Source: Clostridioides difficile ATCC 9689 = DSM 1296
GTDB lineage: Bacteria; Bacillota; Clostridia; Peptostreptococcales; Peptostreptococcaceae
Direction: 5' to 3'
Length of the DNA: 64,000 nucleotides
Assembly (NCBI RefSeq): GCF_001077535.1
Contig: NZ_CP011968.1
Coordinates: 1,488,001-1,552,000 of the forward strand
Made by a program: the position numbers and the translations under genes. Of this stretch, positions 1 to 64,000 are shown piece after piece; position 1 is the first letter of the stretch, and the number at the start of each line of letters is the position of its first letter. The notes under the pieces were generated by a model. It saw nothing but the letters and a program-made list of their open reading frames with translations, ran no database searches and had not been told where the DNA came from.

Positions 1-615
<615 letters not shown>

Positions 616-646
616 AAATTAATCAAAGTTAAATTTATTTGAATTT

Positions 647-683
647 AAAAAGAGCTTTATGTAAAATATGAAGCTCTTTTTTT
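647..683. terminator. Bidirectional terminator between glpK and the BusR-like gene
   Basis: AAAAAGAGCTT pairs with AAGCTCTTTTT across a 13-base loop. T-runs occur on both strands, so it can end both the rightward glpK transcript and the leftward regulator transcript. Confidence 0.85.
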
Positions 684-728
684 GTTGTTAATCTTGCATT
701 TTTATATAATCACACTAAATTATATAAT

Positions 729-1358
729 TTATTTTTCGTTTTCATATAAAAACATTGGTATAGAATTGTAAATGTGTTGGTCACCAACTACTAAGAGAAT
801 GTCTCCTTCTAAAAATTCAATATATGGTCCAGGAGATATTATAAGTTCTTCACCTCTTTTAATTGCAACTATTGTAGCACCTGTATTTTGCCAAAATTTA
901 GTTTGTGCAGCTGTTTGACCAATATATTTGCAATTAGAATTTATGGTGAACTGAACGGGCACTAAAGGATTGATTATTTCAAGTCTGTTAGAATAGTCTA
1001 AAATTTTATTTATAGTATCTAATATTTCATTTTCTAAATTAGATTTAGTATCTATTAAATTATAAAGTGTTGATTTATATGATGATATATTTGTAATATC
1101 TCTATATTTTTTTATAAAAGAAGAAGCTTTGTCTGGAGATAGTACAATAACACCTTTACCCTTTATGCTTTTAACAACGCCAATGTCCTCTAAAATTTTG
1201 ACAGCTCTTCTTATCGTTTCTGGAGATACATTGTATTTACCAGCCAAAACAGAGCGTCCAAATAGTACTGAATCCTCTTGTATTTCACCCGTGTATATTT
1301 TATTTGCAATATCCAACGCTATTTTTTGGTATATTGGCATCGTATAGTTTTTATCCAT
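729..1358 (-). CDS. GntR-type regulator with C-terminal RCK_C domain (BusR-like)
   Basis: A 209-residue protein with an N-terminal GntR winged helix (residues about 5-75, including VSPETIRRAVKILEDIGVV), a helical linker, and a C-terminal TrkA-C/RCK_C domain (about 130-205, including AAQTKFWQNTGATIVAIKRG and LEGDILLVVGD). This architecture and length match BusR, the c-di-AMP-binding repressor of osmolyte uptake genes in lactic acid bacteria. By family knowledge it should bind c-di-AMP at the RCK_C dimer. The ATG start is set by GGGGGA six bases upstream. No busAB transporter genes are adjacent, so its target is either itself, the divergent pxp operon or genes elsewhere. Two ACAATA/TATTGT dyads lie in its upstream region. 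Confidence 0.75.
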   Translation of the reverse strand: MDKNYTMPIYQKIALDIANKIYTGEIQEDSVLFGRSVLAGKYNVSPETIRRAVKILEDIGVVKSIKGKGVIVLSPDKASSFIKKYRDITNISSYKSTLYNLIDTKSNLENEILDTINKILDYSNRLEIINPLVPVQFTINSNCKYIGQTAAQTKFWQNTGATIVAIKRGEELIISPGPYIEFLEGDILLVVGDQHIYNSIPMFLYENEK

Positions 1359-1945
1359 TGTTTTTCCCCCAATACAAAATTTATGTTAAAAAAATATATA
1401 ATCTTAACAATACTATTGTATAATTTATAGGTTTATATGTCTACAATATGTACAAATATTGTGCATGTTTTAAAATAATATTTTAACATGCATTTAGTAT
1501 ACATGATTTTATTATACTTAAAACTATATAAAGAATTAATTATAAAAATATAAAGATATTTTACTTACAAAGAATGATAATTATATAGATGAAAGAAACA
1601 AATGAATGAAGAAAAATGATTCTGTCTTGCATATAAAGTGATTAAAAATGAAAAATACTTTAAAAATGAAGGTTAAGGCCCTTATTTTAAGTGAAAATAA
1701 TTAATTATTAACTAAAAAATGGTAAAAAGATTTTTTGAAAAAGAAATACAAATGAATGTTCAATTAAAATAATTGCAAAAATATTCCTTAAATGGTAAAA
1801 TTATATTAATTAAATGCAATAGAATAGTTGCAAAAATAAAATTGAATACAAGTGATAAAATATTTCATGCAATATATAAAATAAACAAAATTTAAAAATT
1901 AAAACTACTTATTCTATCAAAATGTTAGCGAGGAGGGGTCATAAA
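1359..1945. other. Long divergent intergenic region with three dyads
   Basis: This stretch of nearly 590 bases holds no gene I can support. It contains the dyads ACAATA-c-TATTGT (1407-1419), ACAATAT/ATATTGT (1443-1449 and 1456-1462) and TGCATGTT/AACATGCA (1462-1469 and 1485-1492), all on the BusR-like gene side. The remainder to 1930 is very AT-rich, with no convincing promoter or riboswitch. The pxpA promoter must lie here, but I cannot place it. Confidence 0.6.
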
Positions 1946-2737
1946 TTGTATAAAGTAGATTTAAATAGTGATTTAGGAGAAAGTTTTGGAACGTATAAGA
2001 TTGGTTTAGATGAAGAAGTTTTAAAATATATTTCATCAGCCAATATAGCTTGTGGGTTTCATGCAGGTGACCCTAGTCATATGGAAAAAACAGTACAGCT
2101 AGCTAAAAAAAATGGAGTGAAAATAGGCGCACATCCAGGTTTCCTAGATTTAATAGGATTTGGAAGACGTGAGATGAAAATAACAAAGCAGGAAGCTAAA
2201 GATTATACAAAATATCAATTGGGTGCTTTAATGGCATTTGCAAGTTCAAATGGATGTAATATACAACATGTAAAACCACATGGAGCATTATACAATATGG
2301 CAGCTAAAGATAAAGAGTTAGCTATGGGGATTTGTGAAGCTATATATGAAGTCGATAAAGATATTATACTGTTGGGGCTATATAATAGTGAAATGATAAA
2401 TTCTGCTAAAGAAATTGGACTTAGGTTTGCAAATGAAGTATTTGCAGATAGAGCTTATGATAATAATGGTTTTTTGGTTCCAAGAAGTGTAGAAGGAGCA
2501 GTTATACATGATACAAAACATGCAATAGATAGGGTTGTTAGGATGGTAAAAGAAGGAACTGTAGAAACTTTAACAGGTGAAGTTATACATATCAAAGCAG
2601 ATTCTATATGTGTACATGGGGACAATCCAAAAGCAATAGAGTTTGTCAAAGAAATAAGAAAGCGTTTTGAATTAGAAAGTATAGAAGTTTGTCCATTAGA
2701 AAACATAGAAGTTTGTTCGTCAGAGAACATAGTATAA
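1946..2737 (+). CDS. pxpA: 5-oxoprolinase subunit A (LamB/YcsF family)
   Basis: A 263-residue LamB/YcsF protein, a subunit of the ATP-dependent 5-oxoprolinase PxpABC that opens pyroglutamate to glutamate. It begins [14 protein letters not shown], the family signature, and shows [26 protein letters not shown] and [18 protein letters not shown] choose the TTG at 1946 because GAGGAGG lies 9 to 15 bases before it; an in-frame ATG at 1922 would place that ribosome site inside the gene. The last 20 residues carry an imperfect internal duplication (SIEVCPLEN / NIEVCSSEN), unusual for the family. It is first in an operon with an NRAMP-like transporter, pxpB and pxpC. Confidence 0.92.
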
Positions 2738-2765
2738 GACTGATAACATGAGGGGGAGATAAAAT

Positions 2766-3986
2766 ATGAGTACAAAAAATATTACAGATAAAACTAAAAA
2801 TAAAAAAGATGTTGGAGCACTTATAGGGGCTGCATTTATAATGGCAACATCAGCAATTGGACCAGGGTTTTTAACTCAGACTGCACAATTTACCCAAGAT
2901 TTTGGACCGAATTTTTCATTTGTAATTTTAATTACAACAATCCTTTTTATAGGGGCTCAAGTAAATGTATGGAGAGTAATTGGTGTATCAGGACTTAGAG
3001 GTCAGGATATAGCAAATAAAATAATACCAGGATTAGGTTATTTAGTAGCTTTTTTAGTAGCTCTTGGAGGATTAGCTTTTAATATAGGAAATGTTGGTGG
3101 AGCTGCACTTGGTATGAATGTAATGTTTAATATGAATATGACATTAGGAACTGTATTAAGTGGATTAATAGCCATATTTGTATTTATGTCAAAAAATTCA
3201 AATTCTCTAGTCGATAAGATAACTAAATTTTTAGCATTAGGAATGATAATTATAGTTGGATATGTAGCAATATCAAATCATCCTCCTGTTGGAGAGGCAG
3301 TATCAAGAATGGTAAAACCAGAAAATCCAAAAGGACTGATATTCCCAATAATAACTCTACTTGGAGGAAGTGTTGGAGGTTATATAACTTTTGCTGGAGG
3401 ACATAGATTAATAGACGGTGGAATAACAGGAGAAGAAAATATAAAAGAAATAACTAAATCTTCTCTTTTGGGTATATTAGTTGCCACAATGATGAGAGTT
3501 CTTTTATTTTTAGCAATACTGGCAGTGGTTTCAAAAGGTCTTCAACTTGACCCAGAAAATCCAGCTGCTTCAGCTTTTAAATTTAGTGCAGGAGCAATAG
3601 GATATAAATTCTTTGGACTTGTATTATGGTCTGCTGCAATTACATCAGTTATAGGAGCTGCTTATACATCAGTTTCTTTCTTAAAGACACTAAATCCTTT
3701 TATAGATAAATATGAAAAATATTTTATAATAGCATTTATAGCAATATCAACACTTATAATGGCATTTATAGGAAAACCAGCTACTTTATTAATTTTAGCA
3801 GGAGCTTTAAATGGATTGATACTTCCAATCACATTAGGAATTATGCTTATAGCATCTAAAAGAAAAGATATTGTTGGAGATTACAAGCATCCTACATGGC
3901 TTTTAATATTTGGATTAATAGTAGTTTTAATATCTGCATATACAGGAATAACTTCTCTTAGCAGCCTAGGTGCTTTATTTGCTTAA
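2766..3986 (+). CDS. NRAMP-like transporter in the 5-oxoprolinase operon
   Basis: A 406-residue integral membrane protein with about 11 hydrophobic segments, related to the NRAMP (COG1914) fold. It lies 28 bases after pxpA and 19 before pxpB, so it is cotranscribed with 5-oxoprolinase. In the first membrane segment the family metal motif DPGN is replaced: the sequence reads SAIGPGFLTQT (residues 29-39). The sixth segment has GGYITFAGGHRLIDGG rather than the canonical MPH motif. Family knowledge says these residues coordinate divalent metal, so this protein is unlikely to be an Mn/Fe importer; by context it may bring in 5-oxoproline or a related acid. Its start is the ATG after GAGGGGGAGATAAAAT. 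Substrate is inference. Confidence 0.8.
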   Translation: MSTKNITDKTKNKKDVGALIGAAFIMATSAIGPGFLTQTAQFTQDFGPNFSFVILITTILFIGAQVNVWRVIGVSGLRGQDIANKIIPGLGYLVAFLVALGGLAFNIGNVGGAALGMNVMFNMNMTLGTVLSGLIAIFVFMSKNSNSLVDKITKFLALGMIIIVGYVAISNHPPVGEAVSRMVKPENPKGLIFPIITLLGGSVGGYITFAGGHRLIDGGITGEENIKEITKSSLLGILVATMMRVLLFLAILAVVSKGLQLDPENPAASAFKFSAGAIGYKFFGLVLWSAAITSVIGAAYTSVSFLKTLNPFIDKYEKYFIIAFIAISTLIMAFIGKPATLLILAGALNGLILPITLGIMLIASKRKDIVGDYKHPTWLLIFGLIVVLISAYTGITSLSSLGALFA

Positions 3987-4005
3987 CTTAGAAGAGGTGA
4001 CATTT

Positions 4006-4701
4006 ATGGAAACTAGATACTTGATATCAGGGGATAAGGCAGTGGTTGCTGAATTTGGAAATGAGATATCAGAAGATATAAACAAAAAAGTAATTTCATT
4101 TATGAGAGCAATAGAAATATCGAATCTTAAAGGTATTGTAACAGAAATGGTACCAACATATAGGTCACTTATGATAAGTTATAATCCATTAGAAATAGAT
4201 TTTGATAGTTTGATTGAGAATTTAAAAAAAATAGAAGATAATTTGGAAAGTATAGTATTACCAAAACCTAAAATACATGAGATTCCAGTATGTTATGATG
4301 AGGTTTTTGGTATAGATATTAAAAACGTTGCAAGCTACAATAATCTCACTGTAGATGAAGTTATAAAAATACACACAAGTAGAGAGTACTTGATATATAT
4401 GCTAGGGTTTACTCCTGGATTTCCATATCTAGGTGGTATGGATGAAAGAATAGCTACACCTAGATTAGAAGTGCCAAGGACTAAAATTTATGGTGGGAGT
4501 GTTGGAATAGCAGGTTCCCAGACTGGTGTATATCCTATTGATAGTCCGGGTGGATGGCAAATAATTGGTAGGACACCTTTAAAATTATATGATGAAAATA
4601 GAGAAGAACAGATTTTGCTTAGAGCTGGAGATTTTATAAAATTTGTTCCAATAACATTAGATGAATTTATAGAAATCGAAAAAAATAACTTAAGTATTTA
4701 A
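4006..4701 (+). CDS. pxpB: 5-oxoprolinase subunit B (KipI family)
   Basis: A 231-residue KipI-type subunit of PxpABC; in Bacillus subtilis KipI was first described as an inhibitor of the sporulation kinase KinA. Visible landmarks are the N-terminal METRYLISGDKAVVAEFG, the cyclophilin-like half with YLIYMLGFTPGFPYLGG, RLEVPRTKIYGGSVGIAG and SPGGWQIIGRTPL. The start is the ATG at 4006, seven bases after AGAGGTG; a longer frame back to 3970 would overlap the transporter and is not preferred. It is third in the pxp operon. Confidence 0.92.
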   Translation: METRYLISGDKAVVAEFGNEISEDINKKVISFMRAIEISNLKGIVTEMVPTYRSLMISYNPLEIDFDSLIENLKKIEDNLESIVLPKPKIHEIPVCYDEVFGIDIKNVASYNNLTVDEVIKIHTSREYLIYMLGFTPGFPYLGGMDERIATPRLEVPRTKIYGGSVGIAGSQTGVYPIDSPGGWQIIGRTPLKLYDENREEQILLRAGDFIKFVPITLDEFIEIEKNNLSI

Positions 4702-4730
4702 ATATCGTTATAGTACAGGGAGTGGTATAT

Positions 4731-5717
4731 ATGGGATTCAAAGTTGAATTAGGAGGTTTCCAAACATTAATACAAGACAGAGGCAGAGTTGGCTATGGTC
4801 AATATGGTGTATCTGGATGTGGAGCAATGGATGAGTATGCACATAGAGTAGGAAATATATTAGTAGGAAATTCTGAAGATGAGGCTTCTTTAGAAGTTTT
4901 AATGTTAGGTCCTACAATTACCTTTGATGAATATACGCAAATAGCAGTAACTGGGGGAGATTTAGGGGCTAAAATAAATGGAAAAGAAATTCAAAACTGG
5001 AGGTCATATCAAATAAATCCAGGTGATGTATTATCATTTAGAGGTGTGAAATCAGGTGCTAGAGCCTATGTGTCAATAGCTGGTGGAATAGATGTTCCAC
5101 TTGCAATGGGAAGTAAGTCAACTTATACAAGAGCTAAAATTGGTGGATTTGAAGGTAGAGCACTTAAAAAAGGAGATTATATAAATACTTTTATTCAGGA
5201 AAAAGATTTTACAATAAATAAAAAATTAAGTTCAAAATATATTCCAACTTATAGTTCAGAAATCGTACTAAGAATTGTAAAAGGTCCTCAATTTGATGCT
5301 TTTTCTAACGGTGAAGTAGAGAAATTTTTATCAAATAAATACAAAGTTACGAATGAAATAGATAGAATGGGTTGTAGACTAGATGGAGAGAGTATAAAGC
5401 ACCTTAATGGAGCAGATATTATATCTGATGGTATTTCTTATGGAGCTATACAAGTACCTGGTCATGGAAAACCGATTATAATGTTATCAGATAGACAGAC
5501 TAGTGGTGGCTATACTAAGATAGGGAACGTTATAAGTGTAGATTTGTATAAGTTAGCACAAGCAAAGCCAAATGATGTAGTAAAATTTGAACTTGTAGAT
5601 ATATATGAAGCACATAGACTATTGAGAGAGCAAGAAGATAAGATTCAAGATATCTACAAGAGTATGAAAAATATAAGAGTTGTAAAGGCAAAAGTATTAA
5701 ATGATATAGCAGTTTAA
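4731..5717 (+). CDS. pxpC: 5-oxoprolinase subunit C (KipA family)
   Basis: A 328-residue biotin-dependent-carboxyltransferase-like (AHS2/KipA) protein, the third subunit of 5-oxoprolinase. Landmarks are GGFQTLIQDRGRVGYGQYGV at the start, GAMDEYAHRVGNILVGN, YVSIAGGIDVPLAMGSKST, DRMGCRLDG and IQVPGHGKPIIMLSDRQTSGG. The ATG at 4731 follows GGGAGTGG; a GTG nine bases earlier lies inside that ribosome site. It closes the operon, and a long hairpin terminator follows at 5767-5829. Confidence 0.92.
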   Translation: MGFKVELGGFQTLIQDRGRVGYGQYGVSGCGAMDEYAHRVGNILVGNSEDEASLEVLMLGPTITFDEYTQIAVTGGDLGAKINGKEIQNWRSYQINPGDVLSFRGVKSGARAYVSIAGGIDVPLAMGSKSTYTRAKIGGFEGRALKKGDYINTFIQEKDFTINKKLSSKYIPTYSSEIVLRIVKGPQFDAFSNGEVEKFLSNKYKVTNEIDRMGCRLDGESIKHLNGADIISDGISYGAIQVPGHGKPIIMLSDRQTSGGYTKIGNVISVDLYKLAQAKPNDVVKFELVDIYEAHRLLREQEDKIQDIYKSMKNIRVVKAKVLNDIAV

Positions 5718-5766
5718 TTTAATTTTAACAAATACAATTTTTATTATAATTTATAATATAACTTAC

Positions 5767-5829
5767 AAATAGCTATTTACTATTTACCATAATTAAGATG
5801 GTTTAGATTAGTCAAATAGCTATTTTTTT
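5767..5829. terminator. Terminator between pxpC and the XRE-cupin gene
   Basis: AAATAGCTATTTACTA at the left pairs with TAGTCAAATAGCTATTT at the right, followed by a T-run. Because AAATAGCTATTT is itself palindromic, each arm could fold alone. A T-rich stretch on the other strand lets it serve the leftward gene too. Confidence 0.75.
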
Positions 5830-5935
5830 AGTTTGAGTAAATATTTTAAATTTAAATAAATACTTCAAATTTAAAATAAAAGCAATATTTAAATCTATTA
5901 TATTATCTACAAAAAGTAGGTGTGTCATATTGAGT

Positions 5936-6502
5936 TTATTTAGATTTTATTGGCCAAATTGGAGGTGATATAACTCCATATCCACGAGCTATTGTATCTT
6001 TACTTGGATTGATGATTTTATGTGGTACATTAGCTTTTATAAATGTTGAGTCACCTGGATTTAATCTAACTACCTTTTCACCCATACAAATATCAACCAC
6101 ACCACTCGTTACCACCATAATTTCTTCTGATGCATGATATATATAATCTTTGGCATCCTCACTTTCTGGTTTAAGTTCAAACTCTACAAATAAAATTGAA
6201 GGTGTAAACTCAGTTGTAGGCATTGGAGATACTATCTCGTAAAACATTTCACTCTTTGGAAATTTCATCATAACTCTATCTTCTTTTCTAATGACTAAAT
6301 CATCAGTATTATTGTCATCCATAAACATATATAAAGGAGTGTCTAAAACTTCAGCGATTTTTCTCAATGAAGACAAGGATGGTTCAATAGCATCTCTTTC
6401 TATTTGAGAGATATAACTTATAGATAAATCTGTCAATTTGGAAACATCACTTAATGTTTTTTTCTTGCTTTTTCTTATATTTCTCATCTTTTCACCTAGC
6501 AT
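5936..6502 (-). CDS. XRE-family regulator with C-terminal cupin domain
   Basis: A 188-residue repressor-type protein: an N-terminal XRE helix-turn-helix (residues about 5-60, with KTLSDVSKLTDLSISYISQI) followed by a small cupin domain (about 105-180, with LNPGDSTFIKANVPHKIINP). Proteins of this build usually sense an amino acid, polyamine or sugar acid through the cupin and control an adjacent catabolic operon. The start is the ATG at 6502, five bases after GGAGG; the ATG at 6514 lies upstream of that site. It faces the dipeptide-epimerase operon across 350 bases, so that operon is the likely target. The effector is not visible from sequence. Confidence 0.88.
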   Translation of the reverse strand: MLGEKMRNIRKSKKKTLSDVSKLTDLSISYISQIERDAIEPSLSSLRKIAEVLDTPLYMFMDDNNTDDLVIRKEDRVMMKFPKSEMFYEIVSPMPTTEFTPSILFVEFELKPESEDAKDYIYHASEEIMVVTSGVVDICMGEKVVRLNPGDSTFIKANVPHKIINPSKDTIARGYGVISPPIWPIKSK

Positions 6503-6749
6503 AAGAACCTCCAAATAATAAAATTAATATAAAATATTCGCTTAAAACAAAGTAATTATAGCACAACATAGAAGTAGTGGCAATAAGAATACATAGTAGA
6601 TTTTGACAATTAAAATTTAATTAAATCCAAATAAAAGTCTATGAAAATGAATTATTGTTAAATTAATACAAAGAAAATAATAATAAAAAAATTTAATAGA
6701 AGAGTATTAATTGAATTAAGATTATCACATTATATTTTGGAAAAGAGTA

Positions 6750-6764
6750 AATTTTCAGTAAATT
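6750..6764 (+). promoter_or_regulatory. CodY-box candidate
   Basis: AATTTTCAGTAAATT agrees with the CodY consensus AATTTTCWGAAAATT at 14 of 15 positions. It ends three bases before the -35 box of the dipeptide-operon promoter, a position suited to control by the GTP/branched-chain amino acid sensor CodY. Confidence 0.7.
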
Positions 6765-6767
6765 ATC

Positions 6768-6797
6768 TTGACATATATATTGAAGTAATAATATAAT
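6768..6797 (+). promoter_or_regulatory. Sigma-A promoter of the dipeptide operon
   Basis: TTGACA (6768-6773), an 18-base spacer and TATAAT (6792-6797): both boxes match consensus exactly. It lies about 50 bases before the strong AAGGAGGG ribosome site of the epimerase gene. Confidence 0.88.
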
Positions 6798-6853
6798 TTA
6801 AAGTATAAAATTTTAAAAATTGAATTATAACTTCAAAAAATAAGGAGGGTAAT

Positions 6854-7921
6854 ATGAAGATAACAGATATCAAATTTGAAAAGCTTAGAATTAAATTAAA
6901 AAAACCTGTAGTAGTTTCATTTGGAGTAATTGAATATGGAGAAAGTGTAATTTTAAAAATTGAAACTGATGAAGGGTATTGTGGATTTGGCGAAGCAGCA
7001 CCTCTTGCAGCAGTTACAGGTGAAGTTTTGGATAATGTTCTTTCAGTATTACTTATGTTTAAAAAAGAGTTAATAGGCAAAGACCCACTAGATATTGAAA
7101 CCATACATACCATCATGGATGGAATTATTATAGGTAATACTTCTGCAAAAGCAGCTATTGACATAGCTTTATATGATATTAAAGGAAAAATTATGAATGC
7201 ACCCCTTTATAAAGTTCTTGGAGGATTTGATAGTAAAGTCCAAACGGATATTACTATAAGTATAGATAAGCCAGAAAAAATGGCAGTAGAAGCTTTAGAA
7301 AGAGTAAAAGAAGGTTTTAGGATATTGAAGCTTAAAGCAGGTATAAATCCTGAAGACGATATTGAAGCTGTAAAGTTAATTAGAGAAGCCGTTGGAGAGA
7401 GTATAAGAATTAGAATTGATGCAAATCAAGGATGGAACGTAAATAGCAGTATAAATACTATCAAAAAGTTAGAAGAATTTAATGTTGATGCAATTGAACA
7501 AGCACTTCCACATTGGGATTTAGATGGTACTGCTTACATAAGAAATAAAAGTAACACAAAAATTATGATAGATGAATCATTACATTCACCAATAGATGCA
7601 ATTAAGGCTATAAAAAAGAATGCAGTTGATACATTTAATATTAAGCTGATGAAATCAAGTGGAATATATCCTGCTATAAAAATCAACAACATAGCTGAGG
7701 CAAGTGGAGTAAATTGTATGTTAGGATGTATGCTGGAAACGAGAATTGGTATAACAGCAGCAGCAAATTTAATAGCATCTAAAAAGAACATAACAGAAGC
7801 TGACCTTGATAGTTTTATGTTTTGTGAAGAATTAGAAGGTATATCTGGAGGATTTGTAATGGATGGAGATATTATGAATCTTGTCAATAAACCAGGTTTA
7901 GGAATAGAAGTAAACTTATGA
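6854..7921 (+). CDS. Dipeptide epimerase (enolase superfamily)
   Basis: A 355-residue member of the muconate-lactonizing subgroup of the enolase superfamily, most like L-Ala-D/L-Glu epimerases that interconvert the stereochemistry of dipeptides such as those from peptidoglycan. Visible features: capping domain (about 1-125); catalytic lysine region RILKLKAG (about 155-162); metal ligands in RIDANQGWN, DAIEQALP and MIDESLHS; second acid/base lysine in FNIKLMKSSG. The ATG follows AAGGAGGGTAAT. It heads a three-gene operon with a DUF819 membrane protein and an S15-type peptidase. The exact dipeptide substrate cannot be read from the sequence. Confidence 0.88.
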   Translation: MKITDIKFEKLRIKLKKPVVVSFGVIEYGESVILKIETDEGYCGFGEAAPLAAVTGEVLDNVLSVLLMFKKELIGKDPLDIETIHTIMDGIIIGNTSAKAAIDIALYDIKGKIMNAPLYKVLGGFDSKVQTDITISIDKPEKMAVEALERVKEGFRILKLKAGINPEDDIEAVKLIREAVGESIRIRIDANQGWNVNSSINTIKKLEEFNVDAIEQALPHWDLDGTAYIRNKSNTKIMIDESLHSPIDAIKAIKKNAVDTFNIKLMKSSGIYPAIKINNIAEASGVNCMLGCMLETRIGITAAANLIASKKNITEADLDSFMFCEELEGISGGFVMDGDIMNLVNKPGLGIEVNL

Positions 7922-7939
7922 TAAATTTGGAGGTTAAAT

Positions 7940-9100
7940 ATGAATACACTTTTTTCAAATCCAGGTAGTATACTTGCTGTAATGACATCAATGATTGCAT
8001 TGGGTTTTTACTTACAAAGATACAAAGCCATTAAAAGCTTAGGACCAGCACTTACAATAATCATAATGGGAATAATACTTTCAAACTTAAAAGTAGTTCC
8101 AGTAAGTACTGAGTTATATGGAACTATTTCAACATATGCTATTCCAGTTTCTATGACTATAATGTTGATGAGTGTTGACTTAAAAGAAATGACAAAATTA
8201 TCAAGAGAACCTTTAATTGCAATTTTTGTAGCTGTATTAACTGTAAGTATCATGGCATTTTTATTTGGATTAGTATTTGCAGAAAAAATATCAGAAGGTT
8301 GGAAGGTTGCTGGAATGTTTGTAGGTACATACACTGGTGGAAGTGCTAATCTTACAGCTATTGGAACAGGTCTTAATGTAAGTAGACAAACTCTTGCAGC
8401 AGCAAATGCAGCAGACTATGTAATTGGAGTACCAACATTGATATTTATGTTTGCTCTACCAGCAATATTAAAAAATTCAAAGAAGTTTAAAAAACTTTGG
8501 CCATATCATGTAGAAGAATCAGAATTAGAAGATTGTCAAAATGAAGAATTTATGGAGTCAAAAGAATGGAGTATTAAAGATATAGCTTGGATGTTGGCTA
8601 TAGGTTTTGTTGTTACAGAAGTTTCAACAATACTTGCTGGATATTTCAATTCAAGTTTTAGTAGTGCAGCAAGAATACTTTTAGTTACAACAATTTCAAT
8701 TATAATTGCTCAATTAAAGCCAGTAAAGAAACTAAAGGGAAATTTAGATTTAGGATTATTTGTTGCATTATTCTTTTTATGTACAATAGGTTTTTCAGTA
8801 GATATAAAAGAGTTTTTAGGTTCAACTTTTACTATAACACTTTACTGTTTTAGCATAATTTTTGCTTCATTTGTTTTCCATTTAGGCATAACTAGACTTT
8901 TAAAGATAAAGTATCAATATGTAATACTTTCTATAGTAGGAGCAATTGCTGATGGTCCTACTTCAGCTTTAGTAGCTGCTTCTGCAAAGTGGAATTCGCT
9001 TGTAAGTGTAGCAGTCGTAATGGGAGTAATTGGTGGAGTATTAGGAAATTATGCAGGTATATCAGTGGCATATGCAATAAAGATGTCTCTAGGATTATAG
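7940..9100 (+). CDS. DUF819 (YjcL-like) integral membrane protein
   Basis: A 386-residue polytopic protein with about ten hydrophobic segments and a short charged central loop (residues about 190-215). It belongs to the DUF819 family, related to Bacillus YjcL, and has a GTYTGGSANLTAIG motif (about 130-143) and a second glycine-rich AIADGPTSALVAASAKWN segment near the C terminus, the repeated-hairpin pattern seen in some secondary transporters. The family function is not established. It starts 18 bases after the epimerase with GGAGG before the ATG and ends 12 bases before a peptidase gene. I infer a transporter for dipeptides or their amino acids. Confidence 0.8.
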   Translation: MNTLFSNPGSILAVMTSMIALGFYLQRYKAIKSLGPALTIIIMGIILSNLKVVPVSTELYGTISTYAIPVSMTIMLMSVDLKEMTKLSREPLIAIFVAVLTVSIMAFLFGLVFAEKISEGWKVAGMFVGTYTGGSANLTAIGTGLNVSRQTLAAANAADYVIGVPTLIFMFALPAILKNSKKFKKLWPYHVEESELEDCQNEEFMESKEWSIKDIAWMLAIGFVVTEVSTILAGYFNSSFSSAARILLVTTISIIIAQLKPVKKLKGNLDLGLFVALFFLCTIGFSVDIKEFLGSTFTITLYCFSIIFASFVFHLGITRLLKIKYQYVILSIVGAIADGPTSALVAASAKWNSLVSVAVVMGVIGGVLGNYAGISVAYAIKMSLGL

Positions 9101-9112
9101 GGGGGAGTTTAA

Positions 9113-11209
9113 TTGATAAAATTTAAATTATACATATCTGGACTATACAGTGGAAATGTAATCTTTGATGGAGATTTATTAATTGAAAAGTTGAATCCTT
9201 TTACAAATAAAATAGAAAGTTTAAAACCAATAAGCAAAGAAGAAAATACATACTATTTAAATCTTACAAAAATAGATTTAAAGTCTTTATTTAATAACTT
9301 TGATGTATATACTAAAAGCTTAGTAAACACAGATAAAGACACAGTTATAAATAACTTAGGAGAAACGCATTCTAAACTTAATGAATATATATGGGTTCAA
9401 AGAAACAAAAAGTTCCCACTAGATATAATTATTGTAGATAATAAAATAGTAGGTTTTATCTGTTTATCCAGAGAAACTTGTACTATATTAATTATGGATG
9501 GATATGAAGAGTATACTGTATTAAAAGAATGGGAAAAAACTCATAAAAATGAAGAGATATATTCTATAAGATTTGGTGGAAATTATATGATTGATATGAA
9601 AGATGGTATAAAACTTTCTACAGATGTATATCTCCCTGATTTTGTAGATTCTACCAAAAAAGCACCGACAATTCTTATGAGAACTCCATATGGAAAAGAA
9701 AATGATAAAGAAATATATTATAAATATGTACAAAGAGGATATGCTGTTGTAATACAAGATGTTAGGGGAAGAAATGAATCAGAAGGTAAGTGGGAACCTT
9801 TGATTCATGAGAGGGAAGATGGAGATAGTACCATAAATTGGATAGTATCACAGGAATGGTCAAGTGGAATAGTTGGAATGCTTGGAGCATCATATCTTGG
9901 TTATGTCCAATGGGCAGCTGCATCTTCAGGCAATAAGCATCTTAAAGCTTTAGTTAGTATAGTAACATCAGGAAGCCCTTTTATTGATATACCAAGAAAA
10001 GGAGGAGCTTTTGTATCTGGTATGCTTGCATGGGCATTTATGGTATCAAGAAATAAAGTTGATAGAAGCAAAATGGTAAGAGATGATTGGGATGATGTTT
10101 TAAACATACGACCAATAGAAAATATACCTTTTGAAGCTCTTGGATATAGAATTGAATTTCTGGAAGAATGGTTAAAGAGAGTAGAAAAAGATGAGTATTG
10201 GGATTTGATGGATTGGCATTTACAAAAAGATAAAATAAATGTACCTGCATTGGTTGTATCTGGGTGGTATGATGATAATAGTATGGGAACTACAGAGGCC
10301 TTAGATGTTATAAAGGACTATGAAAAAGGAAAGAGAAAGGCTATTCTAGGTCCATGGATGCATAATTCAAATACTTTAAGAGATATAAATGGTATTTCTT
10401 TAGGAAATAGTTCATTAAGATATGATTTGGATTATAATTATCTATTATGGTTTGATAAATACTTAAAAGGTATAGAAAATAACATAGATACGACTGCTCC
10501 AGTAGAGTATTACTCTGTAGGTTCTAATAAGTGGAAGACAGAAGAAAATTGGCCAATAATAAATAAGATAGATAAAAGTATGTATCTAATAAGTGATGGA
10601 AATGCTAACACATCTTTAGGAAATGGTAGATTAGTATTTGATAATGATTTAGAAGAAAAGTATGATAGTTATATATATAATCCAAAAGACCCATCAGTAC
10701 AACTAATTGATATGTCAGAGAATGAAGTTGGAGTTCCAAATAACTACAAAGATTTAGAAAAAAGAAGTGATATGTTGTGTTATACATCAGATGCTTTTAG
10801 TGAAGAATTTACTGTAACAGGTGATATAAAGTTAGAGTTTTTTGCATCAAGTTCTGCCAAAGATACTGACTGGGTTATAAAAATTATGGACGTGGATTTA
10901 GATGGAAATTCAATTAAATTAGCTGATGGTATACTTAGTGCTAGATTTAGAAATAGTTTTTATAAGTCAGAGTTTATGGAAGAAGGAGAGATTTATAAGT
11001 TTACGGTTATAACTTCAAAAATATCAAACACGTTTAAAGTTGGTCATAAAATTAGACTAGATATAACATCTAGTGCTAAAAACTTTATTTTCCAAAATAG
11101 CAACACGACAGAGGGATATAATAGTATTGAATATATAGAAGCAAAGAATACGATTTACCATGGAGGTAAATATCCATCTAAATTGATATTGCCAATAGAG
11201 AATAAGTAA
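9113..11209 (+). CDS. CocE/NonD-type S15 hydrolase (X-Pro dipeptidyl-peptidase family)
   Basis: A 698-residue hydrolase. After an N-terminal region of about 145 residues without a recognised domain comes the alpha/beta-hydrolase core, beginning RFGGNYMIDMKDGIKLSTDV and PTILMRTPYGKEN. The nucleophile elbow is GASYLGY with Ser about 260, the acid is likely in VSGWYDD (about 385), and the histidine in GPWMHNSN (about 420). A C-terminal jelly-roll domain runs from about 480 to the end. Family members cleave X-Pro dipeptides or esters. The TTG start follows GGGGGAG by seven bases, and the gene is 12 bases after the DUF819 gene. No signal peptide is seen, so it acts on imported peptides. Confidence 0.85.
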   Translation: MIKFKLYISGLYSGNVIFDGDLLIEKLNPFTNKIESLKPISKEENTYYLNLTKIDLKSLFNNFDVYTKSLVNTDKDTVINNLGETHSKLNEYIWVQRNKKFPLDIIIVDNKIVGFICLSRETCTILIMDGYEEYTVLKEWEKTHKNEEIYSIRFGGNYMIDMKDGIKLSTDVYLPDFVDSTKKAPTILMRTPYGKENDKEIYYKYVQRGYAVVIQDVRGRNESEGKWEPLIHEREDGDSTINWIVSQEWSSGIVGMLGASYLGYVQWAAASSGNKHLKALVSIVTSGSPFIDIPRKGGAFVSGMLAWAFMVSRNKVDRSKMVRDDWDDVLNIRPIENIPFEALGYRIEFLEEWLKRVEKDEYWDLMDWHLQKDKINVPALVVSGWYDDNSMGTTEALDVIKDYEKGKRKAILGPWMHNSNTLRDINGISLGNSSLRYDLDYNYLLWFDKYLKGIENNIDTTAPVEYYSVGSNKWKTEENWPIINKIDKSMYLISDGNANTSLGNGRLVFDNDLEEKYDSYIYNPKDPSVQLIDMSENEVGVPNNYKDLEKRSDMLCYTSDAFSEEFTVTGDIKLEFFASSSAKDTDWVIKIMDVDLDGNSIKLADGILSARFRNSFYKSEFMEEGEIYKFTVITSKISNTFKVGHKIRLDITSSAKNFIFQNSNTTEGYNSIEYIEAKNTIYHGGKYPSKLILPIENK

Positions 11210-11231
11210 ATTTATATAGATTAAATAGTGA

Positions 11232-11352
11232 GGAGGTGTCTCAAAATGAATTTTTTAGTTCGTGAGACACTTTCTTTTATACGAAATCAAATATATTTTC
11301 ATCATTTCAACAATGAAAAAGAGGCTTATCTCTCTGTTTTGAGATAGCCTCC
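11232..11352 (+). repeat. Dispersed palindromic repeat, copy A
   Basis: A unit of about 120 bases made of two hairpins: GTGTCTC...GAGACAC (11236-11262) and GAGGCTTATCTC...GAGATAGCCTC near the right end. An inverted copy lies at 26694-26818, with a 32-base stretch between the hairpins identical in both. Here it sits between the convergent 3' ends of the S15 hydrolase and RidA, where it can act as a two-way terminator. Confidence 0.85.
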
Positions 11353-11367
11353 TATAAGCTAAATTGA

Positions 11368-11712
11368 TTATTTTGTAGCTGCAACAACGCTCATTTCAAC
11401 TAACAAATGCTCTCTAGCAAGTCTAGCTTCAACACAAGCTCTAGCAGGTTCAAACCCTTTTTCAACCCAAGCATCCCAAACAGAGTTCATAGCTTCAAAG
11501 TCTTTCATATCTCTTAAATAAATAGTAACAGATAGCAAATGTTGCTTATCTGAACCATATTTGTTTAATAAATCTTCTATTTTAGCTAAAACTTCAGTTG
11601 TTTGTTCAATTACTCCTCCTTCAGCATGAGTTTGTCCACATAAATAAACTGTATTGTTATGAACTACAGTTCTACTCATTCTTCCAGTTCCTTCATATCT
11701 CTTTATTTCCAT
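11368..11712 (-). CDS. RidA family protein (YjgF/YER057c/UK114)
   Basis: A 114-residue RidA-type protein. Archetypal RidA deaminates reactive enamine/imine intermediates released by PLP enzymes. The catalytic arginine region is [11 protein letters not shown], with [10 protein letters not shown] in the first half and [20 protein letters not shown] in the middle. Length and motifs are typical, but details such as the AREHLLVEM ending suggest one of the Rid subgroups rather than the archetype, so I give no symbol. The ATG follows GGAGG by ten bases. It is a single leftward gene ending at the palindromic repeat. Confidence 0.88.
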
Positions 11713-11881
11713 ATTTTAAATACCTCCATAGTTAAAAAATCTATTAAAAATCTAAATAATAAATTAAAAAAAGTCTATACTATATAAAATTATATTATAT
11801 ATTCTGATAATAATCCATAAAAACATATAACTTTTTAGCTATAATTATTATTGTTATTAATTGAAAAGATTTATTAGTTAC

Positions 11882-11910
11882 TTGACATAGTTTACACTTT
11901 TAATTATAGT
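11882..11910 (+). promoter_or_regulatory. Sigma-A promoter of the EamA transporter gene
   Basis: TTGACA (11882-11887), a 17-base spacer and TATAGT (11905-11910). The predicted 5' leader to the ATG at 12004 is about 87 bases, with no structure I recognise. Confidence 0.72.
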
Positions 11911-12003
11911 ATAAATTGGAATATTTAGATAATTATTATTTAATGTATAAGCTAAGTTTTTAATTAATATGGCTTTATACATTTATATAGAAAAGAGGTA
12001 CGT

Positions 12004-12894
12004 ATGAGTAGCACAATCAAATCAAATCGAATAAAAGGTATAATGTTTATAATAGCATCAGCGCTTGGCTTTGCAATGATGTCTGCATTCGTAAAGCTAG
12101 CTGGAGATTTACCAAGTTTTCAAAAAGTGTTCTTTAGAAATCTGGTATCAGCTATAATAGCTTTTTGGCTTATCATAAAACATAAAGGAAGTCTAACTGG
12201 TAAAAAAGAAAATTTAAAAGTACTTTTATATAGGTCAATATTTGGAACTCTAGGAGTTATATTTAACTACTATGCAATTGACAAGTTGATGCTTTCAGAT
12301 GCTAATATGCTAAATAAAATGAGTCCCTTCCTTGTAGTAATATTTTGTGCAATTGCTCTAAAAGAAAAAATAAATGTAAAGCAGATAGGAGCTATTATAA
12401 TTGCATTTATAGGAGCTTTATTCATAATAAAACCAACATTTAGTGTAGAAGTAATTCCATATCTTGGGGGAATTGCAGGAGCTGTATTTGCAGCAATGGC
12501 ATATACTTGTTTAAGAGTTCTTGGAGATAGAGAAGATTACTATACAATTGTATTTTTCTTTTCAGTTTTTTCATTAGTTACTGTAGGGCCAATTGCTTTT
12601 GCAGTATATGAACCAATGACCCTTATGCAACTTATATATCTATTACTAGGTGGAGTATTTGCAAGTCTAGGTCAATTTGGAATAACTCTAGCATATAAAT
12701 ATGCACCTGCTAAGGAAATCTCTATATTTGACTATAGTAATATAATCTTTTCAGCAATTTTAAGTATATTCTTATTCAATGTCTATCCAGATATGTTAAG
12801 TGTTGTTGGATATTTAATAGTATTTTCGGCAGCATTTTATATGTTTTTATACAATAAGAAGTTAGATAAATTAGACAAAGAAAAGAAGAAGTAA
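12004..12894 (+). CDS. EamA/DMT-family transporter
   Basis: A 296-residue membrane protein with ten predicted helices arranged as two EamA repeats. The first repeat begins GIMFIIASALGFAMMSAFVKLAGD and ends with LKEKINVKQIGAIIIAFIGA; the second starts near YLGGIAGAVFAAMAYTCLR. Drug/metabolite transporters of this type usually export amino acids, nucleosides or small metabolites. The C-terminal tail is lysine-rich and cytoplasmic. The ATG follows AGAGG by five bases. It is monocistronic and ends before a hairpin terminator at 12993. The substrate cannot be predicted. Confidence 0.88.
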   Translation: MSSTIKSNRIKGIMFIIASALGFAMMSAFVKLAGDLPSFQKVFFRNLVSAIIAFWLIIKHKGSLTGKKENLKVLLYRSIFGTLGVIFNYYAIDKLMLSDANMLNKMSPFLVVIFCAIALKEKINVKQIGAIIIAFIGALFIIKPTFSVEVIPYLGGIAGAVFAAMAYTCLRVLGDREDYYTIVFFFSVFSLVTVGPIAFAVYEPMTLMQLIYLLLGGVFASLGQFGITLAYKYAPAKEISIFDYSNIIFSAILSIFLFNVYPDMLSVVGYLIVFSAAFYMFLYNKKLDKLDKEKKK

Positions 12895-12992
12895 ACTAGA
12901 TAAAAGTGTTTTTATAATTTGTATTGAATATTTAAGTCTTTGTATTAAAATTAAAGAAAATTTAATTAAAAATGTTTGGTATATTAACTTAT

Positions 12993-13034
12993 AACAGCAG
13001 TTAAAATTGAAAAATTATAACTGCTGTTTCTTTT
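12993..13034 (+). terminator. Terminator after the EamA gene
   Basis: AACAGCAGTT and AACTGCTGTT form a perfect 10-bp stem followed by TCTTTT. Confidence 0.8.
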
Positions 13035-13111
13035 ATTAAAAATATCCAAATGTCTGTAAAAATAGACTATAATAGAGTAGTATAAATAATATAAAGGGGA
13101 TAAATTAAAGT

Positions 13112-14398
13112 ATGGAAAAAGTGAAAGTTGCTGTGATTGGAGCAGGTAATAGAGGAACGTATGCATATGCTCCATATATTTATGAAAATTCTGATGTATG
13201 TGAAATAGTTGCTGTAGCAGAACCTAAAAAAGGAAGACGAGAACTATTTACAAAAAAATATAACCTAGATAGTAAAAATGTATTTGAAACTTTAGAAGAC
13301 TTTTTTAAACATGACAAGATGGCAGATGCAGTAATAATAGCTACAAATGATGATAGACATTATGATGTAGCAAAACTAGCTCTTGAAAAAGGTTATCATG
13401 TACTATTAGAAAAGCCAATGTCTAATAGTTTAGATGGTTTGGTACATATAGATGACTTGTGTGATAAGTATAAAGATAAGATTTTTATGATTTGCCATGT
13501 ACTGAGATATTCTCCATTTTATAATAAATTAAAAGAAATTGTAGAAAGCAAAAAATTAGGAGAGCTAGTTAGTATACAATATAATGAAAATATAGGATAT
13601 TGGCATTTTGCACATAGCTTTACTAGAGGGAATTGGAGAAATAGCAATGAAACCAGTCCTTTAATTTTAGCAAAGAGTTGTCATGACATGGATATTTTGT
13701 TATATTTAGTAGGAAGTAGATGCAAAAAAATATCTGCATTTGGAAGCTTAAAGCATCTTAATAACCAAAATGCTAGTGGAGAGATGGCACAAAATTGTCT
13801 TCAGTGTTTAGTTGAAAAAAAATGTCCATATTCAGCAAAGAGAATTTATTTAGAAAAAGATAGAAGTATAAATAGAGCTGTTCACATAAATCCAACTGAA
13901 GAGAATCTATTAAATATACTTAAGACAAGTCCATATGGAAGATGTGTTTACAGATGTGATAATAATGTTGTAGACAATATGGTAAATATACTACAGTTTG
14001 AAAATGGAGTGACGGCTACTTTTAATTTATGTGCATTTACTAAAGAAAATGGAAGAACTATAAAGTTAATGTTTAGCCATGGTGAAGTTGGTGGGGATTT
14101 AAATAAAAATGAGATAAGAATTAAAGAATTTGGAAAAAACGAAGAAATAGTTATGAATCCATCAAATCAACAGAATATGGTAGAGGAATATGATAGAAAT
14201 CTTATAGCTGAATTTATTAAATTAGTTTCAAATAAAGAACTAGAAAAGGGTAGAGTAGCAGCAAAAGAAGCTATACAAAGTCATGTAATGGCATTTGCAG
14301 CAGAATATTCTAGGGTCAGTGATGAAGTAGTGTATATAGAAGAATTTTTTGATAGTGCTAAGCAAATGACTAAGGAGATAGAAGAAACTATATTTTAA
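13112..14398 (+). CDS. Gfo/Idh/MocA-family oxidoreductase
   Basis: A 428-residue NAD(P)-dependent dehydrogenase. The Rossmann domain opens with KVAVIGAGNRGTYAYAPYI and contains ADAVIIATNDDRHYDVAKLA and the catalytic EKPMSNS motif (the EKP lysine). The C-terminal substrate domain follows from about residue 125. A cysteine group, CLQCLVEKKCPYSAKRIY (about 230-247), is found in a subset of the family and could bind metal. Members act on sugars, inositols or related polyols. It is transcribed alone from a region with TATAAT at about 13068 and ends at a terminator. The substrate is unknown. Confidence 0.87.
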   Translation: MEKVKVAVIGAGNRGTYAYAPYIYENSDVCEIVAVAEPKKGRRELFTKKYNLDSKNVFETLEDFFKHDKMADAVIIATNDDRHYDVAKLALEKGYHVLLEKPMSNSLDGLVHIDDLCDKYKDKIFMICHVLRYSPFYNKLKEIVESKKLGELVSIQYNENIGYWHFAHSFTRGNWRNSNETSPLILAKSCHDMDILLYLVGSRCKKISAFGSLKHLNNQNASGEMAQNCLQCLVEKKCPYSAKRIYLEKDRSINRAVHINPTEENLLNILKTSPYGRCVYRCDNNVVDNMVNILQFENGVTATFNLCAFTKENGRTIKLMFSHGEVGGDLNKNEIRIKEFGKNEEIVMNPSNQQNMVEEYDRNLIAEFIKLVSNKELEKGRVAAKEAIQSHVMAFAAEYSRVSDEVVYIEEFFDSAKQMTKEIEETIF

Positions 14399-14425
14399 TT
14401 AATAAAAATTTATTAAATAAAATAA

Positions 14426-14484
14426 AGATAGATTAAATAATAGAAATACGAAAATATGTGTTCTATTAAGGAATCTATCTTTTT
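14426..14484. terminator. Terminator between Gfo/Idh and YrvL-like genes
   Basis: AGATAGATT pairs with AATCTATCT, followed by TTTTTT on the + strand. It separates two convergent genes. Confidence 0.75.
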
Positions 14485-14486
14485 TA

Positions 14487-14930
14487 TTAAGGTTTTTTCT
14501 TATCCCTATCAAAAAAATCCATACATTCTGATAAAAGATAAGAAAGTAAAGCGAATAAGATTTCTGTACTTAAAGGAATCGTTACTGAATCCATAAAGGT
14601 ATCAATTATGTTCATAGCTAGAAAAGTTAGTATAAAATCAATTATAAATTCGCAAAGTTTATATATTGAGTATGGTAATTTGTTTACATATCTGAATATA
14701 TCTAAAATAGTAGTGCATAGAAAATCAATTGGAGTGGTTATACAAAAATATATTAAAAAGAAAATTAATACAGCTCCAAGAGATTTATATTCAAATCCTA
14801 AGAATGATAAGAAGCCAATTCCTATAACCGTGAAAATACAAAAAGTTATACCAAAAAAAACAGCAAAAAATAAAAATACAGAAATAAATTCGCCTAAAGG
14901 AATCCTTCTTTTATTACTTATCTTAATCAA
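14487..14930 (-). CDS. YrvL-like small membrane protein
   Basis: A 147-residue protein with four hydrophobic segments (about 14-36, 49-67, 87-106, 119-135) and charged ends (KISNKRR at the start, DRDKKKP at the end). Size, topology and the motif TTPIDFLCTTILDIF resemble the YrvL regulatory family of Firmicutes, described in Bacillus in connection with lipoteichoic-acid/sigma control, but the similarity is from memory and modest. It follows the M55 peptidase gene (same strand, 23 bases) and may share its transcript. Confidence 0.55.
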   Translation of the reverse strand: MIKISNKRRIPLGEFISVFLFFAVFFGITFCIFTVIGIGFLSFLGFEYKSLGAVLIFFLIYFCITTPIDFLCTTILDIFRYVNKLPYSIYKLCEFIIDFILTFLAMNIIDTFMDSVTIPLSTEILFALLSYLLSECMDFFDRDKKKP

Positions 14931-14953
14931 CTCCTTAATTTATGATATGAAAT

Positions 14954-15748
14954 TTATATAAATAATAACATTCTTAAAAATTCATAATAGTCCTCTGTTT
15001 CAAATAGTACTGTTTGAGAATCTATTTTTTTCATATTTGGATAAAAAGAGGCCTTAAAAGCTTTATAATGTTCTCTAAATTTTATTTCTATCTTAAATTT
15101 ATCTGGCAATTTTATTAAGTGCCTAGATAAATCTCCAGATAAAGCTTTTTTGACACCTTTTTCAATTTTTTTTAGTGCAAGGTTTGGATGGATTGAAATT
15201 GAACCATTTCCAATTCCTTTTGACACAGGAACAGTGACTATATTTGGATTTAGTTTTTTTGCACTCTCACAAAGCATTTCATCTCCACTTAAAAATGCTA
15301 CAGGAACATTATAATATGCAGCAATATAAGCATTTATAGTAAATTCAGATGCTATTTCATCATTTATTTTAAAATAGTCATAATCAATATCCATAGTATG
15401 AGAAAGTGGATTACCATTACAAGTAGCTCCAGAGTGATAGCCGGTGAATATACATGCATCAAAGCTTTCATCAATTCCTGCCATCATAACTAGTGGGTCT
15501 TTGGTCCATCCTCTAAGTATTTTGACGTTTTCAGGTAAAATATTTGGATTAATATTTCTACCACTGTCATGTGCATCTTTAACAAGTATTTCATGTACAC
15601 CAGATTGAGTAGCTCCATCACATGCTGCTGTTATCTCTTTACTCATTTGTGTTCTATAGTGTTGCGAAAATTCACATTCAAGTTTTGTTTCATCCCAATT
15701 TACAATACCACAAGTACCTTCTATATCAGCACTTAAATACAATTTCAT
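14954..15748 (-). CDS. M55 family D-aminopeptidase (DppA-like)
   Basis: A 264-residue zinc aminopeptidase of family M55, which releases N-terminal D-amino acids from peptides. Metal and active-site motifs are visible: YLSADIEGTCGIVNWDE at the N terminus (Asp8, Glu10), LVKDAHDSGRNINP, and FTGYHSGATCNGNPLSHTMD. The start is the ATG at 15748, eight bases after GGGGG; a longer frame to 15811 has no ribosome site. Bacillus DppA belongs to a dipeptide transport operon, but here the gene stands apart from any dpp permease. It probably helps recycle D-amino-acid peptides from cell wall turnover. Confidence 0.88.
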   Translation of the reverse strand: MKLYLSADIEGTCGIVNWDETKLECEFSQHYRTQMSKEITAACDGATQSGVHEILVKDAHDSGRNINPNILPENVKILRGWTKDPLVMMAGIDESFDACIFTGYHSGATCNGNPLSHTMDIDYDYFKINDEIASEFTINAYIAAYYNVPVAFLSGDEMLCESAKKLNPNIVTVPVSKGIGNGSISIHPNLALKKIEKGVKKALSGDLSRHLIKLPDKFKIEIKFREHYKAFKASFYPNMKKIDSQTVLFETEDYYEFLRMLLFI

Positions 15749-16313
15749 AATATATACCCCCTTATGTTTATTATTGATGATAATAACAGATAACAGAAAA
15801 TACATAATCAATAAAGGGCATAAAAATATTATGTCTTACTATTAACTATTATTAAATCTGTAACTGAAAAATAACTAAATTGGTATAAAAAAATATAACA
15901 CTATGTGTCATTTATTTATATAGTTTTTTATATTTGATGTTTATATAAAATTGTAACATATAAGTGGTTACATTTACTAGTTTAACATAGTTAAAATAGT
16001 TAGGTATTATTTTTAAGTTAAATTGATTATTATAAAATCGCAGAATAAAAGAAAAATTTAATTTATTAAAATGCATGAAATGTTTTTTCCTCAACATAAT
16101 GCTAAATTAAACTCAAAAAGAAATAATAGAAAAATCTTATGTAGCTTAGAAAGAATGTGAATGATTTAAGGGAAAAATAGAAATTTATTATATAATATTA
16201 GGTTGTATTATATAATACAGCCTAATATTATATGTATATGTGACATAAAATCTTGGTAAGTGTAAATAAAATAAATATGGAAAACAAGTTAATGAAATCA
16301 AGAAAAAAGTAAT
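15749..16313. other. Gene-poor interval with a 38-base near-perfect palindrome
   Basis: This interval of about 565 bases holds no supported gene. Its notable element is a dyad at 16193-16230: TAATATTAGG and CCTAATATTA close a second arm TGTATTA/TAATACA, with one T-G mismatch in 19 paired positions. No T-run follows on either strand, so it is not an ordinary terminator. Confidence 0.7.
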
Positions 16314-16790
16314 TTAAAATTCAATTTCATCTTCCCAATTAAATTCTCCTGATTTTTCTACACTCTTAGGCCAGTGACTACACCATTTAGGAACGGAAGG
16401 ATTTTCAACCCTATCAACGCTTGGAGTATATGGCTTTAAGTCAATAACAGGACTATTATCATTAGCATCAATATATGGTATTTTTATTATGCCATTTTCA
16501 TGGTCGATATTGATAATTTGTACAGCAGTCAATGCTATTGGATTGGGTCTTATAGGTGACCTTGTTGCAAATATTCCTATAACGTCTGGTCCACTTTTAT
16601 AAGGTTTTGGGGTTTCTAAAATACTTCTTAGTTCAGGATTATCAAACCCATCAGCCCACCAAAATACATTTAAATGACTGAAATCGTCGAGTTCATTTAA
16701 TGCAGGTACATACTTTTTGTCTAATTTAATAAAGACCTCTTCGCCTTGAATACATATTTTACCTATAGGATTTATTAATATTTCTTTCAT
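16314..16790 (-). CDS. trmO: tRNA (N6-threonylcarbamoyladenosine-N6)-methyltransferase TrmO
   Basis: A 158-residue TrmO/UPF0066 protein, which uses S-adenosylmethionine to methylate t6A37 of threonine tRNA. Landmarks are the N-terminal INPIGKICI, the core LNELDDFSHLNVFWWAD, the family signature GIFATRSPIRPNPIALTAVQ (about 89-108) and IPYIDANDNSPVIDLKPYTPS. Shorter than Escherichia coli TrmO, which has an extra C-terminal domain, but typical of the short clostridial form. GGAGG precedes the ATG. Confidence 0.9.
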   Translation of the reverse strand: MKEILINPIGKICIQGEEVFIKLDKKYVPALNELDDFSHLNVFWWADGFDNPELRSILETPKPYKSGPDVIGIFATRSPIRPNPIALTAVQIINIDHENGIIKIPYIDANDNSPVIDLKPYTPSVDRVENPSVPKWCSHWPKSVEKSGEFNWEDEIEF

Positions 16791-16890
16791 AATATTACCT
16801 CCAACTATTTAATTTATCATTTGTAATTTTAGGGTATAACATGACATCATGTGAGGGTCAATATAAAATAATAAATAAAAATATTAATAG

Positions 16891-18060
16891 TTAGAATGAT
16901 AATACATTTTTTACATGGAGCATGACACCAGTAATAAGGCAATCTTCGTCAATATCAAAAGTAGAGGTATGCAAAGGGGAAGTAATGTTTTTTTCACGAT
17001 TTGCACAACCAAGGTGGTAAAAAGCTCCTTCACAGTGTCTTAGAAAATACGAAAAGTCTTCAGCCCCAAGAGTGGGCGAGTCTTTAAGGATAATATTTTC
17101 TTCACCAAACAATTCTACAGCATTTTGTTTGACGTAATCTACTAGATGGTTTGAATTGATAAGAGCTGGATAACCTTCCTCAATTTCAACAGAAATACTT
17201 CCTCCAAATGTTTTACAAGTAAAATCGCAAATTTCTCTAATTCGTTTTTTTGAAAACTCTCTAGTTTCAGGAGTCAAGGTTCTCAAAGTACCCCTTATAA
17301 CCACTTTGTCACAAACTATATTTTCTTTGATTCCACCTTCAATCTTTCCTAGAGAAATAACCACAGAATCAGTTGGATTTGTGTTTCGACTAACGATTGT
17401 CTGTAGAGCTGTAATAATATGAGCAGATATAACAATAGCATCAATACCTTGATGTGGATAAGCTCCATGACATTTTGAACCATGTACAGTTAATTGAAGT
17501 GTATCGGTGGAAGCATTTAGAGTGTTGTATTTTAATTCAATTAGATTTTTGTTGATATTGGGATTTACATGAAGTCCAAATATATATTTTACATTTGGGT
17601 TTTCAAGACATCCATCTTCTATCATAAGTTGAGCCCCACCAATAGTTTCCTCGGCAGGTTGAAAAAAGAATTTTACATTTACATTTAAGTAATCCTTTAA
17701 TTTAAATAGTATATTACAAGTACCCAGTAAAATAGCAGTGTGTGCATCATGACCACATGCATGCATTTTGCCAATATTAATAGATTTATAAGAATAATTA
17801 AGTTCTTCTGTTATAGGTAAGGCATCTATATCAGCTCTTATAGCAACTGTTTCAAAGTTTGGACTCACGTTAATGTATGCAGTTATCCCTGTATGATTCT
17901 TATATTCAATATAATTTATACCTATTTCATTTAAGTATTTAATAATTTTTTTCTTAGTTTGAAATTCTTCTAATCCAAGTTCTGGAGTCTTATGTAAATC
18001 TCTTCTTATATTTATAACCCAATCATTTATCTCATGACAAAGAGTTTTTATATTAAGCAT
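16891..18060 (-). CDS. M20 family metallopeptidase / amidohydrolase
   Basis: A 389-residue M20D hydrolase of the aminoacylase/IAA-amino acid hydrolase type, which releases amino acids from N-acyl compounds. Visible motifs: RRDLHKTPELGLEEFQT; RADIDALPITEE; the metal-binding HACGHDAHTAILLG; FQPAEETIGGAQLMI with the catalytic Glu pair; and the late ligand in LGAEDFSYFL. The dimerisation (lid) domain lies at about 175-290. I choose the ATG at 18060, nine bases after AGGA; the upstream ATG at 18069 overlaps the ribosome site. Single gene, divergent from the S66 gene. Confidence 0.88.
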   Translation of the reverse strand: MLNIKTLCHEINDWVINIRRDLHKTPELGLEEFQTKKKIIKYLNEIGINYIEYKNHTGITAYINVSPNFETVAIRADIDALPITEELNYSYKSINIGKMHACGHDAHTAILLGTCNILFKLKDYLNVNVKFFFQPAEETIGGAQLMIEDGCLENPNVKYIFGLHVNPNINKNLIELKYNTLNASTDTLQLTVHGSKCHGAYPHQGIDAIVISAHIITALQTIVSRNTNPTDSVVISLGKIEGGIKENIVCDKVVIRGTLRTLTPETREFSKKRIREICDFTCKTFGGSISVEIEEGYPALINSNHLVDYVKQNAVELFGEENIILKDSPTLGAEDFSYFLRHCEGAFYHLGCANREKNITSPLHTSTFDIDEDCLITGVMLHVKNVLSF

Positions 18061-18222
18061 AAAACACATCCTAACTATATTAAAAATTTATTTTTCTTCA
18101 TTAATTATATTATTTTATGTAAATCATTATTATGTATCAAGTACAAATAAAATATCTTATAATTATATTAGAGATATTTAGTATGGAGAAGAATATATCA
18201 TTTTATAAGAAGAGGTGTTTAA

Positions 18223-19086
18223 ATGTTAGGAATAATTGCGCCATCTGGGCCATTAAGAAATACAAGTTTGGAGGAAATAAAGTTTAATTTAGAAAGTTAT
18301 GGTTACGAAGTTAAGTTTTCTGAAAGTTGTAGTTTAAATTATAAAGGTTATTTAGCTGGTAATGATGATATTAGAGCAAGGGATATAGAAGATATGTTTT
18401 TAGATAAAGATGTAGATATAATTATGTGCTTAAGAGGAGGTTATGGAACAACAAGAATATTGGATAAAATAAATTATGATATAATAAAGCAAAATCCAAA
18501 ACCATTTATAGGTTTTTCTGATATAACAGGTTTAAATTTAGCTTTCTATAAAAATTGTGGTCTTTTACCATATCATGGAATAATGGCAGCAAATGTAGGT
18601 AAATGGGATAAATTTACCTATAAATCATTGGTAAATGCTTTAGAATTTAAAGATGAATTATATTTAGAAAATCCAAAAGAAGAAAAGATTTATACTGTAT
18701 GTGAAGGTAAAGCAGAGGGAATAATAATGGGAGGAAATTTATCCTTAATAATTGCCACAATGGGAACAAAATATGAAATAGATGCAAAAGATAAAATTTT
18801 GTTTATTGAGGAAATTGGAGAACCTCAATATAAATTGGATAGAATGTTAACACAACTATATTCTTCAGGAAAACTTGAGGAATGTAATGGTATAATTTTT
18901 GGAGATTTTAAGGATTGTATTGAAGAAAATGATTTGATGGAATTACTAATAGAATTTGCAAATAAGGTCAATAAACCTTCTATATATAATCTTCAGTCAG
19001 GACATTGTATCCCAATGATAACTATTCCTTTGGGCAGAATGTGCGAATTAGATGCTACAGAAAAAATCGTTAAATTAAAAAAATAG
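18223..19086 (+). CDS. S66 family LD-carboxypeptidase / MccF-like
   Basis: A 287-residue serine peptidase of family S66. Members trim the terminal D-Ala from murein tetrapeptides (LdcA) or detoxify microcin C (MccF). Motifs: GIIAPSGPLRN at the N terminus, MCLRGGYGTTRILD, the nucleophile GFSDITGLN (about 109-117), the catalytic glutamate in LFIEEIGEPQYKLDR, and the histidine in LQSGHCIPMITIPLG. The ATG follows AGAGGTG. The length is that of LdcA, and there is no signal peptide, so muropeptide recycling in the cytoplasm is the more likely role. Confidence 0.88.
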   Translation: MLGIIAPSGPLRNTSLEEIKFNLESYGYEVKFSESCSLNYKGYLAGNDDIRARDIEDMFLDKDVDIIMCLRGGYGTTRILDKINYDIIKQNPKPFIGFSDITGLNLAFYKNCGLLPYHGIMAANVGKWDKFTYKSLVNALEFKDELYLENPKEEKIYTVCEGKAEGIIMGGNLSLIIATMGTKYEIDAKDKILFIEEIGEPQYKLDRMLTQLYSSGKLEECNGIIFGDFKDCIEENDLMELLIEFANKVNKPSIYNLQSGHCIPMITIPLGRMCELDATEKIVKLKK

Positions 19087-19156
19087 TGTGTATATAAATA
19101 TAATAGAAATATGGTATAATCTTATACAAGTAAAAATTTAGCTAGGAGGATGAAAA

Positions 19157-19750
19157 ATGTCTGATGATAGAATAATAGACTTTAACGAACTAAAGAACAA
19201 AGTTAAAGATTCTGATGTAGATAAATTTGAGCAATACATATATAACTTATATTTTTCTGTTATGGATGGAAAGATGTCTATGGCTGAGTTTTCAAGAAAA
19301 ATATTCGATTATATGAGAGATAACAACATATCTCAAGAAAAATTTATGAAAATACAAAAGCAATTTATGGAGAGATATGGTATGGACACTGAAGAAGTAG
19401 AAAAACAACTTAGAAACTTTGGAATCGACCCTTCTACAGCAGGTTTTATGAGTAATAATACTTCCAGCAAAGTATCTACAGAAGATTTAGAGTCATTTAA
19501 GAAGAGTGCAGGATTTTATGAGAAATATGGAGAAAAAATCCAACCAAAGAGTTGTATAACAACATTTATAAAAAATGACTTAAATGATATTAATGTAATA
19601 ATCGACCAAGAAAAGATAATGCTTTGTAGTGATAGAAAAATAAATCTTATGGATTCAGAACTAAATGAGTTTTTATTAGAATATAAGAATATGTTTAATA
19701 AAAAAATAAAGGTAGTAATGTGCGAAACTACGAATAAGTATGATTATTAA
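19157..19750 (+). CDS. DUF3867 family protein
   Basis: A 197-residue cytoplasmic protein seen in clostridia and known as DUF3867; no function is established. The N-terminal half is helical and acidic (IIDFNELKNKVKDSDVDKFE), with a stretch MSMAEFSRKIFDYMRDNNIS resembling a small helical fold; the C-terminal half is mixed with ENINVIID-type strands. It has AGGAGG before the ATG and stands alone, with a terminator at 19803-19865. I infer nothing further about its role. Confidence 0.72.
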   Translation: MSDDRIIDFNELKNKVKDSDVDKFEQYIYNLYFSVMDGKMSMAEFSRKIFDYMRDNNISQEKFMKIQKQFMERYGMDTEEVEKQLRNFGIDPSTAGFMSNNTSSKVSTEDLESFKKSAGFYEKYGEKIQPKSCITTFIKNDLNDINVIIDQEKIMLCSDRKINLMDSELNEFLLEYKNMFNKKIKVVMCETTNKYDY

Positions 19751-19802
19751 AAAATGAATTTAAATACTGAAGTAGTATCAATTAATTGTACTACTTAAAA
19801 AT

Positions 19803-19865
19803 AAAAATCGCAATTTATTATTCCTTATAAATTTGTATAAGGAATATCTAAACTGCGATTTTTTA
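19803..19865 (+). terminator. Terminator after DUF3867 gene
   Basis: A long stem: AAAATCGCA at left with TGCGATTTT at right, extended by ATTCCTTATA/TATAAGGAAT, followed by Ts. A smaller hairpin AAGTAGTA/TACTACTT precedes it at about 19772-19798. Confidence 0.85.
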
Positions 19866-20000
19866 TATTGTGAAGATTAGTAATAATAGATAGTGTTTTA
19901 AATTGTAATCTTCTCACTAAAACTGTGTTTTTCTATTAGAAATTTTATTAAAAATAAATATCTGATAATTGTATTATATGGGATGTAAAGTATTAGAAGC

Positions 20001-20636
20001 TTAACGAATCTCTTTTAATACATTAACTCCATTTTGAATCATACTGTTGAAAAATACTAAGTTTAAAATCTCAGCAGGGTGAACGTTAGGAATATCATAA
20101 GTATCTACTAAATTCATAGGTACAACTATATTTTTTTCAATATTATGTTGATTAAAATATGATTTTAGAGTTATTGCAAATTGATATATACATATATCTG
20201 TGCAATCGCCAACTATAATTATATTATCTATATTATCAAAATCCAAATTTTCTAATGCAAAAAAACCATTAGTAGAATTTTTAGGAAGAATTTGTAGGTT
20301 TTCTATCGACTTAAGTTCATCAACCAATTCACTTTCTACATCATTTTCCAAACAGTGAACAGGATAACTCAAAAGTTCTATTGATTTAGGAGTATGAGAA
20401 TCAGTAAATGCTATTACTCTATTTAATTTGTTTGATATTTTTTTTGTAAACATTTCAATTGGCTTTATTAAAGACTCTACTCTAGGAGAGTATAATGCAC
20501 CTTGTCTTGCAAAGCCATTATTAACATCAATTATAAATAAAGCAGTTTTACTCAAATCATAATTTTCTATTTTTTCTATTGGTAGATTATCTAAATTACT
20601 CTTTAAAGCTTCAAGTTCATTTAATAAGTTATCCAT
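20001..20636 (-). CDS. Isochorismatase/nicotinamidase-like cysteine hydrolase
   Basis: A 211-residue cysteine hydrolase. The catalytic triad candidates are Asp in ALFIIDVNNGF, a lysine near ILPKNSTNGFF, and Cys in IIIVGDCTDICI; a metal-site-like TDSHTPKSIE segment resembles nicotinamidases (PncA), which hydrolyse nicotinamide to nicotinate for NAD salvage. The helical N-terminal 30 residues are an addition to the core. It is preceded by GGAGG and lies 79 bases downstream of the GDPD gene, so cotranscription is possible. Nicotinamidase activity is an inference from the DSH segment. Confidence 0.78.
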   Translation of the reverse strand: MDNLLNELEALKSNLDNLPIEKIENYDLSKTALFIIDVNNGFARQGALYSPRVESLIKPIEMFTKKISNKLNRVIAFTDSHTPKSIELLSYPVHCLENDVESELVDELKSIENLQILPKNSTNGFFALENLDFDNIDNIIIVGDCTDICIYQFAITLKSYFNQHNIEKNIVVPMNLVDTYDIPNVHPAEILNLVFFNSMIQNGVNVLKEIR

Positions 20637-20715
20637 AGTTATACCTCCAAGATAAATTTAATAAAATTGTACATATTAATTATATAAAAGTCAAGGAGTA
20701 CAAACTATTGTATAA

Positions 20716-21447
20716 TTAGCTGTATTGTTTTGAGTGTAAAAGATTTGAAGCAATATCTGGATAGTTAGTAAAAATACCATCTACATTGAGTTTTAGACAG
20801 TGTAGTATATCATCCTCTTCATTTACAGTATATACATTGACACCAAGTAGATTTTTGTGACAAAGTTCAATTAGAGATTCATTTACTAAAACTAGAGGTG
20901 GATGAAGGTAACTATTACCCAGAAATTTAGCAAAATTGACTACATTGTTTATAGGTAAATAACACAATAATCCTGTTTTTATACTAGGGTCTAATTTATG
21001 AAAGTTTTTTAAGCTATTGCTGTTGAAACTAGATATAAGAACTCTATTTTTCATATTATACTTTAAAATAAGCTCTAAAACGTCTTTTTCTATATTGGGA
21101 TAGTTTATTTTGTCAGTTTTTAGTTCTATATTTAAAATAAGGTCTGTAGGTGAAATTAGAATTAATACTTCTTCTAAAGTTGGAATTTTACATTCTTTAT
21201 TGCTTTGATATCCTTCAAAAGATGAGTTTAGAGTTTTTAATTTTCTTAAAGTAAAGTCTTTTACAAAACCATGTCCATTAAAAGTTCTATCAACCTTTTC
21301 ATCATGAATAACTACAATTTTTCCATCCTTAGTTCTGTGGACATCAAGTTCTATTCCATATATATCCATATCCAAACATTTTTTAAAAGCTAGAATAGTA
21401 TTTTCTGGATACTTTCCACTAAACCCCCTATGAGCATAAATATTCAT
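20716..21447 (-). CDS. Glycerophosphodiester phosphodiesterase
   Basis: A 243-residue GDPD (UgpQ-like) enzyme that splits glycerophosphodiesters into glycerol-3-phosphate and an alcohol. Motifs: the catalytic HRGFSGKYPENTILAF, ELDVHRTKDGKIVVIHDEKVDRTF, and LNIELKTDK with the metal ligands. No signal peptide, so it is cytoplasmic. The ATG is preceded by GAGGG at ten bases. The hydrolysed product would feed the same glycerol pool as glpK at the left end of the window, although the two genes are 20 kb apart. Confidence 0.9.
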   Translation of the reverse strand: MNIYAHRGFSGKYPENTILAFKKCLDMDIYGIELDVHRTKDGKIVVIHDEKVDRTFNGHGFVKDFTLRKLKTLNSSFEGYQSNKECKIPTLEEVLILISPTDLILNIELKTDKINYPNIEKDVLELILKYNMKNRVLISSFNSNSLKNFHKLDPSIKTGLLCYLPINNVVNFAKFLGNSYLHPPLVLVNESLIELCHKNLLGVNVYTVNEEDDILHCLKLNVDGIFTNYPDIASNLLHSKQYS

Positions 21448-21660
21448 TTATATGGTTCCCTCCTATAAGTATAACTTATCTTATAAAAATTTAATTAATA
21501 TAATATATCATATTCCAAAAGGTATTGTTATATATTAGTTAAATAACTATTTGTAATTTATATATTATATAAATGTAGAAAAATAAAATCATATATGTGT
21601 TATAATATATTTTAAACATTGTAAATATTACGAATTTAGTAGTCATAATAAGTGTAATTT

Positions 21661-21691
21661 TATGCAAGCTCATGTTTTTAGAGCTTGCATA
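21661..21691. other. Perfect 11-bp hairpin in the leader of the adenylation gene
   Basis: TATGCAAGCTC and GAGCTTGCATA flank a nine-base loop. No T-run follows on either strand. It lies about 90 bases before the start of the gene at 21778 and about 60 bases after a TATAAT at 21602, so it would be in the 5' leader. Confidence 0.6.
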
Positions 21692-21777
21692 TGTATTATT
21701 AATATATTTATATATTGTGAAAATAAAATTCCAAAAGAATTTTTTCTATAGACTTAGTAGTAAGGGGGAATTTTGAT

Positions 21778-23967
21778 ATGTATGAAGTTAATTTAGAACG
21801 AGCTATGAATTATTGGATGGATTTGTTAGATGATTATACGAATATAGCAAAAATTCCAAATGATTTTTTTTATAAAGATTGTTCTGATGAAGTAGTAGAT
21901 GAGGTTTTTAAGATGAATATTGAGAAACATGAAAGGTTAATTCAATATTCTAAAGTGAACAATATTAGCATAGACTCTATCATAGAAACTATATATGGCC
22001 TTATACTTCAAAAGTATATATATGAAGATGATGTAGTTTTTGGTAAAACAATGAATATAATTCCAATAAGAGTAAGAGTTAGACAAAGTGAAAAATTTAT
22101 AGATGTTGTAAGGAAGCTAAAAAGGCAGTGGAGCAGGTCTTTAGAGTATGGATACTATTTGTTATCAGATATAGAGAATAAAAATCATCTAAATACTAAG
22201 CTTATAAACACAATATTTATAGCTAAAAGTTTTGATTTATCATATGATTATGACATAGAAAAAAAAGGATATGATTTATCTGTAATAGTATATACTAAGA
22301 GGGCACTTAAAATAAAAATAAAGTATAAACCATCTATATATAAAAGAGAAACTATTAGAAGAATTTTAAATCAATTTGATTATATAATAGAGCAAATAAT
22401 AGAAGATAATGATATTTTAATAGAAGATTTAGAATTTGTATGTAAGGAAGAAGAAAAAGTATTATTGGAAGACTTTAATAATAATCAATATGAAGTACCC
22501 TATGATAAAAGTTATGTTGATTTATTTAGGGAGCAAGTTAAGGTAACACCTAGTAATATAGCTGCTAGGGATGAAAATAGAAAGTTAACATATAAAGAAT
22601 TGGATGAAGTAACTGATAAACTTGCAGGTTATTTAAATCATATAGGAGTGGAAAGTGAAGACATAGTAGCTGTAATGTTACCAAGAGATATTAACATAAT
22701 TATTACAGCAATAGGGATTATGAAATCAGGGGGAGCATTTTTTCCAATAGACACAAGTAATCCAGAAGAAAGATTGAATTACCTTCTTGAAGATAGTAAT
22801 GCAAAAGTAGTGATAACTACAGATGAACTCAAAAGTAAGGTTGTAAATGAGAATACCATAGTACTCGATATAAATGATGAAGAAATGTTTAAGCTTGGAT
22901 ATGAATTAACTGAAAAAATAACATCATCAAATTGTGCATATACGATATCTACTTCAGGGTCAACTGGTAGGCCAAAGACCATAGCTATAGAACATAAGAG
23001 TTTAGTAAATATGTGTTATTATAGCGTAAAATCTATAAGCGCTACAGAAAATGATATATGTGGTATATACTTAAGTTTCAGTTTTGATGCTGTAATGAAA
23101 CAACTATTCCCTTATTTGCTTGTAGGTGCATCAATAGATATTATGCCTGAAGAAGCTAAATTTGATGAATATACAGTAAATGAATACTGTGAGGAAAATG
23201 ACATAACTATACTAGCATTGCCAACAGCATTTGCAAGGTTATTTATACAAAATTGCAATAATAATTCACTTAGAGTTGTACAGACTGGAGGAGAAAGATT
23301 AAAAGGATATAGAAAGCGTAATTATGAACTATATAATGAGTATGGACCAACCGAATTTACTGTTGTATCGACTTCTTTTCATGTGGACAGAGAATATGGA
23401 AAAATACCAATAGGAAAACCTATATTTAATACTTATGCATATGTATTAGATAAAAAGAACAAACTATGTCCAATTGGAGCACCAGGAGAGCTATGTCTAT
23501 CAGGCATTCAAATATCAAGAGGATATTTAAATAAAAAAGGGCTAACAGAGCAAGTATTTGTAGAGAATCCTTACAAAACTTGTGAACATAATAAGTTAAT
23601 GTATAGAACTGGTGATTTAGTAAGATGGTTAGATGATGGAAATTTAGATTATATTGGAAGGATGGACAATCAAGTAAAAATTGATGAGTTTAGGATAGAG
23701 CTATATGAGATTGAAAATATAATAAATAATATTACAGAAATTAAAAGTGTTGTTTGTATATCGAGAACAAATGATGATGGAGATATGTATATATGTGCAT
23801 ATTATGTAATTGATGAGGAAGATAGTGGTAAGATAAATGAAAGAACTATTAGAGAATATTTAAATGAGCATCTACCTCCATATATGATTCCAACAATAAT
23901 AATGAGGATAGATAAGATACCAGTTACACCAATCGGAAAAGTAAATAAAAGAGCATTACCAGAATAA
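21778..23967 (+). CDS. NRPS-like protein: partial condensation plus adenylation domain, no carrier domain
   Basis: A 729-residue adenylate-forming protein. Residues 1 to about 225 resemble only the C-terminal lobe of a condensation domain; the catalytic HHxxxDG motif is absent. An amino-acid adenylation domain fills about 230-729: core A3 TISTSGSTGRPKTIA, A5 NEYGPTE, A7 YRTGDLVRW, A8 GRMDNQVKIDEFRIE, A10 PVTPIGKVNKRALPE. The protein stops right after A10, with no phosphopantetheine carrier domain. It can therefore activate an amino acid as AMP ester, but the acceptor must be supplied in trans. The specificity pocket, read by eye against GrsA, begins D-A-K, which I cannot assign. Start is the ATG after AAGGGGG. 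Confidence 0.85.
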   Translation: MYEVNLERAMNYWMDLLDDYTNIAKIPNDFFYKDCSDEVVDEVFKMNIEKHERLIQYSKVNNISIDSIIETIYGLILQKYIYEDDVVFGKTMNIIPIRVRVRQSEKFIDVVRKLKRQWSRSLEYGYYLLSDIENKNHLNTKLINTIFIAKSFDLSYDYDIEKKGYDLSVIVYTKRALKIKIKYKPSIYKRETIRRILNQFDYIIEQIIEDNDILIEDLEFVCKEEEKVLLEDFNNNQYEVPYDKSYVDLFREQVKVTPSNIAARDENRKLTYKELDEVTDKLAGYLNHIGVESEDIVAVMLPRDINIIITAIGIMKSGGAFFPIDTSNPEERLNYLLEDSNAKVVITTDELKSKVVNENTIVLDINDEEMFKLGYELTEKITSSNCAYTISTSGSTGRPKTIAIEHKSLVNMCYYSVKSISATENDICGIYLSFSFDAVMKQLFPYLLVGASIDIMPEEAKFDEYTVNEYCEENDITILALPTAFARLFIQNCNNNSLRVVQTGGERLKGYRKRNYELYNEYGPTEFTVVSTSFHVDREYGKIPIGKPIFNTYAYVLDKKNKLCPIGAPGELCLSGIQISRGYLNKKGLTEQVFVENPYKTCEHNKLMYRTGDLVRWLDDGNLDYIGRMDNQVKIDEFRIELYEIENIINNITEIKSVVCISRTNDDGDMYICAYYVIDEEDSGKINERTIREYLNEHLPPYMIPTIIMRIDKIPVTPIGKVNKRALPE

Positions 23968-23983
23968 TTTTTTATTATGATAG

Positions 23984-24030
23984 GTGTCATAAAGTGATTT
24001 CAGACATTTCTTTATGACACTTATTTTTAT
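23984..24030 (+). terminator. Terminator after the adenylation gene
   Basis: GTGTCATAAAG and CTTTATGACAC form a perfect 11-bp stem followed by TTATTTTTAT. Confidence 0.87.
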
Positions 24031-24377
24031 AAAAGAATCAATTTGCATAAAAACAAGAATTTTCTGTATATATTTACTATGGTGAAAATTTATTTATAAG
24101 AATGATTATTGTATTTTTTATACTTTTCCGTGTTTTAAAGCATTTTTTTTACAAAATTAATTTTACATTAAAAAATTTTTTTATTTTATATCTTAATAGT
24201 TTTTAGTAGAATTGAAAAATAAAAAGAAAATTAGCATAAAAATATCTAAAAGTAGAAATTAATAATATAGGGTTAAATTTTAGTAGTTTTGACTCGCTAT
24301 TTGTAAAATAATAAAAAGTTAAGTTTTATATGTATATATGTTATAATATATACAAATTGAAAAGGGGTGAAAATTTT
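24031..24377. promoter_or_regulatory. Upstream region of the OPT transporter gene
   Basis: AT-rich interval without a gene. The best promoter candidate is TTAAGT, 17 bases, TATAAT ending about 24347, some 30 bases before the ATG at 24378; a TTGACT at about 24289 has no clear partner. I see no riboswitch. Confidence 0.4.
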
Positions 24378-26306
24378 ATGAACAAAAAATTACCTAAGGG
24401 TGCTTATGGTGAGGTTAGTGGAAAAGATTACGTTCCATATATCACAGATAAGTCCAGAACCGGTGGAAATGTAGCTGTACTGATTATCGGTATTATTTTA
24501 GCTGCCATTTTTGCCGCATCTACAACTTACTCTGGAATGAAAGCCGGTCTTACAGTTGCCGCAGGTATTCCAGGAGCTATAATAGGTTCTGCTTTTGTTG
24601 GAGCATTTGCTCGTTCAAAGGGTATTCTTGGTAAAAACTTAATCCAAGGTATGTCAAGTGGTGGAGAATCTGTTGCAAGTGGATTTATTTTCGTATTACC
24701 AGCAGTTATATTAATTGGAAGCCAAATTACATTCTTAGAAGGCTTAGCTGTTGGAGTTGGTGGAGTTTTATTTGGTATAGGAATTGCTGCTATAGTTCAC
24801 AACTATCTAATAGTTGAAGAACATGGTAAACTTATGTACCCAGAATCAATGGCTATATCTGAGACACTTGTTGCTTCAGAGGCTGGTGGAGATTCAATTA
24901 AGTACATGGGAATTGGATTTGTAATAAGTGGATTTATTACTGTATTAACTGGTTCATTCTTAAATGTAGCAAACAATGTAATGAGTCTTGTAGGAAGCAA
25001 ATTCTACAAATGGAAATTTGATATTGAAGTAAATCCTCTACTTTTAGGAATTGGATTTATAGTAGGGCTTGAAGTTTCTTTAACAATGTTTGCAGGAAGT
25101 ATTTTATCAAACTTTGGTATAGCACCTTTAATAGGATACTTTACAGATATGGCTAAAGATGGAGCTATGGTATGGAATAATCCTGCAATGCCTCTTAACC
25201 AAATGGATGTTGGAGCAATATCTAGTAGTTATGTAAAATATATAGGTGCTGGTATGATGCTTTGTGGAGGTATTATTGGTGCAATAAAACTTATACCAAC
25301 TATAATCGCTTCTATAAAAGAAACACTTAAAGCTAAATCAAGTGCTGGAGAAGGAGAAGAAGGTTCATCTATACAAATGATACTTTTATTAGGTGGAGTA
25401 GTTATTGGATTTTTAGCAGCATTCTTAATTTCTGGTAACATTGTTATGGCAATTATTGGAGCTATCATATCTCTTTTATTATCTTTATTATTTGTCATAG
25501 TAGCTGGTCGTTTAACAGGAACAATCGGAACATCAAATCTTCCAGTTTCTGGTATGACTATAGCTTCTCTAGTTATTGTAACATTAGTGTTTGTTATAAT
25601 GGGATGGACTGATTTAGAAGCTAATAAATCATTACTTTTATTTGGTTCATTTATAGTTGTTGCTATTGCTATAGCTGGAGGTTATACTCAATCTCAAAAA
25701 GTAACTTATATTATTGGTGGTAGCAAAAACGAAATGCAACGTTACTTTACAATTGCAAGTATAGTTGGTGTTATAGTTGTTGTAGGAGTAATTTTATTAC
25801 TTTCTGACCAACTTAGAGCAACTGGTGATAATGTACAATTTGCATTACCACAAGCAAACTTAATGTCAACATTAACTTCTGGTATTATGTCAGGTAGTTT
25901 ACCTTGGGTTATGATTATTGTTGGAGTATTTATGGCAATCGTTCTATATGCATTAAATTTACCAATAATGACTATAGCTATAGGATTCTATTTACCAATT
26001 GCAACAACTTCTATAATATTAGTTGGAGCATTAATTCGTTTATTTGTTGAATTAGTATCTAAAACTGAAAAAGAAAAAGAAGTTAAAGTTTCTAATGGTA
26101 TAAGTTTATCTTCTGGTCTTGTTGCTGGTGGTTCTATCATTGGTTTAATAGGTATAATATTACAAGTAACTGGAGTTGTAACTCCAAAGGTACCAAGTGG
26201 ATTTGCTGCAACAAATTCAATGGCAATTGCTTTATTAGTAGTTTTAGTTGTGCTTACAGCATTACCTATTGTTTTATCTAAAGTAAAAAATAATGAGCAA
26301 GAGTAA
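24378..26306 (+). CDS. OPT-family oligopeptide transporter
   Basis: A 642-residue membrane protein with about 15 hydrophobic segments, of the OPT family, which imports small peptides or metal chelates by proton symport. It has GGNVAVLIIGIILAAIFAAS early, TTYSGMKAGLTVAAGIPGA, YPESMAISETLVASEAGG in the middle, and a final run of helices to TALPIVLSKVKNNEQE. I choose the ATG at 24378, eight bases after GGGGTG, over an ATG 48 bases upstream that lacks a ribosome site. Its last 14 bases overlap the next gene, a PqqD-like protein, a pairing that suggests joint function. Codons such as GCC and CGT near the start are a little unlike the neighbours. Confidence 0.9.
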   Translation: MNKKLPKGAYGEVSGKDYVPYITDKSRTGGNVAVLIIGIILAAIFAASTTYSGMKAGLTVAAGIPGAIIGSAFVGAFARSKGILGKNLIQGMSSGGESVASGFIFVLPAVILIGSQITFLEGLAVGVGGVLFGIGIAAIVHNYLIVEEHGKLMYPESMAISETLVASEAGGDSIKYMGIGFVISGFITVLTGSFLNVANNVMSLVGSKFYKWKFDIEVNPLLLGIGFIVGLEVSLTMFAGSILSNFGIAPLIGYFTDMAKDGAMVWNNPAMPLNQMDVGAISSSYVKYIGAGMMLCGGIIGAIKLIPTIIASIKETLKAKSSAGEGEEGSSIQMILLLGGVVIGFLAAFLISGNIVMAIIGAIISLLLSLLFVIVAGRLTGTIGTSNLPVSGMTIASLVIVTLVFVIMGWTDLEANKSLLLFGSFIVVAIAIAGGYTQSQKVTYIIGGSKNEMQRYFTIASIVGVIVVVGVILLLSDQLRATGDNVQFALPQANLMSTLTSGIMSGSLPWVMIIVGVFMAIVLYALNLPIMTIAIGFYLPIATTSIILVGALIRLFVELVSKTEKEKEVKVSNGISLSSGLVAGGSIIGLIGIILQVTGVVTPKVPSGFAATNSMAIALLVVLVVLTALPIVLSKVKNNEQE

Positions 26307-26640
26307 TGATGTTTTAGATATTGTATTTAAAATTACTGATGGACTTGAATATGAAGTAGCTGAAAATAGTGTTGTTACTATACTTGAAAAACAGGACCAT
26401 AAAATTCAAAAGTTTTTTAGAAAGTTAAAAGCTAGAATACCTAAATACAAAAAAATAGAACTAGATGAATATTCAAGTTTTGTTTTTTTACAAATTGATG
26501 GTCAAAGGACTGTTAGAGAAATAGGCAAGAACCTAGAAGCTAAATATGGAGAAGAATCTCATCCACTTTATGAAAGGTTGTTAGTATTTTTAAATCATAT
26601 TGAAGTTAATTGTCACTATATTGAAAGACTGGATATATAG
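26293..26640 (+). CDS. PqqD-like small protein coupled to the OPT transporter
   Basis: A 115-residue protein whose C-terminal two thirds (ELDEYSSFVFLQIDGQRTVREIGKNLEAKYG) shows the PqqD fold signature: a strand, the LDxxxxxVWxxIDGxxT-like turn, and a helical region. PqqD domains bind leader peptides for radical-SAM maturation, but no radical-SAM or RiPP precursor lies beside it. It overlaps the OPT gene by 14 bases, so translation is coupled. It may act as a peptide-binding accessory of the transporter; that is inference. The basic N-terminal part (KFFRKLKARIPKYKKI) could meet the membrane. Confidence 0.75.
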   Translation: MSKSNDVLDIVFKITDGLEYEVAENSVVTILEKQDHKIQKFFRKLKARIPKYKKIELDEYSSFVFLQIDGQRTVREIGKNLEAKYGEESHPLYERLLVFLNHIEVNCHYIERLDI

Positions 26641-26693
26641 ATATAATAAGAATTATTATAGATATATTAGAGCATATAAATTAGAAGGTAATT

Positions 26694-26818
26694 ATGAAAG
26701 AGGCTGTCTCAAAATAGAGATAAGCCTCTTTTGTATTGTTGAAATGATGAAAATATATTTGATTTCTCATAAAAAAGAGTGTCTCATAAAACTAAAAAGT
26801 TCATTTTGAGACACTTCC
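26694..26818 (-). repeat. Dispersed palindromic repeat, copy B
   Basis: The inverted counterpart of 11232-11352. On the minus strand it reads GTGTCTC...GAGACAC, then the shared 32-base core, then GAGGCTTATCTC...GAGACAGCCTC. It lies between the convergent 3' ends of the PqqD-like and ABC-F genes, the same kind of site as copy A, 15.4 kb apart. Confidence 0.85.
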
Positions 26819-26881
26819 TTTAAAATATTTATAAATTACAGATTTAAAGCAAAACTTATTAAACTTAAGATTATTTTAATA

Positions 26882-28801
26882 TCACTTATTATTAGCTATT
26901 TCATCAGCTAGATTATTTAAATATTCCCATCTTTCATATTTGTATTCAAGTTCTTTTTCTAGTTTAGATTTCTCATCTAAAATTTCTTGGAGTTTAGTAA
27001 AATCAGTTGAAAATTTTGCAGTACTTTCATCAAGTGTTGCAATTTTAGATTCGAGTTTTTCTATATCAGAGTCAATATTTTCAAACTCCCTTTGTTCATT
27101 ATATGAGAACTTAAGCTTTTTATCATTTTTAGGTTTTTCTTTTTTTAGGGTAGTAGAGTCATCTTTTTTAACTGATTCCCTTTTAGATTCTTCAAATTCA
27201 ATTCCTTGAATCTCTCTATAAATAAGATAATCACTGTAATTACCTGTATAGATATGAATTTTTCCATTACCTTCATATGCAAATATTTTATTACAAATTC
27301 TATCTAAGAAATATCTATCATGTGATACTGTAACTACTACACCTTTAAATTCGTCTAGGTATTCTTCTAATATTTTAAGCGTTTCAATATCTAAATCATT
27401 TGTAGGTTCATCTAAAAGAAGCACATTAGGAGCTGTCATAAGGATTTTAAGAAGATGTAGTCTTCTTCTTTCACCACCAGATAATTTACCTATCAAAGTA
27501 TATTGCATAGTACCATTGAAAAGGAATCTTTCACACATTTGAGAAGCTGTAATCCTAGTACCATCTGAAGTTTCTATATAGTCACTAGCTTCTTTTACAT
27601 AGTCTATAGCCCTCATATCAATATTCATATGAGAGTCGTCTTGAGAAAAACAACCTATTTTAACCGTTTCTCCAATTGAAATATATCCACTATCAGGCTC
27701 TATTTCTCCATTAAGTATATTTATAAGGGTAGATTTACCCATACCATTTTTGCCTATTATACCAATTCTATCTGTACGAGTTAAAGTGTATTCTAAATTA
27801 TCTATAACAGTATTTTCTTCAAATGATTTAGATATATTGTGTATTTCTATTATTTTATTTCCAAGTCTACTTGATGCAACAGATATATCAAGATTTTCAT
27901 CAGGTTTAAAAGAATCTCTATTTATAAGTTCATCAAATCTTTGTAAACGAGCTTTTTGTTTAGTGCTACGAGCCTGAGCTCCTCGTCTTACCCACGCAAG
28001 CTCTGTTCTTATTAAATTTTGTCTTTTATCTTCAATACTTGCTTCTAGCGAAAGTCTTTCCATTTTCTTTTCCAAAAATATTGAATAATTCCCATCATAA
28101 CTGAATAATCTACCCTTGTCCAGTTCAATAATTCTATTTGTAACACGGTCTAAAAAGTATCTATCATGAGTTATCATAAGCAATGAACCTTTTCTGGAAT
28201 TAAGATATTCCTCAAGCCAATCTATAGTATCATTGTCTAGATGGTTTGTAGGCTCATCTAGTATCAAAAACTCACAAGGTGTAATAAGGGCTGATGCCAG
28301 AGAGACTCTCTTTCTTTGCCCACCAGAAAGTTCTGCTATTTTTTGATTAAAGTCATTTATACCAAGCTTTGTAAGTACTGACTTAGCTTCACTTTCTAAA
28401 TCCCAAAGATTTAAGGCATCTATTTTTTCGTGTACTGATAATAATTTTTTATTTAATTCCTCTGTAAAGTTTGAATTAAGTTTTTCTAGGATTTCTTGAT
28501 ATTCACCAAGTAGCTTTAATTCTTCAGAAGTTCCATTAAATACTTGTTCAAGTACAGTTGAATTTTCATTGTAAGTTGGATTTTGAGGTAGATATTCTAT
28601 CCTAATACCATTAGTTTTTGTTATATTACCAGTCTCACTTTCTTCAACTCCTGCAATAATTTTGAGTAAGGTAGATTTACCAGTGCCATTTACACCAATA
28701 AGTCCTATTTTTTCCCCTTCATTTATTCCAAGAGATATATTTTCTAGTAATTTTTTTTCAGAATAGCTTTTACTTATATTTTCCAATGTCATTAAATTCA
28801 T
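26882..28801 (-). CDS. ABC-F family ATP-binding protein (Uup-like)
   Basis: A 639-residue soluble protein with two ABC cassettes: Walker A GVNGTGKST and GKNGMGKST, signatures LSGGQRKR and LSGGERRR, Walker B regions FLILDEPTNHLD and VLLLDEPTNDLD. A linker of about 80 residues joins them (positively charged, WVRRGAQARSTKQKAR), and a coiled-coil C-terminal extension rich in K and E ends the protein, as in Uup-type members. ABC-F proteins act on the ribosome. I place the start at the ATG at 28801, six bases after AAGGTG; the longer frame to 28870 would overlap the upstream peptidase. It may be cotranscribed with the M15 peptidase gene 25 bases upstream. Confidence 0.9.
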   Translation of the reverse strand: MNLMTLENISKSYSEKKLLENISLGINEGEKIGLIGVNGTGKSTLLKIIAGVEESETGNITKTNGIRIEYLPQNPTYNENSTVLEQVFNGTSEELKLLGEYQEILEKLNSNFTEELNKKLLSVHEKIDALNLWDLESEAKSVLTKLGINDFNQKIAELSGGQRKRVSLASALITPCEFLILDEPTNHLDNDTIDWLEEYLNSRKGSLLMITHDRYFLDRVTNRIIELDKGRLFSYDGNYSIFLEKKMERLSLEASIEDKRQNLIRTELAWVRRGAQARSTKQKARLQRFDELINRDSFKPDENLDISVASSRLGNKIIEIHNISKSFEENTVIDNLEYTLTRTDRIGIIGKNGMGKSTLINILNGEIEPDSGYISIGETVKIGCFSQDDSHMNIDMRAIDYVKEASDYIETSDGTRITASQMCERFLFNGTMQYTLIGKLSGGERRRLHLLKILMTAPNVLLLDEPTNDLDIETLKILEEYLDEFKGVVVTVSHDRYFLDRICNKIFAYEGNGKIHIYTGNYSDYLIYREIQGIEFEESKRESVKKDDSTTLKKEKPKNDKKLKFSYNEQREFENIDSDIEKLESKIATLDESTAKFSTDFTKLQEILDEKSKLEKELEYKYERWEYLNNLADEIANNK

Positions 28802-28826
28802 ATAATTCACCTTTATTTCTAATCTA

Positions 28827-29609
28827 TTATTTTTCAAAATGTTGATAATCTGGGTTTTTCCAATAGCCACCCCAACTCCAACCTCTGCTTACAAAAGCAT
28901 TATAACAATCATCACCTTTTTTTATCATTCCAAATTTTGTGCTAGACCTATCAGCATAAACTGTACTTACTTTAGGTGTAACATCATTTCCAGAAACTTG
29001 AGGATTCTGTAATGGGTTTATATCTATAGCACGTCCTTTACCATGATTTGAAACTACATTTGTACCAGCTATAGTTCTATAACAAAATGATGAGGTATTA
29101 TTATCAGACATAGATTTTTCATCTACAGCATCATAGTCATCTATTAACTTAATTTTTTCAATTGGATATTTTTTTTCGTATAATTCCTTAAAAATATCCA
29201 CTACTTCTGGAGCTAGTTCACTGTTTACTATCATTTCTCCTTGATGAGTTTTTTCATCAAATCCATAATATGTAAGTTTTAAATAAGATAGACTATCAAA
29301 GCTTATAGGTTCATCAGTAGGCATAGATTTACCAATCATTTTATTTTTTATATTATCTGGTATTGAAGAATATGAAAAAGTAGGCTTGATATTATTATCT
29401 TCCTGCTTTTTGGTAGAGCTTTGATTATTTTTAGAATCATCTGTTGTATTATTTTTATTTTGCATAGTTTCTTGACTCTTTATATTACCTTTTTTGTTGG
29501 GATTAGAGAACAGTATCTCATATATAGATAATAAAGCAAGAAATAATACAGTTATTACAATCGTTAATTTTAATTTATTAATTTTTCTTCGTTTTGACTT
29601 TTTACTCAT
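28827..29609 (-). CDS. M15 family peptidase (VanY/L-alanoyl-D-glutamate peptidase type), membrane-anchored
   Basis: A 260-residue protein with a basic N terminus (KKSKRRKINK), one membrane segment (about 14-32), a low-complexity Asn/Lys/Gln linker (about 35-75), and a zinc peptidase domain at the C terminus. The zinc motifs are NHGKGRAIDINPLQNP and the final WGGYWKNPDYQHFEK. Family members cut D-Ala-D-Ala or L-Ala-D-Glu bonds in peptidoglycan, so it acts at the cell surface. The ATG at 29609 follows GGGGGATAAT; the frame extends to 29633 without a ribosome site. Its substrate bond cannot be settled from sequence. Confidence 0.83.
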   Translation of the reverse strand: MSKKSKRRKINKLKLTIVITVLFLALLSIYEILFSNPNKKGNIKSQETMQNKNNTTDDSKNNQSSTKKQEDNNIKPTFSYSSIPDNIKNKMIGKSMPTDEPISFDSLSYLKLTYYGFDEKTHQGEMIVNSELAPEVVDIFKELYEKKYPIEKIKLIDDYDAVDEKSMSDNNTSSFCYRTIAGTNVVSNHGKGRAIDINPLQNPQVSGNDVTPKVSTVYADRSSTKFGMIKKGDDCYNAFVSRGWSWGGYWKNPDYQHFEK

Positions 29610-29691
29610 ATTATCCCCCAGTATTAGATTCATATAAACTATATATATTATACCTCATAAAAATAAACTAGGCTAACAATATTTAGTTAAC

Positions 29692-31140
29692 CTAGAACAT
29701 TTCATTTATAGTTTCTCCAATTATTTTTATTCCAATTTCAATGTCTTCAAAAGACAACCTAGAAAATCCGAGTCTTAAAGTATCAAAACCAGAGTTATCT
29801 GTAAAAAATAAGTCTCCAGGCATAAATATAACATTTTTTTCATAACATTTTTCTAATAAAACTCTAGTATCTATATTTTTTAGTTTTATAAATATATGCA
29901 AACCACCATCACCCAAGATATATTCTGTTTTTATATATTTTTTTATACATTTATATGCAAAGTTAAATTTGTCTCCATAGAATTTACGTATTTTTTTAAT
30001 GTATTTTTCAAAACCTCCATTACTTAAATAATCAAATAAAATTCCTTGGTCTAAAAAGGATACATGTATGTTTCTGCACCTTTTTACACTTTCTAGCTTA
30101 TTGATTACTTTTTTATCTGCAAATATCCATCCAATTCTCATTCCAGGAAATAAAATCTTTGAAAAACTACCAATATATACGACCCCATTATTCATATTAT
30201 CTAGGGAACAGATAGGAAATATATGAGAACTATTGTAGAGTAATTCTTCATTAAATCCATCTTCTATAGTTGCTATATTGTATTTTTTCATAAGATTATA
30301 GAATTTGTACCTATTTTCAGGAGTCATTACAATTCCTGTAGGATTGTGATAAGAGGGTGTAATGTATGCAAACTTTATTTTATTTTTATACTTAACTAAA
30401 TTGTCTTCTAGCATATTGAAGTCCAAACCATCTTCATTTATATCTACACCTAAGATATTGAGGTTATGAGATTTCATAATTTTTATAGCAGTATTATGAG
30501 TAGGATTTTCACATATTATGTAGTCTTTTTCTTGGGTAAAAGATGACATAATAATATCAAAGCCTTCTGTGAATCCATTTGTTATTAGTATATCTTTATT
30601 ACTTATATCAGCACCCTTGTTTGTCATATATTCTAGTAAATAGTCAATAAGTGGCTTATAACCTTGTGCATATCCATAGTTGAGTAATTTATGTCCTTCT
30701 AGTGAAATTCTATTTAAAAAGGATTTTTTTAATTCTTCCATGTCGAATAAATCTCCATCTGGAGAAATACTTTTAAAGGAAATCAGGTCAGAGCTCCAAG
30801 GAATTTCACTTTTTATAATGTCCAATTCATTGGCTTTTTTAGAGTATGTATTCTCTAAACAATCCCAGTTTAATGACCATGTAGTATTTGAAGACTTATT
30901 CTTTGATTTAACAAATGTACCTTTTCCTGAAATAGAGTAGATTAATCCTTCTGATTTTAATTCTTCATAAGTTAAAACTACAGAATTTCGGCTAACTTGT
31001 AAAAGCTGACTAAGCTCCCTTGTAGAAGGGAGCTTACTATTGTCTGGAATTAGTCCTTTTGATATCATATCACTTATATAATTTTTAAGTTGTATATAAA
31101 TTGGTTCATTATCATTTAATTTTAGATTTGAAAATATCAA
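29692..31140 (-). CDS. MocR-type regulator (GntR helix-turn-helix fused to aminotransferase domain)
   Basis: A 482-residue MocR/PdxR-subfamily protein: a GntR winged helix in the first 75 residues (STRELSQLLQVSRNSVVLTY) and a class-I aminotransferase-like domain. The PLP lysine lies in YIGSFSKILFPGMRIGWI, with AYITPSYHNPTGIVM and DGFNEEL as neighbours. Such proteins control vitamin B6, GABA or D-amino acid genes. It ends 82 bases upstream of the M15 gene and starts 23 bases after ddl, on the same strand; control of ddl or D-Ala metabolism is conceivable but unproven. Start is the TTG at 31140 after GAGGTGG; no ATG is usable. Confidence 0.87.
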   Translation of the reverse strand: MIFSNLKLNDNEPIYIQLKNYISDMISKGLIPDNSKLPSTRELSQLLQVSRNSVVLTYEELKSEGLIYSISGKGTFVKSKNKSSNTTWSLNWDCLENTYSKKANELDIIKSEIPWSSDLISFKSISPDGDLFDMEELKKSFLNRISLEGHKLLNYGYAQGYKPLIDYLLEYMTNKGADISNKDILITNGFTEGFDIIMSSFTQEKDYIICENPTHNTAIKIMKSHNLNILGVDINEDGLDFNMLEDNLVKYKNKIKFAYITPSYHNPTGIVMTPENRYKFYNLMKKYNIATIEDGFNEELLYNSSHIFPICSLDNMNNGVVYIGSFSKILFPGMRIGWIFADKKVINKLESVKRCRNIHVSFLDQGILFDYLSNGGFEKYIKKIRKFYGDKFNFAYKCIKKYIKTEYILGDGGLHIFIKLKNIDTRVLLEKCYEKNVIFMPGDLFFTDNSGFDTLRLGFSRLSFEDIEIGIKIIGETINEMF

Positions 31141-31163
31141 ATTACCACCTCAAATTATTTCAT

Positions 31164-32063
31164 CTAATTTAAAGAGTATTCTATAAGTTTATCTAATAGT
31201 TCACTGTACTTAATACCTCTAGCAGCAGCACTTCTAGGAATTAAACTAGTTTGAGTCATTCCAGGAAGAGTATTTAGTTCAAGAACATATGGAATACCTT
31301 CACTTATAATCATATCAACTCTTACATATGCTTTGCAATTAAAAATTTTCCAACAAGTCTCAGAAATTTCGTTTACTCTTTTTTGAAGTTCTTCATCTAA
31401 GTAAACAACTTCTTCCTTTGCACCTTTTTCAACTGAGTATTTAGCTTCATAATCAAAGAATCCTGAATCAGATTTTATAGATATTGTAGGGAATACTTCT
31501 CCATTTAATATGAATGAAGTATATTCTCCACCTGGTATATATTTTTCAATCATTACAAATTCATCAACTTCCAGACCTTTTCTAACTGCTTCTTCAACTT
31601 CATCCTTAGAATGAATAAAGAATGTGGCTACACTTGAACCTCCTGAGTTTGGTTTTATAAATACTGGATAACCTATATTATCTATTTCATCATAGTCTAT
31701 TTCATCAACTGATTTTACTAAAACCCATGGAGCAGTAGGTAGGTTTGAATCTCTAAGCATTTTTTTAGTTATATTTTTATCCATACACATCCCACTGCAA
31801 AGAGGTCCACATCCAGAGTATGGTATATCCATAGTCTCAAGTATTGATTGTATACATCCATCTTCACCAAATTTTCCATGTAAAGCAAGTATTGCAAAAT
31901 CTATATCTTCTGGTATCTTTGTAAATATATCTTTTTTATCATCTATTATTACTTTTACAACTTCATATTTATTTTTATCAAGGTTATTATATATCTCTTT
32001 TCCTGAATTTAAAGAAACTTCTCTCTCTGATGATATTCCACCCATTATAACTGCTATTTTCAT
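31164..32063 (-). CDS. ddl: D-alanine--D-alanine ligase
   Basis: A 299-residue ATP-grasp enzyme that joins two D-alanines for the peptidoglycan stem. Visible: MKIAVIMGGISSEREVSLNSG, the ATP-grasp loop IKPNSGGSSVATFF, the region GEVFPTISIKSD, and RVDMIISEGIPYVLELNTLPGMTQ with the metal-binding Asp/Glu/Asn. Start is the ATG at 32063, after AGGAGTGTATAAT; a GTG nine bases upstream sits in that ribosome site. It precedes the MocR and M15 genes, all on the minus strand, forming a cell-wall group; gaps of 23 and 82 bases allow one transcript. A 16-base palindrome lies on the cinA side. Confidence 0.93.
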   Translation of the reverse strand: MKIAVIMGGISSEREVSLNSGKEIYNNLDKNKYEVVKVIIDDKKDIFTKIPEDIDFAILALHGKFGEDGCIQSILETMDIPYSGCGPLCSGMCMDKNITKKMLRDSNLPTAPWVLVKSVDEIDYDEIDNIGYPVFIKPNSGGSSVATFFIHSKDEVEEAVRKGLEVDEFVMIEKYIPGGEYTSFILNGEVFPTISIKSDSGFFDYEAKYSVEKGAKEEVVYLDEELQKRVNEISETCWKIFNCKAYVRVDMIISEGIPYVLELNTLPGMTQTSLIPRSAAARGIKYSELLDKLIEYSLN

Positions 32064-32277
32064 ATTATACACTCCTATTTTAATTTTTATTATTTTAAAG
32101 TAAACTTTTTATTTACATACTTAATTATATGAATTAACAGTTGAGGATGAAAGTACCACTATATACGAAGTTTATATTATGTGTGGTTTTAGAATAATAA
32201 TCTAGTTTAAAGATATGTTTAAATGATTTTTTAACTTTATTTATGTTATTATTTTTGCTAAAATTATTGTTATGAAC

Positions 32278-32293
32278 TTAAGACTAGTCTTAA
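32278..32293. promoter_or_regulatory. 16-base perfect palindrome upstream of cinA
   Basis: TTAAGACTAGTCTTAA is a perfect dyad between the divergent ddl and cinA genes, about 27 bases before the cinA start. A regulator site is possible; it does not resemble the LexA motif I know for this genus. Confidence 0.45.
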
Positions 32294-32320
32294 TGGCTAT
32301 AAATCAAGGAGTGATAAATT

Positions 32321-33577
32321 TTGAAAGCTGAAATAATAAGTGTAGGAACAGAAATATTATTGGGAGATATAGTAAATACAAATTCTCAATTTTTAGCTAA
32401 AGAACTTGCATCATTGGGAATAGAAGTATACCATCAGAGTACTGTTGGAGATAACAAACAAAGACTTTTAGAATGTTTTGATGAAAGCTTAAAGAGAAGT
32501 GATTTTGTAATTACTACAGGTGGTCTTGGGCCAACTGGTGATGATATGACAAAAGAAACTGCTGCAGAATACTTTGGTCAGAAATTAGAACTACATAAAC
32601 CTTCACTAGAGGTTTTGGAATCTTTCTTTGTTAAAACAGGGAAAAAAATGGCCGAAAATAATATGAAACAAGTGTACTTTCCAAAAGATGCTATAGTACT
32701 AAAAAATAATAATGGTACAGCTCCAGGGGCAATTTTAAAAAAAGATGGTAAATTTATAATAGTATTGCCTGGACCTCCAAGAGAAATGAAAGCTATGTTT
32801 AATGAGAGTGTCAAACCTTACTTACAACAATTCACAAATGAAATGCTAGTATCTAAGACTTTAAGATTATATGGAATAGGTGAGTCAAATCTAGAATTAG
32901 AAATTCTCGATATAATTAATGAGCAGACTAATCCAACAGTTGCTTTATATGCAAAAGAATTAGAAGTTACAATAAGAATAACTGCAAAGGCTGAAAATGA
33001 AAGAGAAGCTTTTAAATTAATAAAACCAGTAGAAGAAAAAATAAAAAGTAGAGTTGGTAAATATGTATATACTGAAGGAGATATTTCCATATCTGAAGGG
33101 GAGACTGCTTTAGAAGATGCTGTTTCTAAGCTACTTGTAGAAAAAAATCTAACAATAGCAGTGGCTGAATCTTGTACTGGAGGTTTGGTTTCTTCATCTC
33201 TTATAAACTATCCAGGTATATCCTCTGTATTTCTTGAAGGTTGTGTAACATATTCTAATGATTCTAAAATGAAAAGATTAGGAGTAAAAAGAGAAACTTT
33301 GGAAGAGTTTGGAGCAGTAAGTGAGCAAACAGCTATAGAAATGGCTGAGGGCGTTGCTAAAGGACTTAAAGCTAATATAGGTATATCTACAACTGGAGTA
33401 GCTGGACCTGGTGGAGGAACCAAAGAGAAGCCTGTGGGACTGGTTTATACTGCAATATATATAAATGGAAAAACAATAGTAAAGAAAAATATATTTAATG
33501 GGGATAGAAGAAAGATAAGATTAAGAGCTACTAGAGATTTGCTTAATGAGTTGAGAATACAATTAGAAAAGCTTTAA
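32321..33577 (+). CDS. cinA: CinA-like protein (CinA N-terminal domain plus PncC amidohydrolase)
   Basis: A 418-residue protein with an N-terminal MoCF/CinA domain (KAEIISVGTEILLGDIVNTN, VITTGGLGPTGDDMTKE) acting as an ADP-ribose/NMN pyrophosphatase-like module, and a C-terminal nicotinamide-nucleotide amidohydrolase domain (VAESCTGGLVSSSLINYPG, GISTTGVAGPGGGTKEKPVG). It recycles damaged pyridine nucleotides. The start is a TTG at 32321, with AAGGAG about ten bases upstream. It is 57 bases before a HAD phosphatase gene and may share its transcript. Confidence 0.92.
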   Translation: MKAEIISVGTEILLGDIVNTNSQFLAKELASLGIEVYHQSTVGDNKQRLLECFDESLKRSDFVITTGGLGPTGDDMTKETAAEYFGQKLELHKPSLEVLESFFVKTGKKMAENNMKQVYFPKDAIVLKNNNGTAPGAILKKDGKFIIVLPGPPREMKAMFNESVKPYLQQFTNEMLVSKTLRLYGIGESNLELEILDIINEQTNPTVALYAKELEVTIRITAKAENEREAFKLIKPVEEKIKSRVGKYVYTEGDISISEGETALEDAVSKLLVEKNLTIAVAESCTGGLVSSSLINYPGISSVFLEGCVTYSNDSKMKRLGVKRETLEEFGAVSEQTAIEMAEGVAKGLKANIGISTTGVAGPGGGTKEKPVGLVYTAIYINGKTIVKKNIFNGDRRKIRLRATRDLLNELRIQLEKL

Positions 33578-33634
33578 GTTATTTTGATTAAAGTATTAGT
33601 AAAATATAAAATTGTTTTTGGAGGCTTTTAATTT

Positions 33635-34414
33635 ATGATAAAACATATATTTTGTGATTTAGATGGAACTCTATATGAAAATGGAACCATAACAAAAGAA
33701 GATATAGTAGCAATTGAAGAAATAGAAAAAAAGGGAGTACAGTTTAATGTTGCTACAGGTAGAATTTTTAAACAAGCACATAATATTATCAAAGATAGTT
33801 TAGATATGAATGGATATTATGTATGTGAAAATGGTTCATTTATATATGATAAAGATTATAATGTAATTTTTAAAAGAACGATAGATGATAATTTAGTAAA
33901 AAAAGTCATTGATAGATTTGAGTCAAGTGATGCACAACTTTATTTTAAATATAAGGGTGATGTAATTGTGGGTAGTGATACCACTGCTTTTAGACATTAT
34001 TCTAGTGACTTTATAGTTGACCCAGATTTTGAAAAAAGAAGTAGTTTTGATAATCTTATAGGAAATATAGGCGTATGTTCTGAAAATTTGGAAGAGTTAT
34101 CCAGAATAGAACTTTATCTAAAAAGTGAGTTTAGTGAAGTCTTAGAAATATATTTTTCTGGAACATATACTTTAAATATAGTTCCTAAAAGTGTGTCAAA
34201 AAGAGGAAGTATAGAGCATGTAATAAAAACGTTAAATGTAAGTCCAGATGAAGTTGCTACTATTGGGGATTCTCCAAATGATATTTGCATGTTAGAAGGA
34301 TTTAAATATAGTTTTGCAATGTCTAAGGCAAGGGAAGATGTAAAGCAAAGTGCAAATTATGTAGTAGATAGTGTAAAAAGTGCCATAGATGTTATAATGG
34401 AGATAAATAGTTAG
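33635..34414 (+). CDS. Cof-type HAD phosphatase
   Basis: A 259-residue haloacid-dehalogenase-fold phosphatase of the Cof subfamily. The catalytic motif I is FCDLDGTLYENGTIT, motif II is in FNVATGRIFKQA, motif III lysine lies near VSKRGSIEHVIK, and motif IV is TIGDSPNDICMLEGFKYSFAM. Such enzymes dephosphorylate sugar phosphates, FMN or PLP with loose specificity. GGAGG precedes the ATG. It follows cinA closely and ends before a two-way terminator at 34420-34472. Confidence 0.9.
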   Translation: MIKHIFCDLDGTLYENGTITKEDIVAIEEIEKKGVQFNVATGRIFKQAHNIIKDSLDMNGYYVCENGSFIYDKDYNVIFKRTIDDNLVKKVIDRFESSDAQLYFKYKGDVIVGSDTTAFRHYSSDFIVDPDFEKRSSFDNLIGNIGVCSENLEELSRIELYLKSEFSEVLEIYFSGTYTLNIVPKSVSKRGSIEHVIKTLNVSPDEVATIGDSPNDICMLEGFKYSFAMSKAREDVKQSANYVVDSVKSAIDVIMEINS

Positions 34415-34419
34415 TATAA

Positions 34420-34472
34420 AAAATGACTGTCCTAGAGAAGTATAAAATTATATTCTATAGAGCAGTCATTTT
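34420..34472. terminator. Bidirectional terminator
   Basis: AAAATGACTG pairs with CAGTCATTTT across about 33 bases, between convergent HAD and zinc phospholipase-C-like genes. Confidence 0.8.
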
Positions 34473-34517
34473 AATTATATTCAATTATAAGTTTATATAA
34501 GTTTAAAAATTCTTAAG

Positions 34518-35102
34518 TTAACCGCAATTTGCTATATGATATGATTTTATTGTATTAGATAAAATAGAGTCAAGTATATAATTTATGACACTATTACAAG
34601 TATAAGCTGAAAATTTTAAATCATTCATATAATCAGTTTTCTTTTTGTAATCACTATAAAGTTTAGTAAAAAACTTCTCAAAACTACTATTTATAGTACC
34701 ACATTTAATTTTAGATAAATCAACATCTTTTGCAAATGCTCCAAGTTCTCTTTCATAAGTAACATGTTTATTTAAGCTATGCTTAAACTCCCAACGTTCA
34801 CTGTGAGCTACACAGAAAAAATCACATAAAAAATGACATATGACTCCTAGTTCCTGACTAAGTCTACTTACTGAAAAGTATTTAGAAAGACTATCTATAT
34901 TAAGACTGCATAGATAGTTTATTTTAGAAACAATCATATTAAATGACTCATCTAAATAATGTTTTTTTAATTTATATTTAGAAAAAGCATCAGGCTTTAT
35001 ATTGCCATATATAAAATTTTTTTCGCTTATAAAGAATGTTTTATTTTCATCTATATTATCAAGTATTGATTTTGCCATAATAAAATGGGTATTCATTAAC
35101 AT
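34518..35102 (-). CDS. Zinc-dependent phospholipase C-like protein
   Basis: A 194-residue all-helical protein of the zinc phospholipase C / S1-P1 nuclease fold. The zinc ligands would be in THFIMAKSIL, FIYGNIKPDAF, HYLDES and GVICHFLCDFFCVAHSERWE, which is the usual His/Asp set. It has no signal peptide, unlike Clostridium perfringens alpha-toxin, and it lacks the C-terminal C2-like membrane-binding domain of that toxin, so it is likely an intracellular enzyme of this fold rather than a toxin. GAGGTG precedes the ATG. The short length is typical of the clostridial single-domain form. Confidence 0.8.
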   Translation of the reverse strand: MLMNTHFIMAKSILDNIDENKTFFISEKNFIYGNIKPDAFSKYKLKKHYLDESFNMIVSKINYLCSLNIDSLSKYFSVSRLSQELGVICHFLCDFFCVAHSERWEFKHSLNKHVTYERELGAFAKDVDLSKIKCGTINSSFEKFFTKLYSDYKKKTDYMNDLKFSAYTCNSVINYILDSILSNTIKSYHIANCG

Positions 35103-35301
35103 ATTTACACCTCGTATAGTTTATTAGACTTATTAAATATATTATTATGATATGATATTTATGATAAAAGTTTAATGGTAAATATATGAAACTAAGTCAA
35201 CAGTATTTATTTAAATAATTTCAACCATATTCATAATAACAGTAAATGGCCAAATTTACAATATGTAAATAGTGTTAAGTTTTTATTTATCAAATTTAAA
35301 A

Positions 35302-36732
35302 TTAAGTATTAGTATACTTTCTAATTAACCTATTGGCTTTAGACTGTGAGATTTCAAGGTGTTTGGCTACTTTATAAGAACTACCAAATTTTTCATAAGC
35401 ATCCAAAATTATATTTTTTTCATACTCTTTAATTAAAGTGTCAAAATTTTTATTTTTATAATTAGTAGATTTTGAGTCAGATATAATAACCTTATTAATT
35501 TGGGATATATGTGTTTTATTTCCATTATTGGTAATATGTATATTTTTTGTAAGAATGTTTGGTAAGTCATCTATTGTTATATGATTATCTGTACAAGTAA
35601 GCAAGATTTTTTGAATTATATTTTGTAATTCTCTTATATTGCCTGGGAATCTATAATTTGCAATAGCATCCATAGCTTCTTTAGAAATAGTTTTATTTAG
35701 ATTGAAGTCACTTGAGTACCTATTAAAATAATATTTTATAATTTCCACTAGATTATCCCTTCTTTCTCTAAGAGGAGGCAATTTTATTTCTATAACATTT
35801 AATCTATAGTATAAATCTTCTCTAAACTTTTTTTCTTTTACTTTTGAAACTAAATCAACATTTGTAGCAGATATAATTCTTATATCGACCTTTTTATTTT
35901 TTAAGCTCCCAACTGGAGTAAAAGTTCTATCCTGTATTAATTGCAAAAATTTTGCCTGTAGATTTTGTGGTATATCTCCTATTTCATCTAAAAAAAGAGT
36001 TCCTCCATTAGCTAATTCTACGAGCCCAACTTTACCTTTAGTACTTGCACCTGTAAAAGCACCTGAAGTATATCCAAAAAGTTCAGATTCAAGAAGTTGT
36101 GGAGATATAGTTGCACAATTTATTGTTATAAATGGGCCATTAGATCTATTGCTGTTGTGGTGTATATATCTAGCAAGTGAGCTTTTTCCTGTTCCAGATT
36201 CACCCAATAAAAGTACACTTACATCCGTTTTAGAAACATGATTTACTGTGTTTATGATTGGTCTCATAACTATTCCGTCCATAATTACAGTATCCTCAAT
36301 TCTAAGTGCAGTTCTGTATAGTGTTTCTACTTCAGATTTATATTTTTTTACTTGCTTTTTTGTGTCTTCAAGTTTATTTTTTATATTATTAAGTTCAGTT
36401 ATATCTCTACAATTTTCAACAGTAAATTCTAAGTTTCCATTTTCATCAAATATAGGGGTAGCAGTTATGATAAGCTTTTTCCCTGTTTGAGTATCTTGTT
36501 CCAGTGAAAATTTAGTCTTTGTTTTTAATACAATTGGTATGGGGCTTTTTGTTGAATATCCAGAGTCTTCTAAAAAAGAAACATTTTTTCCTAAAATATC
36601 TTCTTTTTTTAGACCATAATTTTCTTCAAATGCTTTATTACAATATATTATTATTCCTTTATCATCAGAAACACATATTTCATCATGGGAAGCTTCTAAT
36701 ATTTTTTGATAAAATTCCAAATCTAAATTCAT
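35302..36732 (-). CDS. Sigma54-dependent activator: PAS, AAA+ and Fis-type HTH
   Basis: A 476-residue bacterial enhancer-binding protein. The N-terminal PAS domain (about 5-110, IYCNKAFEENYGLKKEDILG) is the sensor; the AAA+ domain (about 150-380) has GESGTGKSSLARYIHH, the sigma54-contact loop GAFTGA, TLFLDEIGDIPQ and RFPGNIRELQN; the C-terminal helix-turn-helix is SSYKVAKHLEISQSKANRLI. It activates sigma54 (SigL) promoters. The divergent EamA gene 317 bases away carries a -24/-12 promoter, making it the probable target. The signal bound by PAS is not visible. Confidence 0.92.
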   Translation of the reverse strand: MNLDLEFYQKILEASHDEICVSDDKGIIIYCNKAFEENYGLKKEDILGKNVSFLEDSGYSTKSPIPIVLKTKTKFSLEQDTQTGKKLIITATPIFDENGNLEFTVENCRDITELNNIKNKLEDTKKQVKKYKSEVETLYRTALRIEDTVIMDGIVMRPIINTVNHVSKTDVSVLLLGESGTGKSSLARYIHHNSNRSNGPFITINCATISPQLLESELFGYTSGAFTGASTKGKVGLVELANGGTLFLDEIGDIPQNLQAKFLQLIQDRTFTPVGSLKNKKVDIRIISATNVDLVSKVKEKKFREDLYYRLNVIEIKLPPLRERRDNLVEIIKYYFNRYSSDFNLNKTISKEAMDAIANYRFPGNIRELQNIIQKILLTCTDNHITIDDLPNILTKNIHITNNGNKTHISQINKVIISDSKSTNYKNKNFDTLIKEYEKNIILDAYEKFGSSYKVAKHLEISQSKANRLIRKYTNT

Positions 36733-36844
36733 TTTTATATTTTCCTCCTAAATTTTTAATGATATATTAAAATAGGTTTAATTGATTAATATACTTAAAA
36801 TTTGATATTTATATATAAGTTTCAGTCTATTTTAACTTTAAATA

Positions 36845-36858
36845 AGTTATATATAACT
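36845..36858. promoter_or_regulatory. Candidate upstream activator site
   Basis: AGTTATATATAACT is a perfect 14-base dyad, about 130 bases upstream of the -24 element, a usual distance for enhancer-binding proteins. It may bind the divergently encoded regulator. Confidence 0.45.
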
Positions 36859-36984
36859 CATTTTACAATTAAAATAAGTCTAAATCAACTTAAAGTAAGT
36901 GAAAAATAAATATAAAAAAATTGAAAATTTATTAGTATTATTGGAAAGACTAGGGTTTTAGAGTCGATATATATTGATTTAAGA

Positions 36985-37000
36985 TGGCATAGTTTTTGCT
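36985..37000 (+). promoter_or_regulatory. Sigma54 (-24/-12) promoter of the EamA gene
   Basis: TGGCATAGTTTTTGCT fits TGGCAC-N5-TTGCW with one deviation (T for C) and the required spacing between GG and GC. It would start transcription about 12 bases later, 35-40 bases before the ATG at 37050. Confidence 0.8.
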
Positions 37001-37049
37001 TAAAAAGAAGAGTGTAAATTGACTAAATAAAAATAGAAGGGAATTTAAA

Positions 37050-37994
37050 ATGGGAGAAAAAAGTAAAGGGTATGTATTTATAGCAATAGCAGGGTTATTA
37101 TGGGCTACACTTGGATTATTTGGAAAGTTTTTAATGGGAAATGGACTGACATCAGAACAAGTAGCATTTACAAGATTGTTTTTTGGATTTATAGTTTTAG
37201 GCGTATATTCATCTATAAGGACACCACAAATCTTAAAGATAAGCAAAAAAGGAATTATATATTCAGTAATAATAGGTATTATATGTCAGGCAATGTTTAA
37301 TTTATGTTATTTTAAAGCAATTGACATTGCGGGTGTATCAATTGCAGCAGTTTTACTATATACATCACCACTGTTTTTAGCAATATTTTCAAAAATATGT
37401 TATAAAGAAAATATTACTAGAAGCAAATTATTTTCACTTATTCTTTGTTTTATTGGTGCAATTATGGCAGTGACTGGTGGACGTTTGGATTTTCAAGGTT
37501 TAAACGCTTTTGGACTTTTACTTGGGGTATTATCAGCAATAGCATATGCACTTATGCCAACTATTAGTAAAAATGCTTTAAAGGAATTTTCAAGTTCAAC
37601 AATATTAGTATACAGTTTCTTATTTGGAGCTATATTTATGATTCCTTCTTCAAGACCTTGGGAAATCTTAAATTATGCTAAGGATTTAGATGTTTTATCT
37701 TGTATGCTAATGTTAGGCATTGTTCCAGCTGCACTTGCATATATTTTTTATGCAGCAGGTATATCTAAAGGTGTAGAGTTGTCAGTTGCAGGTGTTGTGG
37801 CATCAGTAGAATTAGTTGGTTCAGTAATAATTGGTTGCACTATATTAGGAGAAAGTTTTTCCTTAGGGAAGTTATTTGGAGTGATGTTGATGTTAATATC
37901 TGCAGTAGTAGCACTTAATCTTTCTTATGATGAAATAAGAATATTTTATAAGTCCAACAAGTTAAAGCAGATTGAAAAAACTGAAAGTATTTAG
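37050..37994 (+). CDS. EamA/DMT-family transporter under sigma54 control
   Basis: A 314-residue ten-helix permease with two EamA repeats: KGYVFIAIAGLLWATLGLFG begins the first, GLLLGVLSAIAYALMPTISK the second. The positively charged loop after helix 6 and the tail KSNKLKQIEK are cytoplasmic. Family members export amino acids or related metabolites. The gene has a -24/-12 promoter and lies opposite a PAS-sigma54 activator, so its expression should depend on SigL and on the signal read by that PAS domain. The ATG is preceded by GAAGGG. Substrate unknown. Confidence 0.87.
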   Translation: MGEKSKGYVFIAIAGLLWATLGLFGKFLMGNGLTSEQVAFTRLFFGFIVLGVYSSIRTPQILKISKKGIIYSVIIGIICQAMFNLCYFKAIDIAGVSIAAVLLYTSPLFLAIFSKICYKENITRSKLFSLILCFIGAIMAVTGGRLDFQGLNAFGLLLGVLSAIAYALMPTISKNALKEFSSSTILVYSFLFGAIFMIPSSRPWEILNYAKDLDVLSCMLMLGIVPAALAYIFYAAGISKGVELSVAGVVASVELVGSVIIGCTILGESFSLGKLFGVMLMLISAVVALNLSYDEIRIFYKSNKLKQIEKTESI

Positions 37995-38211
37995 AATTAT
38001 ATACTTAAAAAGGATTTATTGGTATACATTTTAGAGTCCAACAAAAATTATACCAAATTATATTTGGTATTAAAAAATAACTATTTATAAATTTTATAGA
38101 ATAAAGTGGACAGTACAAATAAAATATAAGTAGATACAGTTTAGACTATCTATTTTTTATTATATATTGTATAAATGTACAAATTAATATTTTGTTTTGT
38201 AAATACTAAAT

Positions 38212-38253
38212 AACTATAGAAAGGACTATATTTATATAACCATTTCTATAGTT
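38212..38253. terminator. Terminator before the radical SAM gene end
   Basis: AACTATAGAAA and TTTCTATAGTT form an 11-bp stem over a 20-base loop, between the convergent EamA and radical SAM genes. A second short dyad ATACCAAAT/ATTTGGTAT lies near 38050. Confidence 0.65.
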
Positions 38254-38264
38254 ATTATTTTGTA

Positions 38265-39200
38265 TTAAACAAACTTACAGCCCTGATAAGAATTTCTAGC
38301 CTTTAAAGTATCATCAATTTGATTTAAAATTTCCCATTTTTTTAGGCTCCATATAGGACCTACTAGTTCATCCCTCTTACCATCACCAGTGAGTCTATGG
38401 ATTATCATAGTTTCAGGAAGTATTTCTAATTGGTCACAGACAAGATTGATATATTCATCTTGTTCCATAAGAGTTAACATACCATTTTGTAACATCTTTT
38501 CCATAGGAGTATCTTTTATAACATGCAATAGATGGATTTTTATACCGTCTACACCCATTTTACCAACTGCCTTTGCTGTTTCCACCATCATATTATAATC
38601 TTCACCAGGAAGACCATTTATAATGTGTACGACAACCTTTATATTTTTAGACTTTAGTTTTTCAACACCTTCAACAAATGTTTTATAATCATGACCTCTA
38701 TTTATAATTTTAGATGTAGAATCATGAATTGTTTGAAGTCCAAGTTCAACCCATAAATTGGTTCTTTTATTTAGTTCAGATAAGTATTCTACAACATCAT
38801 CTGGCAAACAGTCAGGTCTTGTGGATATTGAAAGACCTATGACATCTTCAAGTTCTAATATAGTCTCATATTTTTCTTTTAAAACTTCAAGAGGAGCATA
38901 CGTATTTGTATAGGCTTGAAAGTAGCCAATATACTTTGCATGAGGCCATTTTTTTAACATCATTTCTTTTATATTATAAAATTGACTGATAAGATTATCT
39001 TTAGGGTTTCCAGCAAAATCACCTGAGCCTTCTTTGCTACAATAGGTACATCCGCCATAACCAAGACTTCCATCAATGTTTGGGCAAGTAAATCCTGCAT
39101 TTATAGATACCTTAAAAACTTTTTCTCCAAAAGTATTTCTAAGATAGTAATTCCAAGTATGATATCTTTTATTATCAAAAGCATATTTAAATTTATCCAA
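38265..39200 (-). CDS. TIGR01212 family radical SAM protein
   Basis: A 311-residue radical SAM enzyme of the YhcC/TIGR01212 group. The iron-sulfur motif is FTCPNIDGSLGYGGCTYCS, with cysteines spaced CX10CX2C as is typical of this group rather than CX3CX2C. The SAM barrel follows with YFQAYTNTYAPLEVLKEKY, ISTRPDCLP, ELGLQTIHDST and NGLPGED. No function is established for the family. I place the start at the TTG at 39200, four bases after AGGTGA; the frame runs open to 39278, but those extra residues are not seen in the family and lack a ribosome site. Confidence 0.87.
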   Translation of the reverse strand: MDKFKYAFDNKRYHTWNYYLRNTFGEKVFKVSINAGFTCPNIDGSLGYGGCTYCSKEGSGDFAGNPKDNLISQFYNIKEMMLKKWPHAKYIGYFQAYTNTYAPLEVLKEKYETILELEDVIGLSISTRPDCLPDDVVEYLSELNKRTNLWVELGLQTIHDSTSKIINRGHDYKTFVEGVEKLKSKNIKVVVHIINGLPGEDYNMMVETAKAVGKMGVDGIKIHLLHVIKDTPMEKMLQNGMLTLMEQDEYINLVCDQLEILPETMIIHRLTGDGKRDELVGPIWSLKKWEILNQIDDTLKARNSYQGCKFV

Positions 39201-39300
39201 AAAATCACCTATTTCTAATAAAATTGTACGCTGAGCTTGTACAAAAAACATATTACCACAAATAGATAACTTAAACAAATTCTATTTTAAGTAATATAAA

Positions 39301-39339
39301 AATACAGCGAGAAAATAATTAATATTTTCTCGCTGTATT
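39301..39339 (-). terminator. Terminator overlapping the 3' end of the DUF308 gene
   Basis: AATACAGCGAGAAAATA and its exact complement form a perfect 17-bp stem with a 5-base loop, followed on the minus strand by TTTTTAT. The upstream arm (minus-strand sense) lies inside the last codons of the gene. Confidence 0.88.
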
Positions 39340-39867
39340 TCCAGAGAAAAATAGAACTAGTCCAAATAATATTATGAAAAAAGACATTATCGATACTATA
39401 AATCTAGATAAAAAAAGTGGAGATAATATAAGGCATATACCAAATAGAATCTTAACTATATTCCAAGTTGTAAATTTAGAATAAGGATTATTCTTACTAT
39501 TTACAAGTGCTACTAGTTGATTAAAGATTAAATAAAATCCTAAAAATAATGAAAATATGCTTTGTATTTTTTGAGGAAATACAAAAAGTAATATACATGC
39601 AATTATTAGAACCCATTGGATATTAATAGAGGGTTTAATTTCTTCTTTAGTAGCATATCTTTTTAACTCATTAATATTTTTTAAATTTAAATATGCAAAG
39701 AATAAAAGTGCAATACCAAAAGTCCAAGAAATTAATTTTATACCTAATGTCTTAAATGTAAGGCATAATAATCCTAATATAATGAGTAATACTCCCATTA
39801 ACATAAATTTAATAGCATTTTCTTTTTTATTAAAGTTATTAAAATCGATATTAAAATTTGTGTACAT
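39319..39867 (-). CDS. DUF308 (HdeD-like) membrane protein
   Basis: A 182-residue protein with a short polar N terminus (MYTNFNIDFNNFNKKEN) and six hydrophobic segments in two triplets, as in the DUF308/HdeD family. HdeD is linked to acid resistance in enteric bacteria, but that role is not shown here. The ATG at 39867 follows GGAGGTGATTTT; the frame to 39918 has no site. The final residues (SGNTARKY) are encoded by one arm of the terminator. Confidence 0.75.
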   Translation of the reverse strand: MYTNFNIDFNNFNKKENAIKFMLMGVLLIILGLLCLTFKTLGIKLISWTFGIALLFFAYLNLKNINELKRYATKEEIKPSINIQWVLIIACILLFVFPQKIQSIFSLFLGFYLIFNQLVALVNSKNNPYSKFTTWNIVKILFGICLILSPLFLSRFIVSIMSFFIILFGLVLFFSGNTARKY

Positions 39868-40018
39868 AAAATCACCTCCAAAATCGATAGAACAATTATA
39901 ACAGAAATTCATATCCAAATAAAGCCTAGTGTATAAAAATTAAACTATACTTAGTAATTAATTAATAGGTTGTATCATAAACTTCTATTAATAGAATTAT
40001 ATAGAAGGAGGTTTGTCC

Positions 40019-40447
40019 ATGACAAAATTATGGGCAATAATATTTGCATTATTAGCAGGTGGTTCTACAGCTCTTGAAGCTTTTATAAATGGAGAGCTAG
40101 GAAAAAGTACAACAGCATTAGTGGCCACCTTTATAAGCTTAACTGTAGGAGCAATATTTTTTTTGGCAAGTATAATAGTTACAGGTGACTTAAAGTGTCT
40201 AGTATCTATAAATGGTTTTAATTATAAGTTGTTATTAGGAGGAGTATTTGGAGGTCTAATAATATATTTTACAGTAAAGGCAATTCCAAATTTAGGAGTA
40301 TCAAATACACTTATATTAACTCTTGTATCCCAAGTTTTAGTTGGATTTTTTATTGATAGCGTAATTTTGGGACAAGAAACAATGCATTTATACAAATACA
40401 TAGGGGTTATACTTTTAATATTAGGGACATTCTTTATAGTGAATTAA
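40019..40447 (+). CDS. DMT-family YdcZ-like small membrane protein
   Basis: A 142-residue protein with five hydrophobic helices, of the YdcZ/DUF606 type (half-size EamA-like). It begins KLWAIIFALLAGGSTALEAFINGELGKSTTA and has a charged link at about 110-115. Half-size transporters usually act as homo- or heterodimers. The ATG at 40019 is seven bases after AGGAGG; the upstream TTG is too close. It is followed at 85 bases by a diphthine-ammonia-ligase-like gene that has its own ribosome site. Confidence 0.82.
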   Translation: MTKLWAIIFALLAGGSTALEAFINGELGKSTTALVATFISLTVGAIFFLASIIVTGDLKCLVSINGFNYKLLLGGVFGGLIIYFTVKAIPNLGVSNTLILTLVSQVLVGFFIDSVILGQETMHLYKYIGVILLILGTFFIVN

Positions 40448-40531
40448 CAATTTAATATAATTTGCTATGCAACTCAAAAATTTGGTATAATTATGTTAAT
40501 AAAACAAAGTTAGATGAAAGAGGTGTTAAAA

Positions 40532-41182
40532 TTGGCTGATGAAAAATTTGTAATGTCATTTAGTGGTGGTAAGGATAGTATATTAGCATTAAATCGAATG
40601 TTGAAAAAAGGATATAAGCCTGTGGCACTCTTGACAACTATAAGTGAAGAACATGGAAAGTCATGGACACATAATTTAGAATATAATATGCTTAAGCAAG
40701 TAAGTAGCAACATAGGATTACCTTTATTAGTTGCTGAGTGTGGCGTAGAAGGATATGAAGAGAGCTTTGAGAGGGCTTTAATAAAAGCTAAAAACATGGG
40801 AGCAACGATATGTGCATATGGAGATATAGATATAGAAAGTCATAGAAAATGGGATACTGATAGATGTGAAGCAGTTGGTATGAAAGTAGATTTACCATTA
40901 TGGCAAGAGAGTAGAGAGGATTTAGTATATGAATTTATAGACAGTGGATTTTGTAGTGTTGTAACAAAAGTAAACTTAAAGCACTTAGGAGAGGAATTTT
41001 TAGGAAAAAAATTAACTAGAGAACTTGTGGAGAATATAAAAAATGCTGGTGCAGACCCATGTGGAGAACATGGAGAGTATCATACATTTGTCGTAGATGG
41101 TCCAATATTTAAAAAACCTGTAGAATATGAAGTAAAAGGAACTTTAATAAAAGATGGCTATGGATATTTAGAAATAAAATAA
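40532..41182 (+). CDS. Diphthine--ammonia ligase-like PP-loop ATPase
   Basis: A 216-residue PP-loop protein of the Dph6/MJ0570 family. The P-loop is MSFSGGKDSILALNRML; later motifs are CAYGDIDIESHRKWDTDRCE and DPCGEHGEYHTFVVDGPIF. In eukaryotes and archaea Dph6 amidates diphthine on EF2, but bacteria lack diphthamide, so the true bacterial substrate is unknown; a role in amidating a cofactor or tRNA base is possible. The start is TTG at 40532 after GAGGTG; the ATG at 40514 lies upstream of that site. A two-arm terminator follows at 41194-41264. Confidence 0.85.
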   Translation: MADEKFVMSFSGGKDSILALNRMLKKGYKPVALLTTISEEHGKSWTHNLEYNMLKQVSSNIGLPLLVAECGVEGYEESFERALIKAKNMGATICAYGDIDIESHRKWDTDRCEAVGMKVDLPLWQESREDLVYEFIDSGFCSVVTKVNLKHLGEEFLGKKLTRELVENIKNAGADPCGEHGEYHTFVVDGPIFKKPVEYEVKGTLIKDGYGYLEIK

Positions 41183-41193
41183 TTACATAAATA

Positions 41194-41264
41194 AAATACC
41201 TATTATATAATCCTAATTTTTGCAAAGGTCTAATATTTGTAAGATTGTATAATAGGTATTTTTT
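41194..41264. terminator. Terminator between PP-loop and MATE genes
   Basis: AAATACCTATTATA at left pairs with TATAATAGGTATTT at right, followed by TTTTT; the central loop is about 40 bases. Confidence 0.8.
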
Positions 41265-41299
41265 ATTTAGATATTTTCATATATTGTCACTCTTATCAT

Positions 41300-42655
41300 C
41301 TAAGCAACCTTATTTAGATTAGAGTCTAATGTAGAAAAATTCTTTTTTAGAAAAGCTAATGATAAAATAAGACATATAAACTCAGAAACAATAGTAGTCA
41401 TCCATATTCCTTGTCCACCAAATATTAGTATCATTGAAATTAGACTTAAAACAACTATTACAAGCCCTCTACCAAGAGATATAACAGTAGAAATTGATGG
41501 TTTTTCTACTGATACAAAGAATCCAGAAATTATTACATTAATTCCTACCAATAAGAAAGATATAGAGAATATTTTAAATACACGAACTCCTTCATTGAAT
41601 AGCATTGTTTCTTCTGGATGTATAAATAAAGAGACTATTGGTCCTGAAAAAGCCATACAAATTACAAATACAGCAACTGATGCTATTATTGTGGCTTTTA
41701 TCCCCATTTTTAATAATTTTTTTACATTATCTATATTTCCTGCACCATAATAAAAGCTAGTAAGTGGTTGCATACCTTGAGTTATACCCATCATAGTCAT
41801 AAGTACTAATGTATTTATATAATTTATGACACTATAATAAATAAGAGCATTTTCTCCAATATATTTAGTAAGACTTAAGTTAAAAAGTAAAACAACTATA
41901 CCACAACTTAATTCAGTAGTTGAATCAGGAAAACCTATAAATACAATTTTTCTAAGTGTCTTAAAATCAATTCTAAATTTTGAAAAATTCAAAGTAGAGT
42001 TTTTTCTTAAAAAATGTATTAAGAAGAAAATAGTAGAAAAGACTTGAGACAAACCAGTTGCAATACCAGCACCTTTTACACCCCATCCAAATTCAATTAC
42101 AAACAAGTAATCAAGTATGATGTTTGTAAGAGCAGATATTATTACACCAACAGTAGCTAATATTGGAAAGCCATCAGTTTTTATTATAACTTCTAAAGAA
42201 TAAGACACTATAAAGAATCCGTTAAAAAATATTATTATTCCTAAATAATCTTTAACCATACCAATTGTAGATTCTGTAGCTCCTAAAAATAGTGCTAATC
42301 TATCTAAATTAAAAAAAGTTATAGCTAATATAATTATTGATAATATAATTATTGATACTAAGTTAAATGAAAAGACTTCGTTAGCAGATTTAATATCTTT
42401 TTTCCCCAGATAGATTGCAATTATGGTAGATGCACCAGTTGAAAATAATAGAGAAACTGCAAATATAAAATTAATAAAAGGCATTGATATATTGACAGCA
42501 GCTAAAGCTAATTCTCCAACTCCTTTACTTACAAATATTCCATCAACCATTGTATATAGTGAGAAAACCCACATTGCAACTACAGATGGTGCTAGGTATT
42601 TAAAAAATCTTTTACCTAGACTCATGTTTTCGTTTATAGATATTTTTGTATCCAT
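41300..42655 (-). CDS. MATE family efflux transporter
   Basis: A 451-residue protein with twelve predicted helices, of the multidrug and toxin extrusion family (DinF/NorM-type). The first repeat includes FFKYLAPSVVAMWVFSLYTMVDGIFVSKGVG, and the second GFPDSTTELSCGIVVLLFNLSL. It would export cations or drugs with Na+ or H+ exchange. The ATG follows GGGAG by eight bases. It lies beside the decayed mobile region (42.7-47.6 kb), just past tandem repeats, but its codon use resembles its neighbours. Confidence 0.88.
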   Translation of the reverse strand: MDTKISINENMSLGKRFFKYLAPSVVAMWVFSLYTMVDGIFVSKGVGELALAAVNISMPFINFIFAVSLLFSTGASTIIAIYLGKKDIKSANEVFSFNLVSIIILSIIILAITFFNLDRLALFLGATESTIGMVKDYLGIIIFFNGFFIVSYSLEVIIKTDGFPILATVGVIISALTNIILDYLFVIEFGWGVKGAGIATGLSQVFSTIFFLIHFLRKNSTLNFSKFRIDFKTLRKIVFIGFPDSTTELSCGIVVLLFNLSLTKYIGENALIYYSVINYINTLVLMTMMGITQGMQPLTSFYYGAGNIDNVKKLLKMGIKATIIASVAVFVICMAFSGPIVSLFIHPEETMLFNEGVRVFKIFSISFLLVGINVIISGFFVSVEKPSISTVISLGRGLVIVVLSLISMILIFGGQGIWMTTIVSEFICLILSLAFLKKNFSTLDSNLNKVA

Positions 42656-42840
42656 TTATTATCACTCCCTGTAAATCTATTATAAAATTACGAAACTATT
42701 AATTAATAATTTTATTTCTAATATAAATGATAAACTATGGTATAATACCAATGTCAACAACAAATAGTATATAATTATAAATTTTATTAAATAATAGTGA
42801 TTTTAAGGGTCTTATAAATATATCTTATTTATATATTACT

Positions 42841-42938
42841 GACATTTAACTGACAAATAGGAAAAAGGTACTTTAAGTGACATTTAACTGACAAATGGAA
42901 AAAAAGCACTTTGAGTGACATTTAATTGACATAAAACT
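42841..42938 (+). repeat. 38-base tandem repeats, about 2.5 copies
   Basis: Copies begin GACATTTAAC at 42841, 42879 and 42917 (third partial). Each unit also contains an internal direct repeat TGACA-x6-TGACA. They sit between the MATE promoter region and the 3' end of the decayed integrase; in integrative elements repeats there can be arm-type binding sites for the integrase. Confidence 0.75.
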
Positions 42939-42943
42939 GAACA

Positions 42944-43905
42944 TTATTTGAATAGTATTTTGCTTATATTTTCAGATGTTTCTTTATCCATTTCATCTAA
43001 TAAGTGAGAATATCGAATATTTATTCATAGCTATTTTTATATCTGCATGTACTAATATTTTATAAATAGCTTTTATGTTAGTACCTGAAAGTAATATCAA
43101 AGTTGCATTTGCATGTATTAATTCATGTACTTTTATATCTCTAGGATTATTATCTCTTAATAGTTTTTTAAAATGAACAACAAAAGTTGGTTGAACTCAC
43201 GGGTTGAATCTTTTATCTAAGCATATCAAATCAAATTCATTTTTCAATATACCCTGTAATTTCAACTTATTTTGTTTTAATTTTTCCCCTTTAAGCAAAC
43301 TTATAAGTTCATCAGGAACAAATAATCTTCTTTTGAATCTAGGGGTTTTAGGGCCTTTGAAGATTATTTTATTGTATACATAAACTAATGTTTGATTTAC
43401 ATGTGAGATTTTTTATCAAGGTCTACATCTGACCATATAAGTGATACAGCTTCACCAAAACGTAATCCAAGAGTTAGCATCAAAAAAATTGGTATACCTA
43501 TAGGAGTATTTTTTGATTTTTCTAATAATAATTGAGCTTTTTGTTTTGTATAAAGCTTAGAAGTTAAACTATTTTTTTGATTGGGGTTGTAACAAAATCA
43601 CAAATATTTTCTGATATTTCTTTTAATCTATAAGATTCTTTCAATACTAATTTTATAAAATCGACTTGGTTTTTTGTTGAATTTAACATGTGCTCATTGT
43701 ATATGTTATTTATATAAGACTGTAAAATAGAAGGTGTTATATCTATTAATTTCATATCTTTAAAGAAAACTTCAATTTGATTTTTAATCATATTTTTTCT
43801 ATTTCTAATAGTATTAGGAGAAAAACTACATTCTCTATCTTTTATATATCTGTAACATCTTTCTACAAGTGTTACATTATTTGGAGCAACAAACTTATTA
43901 TTGTT
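42944..43905 (-). pseudogene. Tyrosine recombinase (integrase), decayed
   Basis: The minus strand retains all parts of a phage/ICE-type integrase in order but in several frames: an arm/core-binding domain (YIKDRECSFSPNTIRNRKN, then IKNQIEVFFKDMKLIDITPSI), the active-site arginine region GLRFGEAVSLIWSDVD, a remnant of the HxLR-type box (KVHELIHANATLLLSG) and the C-terminal end with KYS near ISHLLDEMDKETSE. Internal stops and at least two frameshifts break it. The catalytic R-H motif is degraded. So it is inactive, and it marks a lost integrated element. Confidence 0.78.
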
Positions 43906-43910
43906 TATAG

Positions 43911-44008
43911 TGGGCTATTGGAAAATCGAATAATAATAACTTGGTATTCGAAACTTTTGATAAAGCAATAGAACTATATCCAAATGCAAAACCTATTTTT
44001 CATAGTGA
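43911..44008 (+). pseudogene. IS3-family transposase OrfB fragment (central part)
   Basis: WAIGKSNNNNLVFETFDKAI then ELYPNAKPIFHSD matches the middle of an IS3/IS150-type OrfB, ending at the second catalytic Asp (HSD). The 5' part is missing (the decayed integrase lies there), and the continuing frame turns into unrelated sequence after HSDIGF. The C-terminal part of such a transposase occurs 1.6 kb further on (45602-45814) in the same orientation. Confidence 0.75.
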
Positions 44009-44009
44009 T

Positions 44010-44343
44010 ATAGGATTTAGATTAGATGATGAAAGTTTTGAAGAGTATTTAGGAAGAGTATTTAGAAAGAGATGCAAAGGGATATAAGATTGTAAATAAA
44101 AATGGATTTTTTAGTGAATTTGATTTTTATAAAGCAGTAAATATATGTTTAAATATCTCAGTAGAAGATGCGATAAAATCATATAATATATTAGTTAAAT
44201 CATTAGTAATGTTAGATAAAAGATTAGGTAAAAGGCGATTAAAAAATATATATGAAGATATAGAAAAAGAGAATAATTTAGTAAAGAAATTTTATAATAT
44301 AAGAGTTGAATCAGAAAATATGATTTTAAAGAAAAATGCATAA
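44010..44343 (+). pseudogene. Unrecognised frameshifted gene fragment
   Basis: One frame reads FRLDDESFEEYLGRVF, then a one-base shift near 44075 moves to a second frame: DAKGYKIVNKNGFFSEFDFY, KAVNICLNISVEDAIKSYN, LVKSLVMLDKRLGKRRLKNI, ending in LKKNA at 44343. This is clearly former coding sequence (amphipathic, with no stop for about 85 codons) but I do not recognise the family. No ribosome site or start is seen, because it is fused to the IS3 fragment. A strong two-way terminator follows. Confidence 0.55.
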
Positions 44344-44401
44344 AAAATACAACTAATACAGAAATAAATAAAGTAAAGTTCCATGGAAAACTGAGAAATT
44401 T

Positions 44402-44453
44402 AAAAAGAGTGTATATATTGAAATGTAGTAATTTCAATATATACACTCTTTTT
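44402..44453. terminator. Bidirectional terminator, 23-bp perfect stem
   Basis: AAAAAGAGTGTATATATTG plus AAAT pairs with its exact complement over a six-base loop, with T-rich flanks in both directions. Confidence 0.88.
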
Positions 44454-44581
44454 TATTTTGAACTAATTCCTAAACGTCAATTTAGAGAGTAATTGAATTT
44501 TAAGTTTAGTTAAAATGAAAGTTATTTTTACTAAATATTATCTTTGTTGTATAGTTTTATTTATAATATAAAAAAAGTAAC

Positions 44582-44707
44582 TCTATGCTAGGATTTATGA
44601 CTAGAATTAGAATAAAAGTTCTAGCTTATAATATTTCATTTTTTATAAGTAAAGTTATGAGCAAAGATGAATCTATAGCAAAAATTAAAGAGTTAATATT
44701 TGGATGA
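44582..44707 (+). pseudogene. Transposase C-terminal tail
   Basis: MLGFMTRIRIKVLAYNISFF then ISKVMSKDESIAKIKELIFG is similar in style to the end of IS4- or IS982-type transposases (GFMTRI...AYNISFFI...IAKIKELIFG). The rest of the gene is absent. There is no start, so it is a remnant. Confidence 0.5.
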
Positions 44708-44839
44708 CTTATCCATAAACTAACCCTTAGGGGTGATTTGTTTTACTAAAATCAATTTACTTTATATGGGAATTAAACTTTAACTAGCACAATAGACTAA
44801 ATAATCATGAAGTATTCGATTCGAAATACGTTGACTATA

Positions 44840-45085
44840 TTAGATTTTTCTAAATTTTCTACAAATATATATTAAAAATATTTCTAATAATATATTCGAG
44901 AACATAATACAATTGGCAAATATTATATATGAACTCTCACTTTCAAATAGCTGATATTGCCAATTAGACCTTAATAATTCATCAATATACTCAACGAATA
45001 ATCTGGATAATACAAAAGAAATAATTACAGCAAATATACCTATAATTACCATTTTAATACTAATCTTTATTTTTTTTTGATTCAT
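44840..45085 (-). CDS. Small two-helix membrane protein
   Basis: An 81-residue protein with a basic start (MNQKKIKISIKM), two hydrophobic segments (about 12-32 and 52-74) and a short basic end CRKFRKI. GGTGGAG lies six bases before the ATG, a good ribosome site, so I believe the gene is real. It sits inside the decayed mobile region among transposase remnants, which suggests it arrived with the mobile element. I do not recognise a family. A hairpin lies upstream at 45259-45294. Confidence 0.6.
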   Translation of the reverse strand: MNQKKIKISIKMVIIGIFAVIISFVLSRLFVEYIDELLRSNWQYQLFESESSYIIFANCIMFSNILLEIFLIYICRKFRKI

Positions 45086-45258
45086 TTATTCTCCACCATC
45101 TCTCTTTACTTTGTTTCTACAATATAACAATTATGACCTTATGATTTTATAATATTTTATTTATAATTTTGTCATTTTTGTATTTTCTTTACTTGTTCAT
45201 ATCATTATTATATACAATTTTCGCACAGATTTAAAAGTATTATAATCCACTTGTAGCT

Positions 45259-45294
45259 AAGAAAAGAACTCTAAATAATTAGTGTTCTTTTCTT
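45259..45294. terminator. Hairpin, possible terminator
   Basis: AAGAAAAGAAC pairs with GTTCTTTTCTT (11 bp). T-rich right arm; gene neighbours on either side are remnants. Confidence 0.5.
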
Positions 45295-45601
45295 ATCAAC
45301 TTACGAACCAGTTGGCAACATGAAATATTTCAACGACACGTCGCTTAAGCGAAGTAAATTTTTTATTTATTATCGTTACATAGCATTTGTAATTAGTTTT
45401 ATAATTTAGTTAAAAACTTTGAGATGTGTCTTTAGATTATCTAAAGTATTTTTTAATATTTTAGATGTATCAATTTTATTTTTCTCTAAAAAGTGTACTA
45501 ATCTGTATTTTCTTTGCTTTTCTAAGTGCATTAAATGAAGAAATATATATTATAAAATATATATTTCTTAATGGTGTTAGATATACATATATTATACAAG
45601 A
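45295..45601. other. Palindrome cluster, no gene
   Basis: Three dyads occur within 45 bases: TGAAATATTTCA (45320-45331), CGACACGTCG (45333-45342) and TCGCTTAAGCGA (45341-45352). Clustered hairpins of this type occur at IS200/IS605-type ends, but no TnpA or TnpB gene is present. Beyond it I see only AT-rich sequence. Confidence 0.35.
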
Positions 45602-45814
45602 GTTGGTCGTTGCCTTGACAATGCTCCTATGGAAGGATTTTGGGGAATTTTAAAGGTAGAAATGTACTATTTAAGGAAATTTGATACATATGAATAATTA
45701 GTTAAAGCAATAGATGATTATATATACTACTATAATAATTTTAGATATCAAAATAGATTAAATTCTATGTCTCCATTTGAATTTAGGAAATATTTAAGTA
45801 CAGAGAGAGCATAA
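45602..45814 (+). pseudogene. IS3-family transposase OrfB fragment (C-terminal part)
   Basis: VGRCLDNAPMEGFWGILKVE (with the third catalytic Glu), MYYLRKFDTYE, a stop codon at 45695-45697, then LVKAIDDYIYYYNNFRYQNR and LNSMSPFEFRKYLSTERA. The in-frame stop and the missing 5' part make it inactive. Together with the fragment at 43911-44008 it looks like one transposase split by about 1.6 kb of other sequence. Confidence 0.82.
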
Positions 45815-45920
45815 TTTATTTTAAGTATCTCTAAAAAAATTAAATATCTAGGGTTTTATTTGACGTGCTCTTTTTTAGATAGTAAACTTTAAAATATAGA
45901 TATTAATTATATGAATATAA

Positions 45921-46108
45921 TAAAAAGAGTACTAATGAGTTACACTAGTACTTTATAACTATTTTTACATGTTTTAACTGTATAAAACAGCGGGTATAGT
46001 TCACACAGGCAGGAGTGACTTTAGTTTTGAACTAAAAATCAAGTTCAAAAAGAATAAACATTAGTATTTGAACTTCACTCTACGTCTAAATAGATTGTAG
46101 TTCTTCTT
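45921..46108 (-). ncRNA. Orphan structured RNA next to the CRISPR leader, antitoxin-like
   Basis: A transcript of about 187 bases is bounded by a near-consensus promoter (TTGAAT, 18 bases, TATAAT) and a terminator (hairpin AGTACTA/TAGTACT at 45928-45952, then CTTTTT on the minus strand). No open frame of note exists. It contains an internal stem AAGTTCAAA/TTTGAACTT. In C. difficile, type I toxin-antitoxin pairs have been described beside CRISPR arrays, with the antitoxin RNA convergent on a small membrane toxin; position and size fit such an antitoxin. No toxin frame of about 50 residues is visible opposite it, so it may have lost its partner. Identity is inference. Confidence 0.5.
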
Positions 46109-46114
46109 GCTTTT

Positions 46115-46144
46115 ATTATACCACAAATTGGTATAGATATTCAA
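46115..46144 (-). promoter_or_regulatory. Promoter of the orphan RNA
   Basis: On the minus strand: TTGAAT (46144-46139), 18 bases, TATAAT (46120-46115). The -35 box lies where the + strand promoter of the CRISPR leader would have its own -35, so the two promoters overlap back to back. Confidence 0.75.
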
Positions 46145-46343
46145 AAATAATATATTTATGATATAATAAAAATGTAAATAGTTTTGCAGTGAGCGATATT
46201 TGTTACAAAGTAGAGCTTAACGCTTGAAATATAAGGTGTTGAGGGTATATGATAAGCTTTATCATTTGCACTACTCATGGTTCACTGCAAATTTAAGAGA
46301 GTTGCATATGTGTAAGTATTGAAAATGCCCAGTTTATTTTGGG
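46145..46343 (+). promoter_or_regulatory. CRISPR leader
   Basis: TATAAT at 46162-46167 begins the leader; it has no good sigma-A -35 on the + strand. A 10-bp inverted repeat TTTGCAGTGA (46183-46192) and TCACTGCAAA (46281-46290) encloses about 90 bases. The leader ends just before the first repeat at 46344, with GCCCAGTTTATTTTGGG. Confidence 0.7.
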
Positions 46344-47293
46344 GTTTTATATTAACTAAGTGGTATGTAAATTGAAAATCTAGTTAAAAACTGCATCAAA
46401 GTATTGATGTTTTATATTAACTAAGTGGTATGTAAATCAGCAAGAGTCGCAACAACATTAACAACTTCGGGAGCGTTTTATATTAACTAAGTGGTATGTA
46501 AATTTGTATTATTACTTTTTATCAGAATAATCAAAAGATAGTTTTATATTAACTAAGTGGTATGTAAATGCAGAAGAAACAGGTTTCAAAACGATAAAAA
46601 AATAATGTTTTATATTAACTAAGTGGTATGTAAATAGAGAGAAGGGCTATTCTCTCTAGGCTTATCCTTACAAGTTTTATATTAACTAAGTGGTATGTAA
46701 ATAAACCAATCTTTTTTCCTTGAATCTTTTAAAAGTTCCGTTTTATATTAACTAAGTGGTATGTAAATGATTTTAGAACTTCATCCACAAACGAGCTTTC
46801 TACAGTTTTATATTAACTAAGTGGTATGTAAATATAGTCCTTTTCTAAATTTAGAATCAAGTTTTGGAGTGTTTTATATTAACTAAGTGGTATGTAAATA
46901 GAGTAAAACAATAGTACAAGAACAAATAAATACATGTTTTATATTAACTAAGTGGTATGTAAATACTTTTTCACGACATTTTTTTATAAAAGGAGGTATT
47001 AGTTTTATATTAACTAAGTGGTATGTAAATAAAATTATAGACAGAATGATAAATGTATTTGATGCTTGTTTTATATTAACTAAGTGGTATGTAAATACTT
47101 TCTGTAGCTCTATAGATAAATAAGGTGCTAAAGTTTTATATTAACTAAGTGGTATGTAAATTAACTTTATAAAACCCAGTAATTGCAACACTTTTATAGT
47201 TTTATATTAACTAAGTGGTATGTAAATAGTATAATGTTGAAAAGTTAGAGAGTACAATCAAGGAATTTTACATTAACTAAAATGTATAGAATA
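46344..47293 (+). CRISPR. CRISPR array, 15 repeats (14 perfect, last degenerate), 14 spacers
   Basis: The 29-base repeat begins GTTTTATATTAAC and ends GTGGTATGTAAAT. Perfect copies start at 46344, 46409, 46475, 46541, 46607, 46674, 46740, 46805, 46871, 46936, 47002, 47068, 47133 and 47199. Spacers are 36-38 bases. The 3' repeat (47265-47293) has about nine changes, marking the old end and giving the direction as rightward from the leader. The repeat is that of the C. difficile type I-B system. No cas gene lies in the window, so processing must come from Cas proteins encoded elsewhere. Confidence 0.98.
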
Positions 47294-47322
47294 AAACATG
47301 TATTTATACTTAAATTCTGTAC

Positions 47323-47368
47323 CTATATAAAAAAGTGAACTCTGTCAACAAAGCACTTTTTTATATAG
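47323..47368 (+). terminator. Hairpin after the CRISPR array
   Basis: CTATATAAAAAAGTG pairs with CACTTTTTTATATAG (15 bp), 30 bases after the degenerate repeat. The T-run lies in the stem. Confidence 0.6.
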
Positions 47369-47384
47369 ATAAATTATCATTTTG

Positions 47385-47575
47385 TTTTAAGATAGAAGAT
47401 ACTAATGCTAAATGTTTATCATTAGTATCTGTATGTACATAAAAGTTTAATTTTTTATATAAATTTGCTCTTTAGAAAAATGAGCAGTATCAATAAATAT
47501 ATTGTCTAAATTTTTTCTAGGAACTAGTTGACTAGCTATAAGATTAGCTTCAATTCTTTGATTGTTAGACTATGA
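47385..47575 (-). pseudogene. Unrecognised gene fragment, frameshifted
   Basis: On the minus strand one frame reads NNQRIEANLIASQLVPRKNL then DNIFIDTAHFSKEQIYIKN and stops; a second continues NFYVHTDTNDKHLALVSSI and LKQNDNLS. Both look like coding sequence and join in order. I see no ribosome site, start or family match. Confidence 0.4.
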
Positions 47576-47618
47576 AATTAAATTTAAAGGTTCATTCTTG
47601 GTCGTATAAATAGCTTTA

Positions 47619-49352
47619 TTATTCGTATGTACTATAACAATTTTTGCCATCTGCTTTTGATAGATAAAGAGCTTTATCAGCTTTAGAAAATAAATCTTTA
47701 TATAATTTAGTTGAATCATCAGTGAAGGCAATACCAATACTTAATGTTATTTTATGATTGTCCTTTACTTTTATTTTACTTGCATCATTTAAAATATCAT
47801 TAGTAATTTTTATTATTAAATCCTTTGTTAATGATTTTATAAATATTGTAAATTCATCTCCACCAATTCGAGCAACTATGTCTTTATCATGTGTGTTATG
47901 TAATAGTATTTTTGATACAGCAACTAAAACTTCATTTCCCTCTAAATGCCCAAAAGTATCATTTACAGTTTTAAAATCATCAATATCAATAACTAATAGA
48001 GCATCATTATTTTTGGAATCAGAACTACATAGATACTCTTCAATAAGATTTTGTGATACTCTTTGATTATATAATTGTGTTAGTGGGTCACGTTGAGCCT
48101 GATTAATTAAGCTTTCTAATTTAGATTTATCTTCAGTTATGTCTTTTAAAACGCCTATTGTTTTGATAGGGTTATGGTCACTATCATATATAACTGAACA
48201 TTGAACACGAATCCATCTCCATTCATTTTTAGTTAATGAATTTACTTGTCTTATCTCAATTGTTTCACGAAGATTTCCATGAAGTACTTCTAGTAGTTTT
48301 CCAATATCATCAAGGTGAATAATTTTACCAGATTCTAATAGTTTGGAGTAATTTTTTGTTTCAAAATTTTCTAATTCAATTTTTTTGTCAATTTCTACAC
48401 GTTGATATTTTATAAGGGTATCGTTTTCAATATCATACTCAAACATGATATCTGTAATATTTTGCAAAGCAATACGATATCGCTCTCTTTCTAATTTTAG
48501 TTCAGATTCTATGTTTTTTAGTTGGGTTATGTCAGTAATAATACTATTAATTTTTACTATGCCATCACTATTTAACGATTTCATTCCAGAATCTAATACC
48601 CACATTAATGTTCCATCTTTTTTTCGGATTCTATATTCAGATGAATATGTAGGTCCTTTTGCAAAACATCGTTCACAATCTTCTAGTGCTTTAGGTAAGT
48701 CTGGTGGATATACAGCACCCACTGCTGAACCACCACTCATTTCCATGAACTCATCATATGTGTATCCTAATATTTTGGGCAATCCCTCATTGACATAGAA
48801 AAATGAGTATGTACTATCATCATTGCTACCTTTTAAGCCACCATTGATATTATTTGTAATCATTTCAATAACTTCTGTTTTTTCTTTTAGTAATCTTTGC
48901 AAATAATCATAACTTTGAGTTCCAATTTTAGTGGGAAAGTATTCATCAAGTTGCATTTCACCATAAGGGTTTGATATGTGCATGTGCTTTATTAATAATT
49001 TTCCTCTATCCTCAATTATCTCAAATGTACAACGTTGATTTACCTCTAAAATCATTTGAGCATTTTCTTTAGTTCGAACAGTATATCTTCCTAATACCAT
49101 ACATCTATTCTCATCTTCACTTACAGTTTCAAATATATCATTATTTATATCACAAGAAGGAATTTCATCTTGACCTGCATAAAAATAATTTTTTATTTCA
49201 TTAAAAGAAGTGAGAAATTCCTGTTCTCCTGGTCCAATCCATGTAACATTTTCACAAAGGTATTTTAATACTTCATCAATATCCCGATTTATATAAAAAC
49301 TTGTTATAATATGTTTTGCTAATTTGGGTGCTTTTTTTAGGAGTATGCTCAT
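47619..49352 (-). CDS. Diguanylate cyclase with SnoaL-like, two PAS and GGDEF domains
   Basis: A 577-residue soluble protein. Residues 1-130 look like a SnoaL/NTF2-like domain (TWIGPGEQEFLTSFNEIKNY), two PAS/PAC domains follow (about 160-290 with NSIITDITQLKN, and about 290-410 with KTIGVLKDITEDK), and the GGDEF domain (about 415-577) is intact: IDDFKTVNDTFGHLEGNEVL and ARIGGDEFTIF. It should make c-di-GMP from two GTP in response to a ligand of the sensory domains. It probably has its own promoter (TTGATG, 16 bases, TATAAT at 49376-49403) and follows a terminator, so it is separate from the upstream pair. AGGAGG precedes the ATG. Confidence 0.9.
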   Translation of the reverse strand: MSILLKKAPKLAKHIITSFYINRDIDEVLKYLCENVTWIGPGEQEFLTSFNEIKNYFYAGQDEIPSCDINNDIFETVSEDENRCMVLGRYTVRTKENAQMILEVNQRCTFEIIEDRGKLLIKHMHISNPYGEMQLDEYFPTKIGTQSYDYLQRLLKEKTEVIEMITNNINGGLKGSNDDSTYSFFYVNEGLPKILGYTYDEFMEMSGGSAVGAVYPPDLPKALEDCERCFAKGPTYSSEYRIRKKDGTLMWVLDSGMKSLNSDGIVKINSIITDITQLKNIESELKLERERYRIALQNITDIMFEYDIENDTLIKYQRVEIDKKIELENFETKNYSKLLESGKIIHLDDIGKLLEVLHGNLRETIEIRQVNSLTKNEWRWIRVQCSVIYDSDHNPIKTIGVLKDITEDKSKLESLINQAQRDPLTQLYNQRVSQNLIEEYLCSSDSKNNDALLVIDIDDFKTVNDTFGHLEGNEVLVAVSKILLHNTHDKDIVARIGGDEFTIFIKSLTKDLIIKITNDILNDASKIKVKDNHKITLSIGIAFTDDSTKLYKDLFSKADKALYLSKADGKNCYSTYE

Positions 49353-49375
49353 GATATTCCTCCTTTCTTTTTGCT

Positions 49376-49403
49376 ATTATATTTTAATTATATTATACAT
49401 CAA
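49376..49403 (-). promoter_or_regulatory. Promoter of the SnoaL-PAS-GGDEF gene
   Basis: On the minus strand TTGATG, a 16-base spacer and TATAAT, about 25 bases before the ribosome site. Confidence 0.6.
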
Positions 49404-49465
49404 TATATTTAAATTAAAAGCTTTGTTAAACTATGATATCTTTGTCAAATAAGTTAATTTTAACA

Positions 49466-49502
49466 AAAAAGAACTGAAACAATATATGCTTCAGTACTTA
49501 AT
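49466..49502 (-). terminator. Terminator after the GGDEF gene dccA
   Basis: On the minus strand ACTGAA/TTCAGT stem over 11 bases, followed by TCTTTTTT. It separates the pair at 49.6-52.7 kb from the next GGDEF gene. Confidence 0.65.
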
Positions 49503-49591
49503 GTCAATATCTTGTATAGATACATATTTATAAACTAATGTACAAGTTTAAAAAAAGAAAGATAATTTTAATTTATTTTAAAATAACAATA

Positions 49592-50437
49592 TTAATAATC
49601 ATTTTTATCAAATTTTTTCTTGTTTTTCTCCTTGTTTTTATACATTTTTTTATCCAATTCAACTATTGTCAATTTTAAATTTCTTTTTACTGTATCAACA
49701 CCATAACTAAATGAAAGATACTTATACTTAGAGAATACTTTTAAAAAATTTTCTCTTAAGGCTTCTAGCTGTGAATAAACATAATTTTTGTCAACATCAC
49801 TAGAGAATATAACAATAAATTCATCTCCTCCTAATCTTATAATAGAAGTAGAATTTATTAATTCTTTATTTAAAAGTGAAACAAAATCACATAAAATCTT
49901 GTCTCCTACATTATGACCTTCATAGTCATTTATCATTTTGAAATTATCTAAGTCAATTAGTACAATATAATCTCCTATAAATATGTCAAATCTATCATTT
50001 AAATATTTTCTATTATATGCTCCAGTTAATGGGTCAGTAATTGAGTAGTGAAGATTTCTCTTATTTTCTTCATAGAGTTTTGTTATATCATTGGCCATAG
50101 TAATTATGTAGGTTTTTTCATCAACATCTACTTTATATTCTAAAACATTCCAATAGCTTGTAGTATCTTTTTTAAACTCTAAAATCCAATTTGAAATTTT
50201 ATCATAAGGATAATTTTTTTCCCAATCTAATTGAATATTGTGAGAATCCGTAAAAAATTTAGCAATATTATCAGGGAGTTTCTTAGCTATTTCTATATTA
50301 GTCATTCCAAGTGGATTATCTTGCATATAACTTTTAATTAAATTTTTTAAATTATCATTTATAAATATAATTCTGTAGTTAGAATCTCTTATAATTAGAA
50401 ATCCTGGAAAAGTTCTTAAAAAAATTTCTTTAAACAT
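49592..50437 (-). CDS. dccA: Diguanylate cyclase, PAS plus GGDEF
   Basis: A 281-residue protein: an N-terminal PAS-like domain (about 1-115, with ITMANDITKLYEENKRNL at its end) and a GGDEF domain with DLDNFKMINDYEGHNVGDKIL and IIRLGGDEFIVIF. The GGDEF motif is intact, and I recall the C. difficile gene in this position (CD1420) as dccA, a diguanylate cyclase shown active; the symbol rests on that memory. It starts 30 bases after the EAL gene upstream on the same strand, so the cyclase and phosphodiesterase share a transcript. GGAGA precedes the ATG. Confidence 0.85.
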   Translation of the reverse strand: MFKEIFLRTFPGFLIIRDSNYRIIFINDNLKNLIKSYMQDNPLGMTNIEIAKKLPDNIAKFFTDSHNIQLDWEKNYPYDKISNWILEFKKDTTSYWNVLEYKVDVDEKTYIITMANDITKLYEENKRNLHYSITDPLTGAYNRKYLNDRFDIFIGDYIVLIDLDNFKMINDYEGHNVGDKILCDFVSLLNKELINSTSIIRLGGDEFIVIFSSDVDKNYVYSQLEALRENFLKVFSKYKYLSFSYGVDTVKRNLKLTIVELDKKMYKNKEKNKKKFDKNDY

Positions 50438-50467
50438 ATTAATTTCTCCAAAATAAAATACTTTGTA

Positions 50468-52702
50468 CTAGATTTTTGTTAAATTTTTTATTTTATTTAC
50501 ATCTACATACATACCCTGGGCAATCGACCTTCCATCAATTGCAGAAAGGTTACATTGTGTATACATAACTGTGACAATTTGACCATCTCGTTTTATGAAT
50601 CTATATAAAAATGGTTCAATTTTATTTGTGTCAATCATATCCAAACTTTTTTTATAAACAAAGTCTAAATCATCTGGATGAACAATTGCTCTTAAATTTC
50701 CGCCCATCTCACCAAAAAACTGTTCTTTTGTATAACCTATAATATCAAACATTTCTTCATTCATATAAGTAATAATCATATCACCAAATAAATCGTAGCG
50801 AATTATACCTACAGGCAACATTGAATAAAATTGTGATAAAATATTACTTTCATCAAGATGTGTATTTGTCATTTTAGGTATTGAATATGATTCAAATTCA
50901 TTTATATAGCCAGCAGTTTTAATTAAATCCAAATGTAATTTTGCTAAGAGTAATTTATTTTCTGAAATTATACAATTTGCACTAAAGTAGAAATTGCTAT
51001 ATTTTTGATGTTCAGAAGCTTCATCTGATAAAACGGCTTCTCCACTAATTAATAATGAATCTGATTCAGTATTATGTGGGGTTATACTTTTGTAAAGAAT
51101 AGAAAATTTTTTACCTTTAATATGTTTTTCAAAATGTTCTATTACTTTAGGAAAAGATGTAATTTCAGTTTTGTTGTAAAAATCAAACCATTGAATGTCT
51201 TCAGTGACATTAGCTCTTAGTTTTTTCATATCTTGCATAATAAAAAATCCATCAAATATCTTCTCTATTAAAGATTTTCCTATATCAGAATATTTTATAA
51301 ACATTTTCTTTGAATTATTCTCTTTAGATAGTAATTTTTCAAATTCTTTGCACTCCATGGGTTTTGCATAATAATAACCTTGGGCGATATCGCAATTTAT
51401 ACTTTTAATAAATTCTACATGTTGTTCTGTTTCAACACCTTCACATACTGTAAGCATCCCAAGAGCTCTTGCAATGTTTATTATAGAGTACAAAATGGTT
51501 GTATTTTTAAAATCATTTAAATTATGAGATAAAAATATCCTATCAATTTTGATTATATCAAAAGGTAGATTTTGCAACATACCAAAAGATGAATATCCAG
51601 AACCAAAATCGTCCATTGATACAGAAAAACCATAAGAACGAAGTTCAGCTAGTTGTTGAATAATTGTATTTGTATTTTCTATTAATATATTTTCTGTTAT
51701 TTCAATGCTAAAATTTGATGTAGAGACGCTGTACTTTTCAGTAATACCTTTTAGCATACTTGGAAAATTAGGGTTAAAAAAATGAAGACGAGAAAAGTTA
51801 CAACAAATTGGAACAAAAACATCATTGTTATCAATCCATCTTCTTATATTTTTACAGTTCTCTTCAAATAAATGCAAATCTAATTCCGTTATCAGACCAA
51901 ACTGTTCAAATAAAGGAATAAATTTATCTGGAGTAAGAAGTCCTTTAATAGGGTGTCTCCATCTTGCAAGTGCCTCACATCCAACTATAGTATTATTTTT
52001 TATATTATAAAGTGGTTGGTAAAATACTTCAATTTGTTTAGTTTGTAGAACATGTGATATTTCTGATAAGAACTCCTTATCATTTTCTAATTTATTGTAA
52101 AAACTATTATCTTTAAAATCAAATAGAATGTATCTATTTTTGCCTTCACTTTTAGCCTTTTTTAAAGCACTATATACTTGGTTGAAAAGCATCAAAGTAG
52201 TCATGTTTGGTTCACCATTCCAGATAGTGCTGCCGATACTAAATGTAACATTGGAGTATATTTCTTTTTCATTAGGAAGTTTTATTTTTAATTCTCGGGC
52301 GCTCTCTATAATAGTTGCACCCATATTATTTAACTCTTTATTTGATACATTTGGAAGTACAATTAAAAAACCTTCTCCTTTTAAATAAGCGACTATTCCC
52401 TTTGATTCTGGAATAAAGTGCAATAGGTTTTGAGTTAGAGTAATTAATAAATTTTCTCCGACTAGATATCCATATATATCATTAAATAATTTAAAGTTAT
52501 CGATATTTAATAACATGATTCCTATATGTATATTTTTCGAAATACAGTCATCAATATGTTGGTACATAAATTCTCTGTTTGGTATTTTAGAAAAAAAATC
52601 TATTTCATTTAAGGTTTTTAATTTAAAATTTCTACTATCTAATTCCTTAGATAATACTTCTACCTTTTTATTTAACATTTTTATATAATTATGATTTTGC
52701 AT
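50468..52702 (-). CDS. c-di-GMP phosphodiesterase: degenerate GGDEF, EAL and C-terminal PAS
   Basis: A 744-residue protein. The first domain (about 35-195) is GGDEF-like, but the signature is changed to YLKGEGFLIV, so cyclase activity is doubtful. The EAL domain (about 215-460) is complete: FYQPLYNIKNN, GCEALARWRHPIKG, SIEITENIL, MDDFGSGYSSFGMLQNLPFD, VCEGVETEQHVEFI and QGYYYAKPM; it should hydrolyse c-di-GMP to pGpG. A PAS domain closes the protein (about 620-740, with GIIRYDLFGDMIITYMNEEM). Coexpressed with the cyclase dccA, it would balance synthesis and breakdown. GGAGG precedes the ATG. Confidence 0.9.
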   Translation of the reverse strand: MQNHNYIKMLNKKVEVLSKELDSRNFKLKTLNEIDFFSKIPNREFMYQHIDDCISKNIHIGIMLLNIDNFKLFNDIYGYLVGENLLITLTQNLLHFIPESKGIVAYLKGEGFLIVLPNVSNKELNNMGATIIESARELKIKLPNEKEIYSNVTFSIGSTIWNGEPNMTTLMLFNQVYSALKKAKSEGKNRYILFDFKDNSFYNKLENDKEFLSEISHVLQTKQIEVFYQPLYNIKNNTIVGCEALARWRHPIKGLLTPDKFIPLFEQFGLITELDLHLFEENCKNIRRWIDNNDVFVPICCNFSRLHFFNPNFPSMLKGITEKYSVSTSNFSIEITENILIENTNTIIQQLAELRSYGFSVSMDDFGSGYSSFGMLQNLPFDIIKIDRIFLSHNLNDFKNTTILYSIINIARALGMLTVCEGVETEQHVEFIKSINCDIAQGYYYAKPMECKEFEKLLSKENNSKKMFIKYSDIGKSLIEKIFDGFFIMQDMKKLRANVTEDIQWFDFYNKTEITSFPKVIEHFEKHIKGKKFSILYKSITPHNTESDSLLISGEAVLSDEASEHQKYSNFYFSANCIISENKLLLAKLHLDLIKTAGYINEFESYSIPKMTNTHLDESNILSQFYSMLPVGIIRYDLFGDMIITYMNEEMFDIIGYTKEQFFGEMGGNLRAIVHPDDLDFVYKKSLDMIDTNKIEPFLYRFIKRDGQIVTVMYTQCNLSAIDGRSIAQGMYVDVNKIKNLTKI

Positions 52703-53485
52703 GGTATTCCTCCATAAGATACTTTAAATTTTGATGACAACTGTATTTATGCTAGAAGTATTTAAATGTTAATTTGTAAATAATTTAAATGCTAAATTTT
52801 AAATAAGTATTTAAAATGAATATACATTAAGTTACTTGCTCCAATGCTACAAATACAAATATTTTTTAGTTTAGTAATAATATTAGATAAAATTAGTTAA
52901 TGCTTAAATTCTAGTATATTGAAAGATTTCCTTTTTGAATGCAATTATATCATATTTTTTCATAAATAGATAGATTGTGAGCTGTATAGTTAGTAAGGTA
53001 GAGTTTTTTTATAATTAATTTTAAGTTTAATGATTTTTCAAAGGCATAATTATTTTATTCATAATTAACTTTTTATACATAATTTAATACCATATTAATA
53101 ATTTTGCATAATTAATTTTAGTTATTAAAATTAAGTTTATTCTTGTATTTTTTGTTAAAGACTATAATAAATATTCATTTACTAAATTTATAAACTATTA
53201 ATCTATAGAAATCAGTTTTAATATGAAAAATATTACATAGAGATGGATATAATAGCTGTAAACATAAAACTATATAAAACTAAAATATATTTATAAAAAA
53301 GTTGAAGTTATAAATACTATACCTAATATTACAATATAAAAATATTTTAATAATTAATTATTAGGATGTTTATTTTCCTATCCTTGTTTTAAGGATTTTT
53401 TTAGTATATTCTAATACTATAGTATTATAGAGTAATAATGTTGATTTAAAATAAAAATAAGATTTCGGAGGAGTTTATTATATAA
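52703..53485. other. 780-base AT-rich interval without genes
   Basis: It separates the c-di-GMP gene pair from the MerR gene. On the minus side a TATAAT occurs at 52944-52949 without a good -35. Toward the MerR gene there is a weak hairpin ATCCTT/AAGGAT with T7 (53380-53403) and a perfect 16-base palindrome (53412-53427). I looked for c-di-GMP riboswitch motifs and saw none. Confidence 0.55.
53412..53427 (+). promoter_or_regulatory. Candidate MerR operator
   Basis: TAATACTATAGTATTA is a perfect 16-base dyad about 60 bases before the MerR gene. Its sequence overlaps TATTAT and TATAGT, which resemble a -10 box. Confidence 0.5.
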
Positions 53486-54295
53486 ATGAAAGATTACTAT
53501 AAAATAGGAGAGATATCTAAAATATATGGAATAGGTAGAGATTCATTAATGTATTATGAAGAAATAGGCATTCTAAGACCAGTTAGAGATATAAATGGAT
53601 ATAGAATGTATAATATATCAGATATATGGAAATTAAATTTAATAAAAGAATTTAGAAGCTTGAACTTTCCAATGAAGAAAATAAAAGAATACCTAGATGA
53701 CAGAAGTATAGAGTCTACGAAAAATATTTTAAATGAAGAACTCGATTTAATTGATAAAAAAATAGCTGAATTTATAAGCCATAAGGAAAATATTATAAAA
53801 AGATTGAGTTCAATTGAAAGTGTAATTCAAAATACAAAAATAGATGAGATAGAGGTTGTATATATAGAAAAAAGAAAAGCTTTAGAATTAAATGCTGATA
53901 TAAAGAGGGATGAAGACTTCGATTTTTTAATTCAAAAACTTCAGAAAGAATATGAAGATAGATTTAATATACTTGGAAATAACAATATTGGTTCTGCCTT
54001 TTCTACTGAAGCAATTAATAAAGGTATATTTAATGAGTTTAAATCTGTATTTTGTTTTCTGGAAAGTAATGAGAAAGTATATAATATAGTTTTTGATGAA
54101 GGATATTATGTAACTTTAAATTATACTGGGAGTAATTCTAATAATAAGATGTATATGGAGAAGGTGTTTAAATTTATAGAAGAAAACAATTATAAGATAA
54201 TTGCTGACCCTATAGAAATCTACAAGATAGATATACATGAGACTGGAATTGTAGAGGAGTTTGTAACGGAAATTCAAGTTCCTATAACTAAATAG
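53486..54295 (+). CDS. MerR-family transcriptional regulator
   Basis: A 269-residue regulator. The N-terminal winged helix (KIGEISKIYGIGRDSLMYYEEIGILRPVRDINGYRMY) is typical of MerR, followed by a helical dimerisation rod (about 80-115) and a C-terminal domain of about 140 residues like the GyrI/SOUL effector fold of BmrR-type members. This type senses hydrophobic cations or drugs and activates an efflux gene, but no transporter is adjacent. The ATG is about 12 bases after GGAGGAG, at the long end of normal spacing. A palindrome at 53412-53427 may be its autoregulatory site. Confidence 0.85.
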   Translation: MKDYYKIGEISKIYGIGRDSLMYYEEIGILRPVRDINGYRMYNISDIWKLNLIKEFRSLNFPMKKIKEYLDDRSIESTKNILNEELDLIDKKIAEFISHKENIIKRLSSIESVIQNTKIDEIEVVYIEKRKALELNADIKRDEDFDFLIQKLQKEYEDRFNILGNNNIGSAFSTEAINKGIFNEFKSVFCFLESNEKVYNIVFDEGYYVTLNYTGSNSNNKMYMEKVFKFIEENNYKIIADPIEIYKIDIHETGIVEEFVTEIQVPITK

Positions 54296-54340
54296 CTATA
54301 TTTCAATGGATTAGATGGTAAATAGAATGAAAAAATGTTG

Positions 54341-54384
54341 ATTTGCCACCGATTTGTCACTGTGTTATAAAATCGGTAGCAAAT
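54341..54384 (+). terminator. Hairpin after the MerR gene
   Basis: ATTTGCCACCGATTT pairs with AAATCGGTAGCAAAT, with one C-A mismatch; only a short A/T-rich tail follows, so termination is uncertain. Confidence 0.5.
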
Positions 54385-54439
54385 TATATTTTAAATTATA
54401 AGATAGCATGAAAAAATAATTGTTTAGGGGGTTATAAAT

Positions 54440-54679
54440 GTGAAATGTTCTAATTGTGGAAGTGTAAATATTGAAAAGGGAATTTTAACAACTGGTGGCA
54501 TATATGCTGAAACTATTGGATTAAAATATAGAGGAGATGGAAAATTAGATAAAGTTATAAATAAAACTTTTCCAGTACAATCTACTATATATTCAGATTT
54601 ATGTTTAGATTGTGGAGAAATAGTTAGAACCTATATAAAGGATAATACTGATAGGAATTGGTGTAAAGATAAGAAATAG
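54440..54679 (+). CDS. Small zinc-ribbon-like protein
   Basis: A 79-residue protein with two CxxC pairs: KCSNCGSVNIEKGIL at the N terminus and LCLDCGEIVRTY near the C terminus, the pattern of a zinc ribbon. The middle (GGIYAETIGLKYRGDGKLDKV) is polar. The start is GTG at 54440, eight bases after AGGGGG; an overlapping ATG would be out of frame. Function unknown. It is between the MerR gene and the riboswitch-controlled gene, on the opposite strand from the latter. Confidence 0.75.
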   Translation: MKCSNCGSVNIEKGILTTGGIYAETIGLKYRGDGKLDKVINKTFPVQSTIYSDLCLDCGEIVRTYIKDNTDRNWCKDKK

Positions 54680-54865
54680 AATAATTTTTGAAGTATATTA
54701 ATATTTGAAGTTGAATTTTATTAAAGATACAAGTGAAAAAGTATAAATGGGAAGAAATTGTTGTATGGAAGAAACTTTGCATATAGGGGAGATTAGTTTT
54801 TTAATATAATAACATTTTTAAATGTAGATAAAACTAAAAAGGGTTCTCTAGAAAACAATTTCTAT

Positions 54866-55042
54866 TTAATTATACTTACTTACCAATACCATCACTTGAT
54901 GTAAACAAGATTCTACTACATTTTCTCCGTACTCTAGTATAAAATCATCTAGCTGTGTATCTATAAAATCACAATAATCATATAAACTACTAATATAAGC
55001 AGTTAACATGTGTGTACATTTATCCATTTCATCTCTAAACAT
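54866..55042 (-). CDS. 58-residue protein under a c-di-GMP riboswitch
   Basis: A short acidic protein that begins MFRDEMDKCTHMLTAYISSL and includes DYCDFIDTQLDDFILEYGE, ending HQVMVLVSKYN. It has three cysteines and is predicted helical with no membrane segment. AGGGGG lies about 12 bases before its ATG. The 5' leader holds a c-di-GMP-I aptamer (55099-55182), so its expression should follow c-di-GMP. I do not recognise a family. It is short enough to be overlooked in automatic annotation. Confidence 0.78.
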   Translation of the reverse strand: MFRDEMDKCTHMLTAYISSLYDYCDFIDTQLDDFILEYGENVVESCLHQVMVLVSKYN

Positions 55043-55098
55043 ATATATTACTATCCCCCTAAAAAACTTTCATAAAACAAAAAGAACAATATCTTTTT

Positions 55099-55182
55099 GG
55101 CAACTGGCTGACATAACTCATAGTTTATTTTATAAGCGTTAGTCCCTATAGCTTTGCGTCACTAAATTTCTCTAGTTTTGCC
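55099..55182 (-). promoter_or_regulatory. c-di-GMP-I (GEMM) riboswitch aptamer
   Basis: Read on the minus strand it matches the GEMM-I consensus: P1 arms GGCAA and TTGCC, the hairpin CTAGA-GAAA-TTTAG with a GNRA tetraloop, then GTGACGCAAAGCTATAGGG, a tetraloop-receptor pair ACTAAC with GTTATG, and CAGCC before the closing arm. The hairpin AAAAAGA/TCTTTTT follows at 55080-55098, a possible expression platform. Whether it switches on or off cannot be told. It precedes the 58-residue gene. Confidence 0.9.
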
Positions 55183-55207
55183 GATTTAGTTTTATTCTAC
55201 AACTAAA

Positions 55208-55236
55208 ATAATACACTAGGATAAGTTATTGTTCAA
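55208..55236 (-). promoter_or_regulatory. Promoter of the riboswitch transcript
   Basis: On the minus strand TTGAAC (55236-55231), a 17-base spacer and TATTAT (55213-55208), about 15-25 bases before the aptamer. Confidence 0.78.
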
Positions 55237-55372
55237 CATACTTGTCAGAAAATTGAAATATTTAACAATATCTTAACAATATGAAATCTATTTTTCACTC
55301 AAGAAACAAACTATATGTATAGAATGTTTAATAAAAATTATATTTAGTTTTGTATTGAAGTTTTTATATTAA

Positions 55373-55513
55373 AAAGTTTAGTTCACAAGGGTTACTTGGC
55401 TAGATAATAGATGAACAAAAATATCTTGAAAAAATATATATGAATGGCAAAAAACAAGGGATGAATTTTATATAGACTCATCCCGTAATTATTTATATAT
55501 TGACCTTGATTAA
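55373..55513 (+). pseudogene. Unrecognised gene tail, frameshifted
   Basis: KSLVHKGYLAR in one frame, then after a one-base shift IIDEQKYLEKIYEWQKTRD and EFYIDSSRNYLYIDLD to the stop at 55511. It reads like the C terminus of a protein but lacks a start; family unknown. Confidence 0.4.
55458..55484 (-). terminator. Terminator of the MgtC-like gene
   Basis: GGGATGA/TCATCCC stem of 7 bp over 13 bases, then TTGTTTTTTG on the minus strand. Confidence 0.78.
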
Positions 55514-55546
55514 ATATATTATTATTTTTAAGCTTCAATTTTTATA

Positions 55547-56221
55547 TTATATTTCTAAAGTTTCTATAAGAGGATTATCGCTAAATAATTTTAATAAATT
55601 TGTTTTTTTATATCCTTTAGGTAACTTAGTATATATAACTACTTCTAACCAATCCCCATCAAGGCGTTTAATATTCATGTTTATAATTTCAATATTAGAT
55701 TTTTTAAATTTACCTTCAATATATTCTATGGAATCAGTGCTGTTAGAAATTTTAAGAGAAACTTGCTCTGCTGTAGGGAGTTTCATCCATTTCCTATCTC
55801 TATGAAGTGTTATCTGTACAATAACAATAATGATACTTGAAACAATACCAACTAAGTATAATCCAGAGCCAATGGCAAGACCTGTACCGGCTGTTGCCCA
55901 TATACCAGCAGCTGTAGTAAGACCACTTACTGATTGATTTCTAATAAATATTAATCCAGCACCTAAAAAACCTATACCACTGACAACTTGTGCTGCAACG
56001 CGGGCTGGGTCTAGACCAATACCTGGAGTACCCACTATATCATTAAATCCATACTTGGAAACAATGATTATAAGTGCTGAAGCTAATGCCACTATAAAAT
56101 GAGTGCGTATTCCAGCTTCTTTTAGTCTATTCTTTCTCTCATATCCAATTAAAGCCCCACAGAAACCAGCAGTAATGATTCTTGCTATATATTCAAATTG
56201 AATCAATATATGATGGTTCAT
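55547..56221 (-). CDS. MgtC/SapB family membrane protein
   Basis: A 224-residue protein. The N-terminal 145 residues carry about five hydrophobic helices, with the family signature GFCGALIGYERKNRLKEAGI, FIVALASALIIIVSKYG and GIGFLGAGLIFIRNQSVSG. A soluble C-terminal ACT-like domain (about 150-224) follows. MgtC of Salmonella modulates the F-ATPase and is needed in low magnesium; other members may transport or sense. The start is the ATG at 56221, after GGGGGTG; spacing of nine bases. No magnesium riboswitch is seen in the 220-base upstream gap. A terminator follows at 55458-55484. Confidence 0.85.
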   Translation of the reverse strand: MNHHILIQFEYIARIITAGFCGALIGYERKNRLKEAGIRTHFIVALASALIIIVSKYGFNDIVGTPGIGLDPARVAAQVVSGIGFLGAGLIFIRNQSVSGLTTAAGIWATAGTGLAIGSGLYLVGIVSSIIIVIVQITLHRDRKWMKLPTAEQVSLKISNSTDSIEYIEGKFKKSNIEIINMNIKRLDGDWLEVVIYTKLPKGYKKTNLLKLFSDNPLIETLEI

Positions 56222-56388
56222 TTATCTAGCACCCCCTTCTATATAATATTATATATACTATAATACTACATTTTTTATGTGAATATAGTAAAGTTTAAAA
56301 TTTATATAATAGTTATATATGAATATAAAATGTATAAACGTATATTATGTATATAAAAATGATAGAAAGCATCTAATTTTAAATGATT

Positions 56389-56423
56389 AAAGAGCAAGCT
56401 TAAATAAATCAAACTTGCTCTTT
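56389..56423. terminator. Terminator after the cysteine hydrolase gene
   Basis: AAAGAGCAAG and CTTGCTCTTT form a 10-bp stem over 15 bases, between the divergent MgtC promoter region and the end of the hydrolase gene. Confidence 0.7.
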
Positions 56424-56440
56424 TAACATAGTGTATGTTT

Positions 56441-56995
56441 TTATTTGTGATAGTTAGATAAAAATTTATCTGTGTTTTTTACATCTGCAAAACTGTTCTG
56501 TAGTGATGCCATGAATACTTGATGTACAGTATTTGCATTAATTTCTATATTATTCCAAGATAAATTCTTCGTTGTACATGCATCGCTTATTAGAGTTATG
56601 TCGTATCGAAGTTTCTTTGCTGTTCTTACACTTGTATCAATACACATATGGCTCATCATTCCACAGATTACTAGATTAGTAATATTTTTTTTCTCAAGGA
56701 TACTTTGCAAATCTGTTTCAAAGAAACTATCTGGTGTGTGTTTAATTATAATTTCTTCATTATCTAGTGGAAAAACAATTTTATTTATTTCTGAACCATG
56801 AGTATTAGGAAGAAAAAAAGAAGCTGTTTTATCTGTTGATATATGCTGTATATGAATAACTGGTAAATTGTTTTTTCTAAAAAACAGTAGTATTTTTTTA
56901 GCATTTTCAGCAGTTTCTTCTGATTGAAATAATTCACATTTTCCATTTTTAAAATAATCATTTTGAATATCAATCAATATTAAAGCTATAGACAT
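56441..56995 (-). CDS. Isochorismatase-family cysteine hydrolase
   Basis: A 184-residue cysteine hydrolase with catalytic Asp in LILIDIQNDYF, Lys in IIIKHTPDSFF and Cys in VICGMMSHMCIDTSVR. Members hydrolyse isochorismate, N-carbamoyl amides or nicotinamide; the GMMSHMCIDTSVR style is closest to the general cysteine-hydrolase group. Downstream of the HxlR gene by 77 bases on the same strand, it is probably the output of that regulator. GGAGG precedes the ATG. It is shorter than the related hydrolase at 20001-20636 and not closely similar, so it is not a recent duplicate. Confidence 0.85.
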   Translation of the reverse strand: MSIALILIDIQNDYFKNGKCELFQSEETAENAKKILLFFRKNNLPVIHIQHISTDKTASFFLPNTHGSEINKIVFPLDNEEIIIKHTPDSFFETDLQSILEKKNITNLVICGMMSHMCIDTSVRTAKKLRYDITLISDACTTKNLSWNNIEINANTVHQVFMASLQNSFADVKNTDKFLSNYHK

Positions 56996-57072
56996 GATTA
57001 TACCTCCTATTTATTTTTATTATAATACTATTGTAAAAAATGTAAATTACTTACTTTTTGGTATGTATAGGA

Positions 57073-57438
57073 TTACTTATTGTAGCAAATTCCTTTATTA
57101 TCTAGAATTTCTTGTTGACCATGTTCAAGCATATATTCGATTCCTATTTCTTGCATTATTTCCACTGCTTTTAACATTTTTTTACCACGATTAGTAAGAA
57201 AATATTCAACATGTAATGGATATCCAGCAGAACTTATTTTATCAATAATCCCAAAATCACGTAACTCTTTTAATTGTTGAATCAACATTTTTTGATTTAT
57301 TCCATAAATATTATGTTGCAATTCAGAAAATGTTTTATTAGATTGTCTTAATTCAAATATAAGGATAGTTTTCCATTTTCCTTTGATTATGTCATGTACA
57401 ATTTCAAGAGGACATGTATATTCAGCTCTTATTTTCAT
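57073..57438 (-). CDS. HxlR-family transcriptional regulator
   Basis: A 121-residue winged-helix protein of the HxlR type: CPLEIVHDIIKGKWKTILIFEL, then TFSELQHNIYGINQKMLIQQ and YFLTNRGKKMLKAVEIM. HxlR regulators respond to thiol stress or redox-active compounds; the single Cys near the N terminus (CPLE) is the usual switch residue. The ATG is preceded by GGGGGTGATATGCT. Its promoter contains a dyad (57472-57492) between -35 and -10. It forms an operon with the cysteine hydrolase. Confidence 0.87.
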   Translation of the reverse strand: MKIRAEYTCPLEIVHDIIKGKWKTILIFELRQSNKTFSELQHNIYGINQKMLIQQLKELRDFGIIDKISSAGYPLHVEYFLTNRGKKMLKAVEIMQEIGIEYMLEHGQQEILDNKGICYNK

Positions 57439-57468
57439 AGCATATCACCCCCAGTAAAATGATAATAA

Positions 57469-57497
57469 ATTATATCACTTGTCTTGTGATATGACAA
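57469..57497 (-). promoter_or_regulatory. HxlR-gene promoter with embedded operator
   Basis: On the minus strand TTGTCA (57497-57492), 17 bases, TATAAT (57474-57469). The dyad ATATCAC-x7-GTGATAT (57472-57492) fills the spacer and overlaps both boxes, so a bound repressor would exclude RNA polymerase. Confidence 0.8.
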
Positions 57498-57668
57498 ATA
57501 TATATGAACTGTATATAAATTTTATGTTTTATTAAGTTCTAAATTTCTTCTATTGTAGTTCATATTTAGTACATAAATAATTAGTAAGATATAAGTAAAT
57601 AAATATATAACATGACTATAGAAATTTAACTTTAAAATAACTTATGATAATTTAGAGGAGGAATATAT

Positions 57669-57803
57669 ATGAATATATCAAGAAAAGCTATGAAAATAAT
57701 AGAATTAGCACAAAAAATTGCAAATAAGAGGGGGATTTCAGTAGAAGAAGCTTGGAGTGAAGCAGTAACAGAATATAAAAATAAATACGAACATATTGCA
57801 TAG
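57669..57803 (+). CDS. Short 44-residue protein of unknown function
   Basis: A 44-residue helical, basic protein: begins MNISRKAMKIIELAQKIANK and continues RGISVEEAWSEAVTEYKNKY. It has AGGAGG eight bases before the ATG. It looks like a compact helical protein, perhaps DNA-binding or an antitoxin-like fragment, but I do not recognise a family. The gene lies 100 bases upstream of the GNAT gene on the same strand. Confidence 0.6.
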   Translation: MNISRKAMKIIELAQKIANKRGISVEEAWSEAVTEYKNKYEHIA

Positions 57804-57902
57804 ATATTTAAAAATTTAGAATATTTGGTAGAATATAATGATTTTAAATGATACTATAAATTATAAGGTATATCATTATTAACATAGAAGGAGGATATCT
57901 GC

Positions 57903-58688
57903 TTGATTGTAAAAATAGATAATACTTTAGAAAAAGAATTTTGGCAATATGTATCACATGAAGAAAGTCTAAATTTATTCATAATTGGATACGTTGAGAA
58001 TTATGGATTTAGCTCTCAATATCAAGATATATGGTCTCAGGTAGAAGATGGAAATATAACCTCTATAATATTAAAAAATAAGTCAACACTTATAATTTAT
58101 AGTTTTAAAAATAATTTTAATATAGGAGAAATGAAGAATCATATAAAAGATTTAGATGTAGAAAGCATAAGTGGAAAAAAATGTGTAATAGATAGACTAA
58201 TAAGTAAATACAAAGATTTTTATGAAAAACTAGATAATAAATTTTGTGTATTAAAAGAAATAAAAGAAATAGATTTTTCCAACATGAAGGAGTATAAAAT
58301 AGAAAATGCTCAGGAAAAAGATATTGATGAAATAGGAAAACTTTTAAATAGGTCAGACTATAAAGTAAGTAAAAATTACATAGAAGAAAGGAAAGAACAT
58401 TTAAAAGAGGGAAATGTAAGAGCATATTTTATTAGAAATGATGATACTATGATTAGCACTGTGTCAACTGGTATGGAAACTAGTTTTTTGGCAATGGTGG
58501 TCTCTGTAAGTACAGATAAAAGATATAGGGGAAAAGGACTTGCAAGTTATATGGTTTACAATTTGAGTAAAGAATTATTGTTGGAAGGAAAAGTTCCATG
58601 TCTTTTTTATAATAATGATGTAGCAGGTAAAATATATCATAATATAGGATACAAAGAGATAAATGAATGGACAATTCTTTTTAAATAG
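57903..58688 (+). CDS. GNAT family acetyltransferase
   Basis: A 261-residue protein. The N-terminal half (about 1-125) is a divergent GNAT-like fold; the C-terminal half (about 130-261) is a GNAT domain with the acetyl-CoA motif VSVSTDKRYRGKGLASYMV and CLFYNNDVAGKIYHNIGYKEI. It would transfer acetyl or another acyl group to an amine of unknown identity. The start is TTG at 57903, after AGGAGG. A strong terminator follows at 58701-58770. Monocistronic or following the 44-residue gene. Confidence 0.84.
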   Translation: MIVKIDNTLEKEFWQYVSHEESLNLFIIGYVENYGFSSQYQDIWSQVEDGNITSIILKNKSTLIIYSFKNNFNIGEMKNHIKDLDVESISGKKCVIDRLISKYKDFYEKLDNKFCVLKEIKEIDFSNMKEYKIENAQEKDIDEIGKLLNRSDYKVSKNYIEERKEHLKEGNVRAYFIRNDDTMISTVSTGMETSFLAMVVSVSTDKRYRGKGLASYMVYNLSKELLLEGKVPCLFYNNDVAGKIYHNIGYKEINEWTILFK

Positions 58689-58700
58689 CTATAAAAAATA

Positions 58701-58770
58701 AAAAACTCTATCGAGAATTAAAGTATTTATAAATAACTATATTTTTACTATAATTCATGATAGAGTTTTT
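58701..58770. terminator. Bidirectional terminator between GNAT and pdaA genes
   Basis: AAAAACTCTATC pairs with GATAGAGTTTTT (12 bp), extended by GAATTA/TAATTC; Ts flank both sides. Confidence 0.85.
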
Positions 58771-58784
58771 TTAAATTTATGATA

Positions 58785-59609
58785 CTATTTTTTATTATTT
58801 AAATAATCAAGTGTTTTAAGTTTATAACCTTCTTTTTCCCAATGTGTAAGAACCTCATCTAATATCTCAGTATTTGTTGATGAATTTGGATGCAGTAAAA
58901 CTATTGCACCAGGATGAGTTCTTGAATAAATTTTGTTTTTGGCAAATTCATGAGTAGGTTGTTTCTTTTCATACCAATCTACATAAGCAAAACTCCAAAA
59001 TATTGATTTATATCCTAAATCTTGTGTATATTTTAAAGATTGTTCGCTAAATTTACCCATTGGAGGTCTAAAATACTTAGGCATTTCTTTTCCAGTAACA
59101 TCTTTGTATGCTTTTTCTACACTTGTAATTTCTTCTTTGAATTTTTCAAAATCTGTAATACCTGCCATTGATGGATGGCTTTTTGAATGATTACAAACTA
59201 AATGTCCTTCTTTTTCCATACGCTTTATTAACTCTGGATTGCTTTTTATATAACTTTCAACTACGAAAAATTGAGCTTTAGCATTGTGTTTTTTAAGCGT
59301 ATCTAATAATTTTGGAGTGTTTCCACTTTCATATCCAGCATCAAATGATAGATATATAACTTTTTCATTGGGATTTCCTACATAATAAGCTCCGTATTTT
59401 TTAAAAAAATCAGCTTCTTTTATAGGTGATGGCTGTTTACCATCCTCCCTAGGGTTAAAATACCAATCATATTCATGTGTGTCGAGTGTTGGACTAGAAA
59501 TTTGAGTTTTTGTTTTATCTAATGATTTAAAATTTATACTAGCAATTCCAAAAAGTACTAGAGCAAATGCTCCTATCATAATGTATTTTTTTAGGCTATC
59601 TTTTTTCAC
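58785..59609 (-). CDS. pdaA: Polysaccharide deacetylase, PdaA (muramic-delta-lactam) type
   Basis: A 274-residue NodB-type deacetylase with a signal-anchor segment at the N terminus (KKYIMIGAFALVLFGIASINF). Motifs: LSFDAGYESGNTPKLLDTL (catalytic Asp and metal), CNHSKSHPSMAGI (metal His), YFRPPMGKFS, and IVLLHPNSSTNTEI. The length and the DAGYE variant match PdaA, which removes N-acetyl from muramic acid to make muramic-delta-lactam in the spore cortex; I recall the C. difficile CD1430 gene pdaA1 in this position. The start is GTG at 59609 after GAGGTG. A sporulation sigma promoter was looked for upstream and not clearly seen. Confidence 0.86.
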   Translation of the reverse strand: MKKDSLKKYIMIGAFALVLFGIASINFKSLDKTKTQISSPTLDTHEYDWYFNPREDGKQPSPIKEADFFKKYGAYYVGNPNEKVIYLSFDAGYESGNTPKLLDTLKKHNAKAQFFVVESYIKSNPELIKRMEKEGHLVCNHSKSHPSMAGITDFEKFKEEITSVEKAYKDVTGKEMPKYFRPPMGKFSEQSLKYTQDLGYKSIFWSFAYVDWYEKKQPTHEFAKNKIYSRTHPGAIVLLHPNSSTNTEILDEVLTHWEKEGYKLKTLDYLNNKK

Positions 59610-59829
59610 AATTTCACCTCTTATTTAAAATTTAAAATATATTTCTTATAATATAGTTTGAATATTTATAGTTAAAAATATTCACATATACAAATAATAA
59701 ATGAAAGAAGTTTACTGTAAGATATAAAGTTGATATTAATTATCTTAAATAAAGTGTATATAAATGATAAAATATAAAGAGAAATGATTGTAAATAAGTT
59801 AGGCTGGTTTAACTTGAAGGGATATAAAA

Positions 59830-62800
59830 ATGGATAATATAATAAGTGTATTGAATGATGTTGTTTTTTTAGATATAGAAGTTAGTGGATTAGATTGTTT
59901 AAATTCAGAAATTTTAGAAGTTGGAGCTGTCAAGGTTAAAGACTGGAAAATACATACCTATGAATCATTAATAAAAAACAAATTTGAGGTACCTATAGAA
60001 GTATTCTCAGTATGTAAAAATTTAGATAAAAATGATTTAGAAATAGCTAATGAAATAGAACTGGTGGAAGATAGACTTGTAAATTTTGTAGAAGATAGTT
60101 TCATTATATGTCATGATTTAAGTCTGAAAAAAAAGTTTTTTGAGTATCATATGCCAAAGTTAAAAAACAAATTTATTGATTTAATTGAATTAGCAGTTAT
60201 TTTAGAACCATATCATAAAGATTATAGCTTAGAATACTTAAAAAATACTTTAACAAATTGTAATTCTAAAGTGGAAAATAGAGCTTTATCAGATGCTATT
60301 GATATAATAAATATAGTAAATTGCCTTTTAGTAAAATTTAATAACTATGAAAAAACTACTTTGGAGCCATTGAGTTTTAAAATAAATTCATATCTTAAAA
60401 AATTTAATCTTCCAACATGGGAATGGAGCAAATTTTTAGAAGAGGCAAATTATGATTTATCAAATAATATAAATATAAAAAAAGAATATAATATATTTGA
60501 CTCAAAAGAAGAAAAGAAGAAGGAAAGAGAAACCTTAAAAATTTTAAATGAAGAAGAAAAAAATTATGAAGAATTATTAAAATACAAAACTATTTGGGAG
60601 AATAAAGAAGGATTTACATATGAATATAGACCTGGTCAATATGAGCTTACTAAAACAATAAGAGAGTTGTTTAGAAATAGCGAAGATGAAGAAAAAATTG
60701 CATGTATAGAGGCACCAACTGGTATAGGTAAAAGTGTAGGATATTTATTGCCTGCAATATTAGAGGCTAGAATTAATAAAAAAAGATTATTAATTTCTAC
60801 TGACACAAAGGAATTGCAGATACAATTAATAAATAAAGATATTCCAAATGTGTTAGATTCTTTGGGTCTAAATGGAAAAGTAAGTTACGGATATATAAAG
60901 GGAAAAAATAACTATATTTGTATAGATAGACTGGAAGCATATATAGATGATTATGAGTCTCAAAACCCTACTAAAGGAGAAATTTTATCTTTAATATTTT
61001 TGAAGAGATTAGTTGAAGGTGGCAAGTATGGAGATATAGAAGAAATAAATTATTTAGTGTTTGACAACTTCAAGGAAATAAGTACTCACTTAAGAAATGT
61101 AAGTTGTGACCCAAATATGTGCAGACCTAAAAAATGCAAAAAAGATTGTTTATATAAAAACAGAATAGAAGAATTAAAAGAAGAACATATAACAGTAGTA
61201 AATCATTCACTATTAGCTAAATGGCCGTATAAGGATGAAAAACCTTTAGAAAATATAATAGTAGATGAAGCACATAATTTGACTGAAAAAGGATATGATT
61301 TCTTTTCAAGCATTATAAATTCAAAGTCTTTAAGGTATTTATTACAAGAAATTTATCCTTACGAGTTTATTCAAAATAGTAGCTTTATATATAAAAAATA
61401 TAGTAGAAATATGAGAAAAATAAAGGCTTTTGATAAATTTTATAATGTATTAAAAATTGGAAGAGAAGATAAACAAAAAATTGCTAGAAGCATAAATCTC
61501 ATTATTGAAGAGATAGATTCAATATTAAATTTTGGTAATTGTAATGAATATAATAATGTAAGTAATTATAATTTAAGATGGGAACTGAATTTGCAAATAG
61601 ATGAAATTGTGGGAAAACTAAAAAAGGGTGGTATAGATACTGAAATAAGTTATAGAGCCTATAGTGAAAAGATAAAGTTGAGTTGTGAGAAAATAATAAA
61701 AAATTTAGTTTCAATAATAATAATAATTTATAGGAATATTGATGATGATAGTATAGATAAAGAAGCAGATATATATAAATTTGGAAAGGCAAAGACAAGA
61801 GATTTAGAGGATATAAAGATTATATTTGAAATCTTTTTAGAGTATGATGAAAAGGATGATTATGCAAGGATAGTTGAAATTGATAAGAATTATAATGACT
61901 TTGAATTTCGAGTAGTGCCATTAAAAATAGCAGATTTATTTGAAGAAAATATTTTATCTCAATTAGAAAAAGGAATATTTTTATCAGCAACTTTGAGTTT
62001 ATCTGAAAGTATGTCTTATTTTAAAAATACATTAGGAATAGACAGAGTTAAGAATGTGGAAAAGATTATAGAACCAATTTTTGATTATAAAAATAGAGTC
62101 TCTGTAGTTGGATTTTCTGATATTTGTGAGTACAGAAATTCTGAATTTCCAAATGAGATGAGTAAAATTATATCTAATATATCAAAGATTACAGAAGGTC
62201 ATACATTAGCTCTTTTTAATAGTAAAGATAGACAAGAAAAAACTTATGAAATATTGAAAAAATACTTACATAGTTTTAACTTAGAAATTTATGCTGATAA
62301 AAAGGGCATTAGACACCTTAATGATTTAAATAGAAAATGTGTAGTACTTGGCTCAAAAGGATGTTTTGAAGGCGTAGACATTCCAGGGGATGGTTTGGTT
62401 TGTGTAACTTTAGACAAGCTTCCGAATCTAAATCCAAAAGACCCTTTGTATTTTACTATAATGAAGAAGTATGGTATAGACTACTATACTATAAATTATC
62501 CTCAAATGACCATAAAGGTAAAGCAAGCTATGGGGAGAATTTTAAGAAGCAAATATGACTATGGATGTTTTGTGATTTTTGATGTAGGAACTAATATAAG
62601 TGTTTTAAAGAGATTAGAGAAAGATTTACACGATTGTAAAATTTCAAAGGTTAATAGCAATGAGTTTTATACTTATATAAGGCGACATTTAAATAAATCT
62701 AGAAGTTTAATACTAAAATCTGTTATATTTGATACTATAAAAGCGTTGAATGTTGATGCTAAAATGGATAACAATGATGTTGATAAGGATATTATAAAAA

Positions 62801-62949
62801 AAGATATAAATGAAAATATAAGACAAAGAGCTGTAAAAGGAGAAGTGTACCATATTGATATTATAAAAAAAGATATGAAAGTAAAATATTTTGATAGAAA
62901 CTATCTTATAAATTTAGATATATTTATGAGAGAAGAAGATAAAAATTAA
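59830..62949 (+). CDS. dinG: DinG-like helicase with N-terminal exonuclease-like domain
   Basis: A 1039-residue protein. The N-terminal 165 residues resemble a DEDDh exonuclease (VFLDIEVSGLD has the first D-x-E), but the second Asp of the set appears as Lys (CHDLSLKKKFF) and the His of the last motif is Asn (VENRALSDAID), so exonuclease activity is doubtful. The helicase begins with EAPTGIGKSVGYLLP (Walker A), has the iron-sulfur cysteines CDPNMCRPKKCKKDC (about 430-445) and IIVDEAHNLTEKGYD (DEAH), and ends with QAMGRILRSKYDYGC. It should unwind DNA or R-loops. The ATG follows GAAGGG. Confidence 0.9.
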   Translation: MDNIISVLNDVVFLDIEVSGLDCLNSEILEVGAVKVKDWKIHTYESLIKNKFEVPIEVFSVCKNLDKNDLEIANEIELVEDRLVNFVEDSFIICHDLSLKKKFFEYHMPKLKNKFIDLIELAVILEPYHKDYSLEYLKNTLTNCNSKVENRALSDAIDIINIVNCLLVKFNNYEKTTLEPLSFKINSYLKKFNLPTWEWSKFLEEANYDLSNNINIKKEYNIFDSKEEKKKERETLKILNEEEKNYEELLKYKTIWENKEGFTYEYRPGQYELTKTIRELFRNSEDEEKIACIEAPTGIGKSVGYLLPAILEARINKKRLLISTDTKELQIQLINKDIPNVLDSLGLNGKVSYGYIKGKNNYICIDRLEAYIDDYESQNPTKGEILSLIFLKRLVEGGKYGDIEEINYLVFDNFKEISTHLRNVSCDPNMCRPKKCKKDCLYKNRIEELKEEHITVVNHSLLAKWPYKDEKPLENIIVDEAHNLTEKGYDFFSSIINSKSLRYLLQEIYPYEFIQNSSFIYKKYSRNMRKIKAFDKFYNVLKIGREDKQKIARSINLIIEEIDSILNFGNCNEYNNVSNYNLRWELNLQIDEIVGKLKKGGIDTEISYRAYSEKIKLSCEKIIKNLVSIIIIIYRNIDDDSIDKEADIYKFGKAKTRDLEDIKIIFEIFLEYDEKDDYARIVEIDKNYNDFEFRVVPLKIADLFEENILSQLEKGIFLSATLSLSESMSYFKNTLGIDRVKNVEKIIEPIFDYKNRVSVVGFSDICEYRNSEFPNEMSKIISNISKITEGHTLALFNSKDRQEKTYEILKKYLHSFNLEIYADKKGIRHLNDLNRKCVVLGSKGCFEGVDIPGDGLVCVTLDKLPNLNPKDPLYFTIMKKYGIDYYTINYPQMTIKVKQAMGRILRSKYDYGCFVIFDVGTNISVLKRLEKDLHDCKISKVNSNEFYTYIRRHLNKSRSLILKSVIFDTIKALNVDAKMDNNDVDKDIIKKDINENIRQRAVKGEVYHIDIIKKDMKVKYFDRNYLINLDIFMREEDKN

Positions 62950-62966
62950 GAGTGGGAGTGATATAT

Positions 62967-63566
62967 TTGGCAAAACAAAAGTTTTATGCTGTGAAAAAAG
63001 GTAAAAATATAGGTGTATATAATACATGGGATGAGTGCAAAAAACAAGTAAATGGATTCTCAGGAGCTGAATATAAGAGTTTTTCTACTTTTCAAGAAGC
63101 TAAAGAATATATTGATGGGTCAGAAAAATTGAGTTTTCAAGAAGATAAGGAGTTTATAGAAGCATATGTAGATGGAAGTTATGAACATTCAGTAAAAATG
63201 TATGGTTCGGGTGTTGTGATTTTAAAAAATAATGAAGTTATAAAAACTTATAGTGAAAAAGGAAAAGAGAAAACTTTAGTAAGTATGAGAAATGTAGCTG
63301 GAGAGATAGAGGCTTCTAAAATTGCAATGCAGTACTGTATTGACAATAATGTTCAAAACTTGATTTTATACTTTGACTATGAAGGGATTGAAAAGTGGTG
63401 TACTGGAGTTTGGAAAACAAATAAAGAAGGAACTATAGCATATAAAAATTTCTATGACAGTATTAAGAATAAGCTTAATGTAAAATTTACAAAGGTTAAA
63501 GCTCATTCTGGAAATAAGTATAATGAGGAAGCTGATAAATTAGCTAAAAAAGCTATTGGTGTATAA
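62967..63566 (+). CDS. rnhA: Ribonuclease H1 with N-terminal hybrid-binding domain
   Basis: A 199-residue RNase HI. The first 45 residues form the viroplasmin-like RNA-DNA hybrid-binding domain (FYAVKKGKNIGVYNTWDECK and GFSGAEYKSFSTFQEAKEYI). The catalytic domain has AYVDGSYEH, AGEIEASKIAM, LILYFDYEGIEKW and VKAHSGNKYNEEADKLAKKA, giving the D-E-D-D set. I place the start at the TTG at 62967 after GGGAG (as in MAKQKFYAVKKG of relatives); GTG at 62952 lies inside that site. The gene begins 17 bases after dinG, so the two form an operon for R-loop and hybrid removal. Confidence 0.9.
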   Translation: MAKQKFYAVKKGKNIGVYNTWDECKKQVNGFSGAEYKSFSTFQEAKEYIDGSEKLSFQEDKEFIEAYVDGSYEHSVKMYGSGVVILKNNEVIKTYSEKGKEKTLVSMRNVAGEIEASKIAMQYCIDNNVQNLILYFDYEGIEKWCTGVWKTNKEGTIAYKNFYDSIKNKLNVKFTKVKAHSGNKYNEEADKLAKKAIGV

Positions 63567-63676
63567 TAAAAAAATATTTATACATAATTACATGGTATAA
63601 GAGTATATCTAAATTCCTACTTTATAATTAAACAACTTGTAATTAAACAACTTATAATTAAATAAATTTTGATTAA

Positions 63677-63778
63677 AAAAGCAGATTGTATTATGAAAAA
63701 ATAAGTATCTAATTTATAAACAATTAATAATAGTATTAATTAGATACAACTTATTTAATATAATAAAATCTGCTTTTT
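63677..63778. terminator. Bidirectional terminator between rnhA and the chitinase-like gene
   Basis: AAAGCAGATT pairs with AATCTGCTTT over a long distance, with inner arms ATAAGT/ACTTAT and TCTAATT/AATTAGA. T-runs lie on both sides. Confidence 0.8.
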
Positions 63779-63807
63779 ATATAACTATAAAATTTTCCTA
63801 CATTCTA

Positions 63808-64000
63808 TTAGAATTGCCCATAAATACCTTCAAGTTCTTCTTTTAATACTTCAGGGTCATTTATACCAATAGACATGGTTCTAGCCAGTATATTTGCTTG
63901 GTCATAAGTTGATGTCCATGAGAATACACCACCTAGACAATTTCTAAGAACATATTGAGTTTTTAAGAATATTGATAAAGCATCATCATATGACATTGCA
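63808..64000 (-). CDS. cotE: Glycosyl-hydrolase-18-type (chitinase-like) C terminus, likely CotE; 5' end outside window
   Basis: The frame is open to the right edge and ends at 63808. The 64 residues visible read AMSYDDALSIFLKTQYVLRN then CLGGVFSWTSTYDQANILAR; GGVFSWT followed by D is the usual C-terminal end of a GH18 barrel (GVFSWSID). From memory the gene right of rnhA in C. difficile is cotE, the spore coat protein with a peroxiredoxin domain and a chitinase domain. The symbol rests on gene order and this short match. The rest of the protein is beyond the window. Confidence 0.65.
   Translation of the reverse strand, partial: AMSYDDALSIFLKTQYVLRNCLGGVFSWTSTYDQANILARTMSIGINDPEVLKEELEGIYGQF

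What the first reader, a model, noticed from the sequence alone, without database searches (positions are those of the whole stretch)
54866..55236. c-di-GMP-I riboswitch controlling an unannotated 58-residue protein, 2.4 kb from enzymes that make and degrade c-di-GMP
The minus strand shows a promoter (TTGAAC/TATTAT, spacing 17), a full GEMM-I aptamer and an ORF beginning MFRDEMDKC. The aptamer is read directly; c-di-GMP binding follows from family knowledge. The product is a soluble acidic helical protein with three cysteines and no recognised domain. Genes for c-di-GMP turnover lie just beyond a 780-base gap. A small protein as direct riboswitch output may be an effector.
Basis: partly seen in the sequence, partly recalled or inferred. 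Interest (0 to 1): 0.78.

Follow-up and report, generated by a model that had tools for sequence, protein, structure and literature searches.

The report
Riboswitch-controlled relative of a sporulation inhibitor
A known C. difficile RNA switch that senses the signal c-di-GMP sits before a gene for a 58-residue protein, and that protein belongs to a family that includes a reported inhibitor of spore formation, which gives a first testable idea of what this switch's output does.

Summary
Rfam finds a full c-di-GMP-I aptamer (72.4 bits, cut-off 35) at 55192-55096(-), followed by a terminator hairpin, a ribosome site and a 58-codon ORF. It is not new: this is almost certainly Cdi1_10 before CD1424, listed in print as a c-di-GMP-I target encoding a small hypothetical protein.

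What I did not find stated in the papers searched is what the protein is. It belongs to a multigene family seen only in Clostridioides (8 of 8 genomes; 0 of 53 other relatives). All 34 open-frame copies of its own subfamily follow a c-di-GMP-I riboswitch, making it the output of 34 of 78 such sites in the genus. Three sister groups (27 copies) lack one. One is CD16671 (78% identical), whose accumulation reportedly lowers sporulation and which the antisense RNA SpoZ opposes. Another is very probably CD15111, a reported direct RgaR target. CD16671 appears to have lost an ancestral riboswitch.

Best reading: a small helical regulator, made when c-di-GMP is low, that restrains sporulation gene expression. 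Family membership is firm; function is inferred. A sign conflict remains: c-di-GMP itself is reported to inhibit sporulation.

The parts
55208..55236 (-). sigma-A-type promoter TTGAAC - 17 - TATTAT
   Evidence: 9 of 12; weak alone; same motif in 26 of 33 A-type copies examined, this one included
55096..55192 (-). c-di-GMP-I (GEMM-I) riboswitch aptamer, RF01051; very probably Cdi1_10
   Evidence: 72.4 bits, complete model
55074..55099 (-). expression platform: 8-bp A+U-rich terminator hairpin (55099-55078) directly after aptamer stem P1, then a U run
   Evidence: -7.0 kcal/mol; equivalent hairpin (-5.7 to -7.1) in 26 of the 27 A-type or fragment leaders in which located the platform (28 given); the simple terminator scan, which demands 3 G-C pairs, did not list it
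55055..55060 (-). ribosome-binding site AGGGGG
   Evidence: sequence; AGGGGGA stands before 30 of 33 A, 8 of 8 B, 10 of 11 C and 8 of 8 D copies
54866..55042 (-). 58-aa protein, subfamily A (CD1424-like), paralogue of CD16671
54824..54851 (-). 3' element CTAGAGAACCCTTTTTAGTTTTATCTAC, possibly the weak terminator of the cassette
   Evidence: its core (up to 2 mismatches) follows 28 of 33 A and 5 of 8 B copies, 0 of 20 C, D and E copies; function inferred

Best explanation
A self-contained cassette (promoter, c-di-GMP-I OFF switch, 58-aa ORF, probable terminator) makes a small all-helical regulatory protein of the CD16671 family. At low c-di-GMP RNA polymerase reads through and the protein is made; at high c-di-GMP the aptamer closes, the adjoining hairpin terminates transcription and the protein is not made. 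The protein most likely acts as its paralogue CD16671 is reported to: when abundant it damps sporulation gene expression, probably by binding one shared partner. Different inputs feed the family: c-di-GMP (subfamily A, with the window gene), antisense SpoZ RNA switched on by RgaR (CD16671), and RgaR directly (CD15111). Shown here: aptamer, terminator, coding selection in the subfamily, family membership, linkage, RgaR-type boxes. Published for relatives: the OFF response and the sporulation effect. Inferred: that CD1424 shares that effect, and the partner.
For: Aptamer and platform. Family: own-genome paralogues; 26 of 26 aligned members match PHROG 9888; 15 invariant columns in those 26. Linkage: 34 of 34 open-frame A copies, but 0 of 28 B, C, D and E copies, follow an RF01051 site; 34 of 78 above-cut-off RF01051 sites in 8 genomes have an open-frame A copy next, 44 of 78 counting broken copies. 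B is CD16671: 47 of 58 (81%) identical to copy L049, the figure published for CD16671 against CD19903; RgaR/VirR boxes 21 bp apart face it from the far side in 8 of 8 genomes, placed so that SpoZ would cover the ORF. C carries a 21-bp-spaced box pair in 10 of 11 copies and lies beside panC in the window's genome. Control: 2 looser pairs in 192 kb (both strands) of the A and fragment loci. Published: CD16671 over-expression lowered sporulation about 1.8-fold and sigE/sigG about 1.6-fold; raised c-di-GMP lowered three riboswitch-linked paralogue transcripts 4.7- to 8.9-fold.
Against: Sign: c-di-GMP is reported to inhibit early sporulation, yet it shuts these genes off, so if they inhibit sporulation they cannot be how c-di-GMP does so; at most they oppose it. 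The effect of CD16671 is modest, its deletion had no effect and knock-down of CD15111 had none. For the window's own switch the published RNA-seq change is only -2.07, with no downstream transcript detected. No sporulation result for any riboswitch-linked copy appears in the passages I read. In the window's genome the C copy begins with GTC, not a usual start codon, and two A copies elsewhere (L089, L115) have altered starts, so not every open frame need be made. No solved or viral fold resembles the model; the partner is unknown.
Confidence: 0.5

Rival explanations
1. The riboswitch-linked copies act on something other than sporulation, such as motility or surface state, and CD16671 is a specialised member. 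Being on at low c-di-GMP, like flagella, they would belong to the motile programme.
For: Co-regulated with flgB and the zinc protease gene. The sign of control does not fit the published effect of c-di-GMP on sporulation. B has its own leader and regulation.
Against: A and B proteins are 74-81% identical in the window's genome, share the invariant residues, and B appears nested inside A in the tree. The authors of the CD16671 paper thought it likely that CD19903 functions similarly.
Confidence: 0.3
2. A toxin or antitoxin-like module: small protein plus antisense RNA, as in the type I toxin-antitoxin pairs of C. difficile, kept by selfish spread near prophages and CRISPR arrays.
For: SpoZ is antisense to CD16671. 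Many broken or partial matches (21), copies near the ends of proviral contigs, one copy abutting a CRISPR array. Two c-di-GMP-I riboswitches precede type I antitoxin RNAs in prophages.
Against: Acidic, soluble-looking helical protein, not the small hydrophobic type. In the passages read, CD16671 over-expression lowered sporulation; no growth arrest is mentioned there. B and D lie at one place each in 8 of 8 genomes under purifying selection.
Confidence: 0.1
3. The ORF is passenger sequence, and the riboswitch or its short terminated RNA is the functional product.
For: No downstream transcript was detected for Cdi-1-10 in one data set. Some riboswitches outlive their ORF: 10 RF01051 sites precede broken copies.
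Against: dN/dS 0.05 to 0.14 in subfamilies A to D, frame-specific in the two tested, A and C. B, C and D keep the ORF without a recognisable riboswitch.
Confidence: 0.06

Closest known systems
Cdi1_10 (Cdi-1-10) / CD1424 of C. difficile 630
   Same: Very probably the same locus: same strand and same chromosomal order among the c-di-GMP-I riboswitches, small protein gene downstream.
   Different: Different strain record; identity rests on order, strand and description, not on a sequence comparison with strain 630.
CD16671 (small ORF antisense to SpoZ), reported sporulation inhibitor
   Same: 58 aa, 45 of 58 residues identical to the window protein; homologous leader (69-77% of aligned columns for 4 of the 8 B leaders against one A leader, L050).
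   Different: Its leader scores as no c-di-GMP-I aptamer even at E up to 1 (three B loci; none near any B copy), and the P1-terminator anchor was not found in 4 of 4 B leaders; it faces RgaR boxes and SpoZ instead.
CD15111, small ORF reported as a direct RgaR target
   Same: Same family if it is the C-type copy beside panC, as position and boxes indicate (31 of 58 identical).
   Different: 60 codons, no riboswitch, RgaR/VirR boxes 21 bp apart upstream; first codon GTC in the window's genome; identity with CD15111 inferred.
CD1990.3 (CD19903), CD2309, CD3368.2, CD1981.2
   Same: Same cassette; published as small or hypothetical proteins behind c-di-GMP-I riboswitches, the first three shown to fall when c-di-GMP rises.
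   Different: Other loci; the four copies at the matching places are 83-93% identical to the window protein.
PHROG 9888
   Same: All 26 aligned members match.
   Different: Filed as a phage family of unknown function, but no match in the 50,697 phage records searched (which warns that near records may be left out); in proviral contigs 21 of 23 matches lie within 2.4 kb of a contig end.

Membership tests
c-di-GMP-I (GEMM-I) riboswitch | covariance score above the Rfam cut-off over the whole model | tested here: met
   72.4 bits against 35, positions 1-87 of 87
c-di-GMP-I (GEMM-I) riboswitch | expression platform that ligand binding can switch | tested here: inconclusive
   terminator hairpin directly after P1, -7.0 kcal/mol; the competing antiterminator was not resolved
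c-di-GMP-I (GEMM-I) riboswitch | binds c-di-GMP and changes expression | not testable with these tools
   published for the set: all but one of 12 respond negatively by qRT-PCR; RNA-seq change for Cdi-1-10 only -2.07
CD16671 protein family | full-length sequence relationship | tested here: met
   78% identity over 58 of 58 residues, E 6.4e-28; 15 columns invariant across 26 members of five subfamilies
CD16671 protein family | accumulation inhibits sporulation | not testable with these tools
   reported for CD16671 only, in the passages read
RgaR (VirR-box) regulon | pair of CCAGTTNTNCA-type boxes 21 bp apart upstream | tested here: not met
   no pair upstream of the window gene; met by 10 of 11 C copies and, on the opposite strand, beside 8 of 8 B copies
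type I toxin-antitoxin toxin | small hydrophobic membrane-spanning protein | tested here: not met
   11 acidic and 3 basic residues of 58 and a compact four-helix model; no membrane predictor was run

The most novel reading that the evidence does not exclude
The c-di-GMP-I riboswitches of Clostridioides are used above all to run a genus-specific family of interchangeable small developmental brakes. c-di-GMP (by riboswitch), the RgaS-RgaR system (directly and by antisense RNA) and perhaps BlaI-type repressors each set the dose of a near-identical protein with one shared target, so the riboswitches connect c-di-GMP directly to the sporulation decision, a link whose pathway was reported as unidentified.
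Probability: 0.33. Interest if true: 0.8.

Novelty: new member of a known kind. Interest (0 to 1): 0.6.

Why it matters
Reports call these outputs of the c-di-GMP-I riboswitches hypothetical proteins, and the 2021 sporulation paper says that none of the riboswitches appear to affect sporulation-related genes. If the output is a paralogue of CD16671, the most frequent output of these riboswitches in the genus (34 of 78 sites) is a set of relatives of a sporulation regulator, and the question of how c-di-GMP meets the sporulation decision becomes testable with a handful of defined genes. It could also explain why single losses were silent: 8 members with open frames coexist in the window's genome (5 A, 1 B, 1 C with a GTC first codon, 1 D), so redundancy is plausible. 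The family is in addition a case in which one protein seems to have moved from riboswitch control to antisense-RNA control.

Tried and rejected
Protein family look-up: Pfam, NCBIfam and PADLOC gave no credible match; scattered weak hits (E 0.02 and worse, one to three members each) were rejected as chance. Solved structures by sequence: best E 0.61, rejected. Fold search in PDB and the viral library: nothing under E 0.001. A phage origin, suggested by PHROG 9888 and by hits in viral contigs, was rejected: no match in the phage collection, and 21 of 23 viral-contig matches lie within 2.4 kb of a contig end. An operon with the neighbouring c-di-GMP enzymes was rejected. Relatives outside the genus: the genome scan, which looks for short patterns first, returned 31 loci, 30 from Clostridioides and one 20-residue match in an Acholeplasma MAG, treated as chance. 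ORFs around the B, C, D and two A copies of the window's genome gave no shared context by eye. The box pairs upstream of subfamily D (3-4 mismatches in total per pair, 8 of 8 copies) are only suggestive: at up to 3 mismatches the reversed pattern gave 8 genome matches against 14 for the real one. Antiterminator pairing was looked at in single folds and left unresolved.

Limits of the counts: 'open-frame' A copies are 34 by my sorting of the matches; 33 were fetched and used for dN/dS, promoter and tree (G003:C72:224-397 was not). Of those 33, 31 begin with ATG, L115 starts one codon later after a shortened leader, and L089 has ATA. Fragments and broken copies (21 matches, some two to a copy) were left out of dN/dS and the tree. 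One search was given 24 of the A copies plus 4 fragments, and 4 of 8 B copies; L062's leader was not located. Only about 1 kb upstream was held per copy, so BlaI-type neighbours further off are missed. Not used: the second structure job and seven viral scans.

Full report
1. The observation. The promoter hexamers are present; alone they are no better than chance in this A+T-rich region, but 26 of 33 A-type copies examined, the window's included, keep TTGA(A/C)N, a 16-18 base spacer and TATTAT. Directly after aptamer stem P1 comes an 8-bp hairpin and a U run (-7.0 kcal/mol); 26 of the 27 A-type or fragment leaders in which located the platform have an equivalent (-5.7 to -7.1), the exception being the decayed copy L114 (-0.8). 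The ORF has 58 codons.

2. It is already in print. [quoted passage not shown] Passages of PMC11477304 list CD1424 as a small hypothetical protein and speak of small proteins of 58 aa with no conserved domains. Passages of PMC6200980 give -4.7- to -8.9-fold for three sister genes, but for Cdi-1-10 only -2.07 for the switch and no downstream transcript; they also say that Cdi-1-10 is in all 54 complete genomes then available. The 11 RF01051 sites of the window's genome follow the order and strands of that table, with one extra site (317341) and without the prophage switches Cdi1_4 and Cdi1_5; that is how I identify the window's switch.

3. The family. tblastn in the window's own genome gives 13 matches, 8 of them covering 80% or more of the query. 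Of 61 genomes, 8 of 8 in the genus match and 0 of 53 others. The genome-contig scan returned 30 Clostridioides loci and one short outlier. Five subfamilies emerge: A (window type, 34 open frames), B (8, one per genome, one place), C (11), D (8, one per genome, one place) and E (1). Selection: dN/dS 0.131 (A, n=33), 0.097 (B), 0.139 (C), 0.061 (D), and 0.048 for one A locus with 7 fetched orthologues; the other two frames give pN/pS of 1.06 and 3.39 for A (0.169 in frame) and 0.84 and 1.12 for C (0.180 in frame). The model of the window protein is a confident four-helix fold (mean pLDDT 90.9, pTM 0.74) without a known match. Not every open frame need be expressed: L089 (A) begins with ATA, L115 (A) one codon later, and the C copy of the window's own genome with GTC.

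4. Linkage to the riboswitch. Over 8 genomes, 78 RF01051 sites exceed the cut-off (of its 14 control genomes none had a site over the cut-off). All 34 open-frame A copies lie within 250 bases downstream of one, and 10 more sites precede broken copies; none of the 28 B, C, D and E copies is so placed. A more permissive scan of 15 B, C, D, E or fragment loci, E up to 1, found no c-di-GMP-I match. So the family is the most frequent output of class-I c-di-GMP switches in this genus by this count (34 of 78; 44 of 78 with broken copies).

5. What the relatives are. CCAGTTTT repeats 21 bp apart stand upstream of subfamily C (I recalled the VirR box consensus, then found VirR-like RgaR sites treated in PMC10602386). 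A genome scan with up to 3 mismatches gave 14 places (8 for the reversed control): they include pairs before an agrB-like ORF (L230), before a two-gene operon (L225), before the C copy, beside the B copy, and, with 3 mismatches, before a 103-aa ORF that may be CD2098 (L235) and the D copy. PMC10602386 (sections 8 and 9 and other passages read) reports that RgaR directly activates agrB1D1, CD2098, CD0587-0588, and, with VirR-like sites found by data mining, CD15111 and the antisense RNA SpoZ; that SpoZ covers the whole of CD16671; that CD16671 over-expression lowers sporulation about 1.8-fold and sigE/sigG about 1.6-fold while its deletion does nothing; and that CD19903 is 81% identical and likely functions similarly under different control. 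The B copy fits CD16671 in three ways: 47 of 58 residues (81%) shared with the copy at the CD19903 position (L049); boxes 21 bp apart in 8 of 8 genomes, on the opposite strand 581-588 bases from its start codon; and a geometry that suits a 528-560 nt antisense RNA. The C copy fits CD15111: a small ORF with near-perfect boxes next to panC and panB and a 304-aa ORF that I take, from memory and position, to be CotB (the name CD1511/cotB is; NCBIfam gave no match). A C-type copy with a perfect box pair also sits on plasmid pESS17301a.

6. Change of control. Four B leaders align to one A leader at 136-150 of 194-197 columns but have lost the aptamer and the A-type platform. In a tree of 61 ORFs, B falls inside A: A is one clade in 0% of 200 bootstrap trees, though the two forks that place B inside have moderate support (88/81 and 96/76). 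The simplest reading is that CD16671 descends from a riboswitch-controlled copy that lost the switch and is now opposed by SpoZ.

7. Mechanism. The best-supported account is an OFF switch that makes a small helical regulator at low c-di-GMP; its most likely action is that of CD16671. [quoted passage not shown] Repressing an inhibitor would oppose that effect, so these genes are a counterweight or act elsewhere. The nearby c-di-GMP enzymes are probably incidental: by blastn the interval between mgtC and merR holds a cassette in one of seven relatives, a decayed one in two, and none in four (one of the two, L180, ends with its contig).

8. Novelty. Riboswitch and gene are known. The tie between the riboswitch-controlled small proteins, CD16671 and CD15111 is partly in print (CD16671 with CD19903 only, in what I read); PMC10602386 contains no occurrence of 'riboswitch'. 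Searches for CD1424, for CD1990.3/CD3368.2/CD2309/CD1981.2, for CD14240-style tags, CD1511 with RgaR, CD16671, CD19903 and SpoZ (one search listed 40 of 368 papers) showed me no paper that joins them, within a library that lacks most subscription journals.

Noticed in passing
L004 / G000:C1:2764950-2765194: A c-di-GMP-I riboswitch and about the first 30 codons of a family ORF run straight into a CRISPR array. Rfam places its repeat model on the riboswitch's strand, the repeat orientation I recalled is the opposite, so whether read-through is sense or antisense to the array is open. Probably the published orphan riboswitch between CD2517 and CD2517.1.
   Followed up: partly
L049, L052, L055, L056, L058, L059, L062, L064, L070, L072, L078, L081, L110, L111, L112, L114, L115: BlaI/MecI-type repressor-like genes (PF03965 for the two tested), one or two in a row, lie divergently upstream in 17 of 70 loci, 9 of them among the 33 A copies examined, but not at the window copy.
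   Followed up: partly
L142-L164 (viral contigs): 23 proviral contig loci carry the cassette or its end, 21 within 2.4 kb of a contig end, although the phage collection gave no match: prophages may sit next to these copies, or boundaries were drawn too wide.
   Followed up: partly
G000:C1:1236382-1236413(-), L226: A VirR/RgaR-type box pair with one mismatch that is not in the RgaR target list I read; on its own strand only a 44-codon ORF follows within the fetched stretch, so it may precede an RNA or be chance.
   Followed up: partly
L237 (plasmid pESS17301a of Clostridioides sp. ES-S-0173-01), 4001-4183: A C-type member with two perfect boxes 21 bp apart is carried on a 136-kb plasmid.
   Followed up: partly
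window 53486-56221 (merR to mgtC): The interval is a variable spot: the cassette is present, decayed or absent in different Clostridioides genomes.
   Followed up: partly
L053 / G000:C1:1639147-1638983(-): The C copy of the window's genome begins with GTC where 9 of 11 C copies have GTG and one ATG; it may be poorly translated in this strain.
   Followed up: no
window 46344-47227: A CRISPR array: 14 repeats matched by Rfam CRISPR-DR14, 7.6 kb from the cassette.
   Followed up: no
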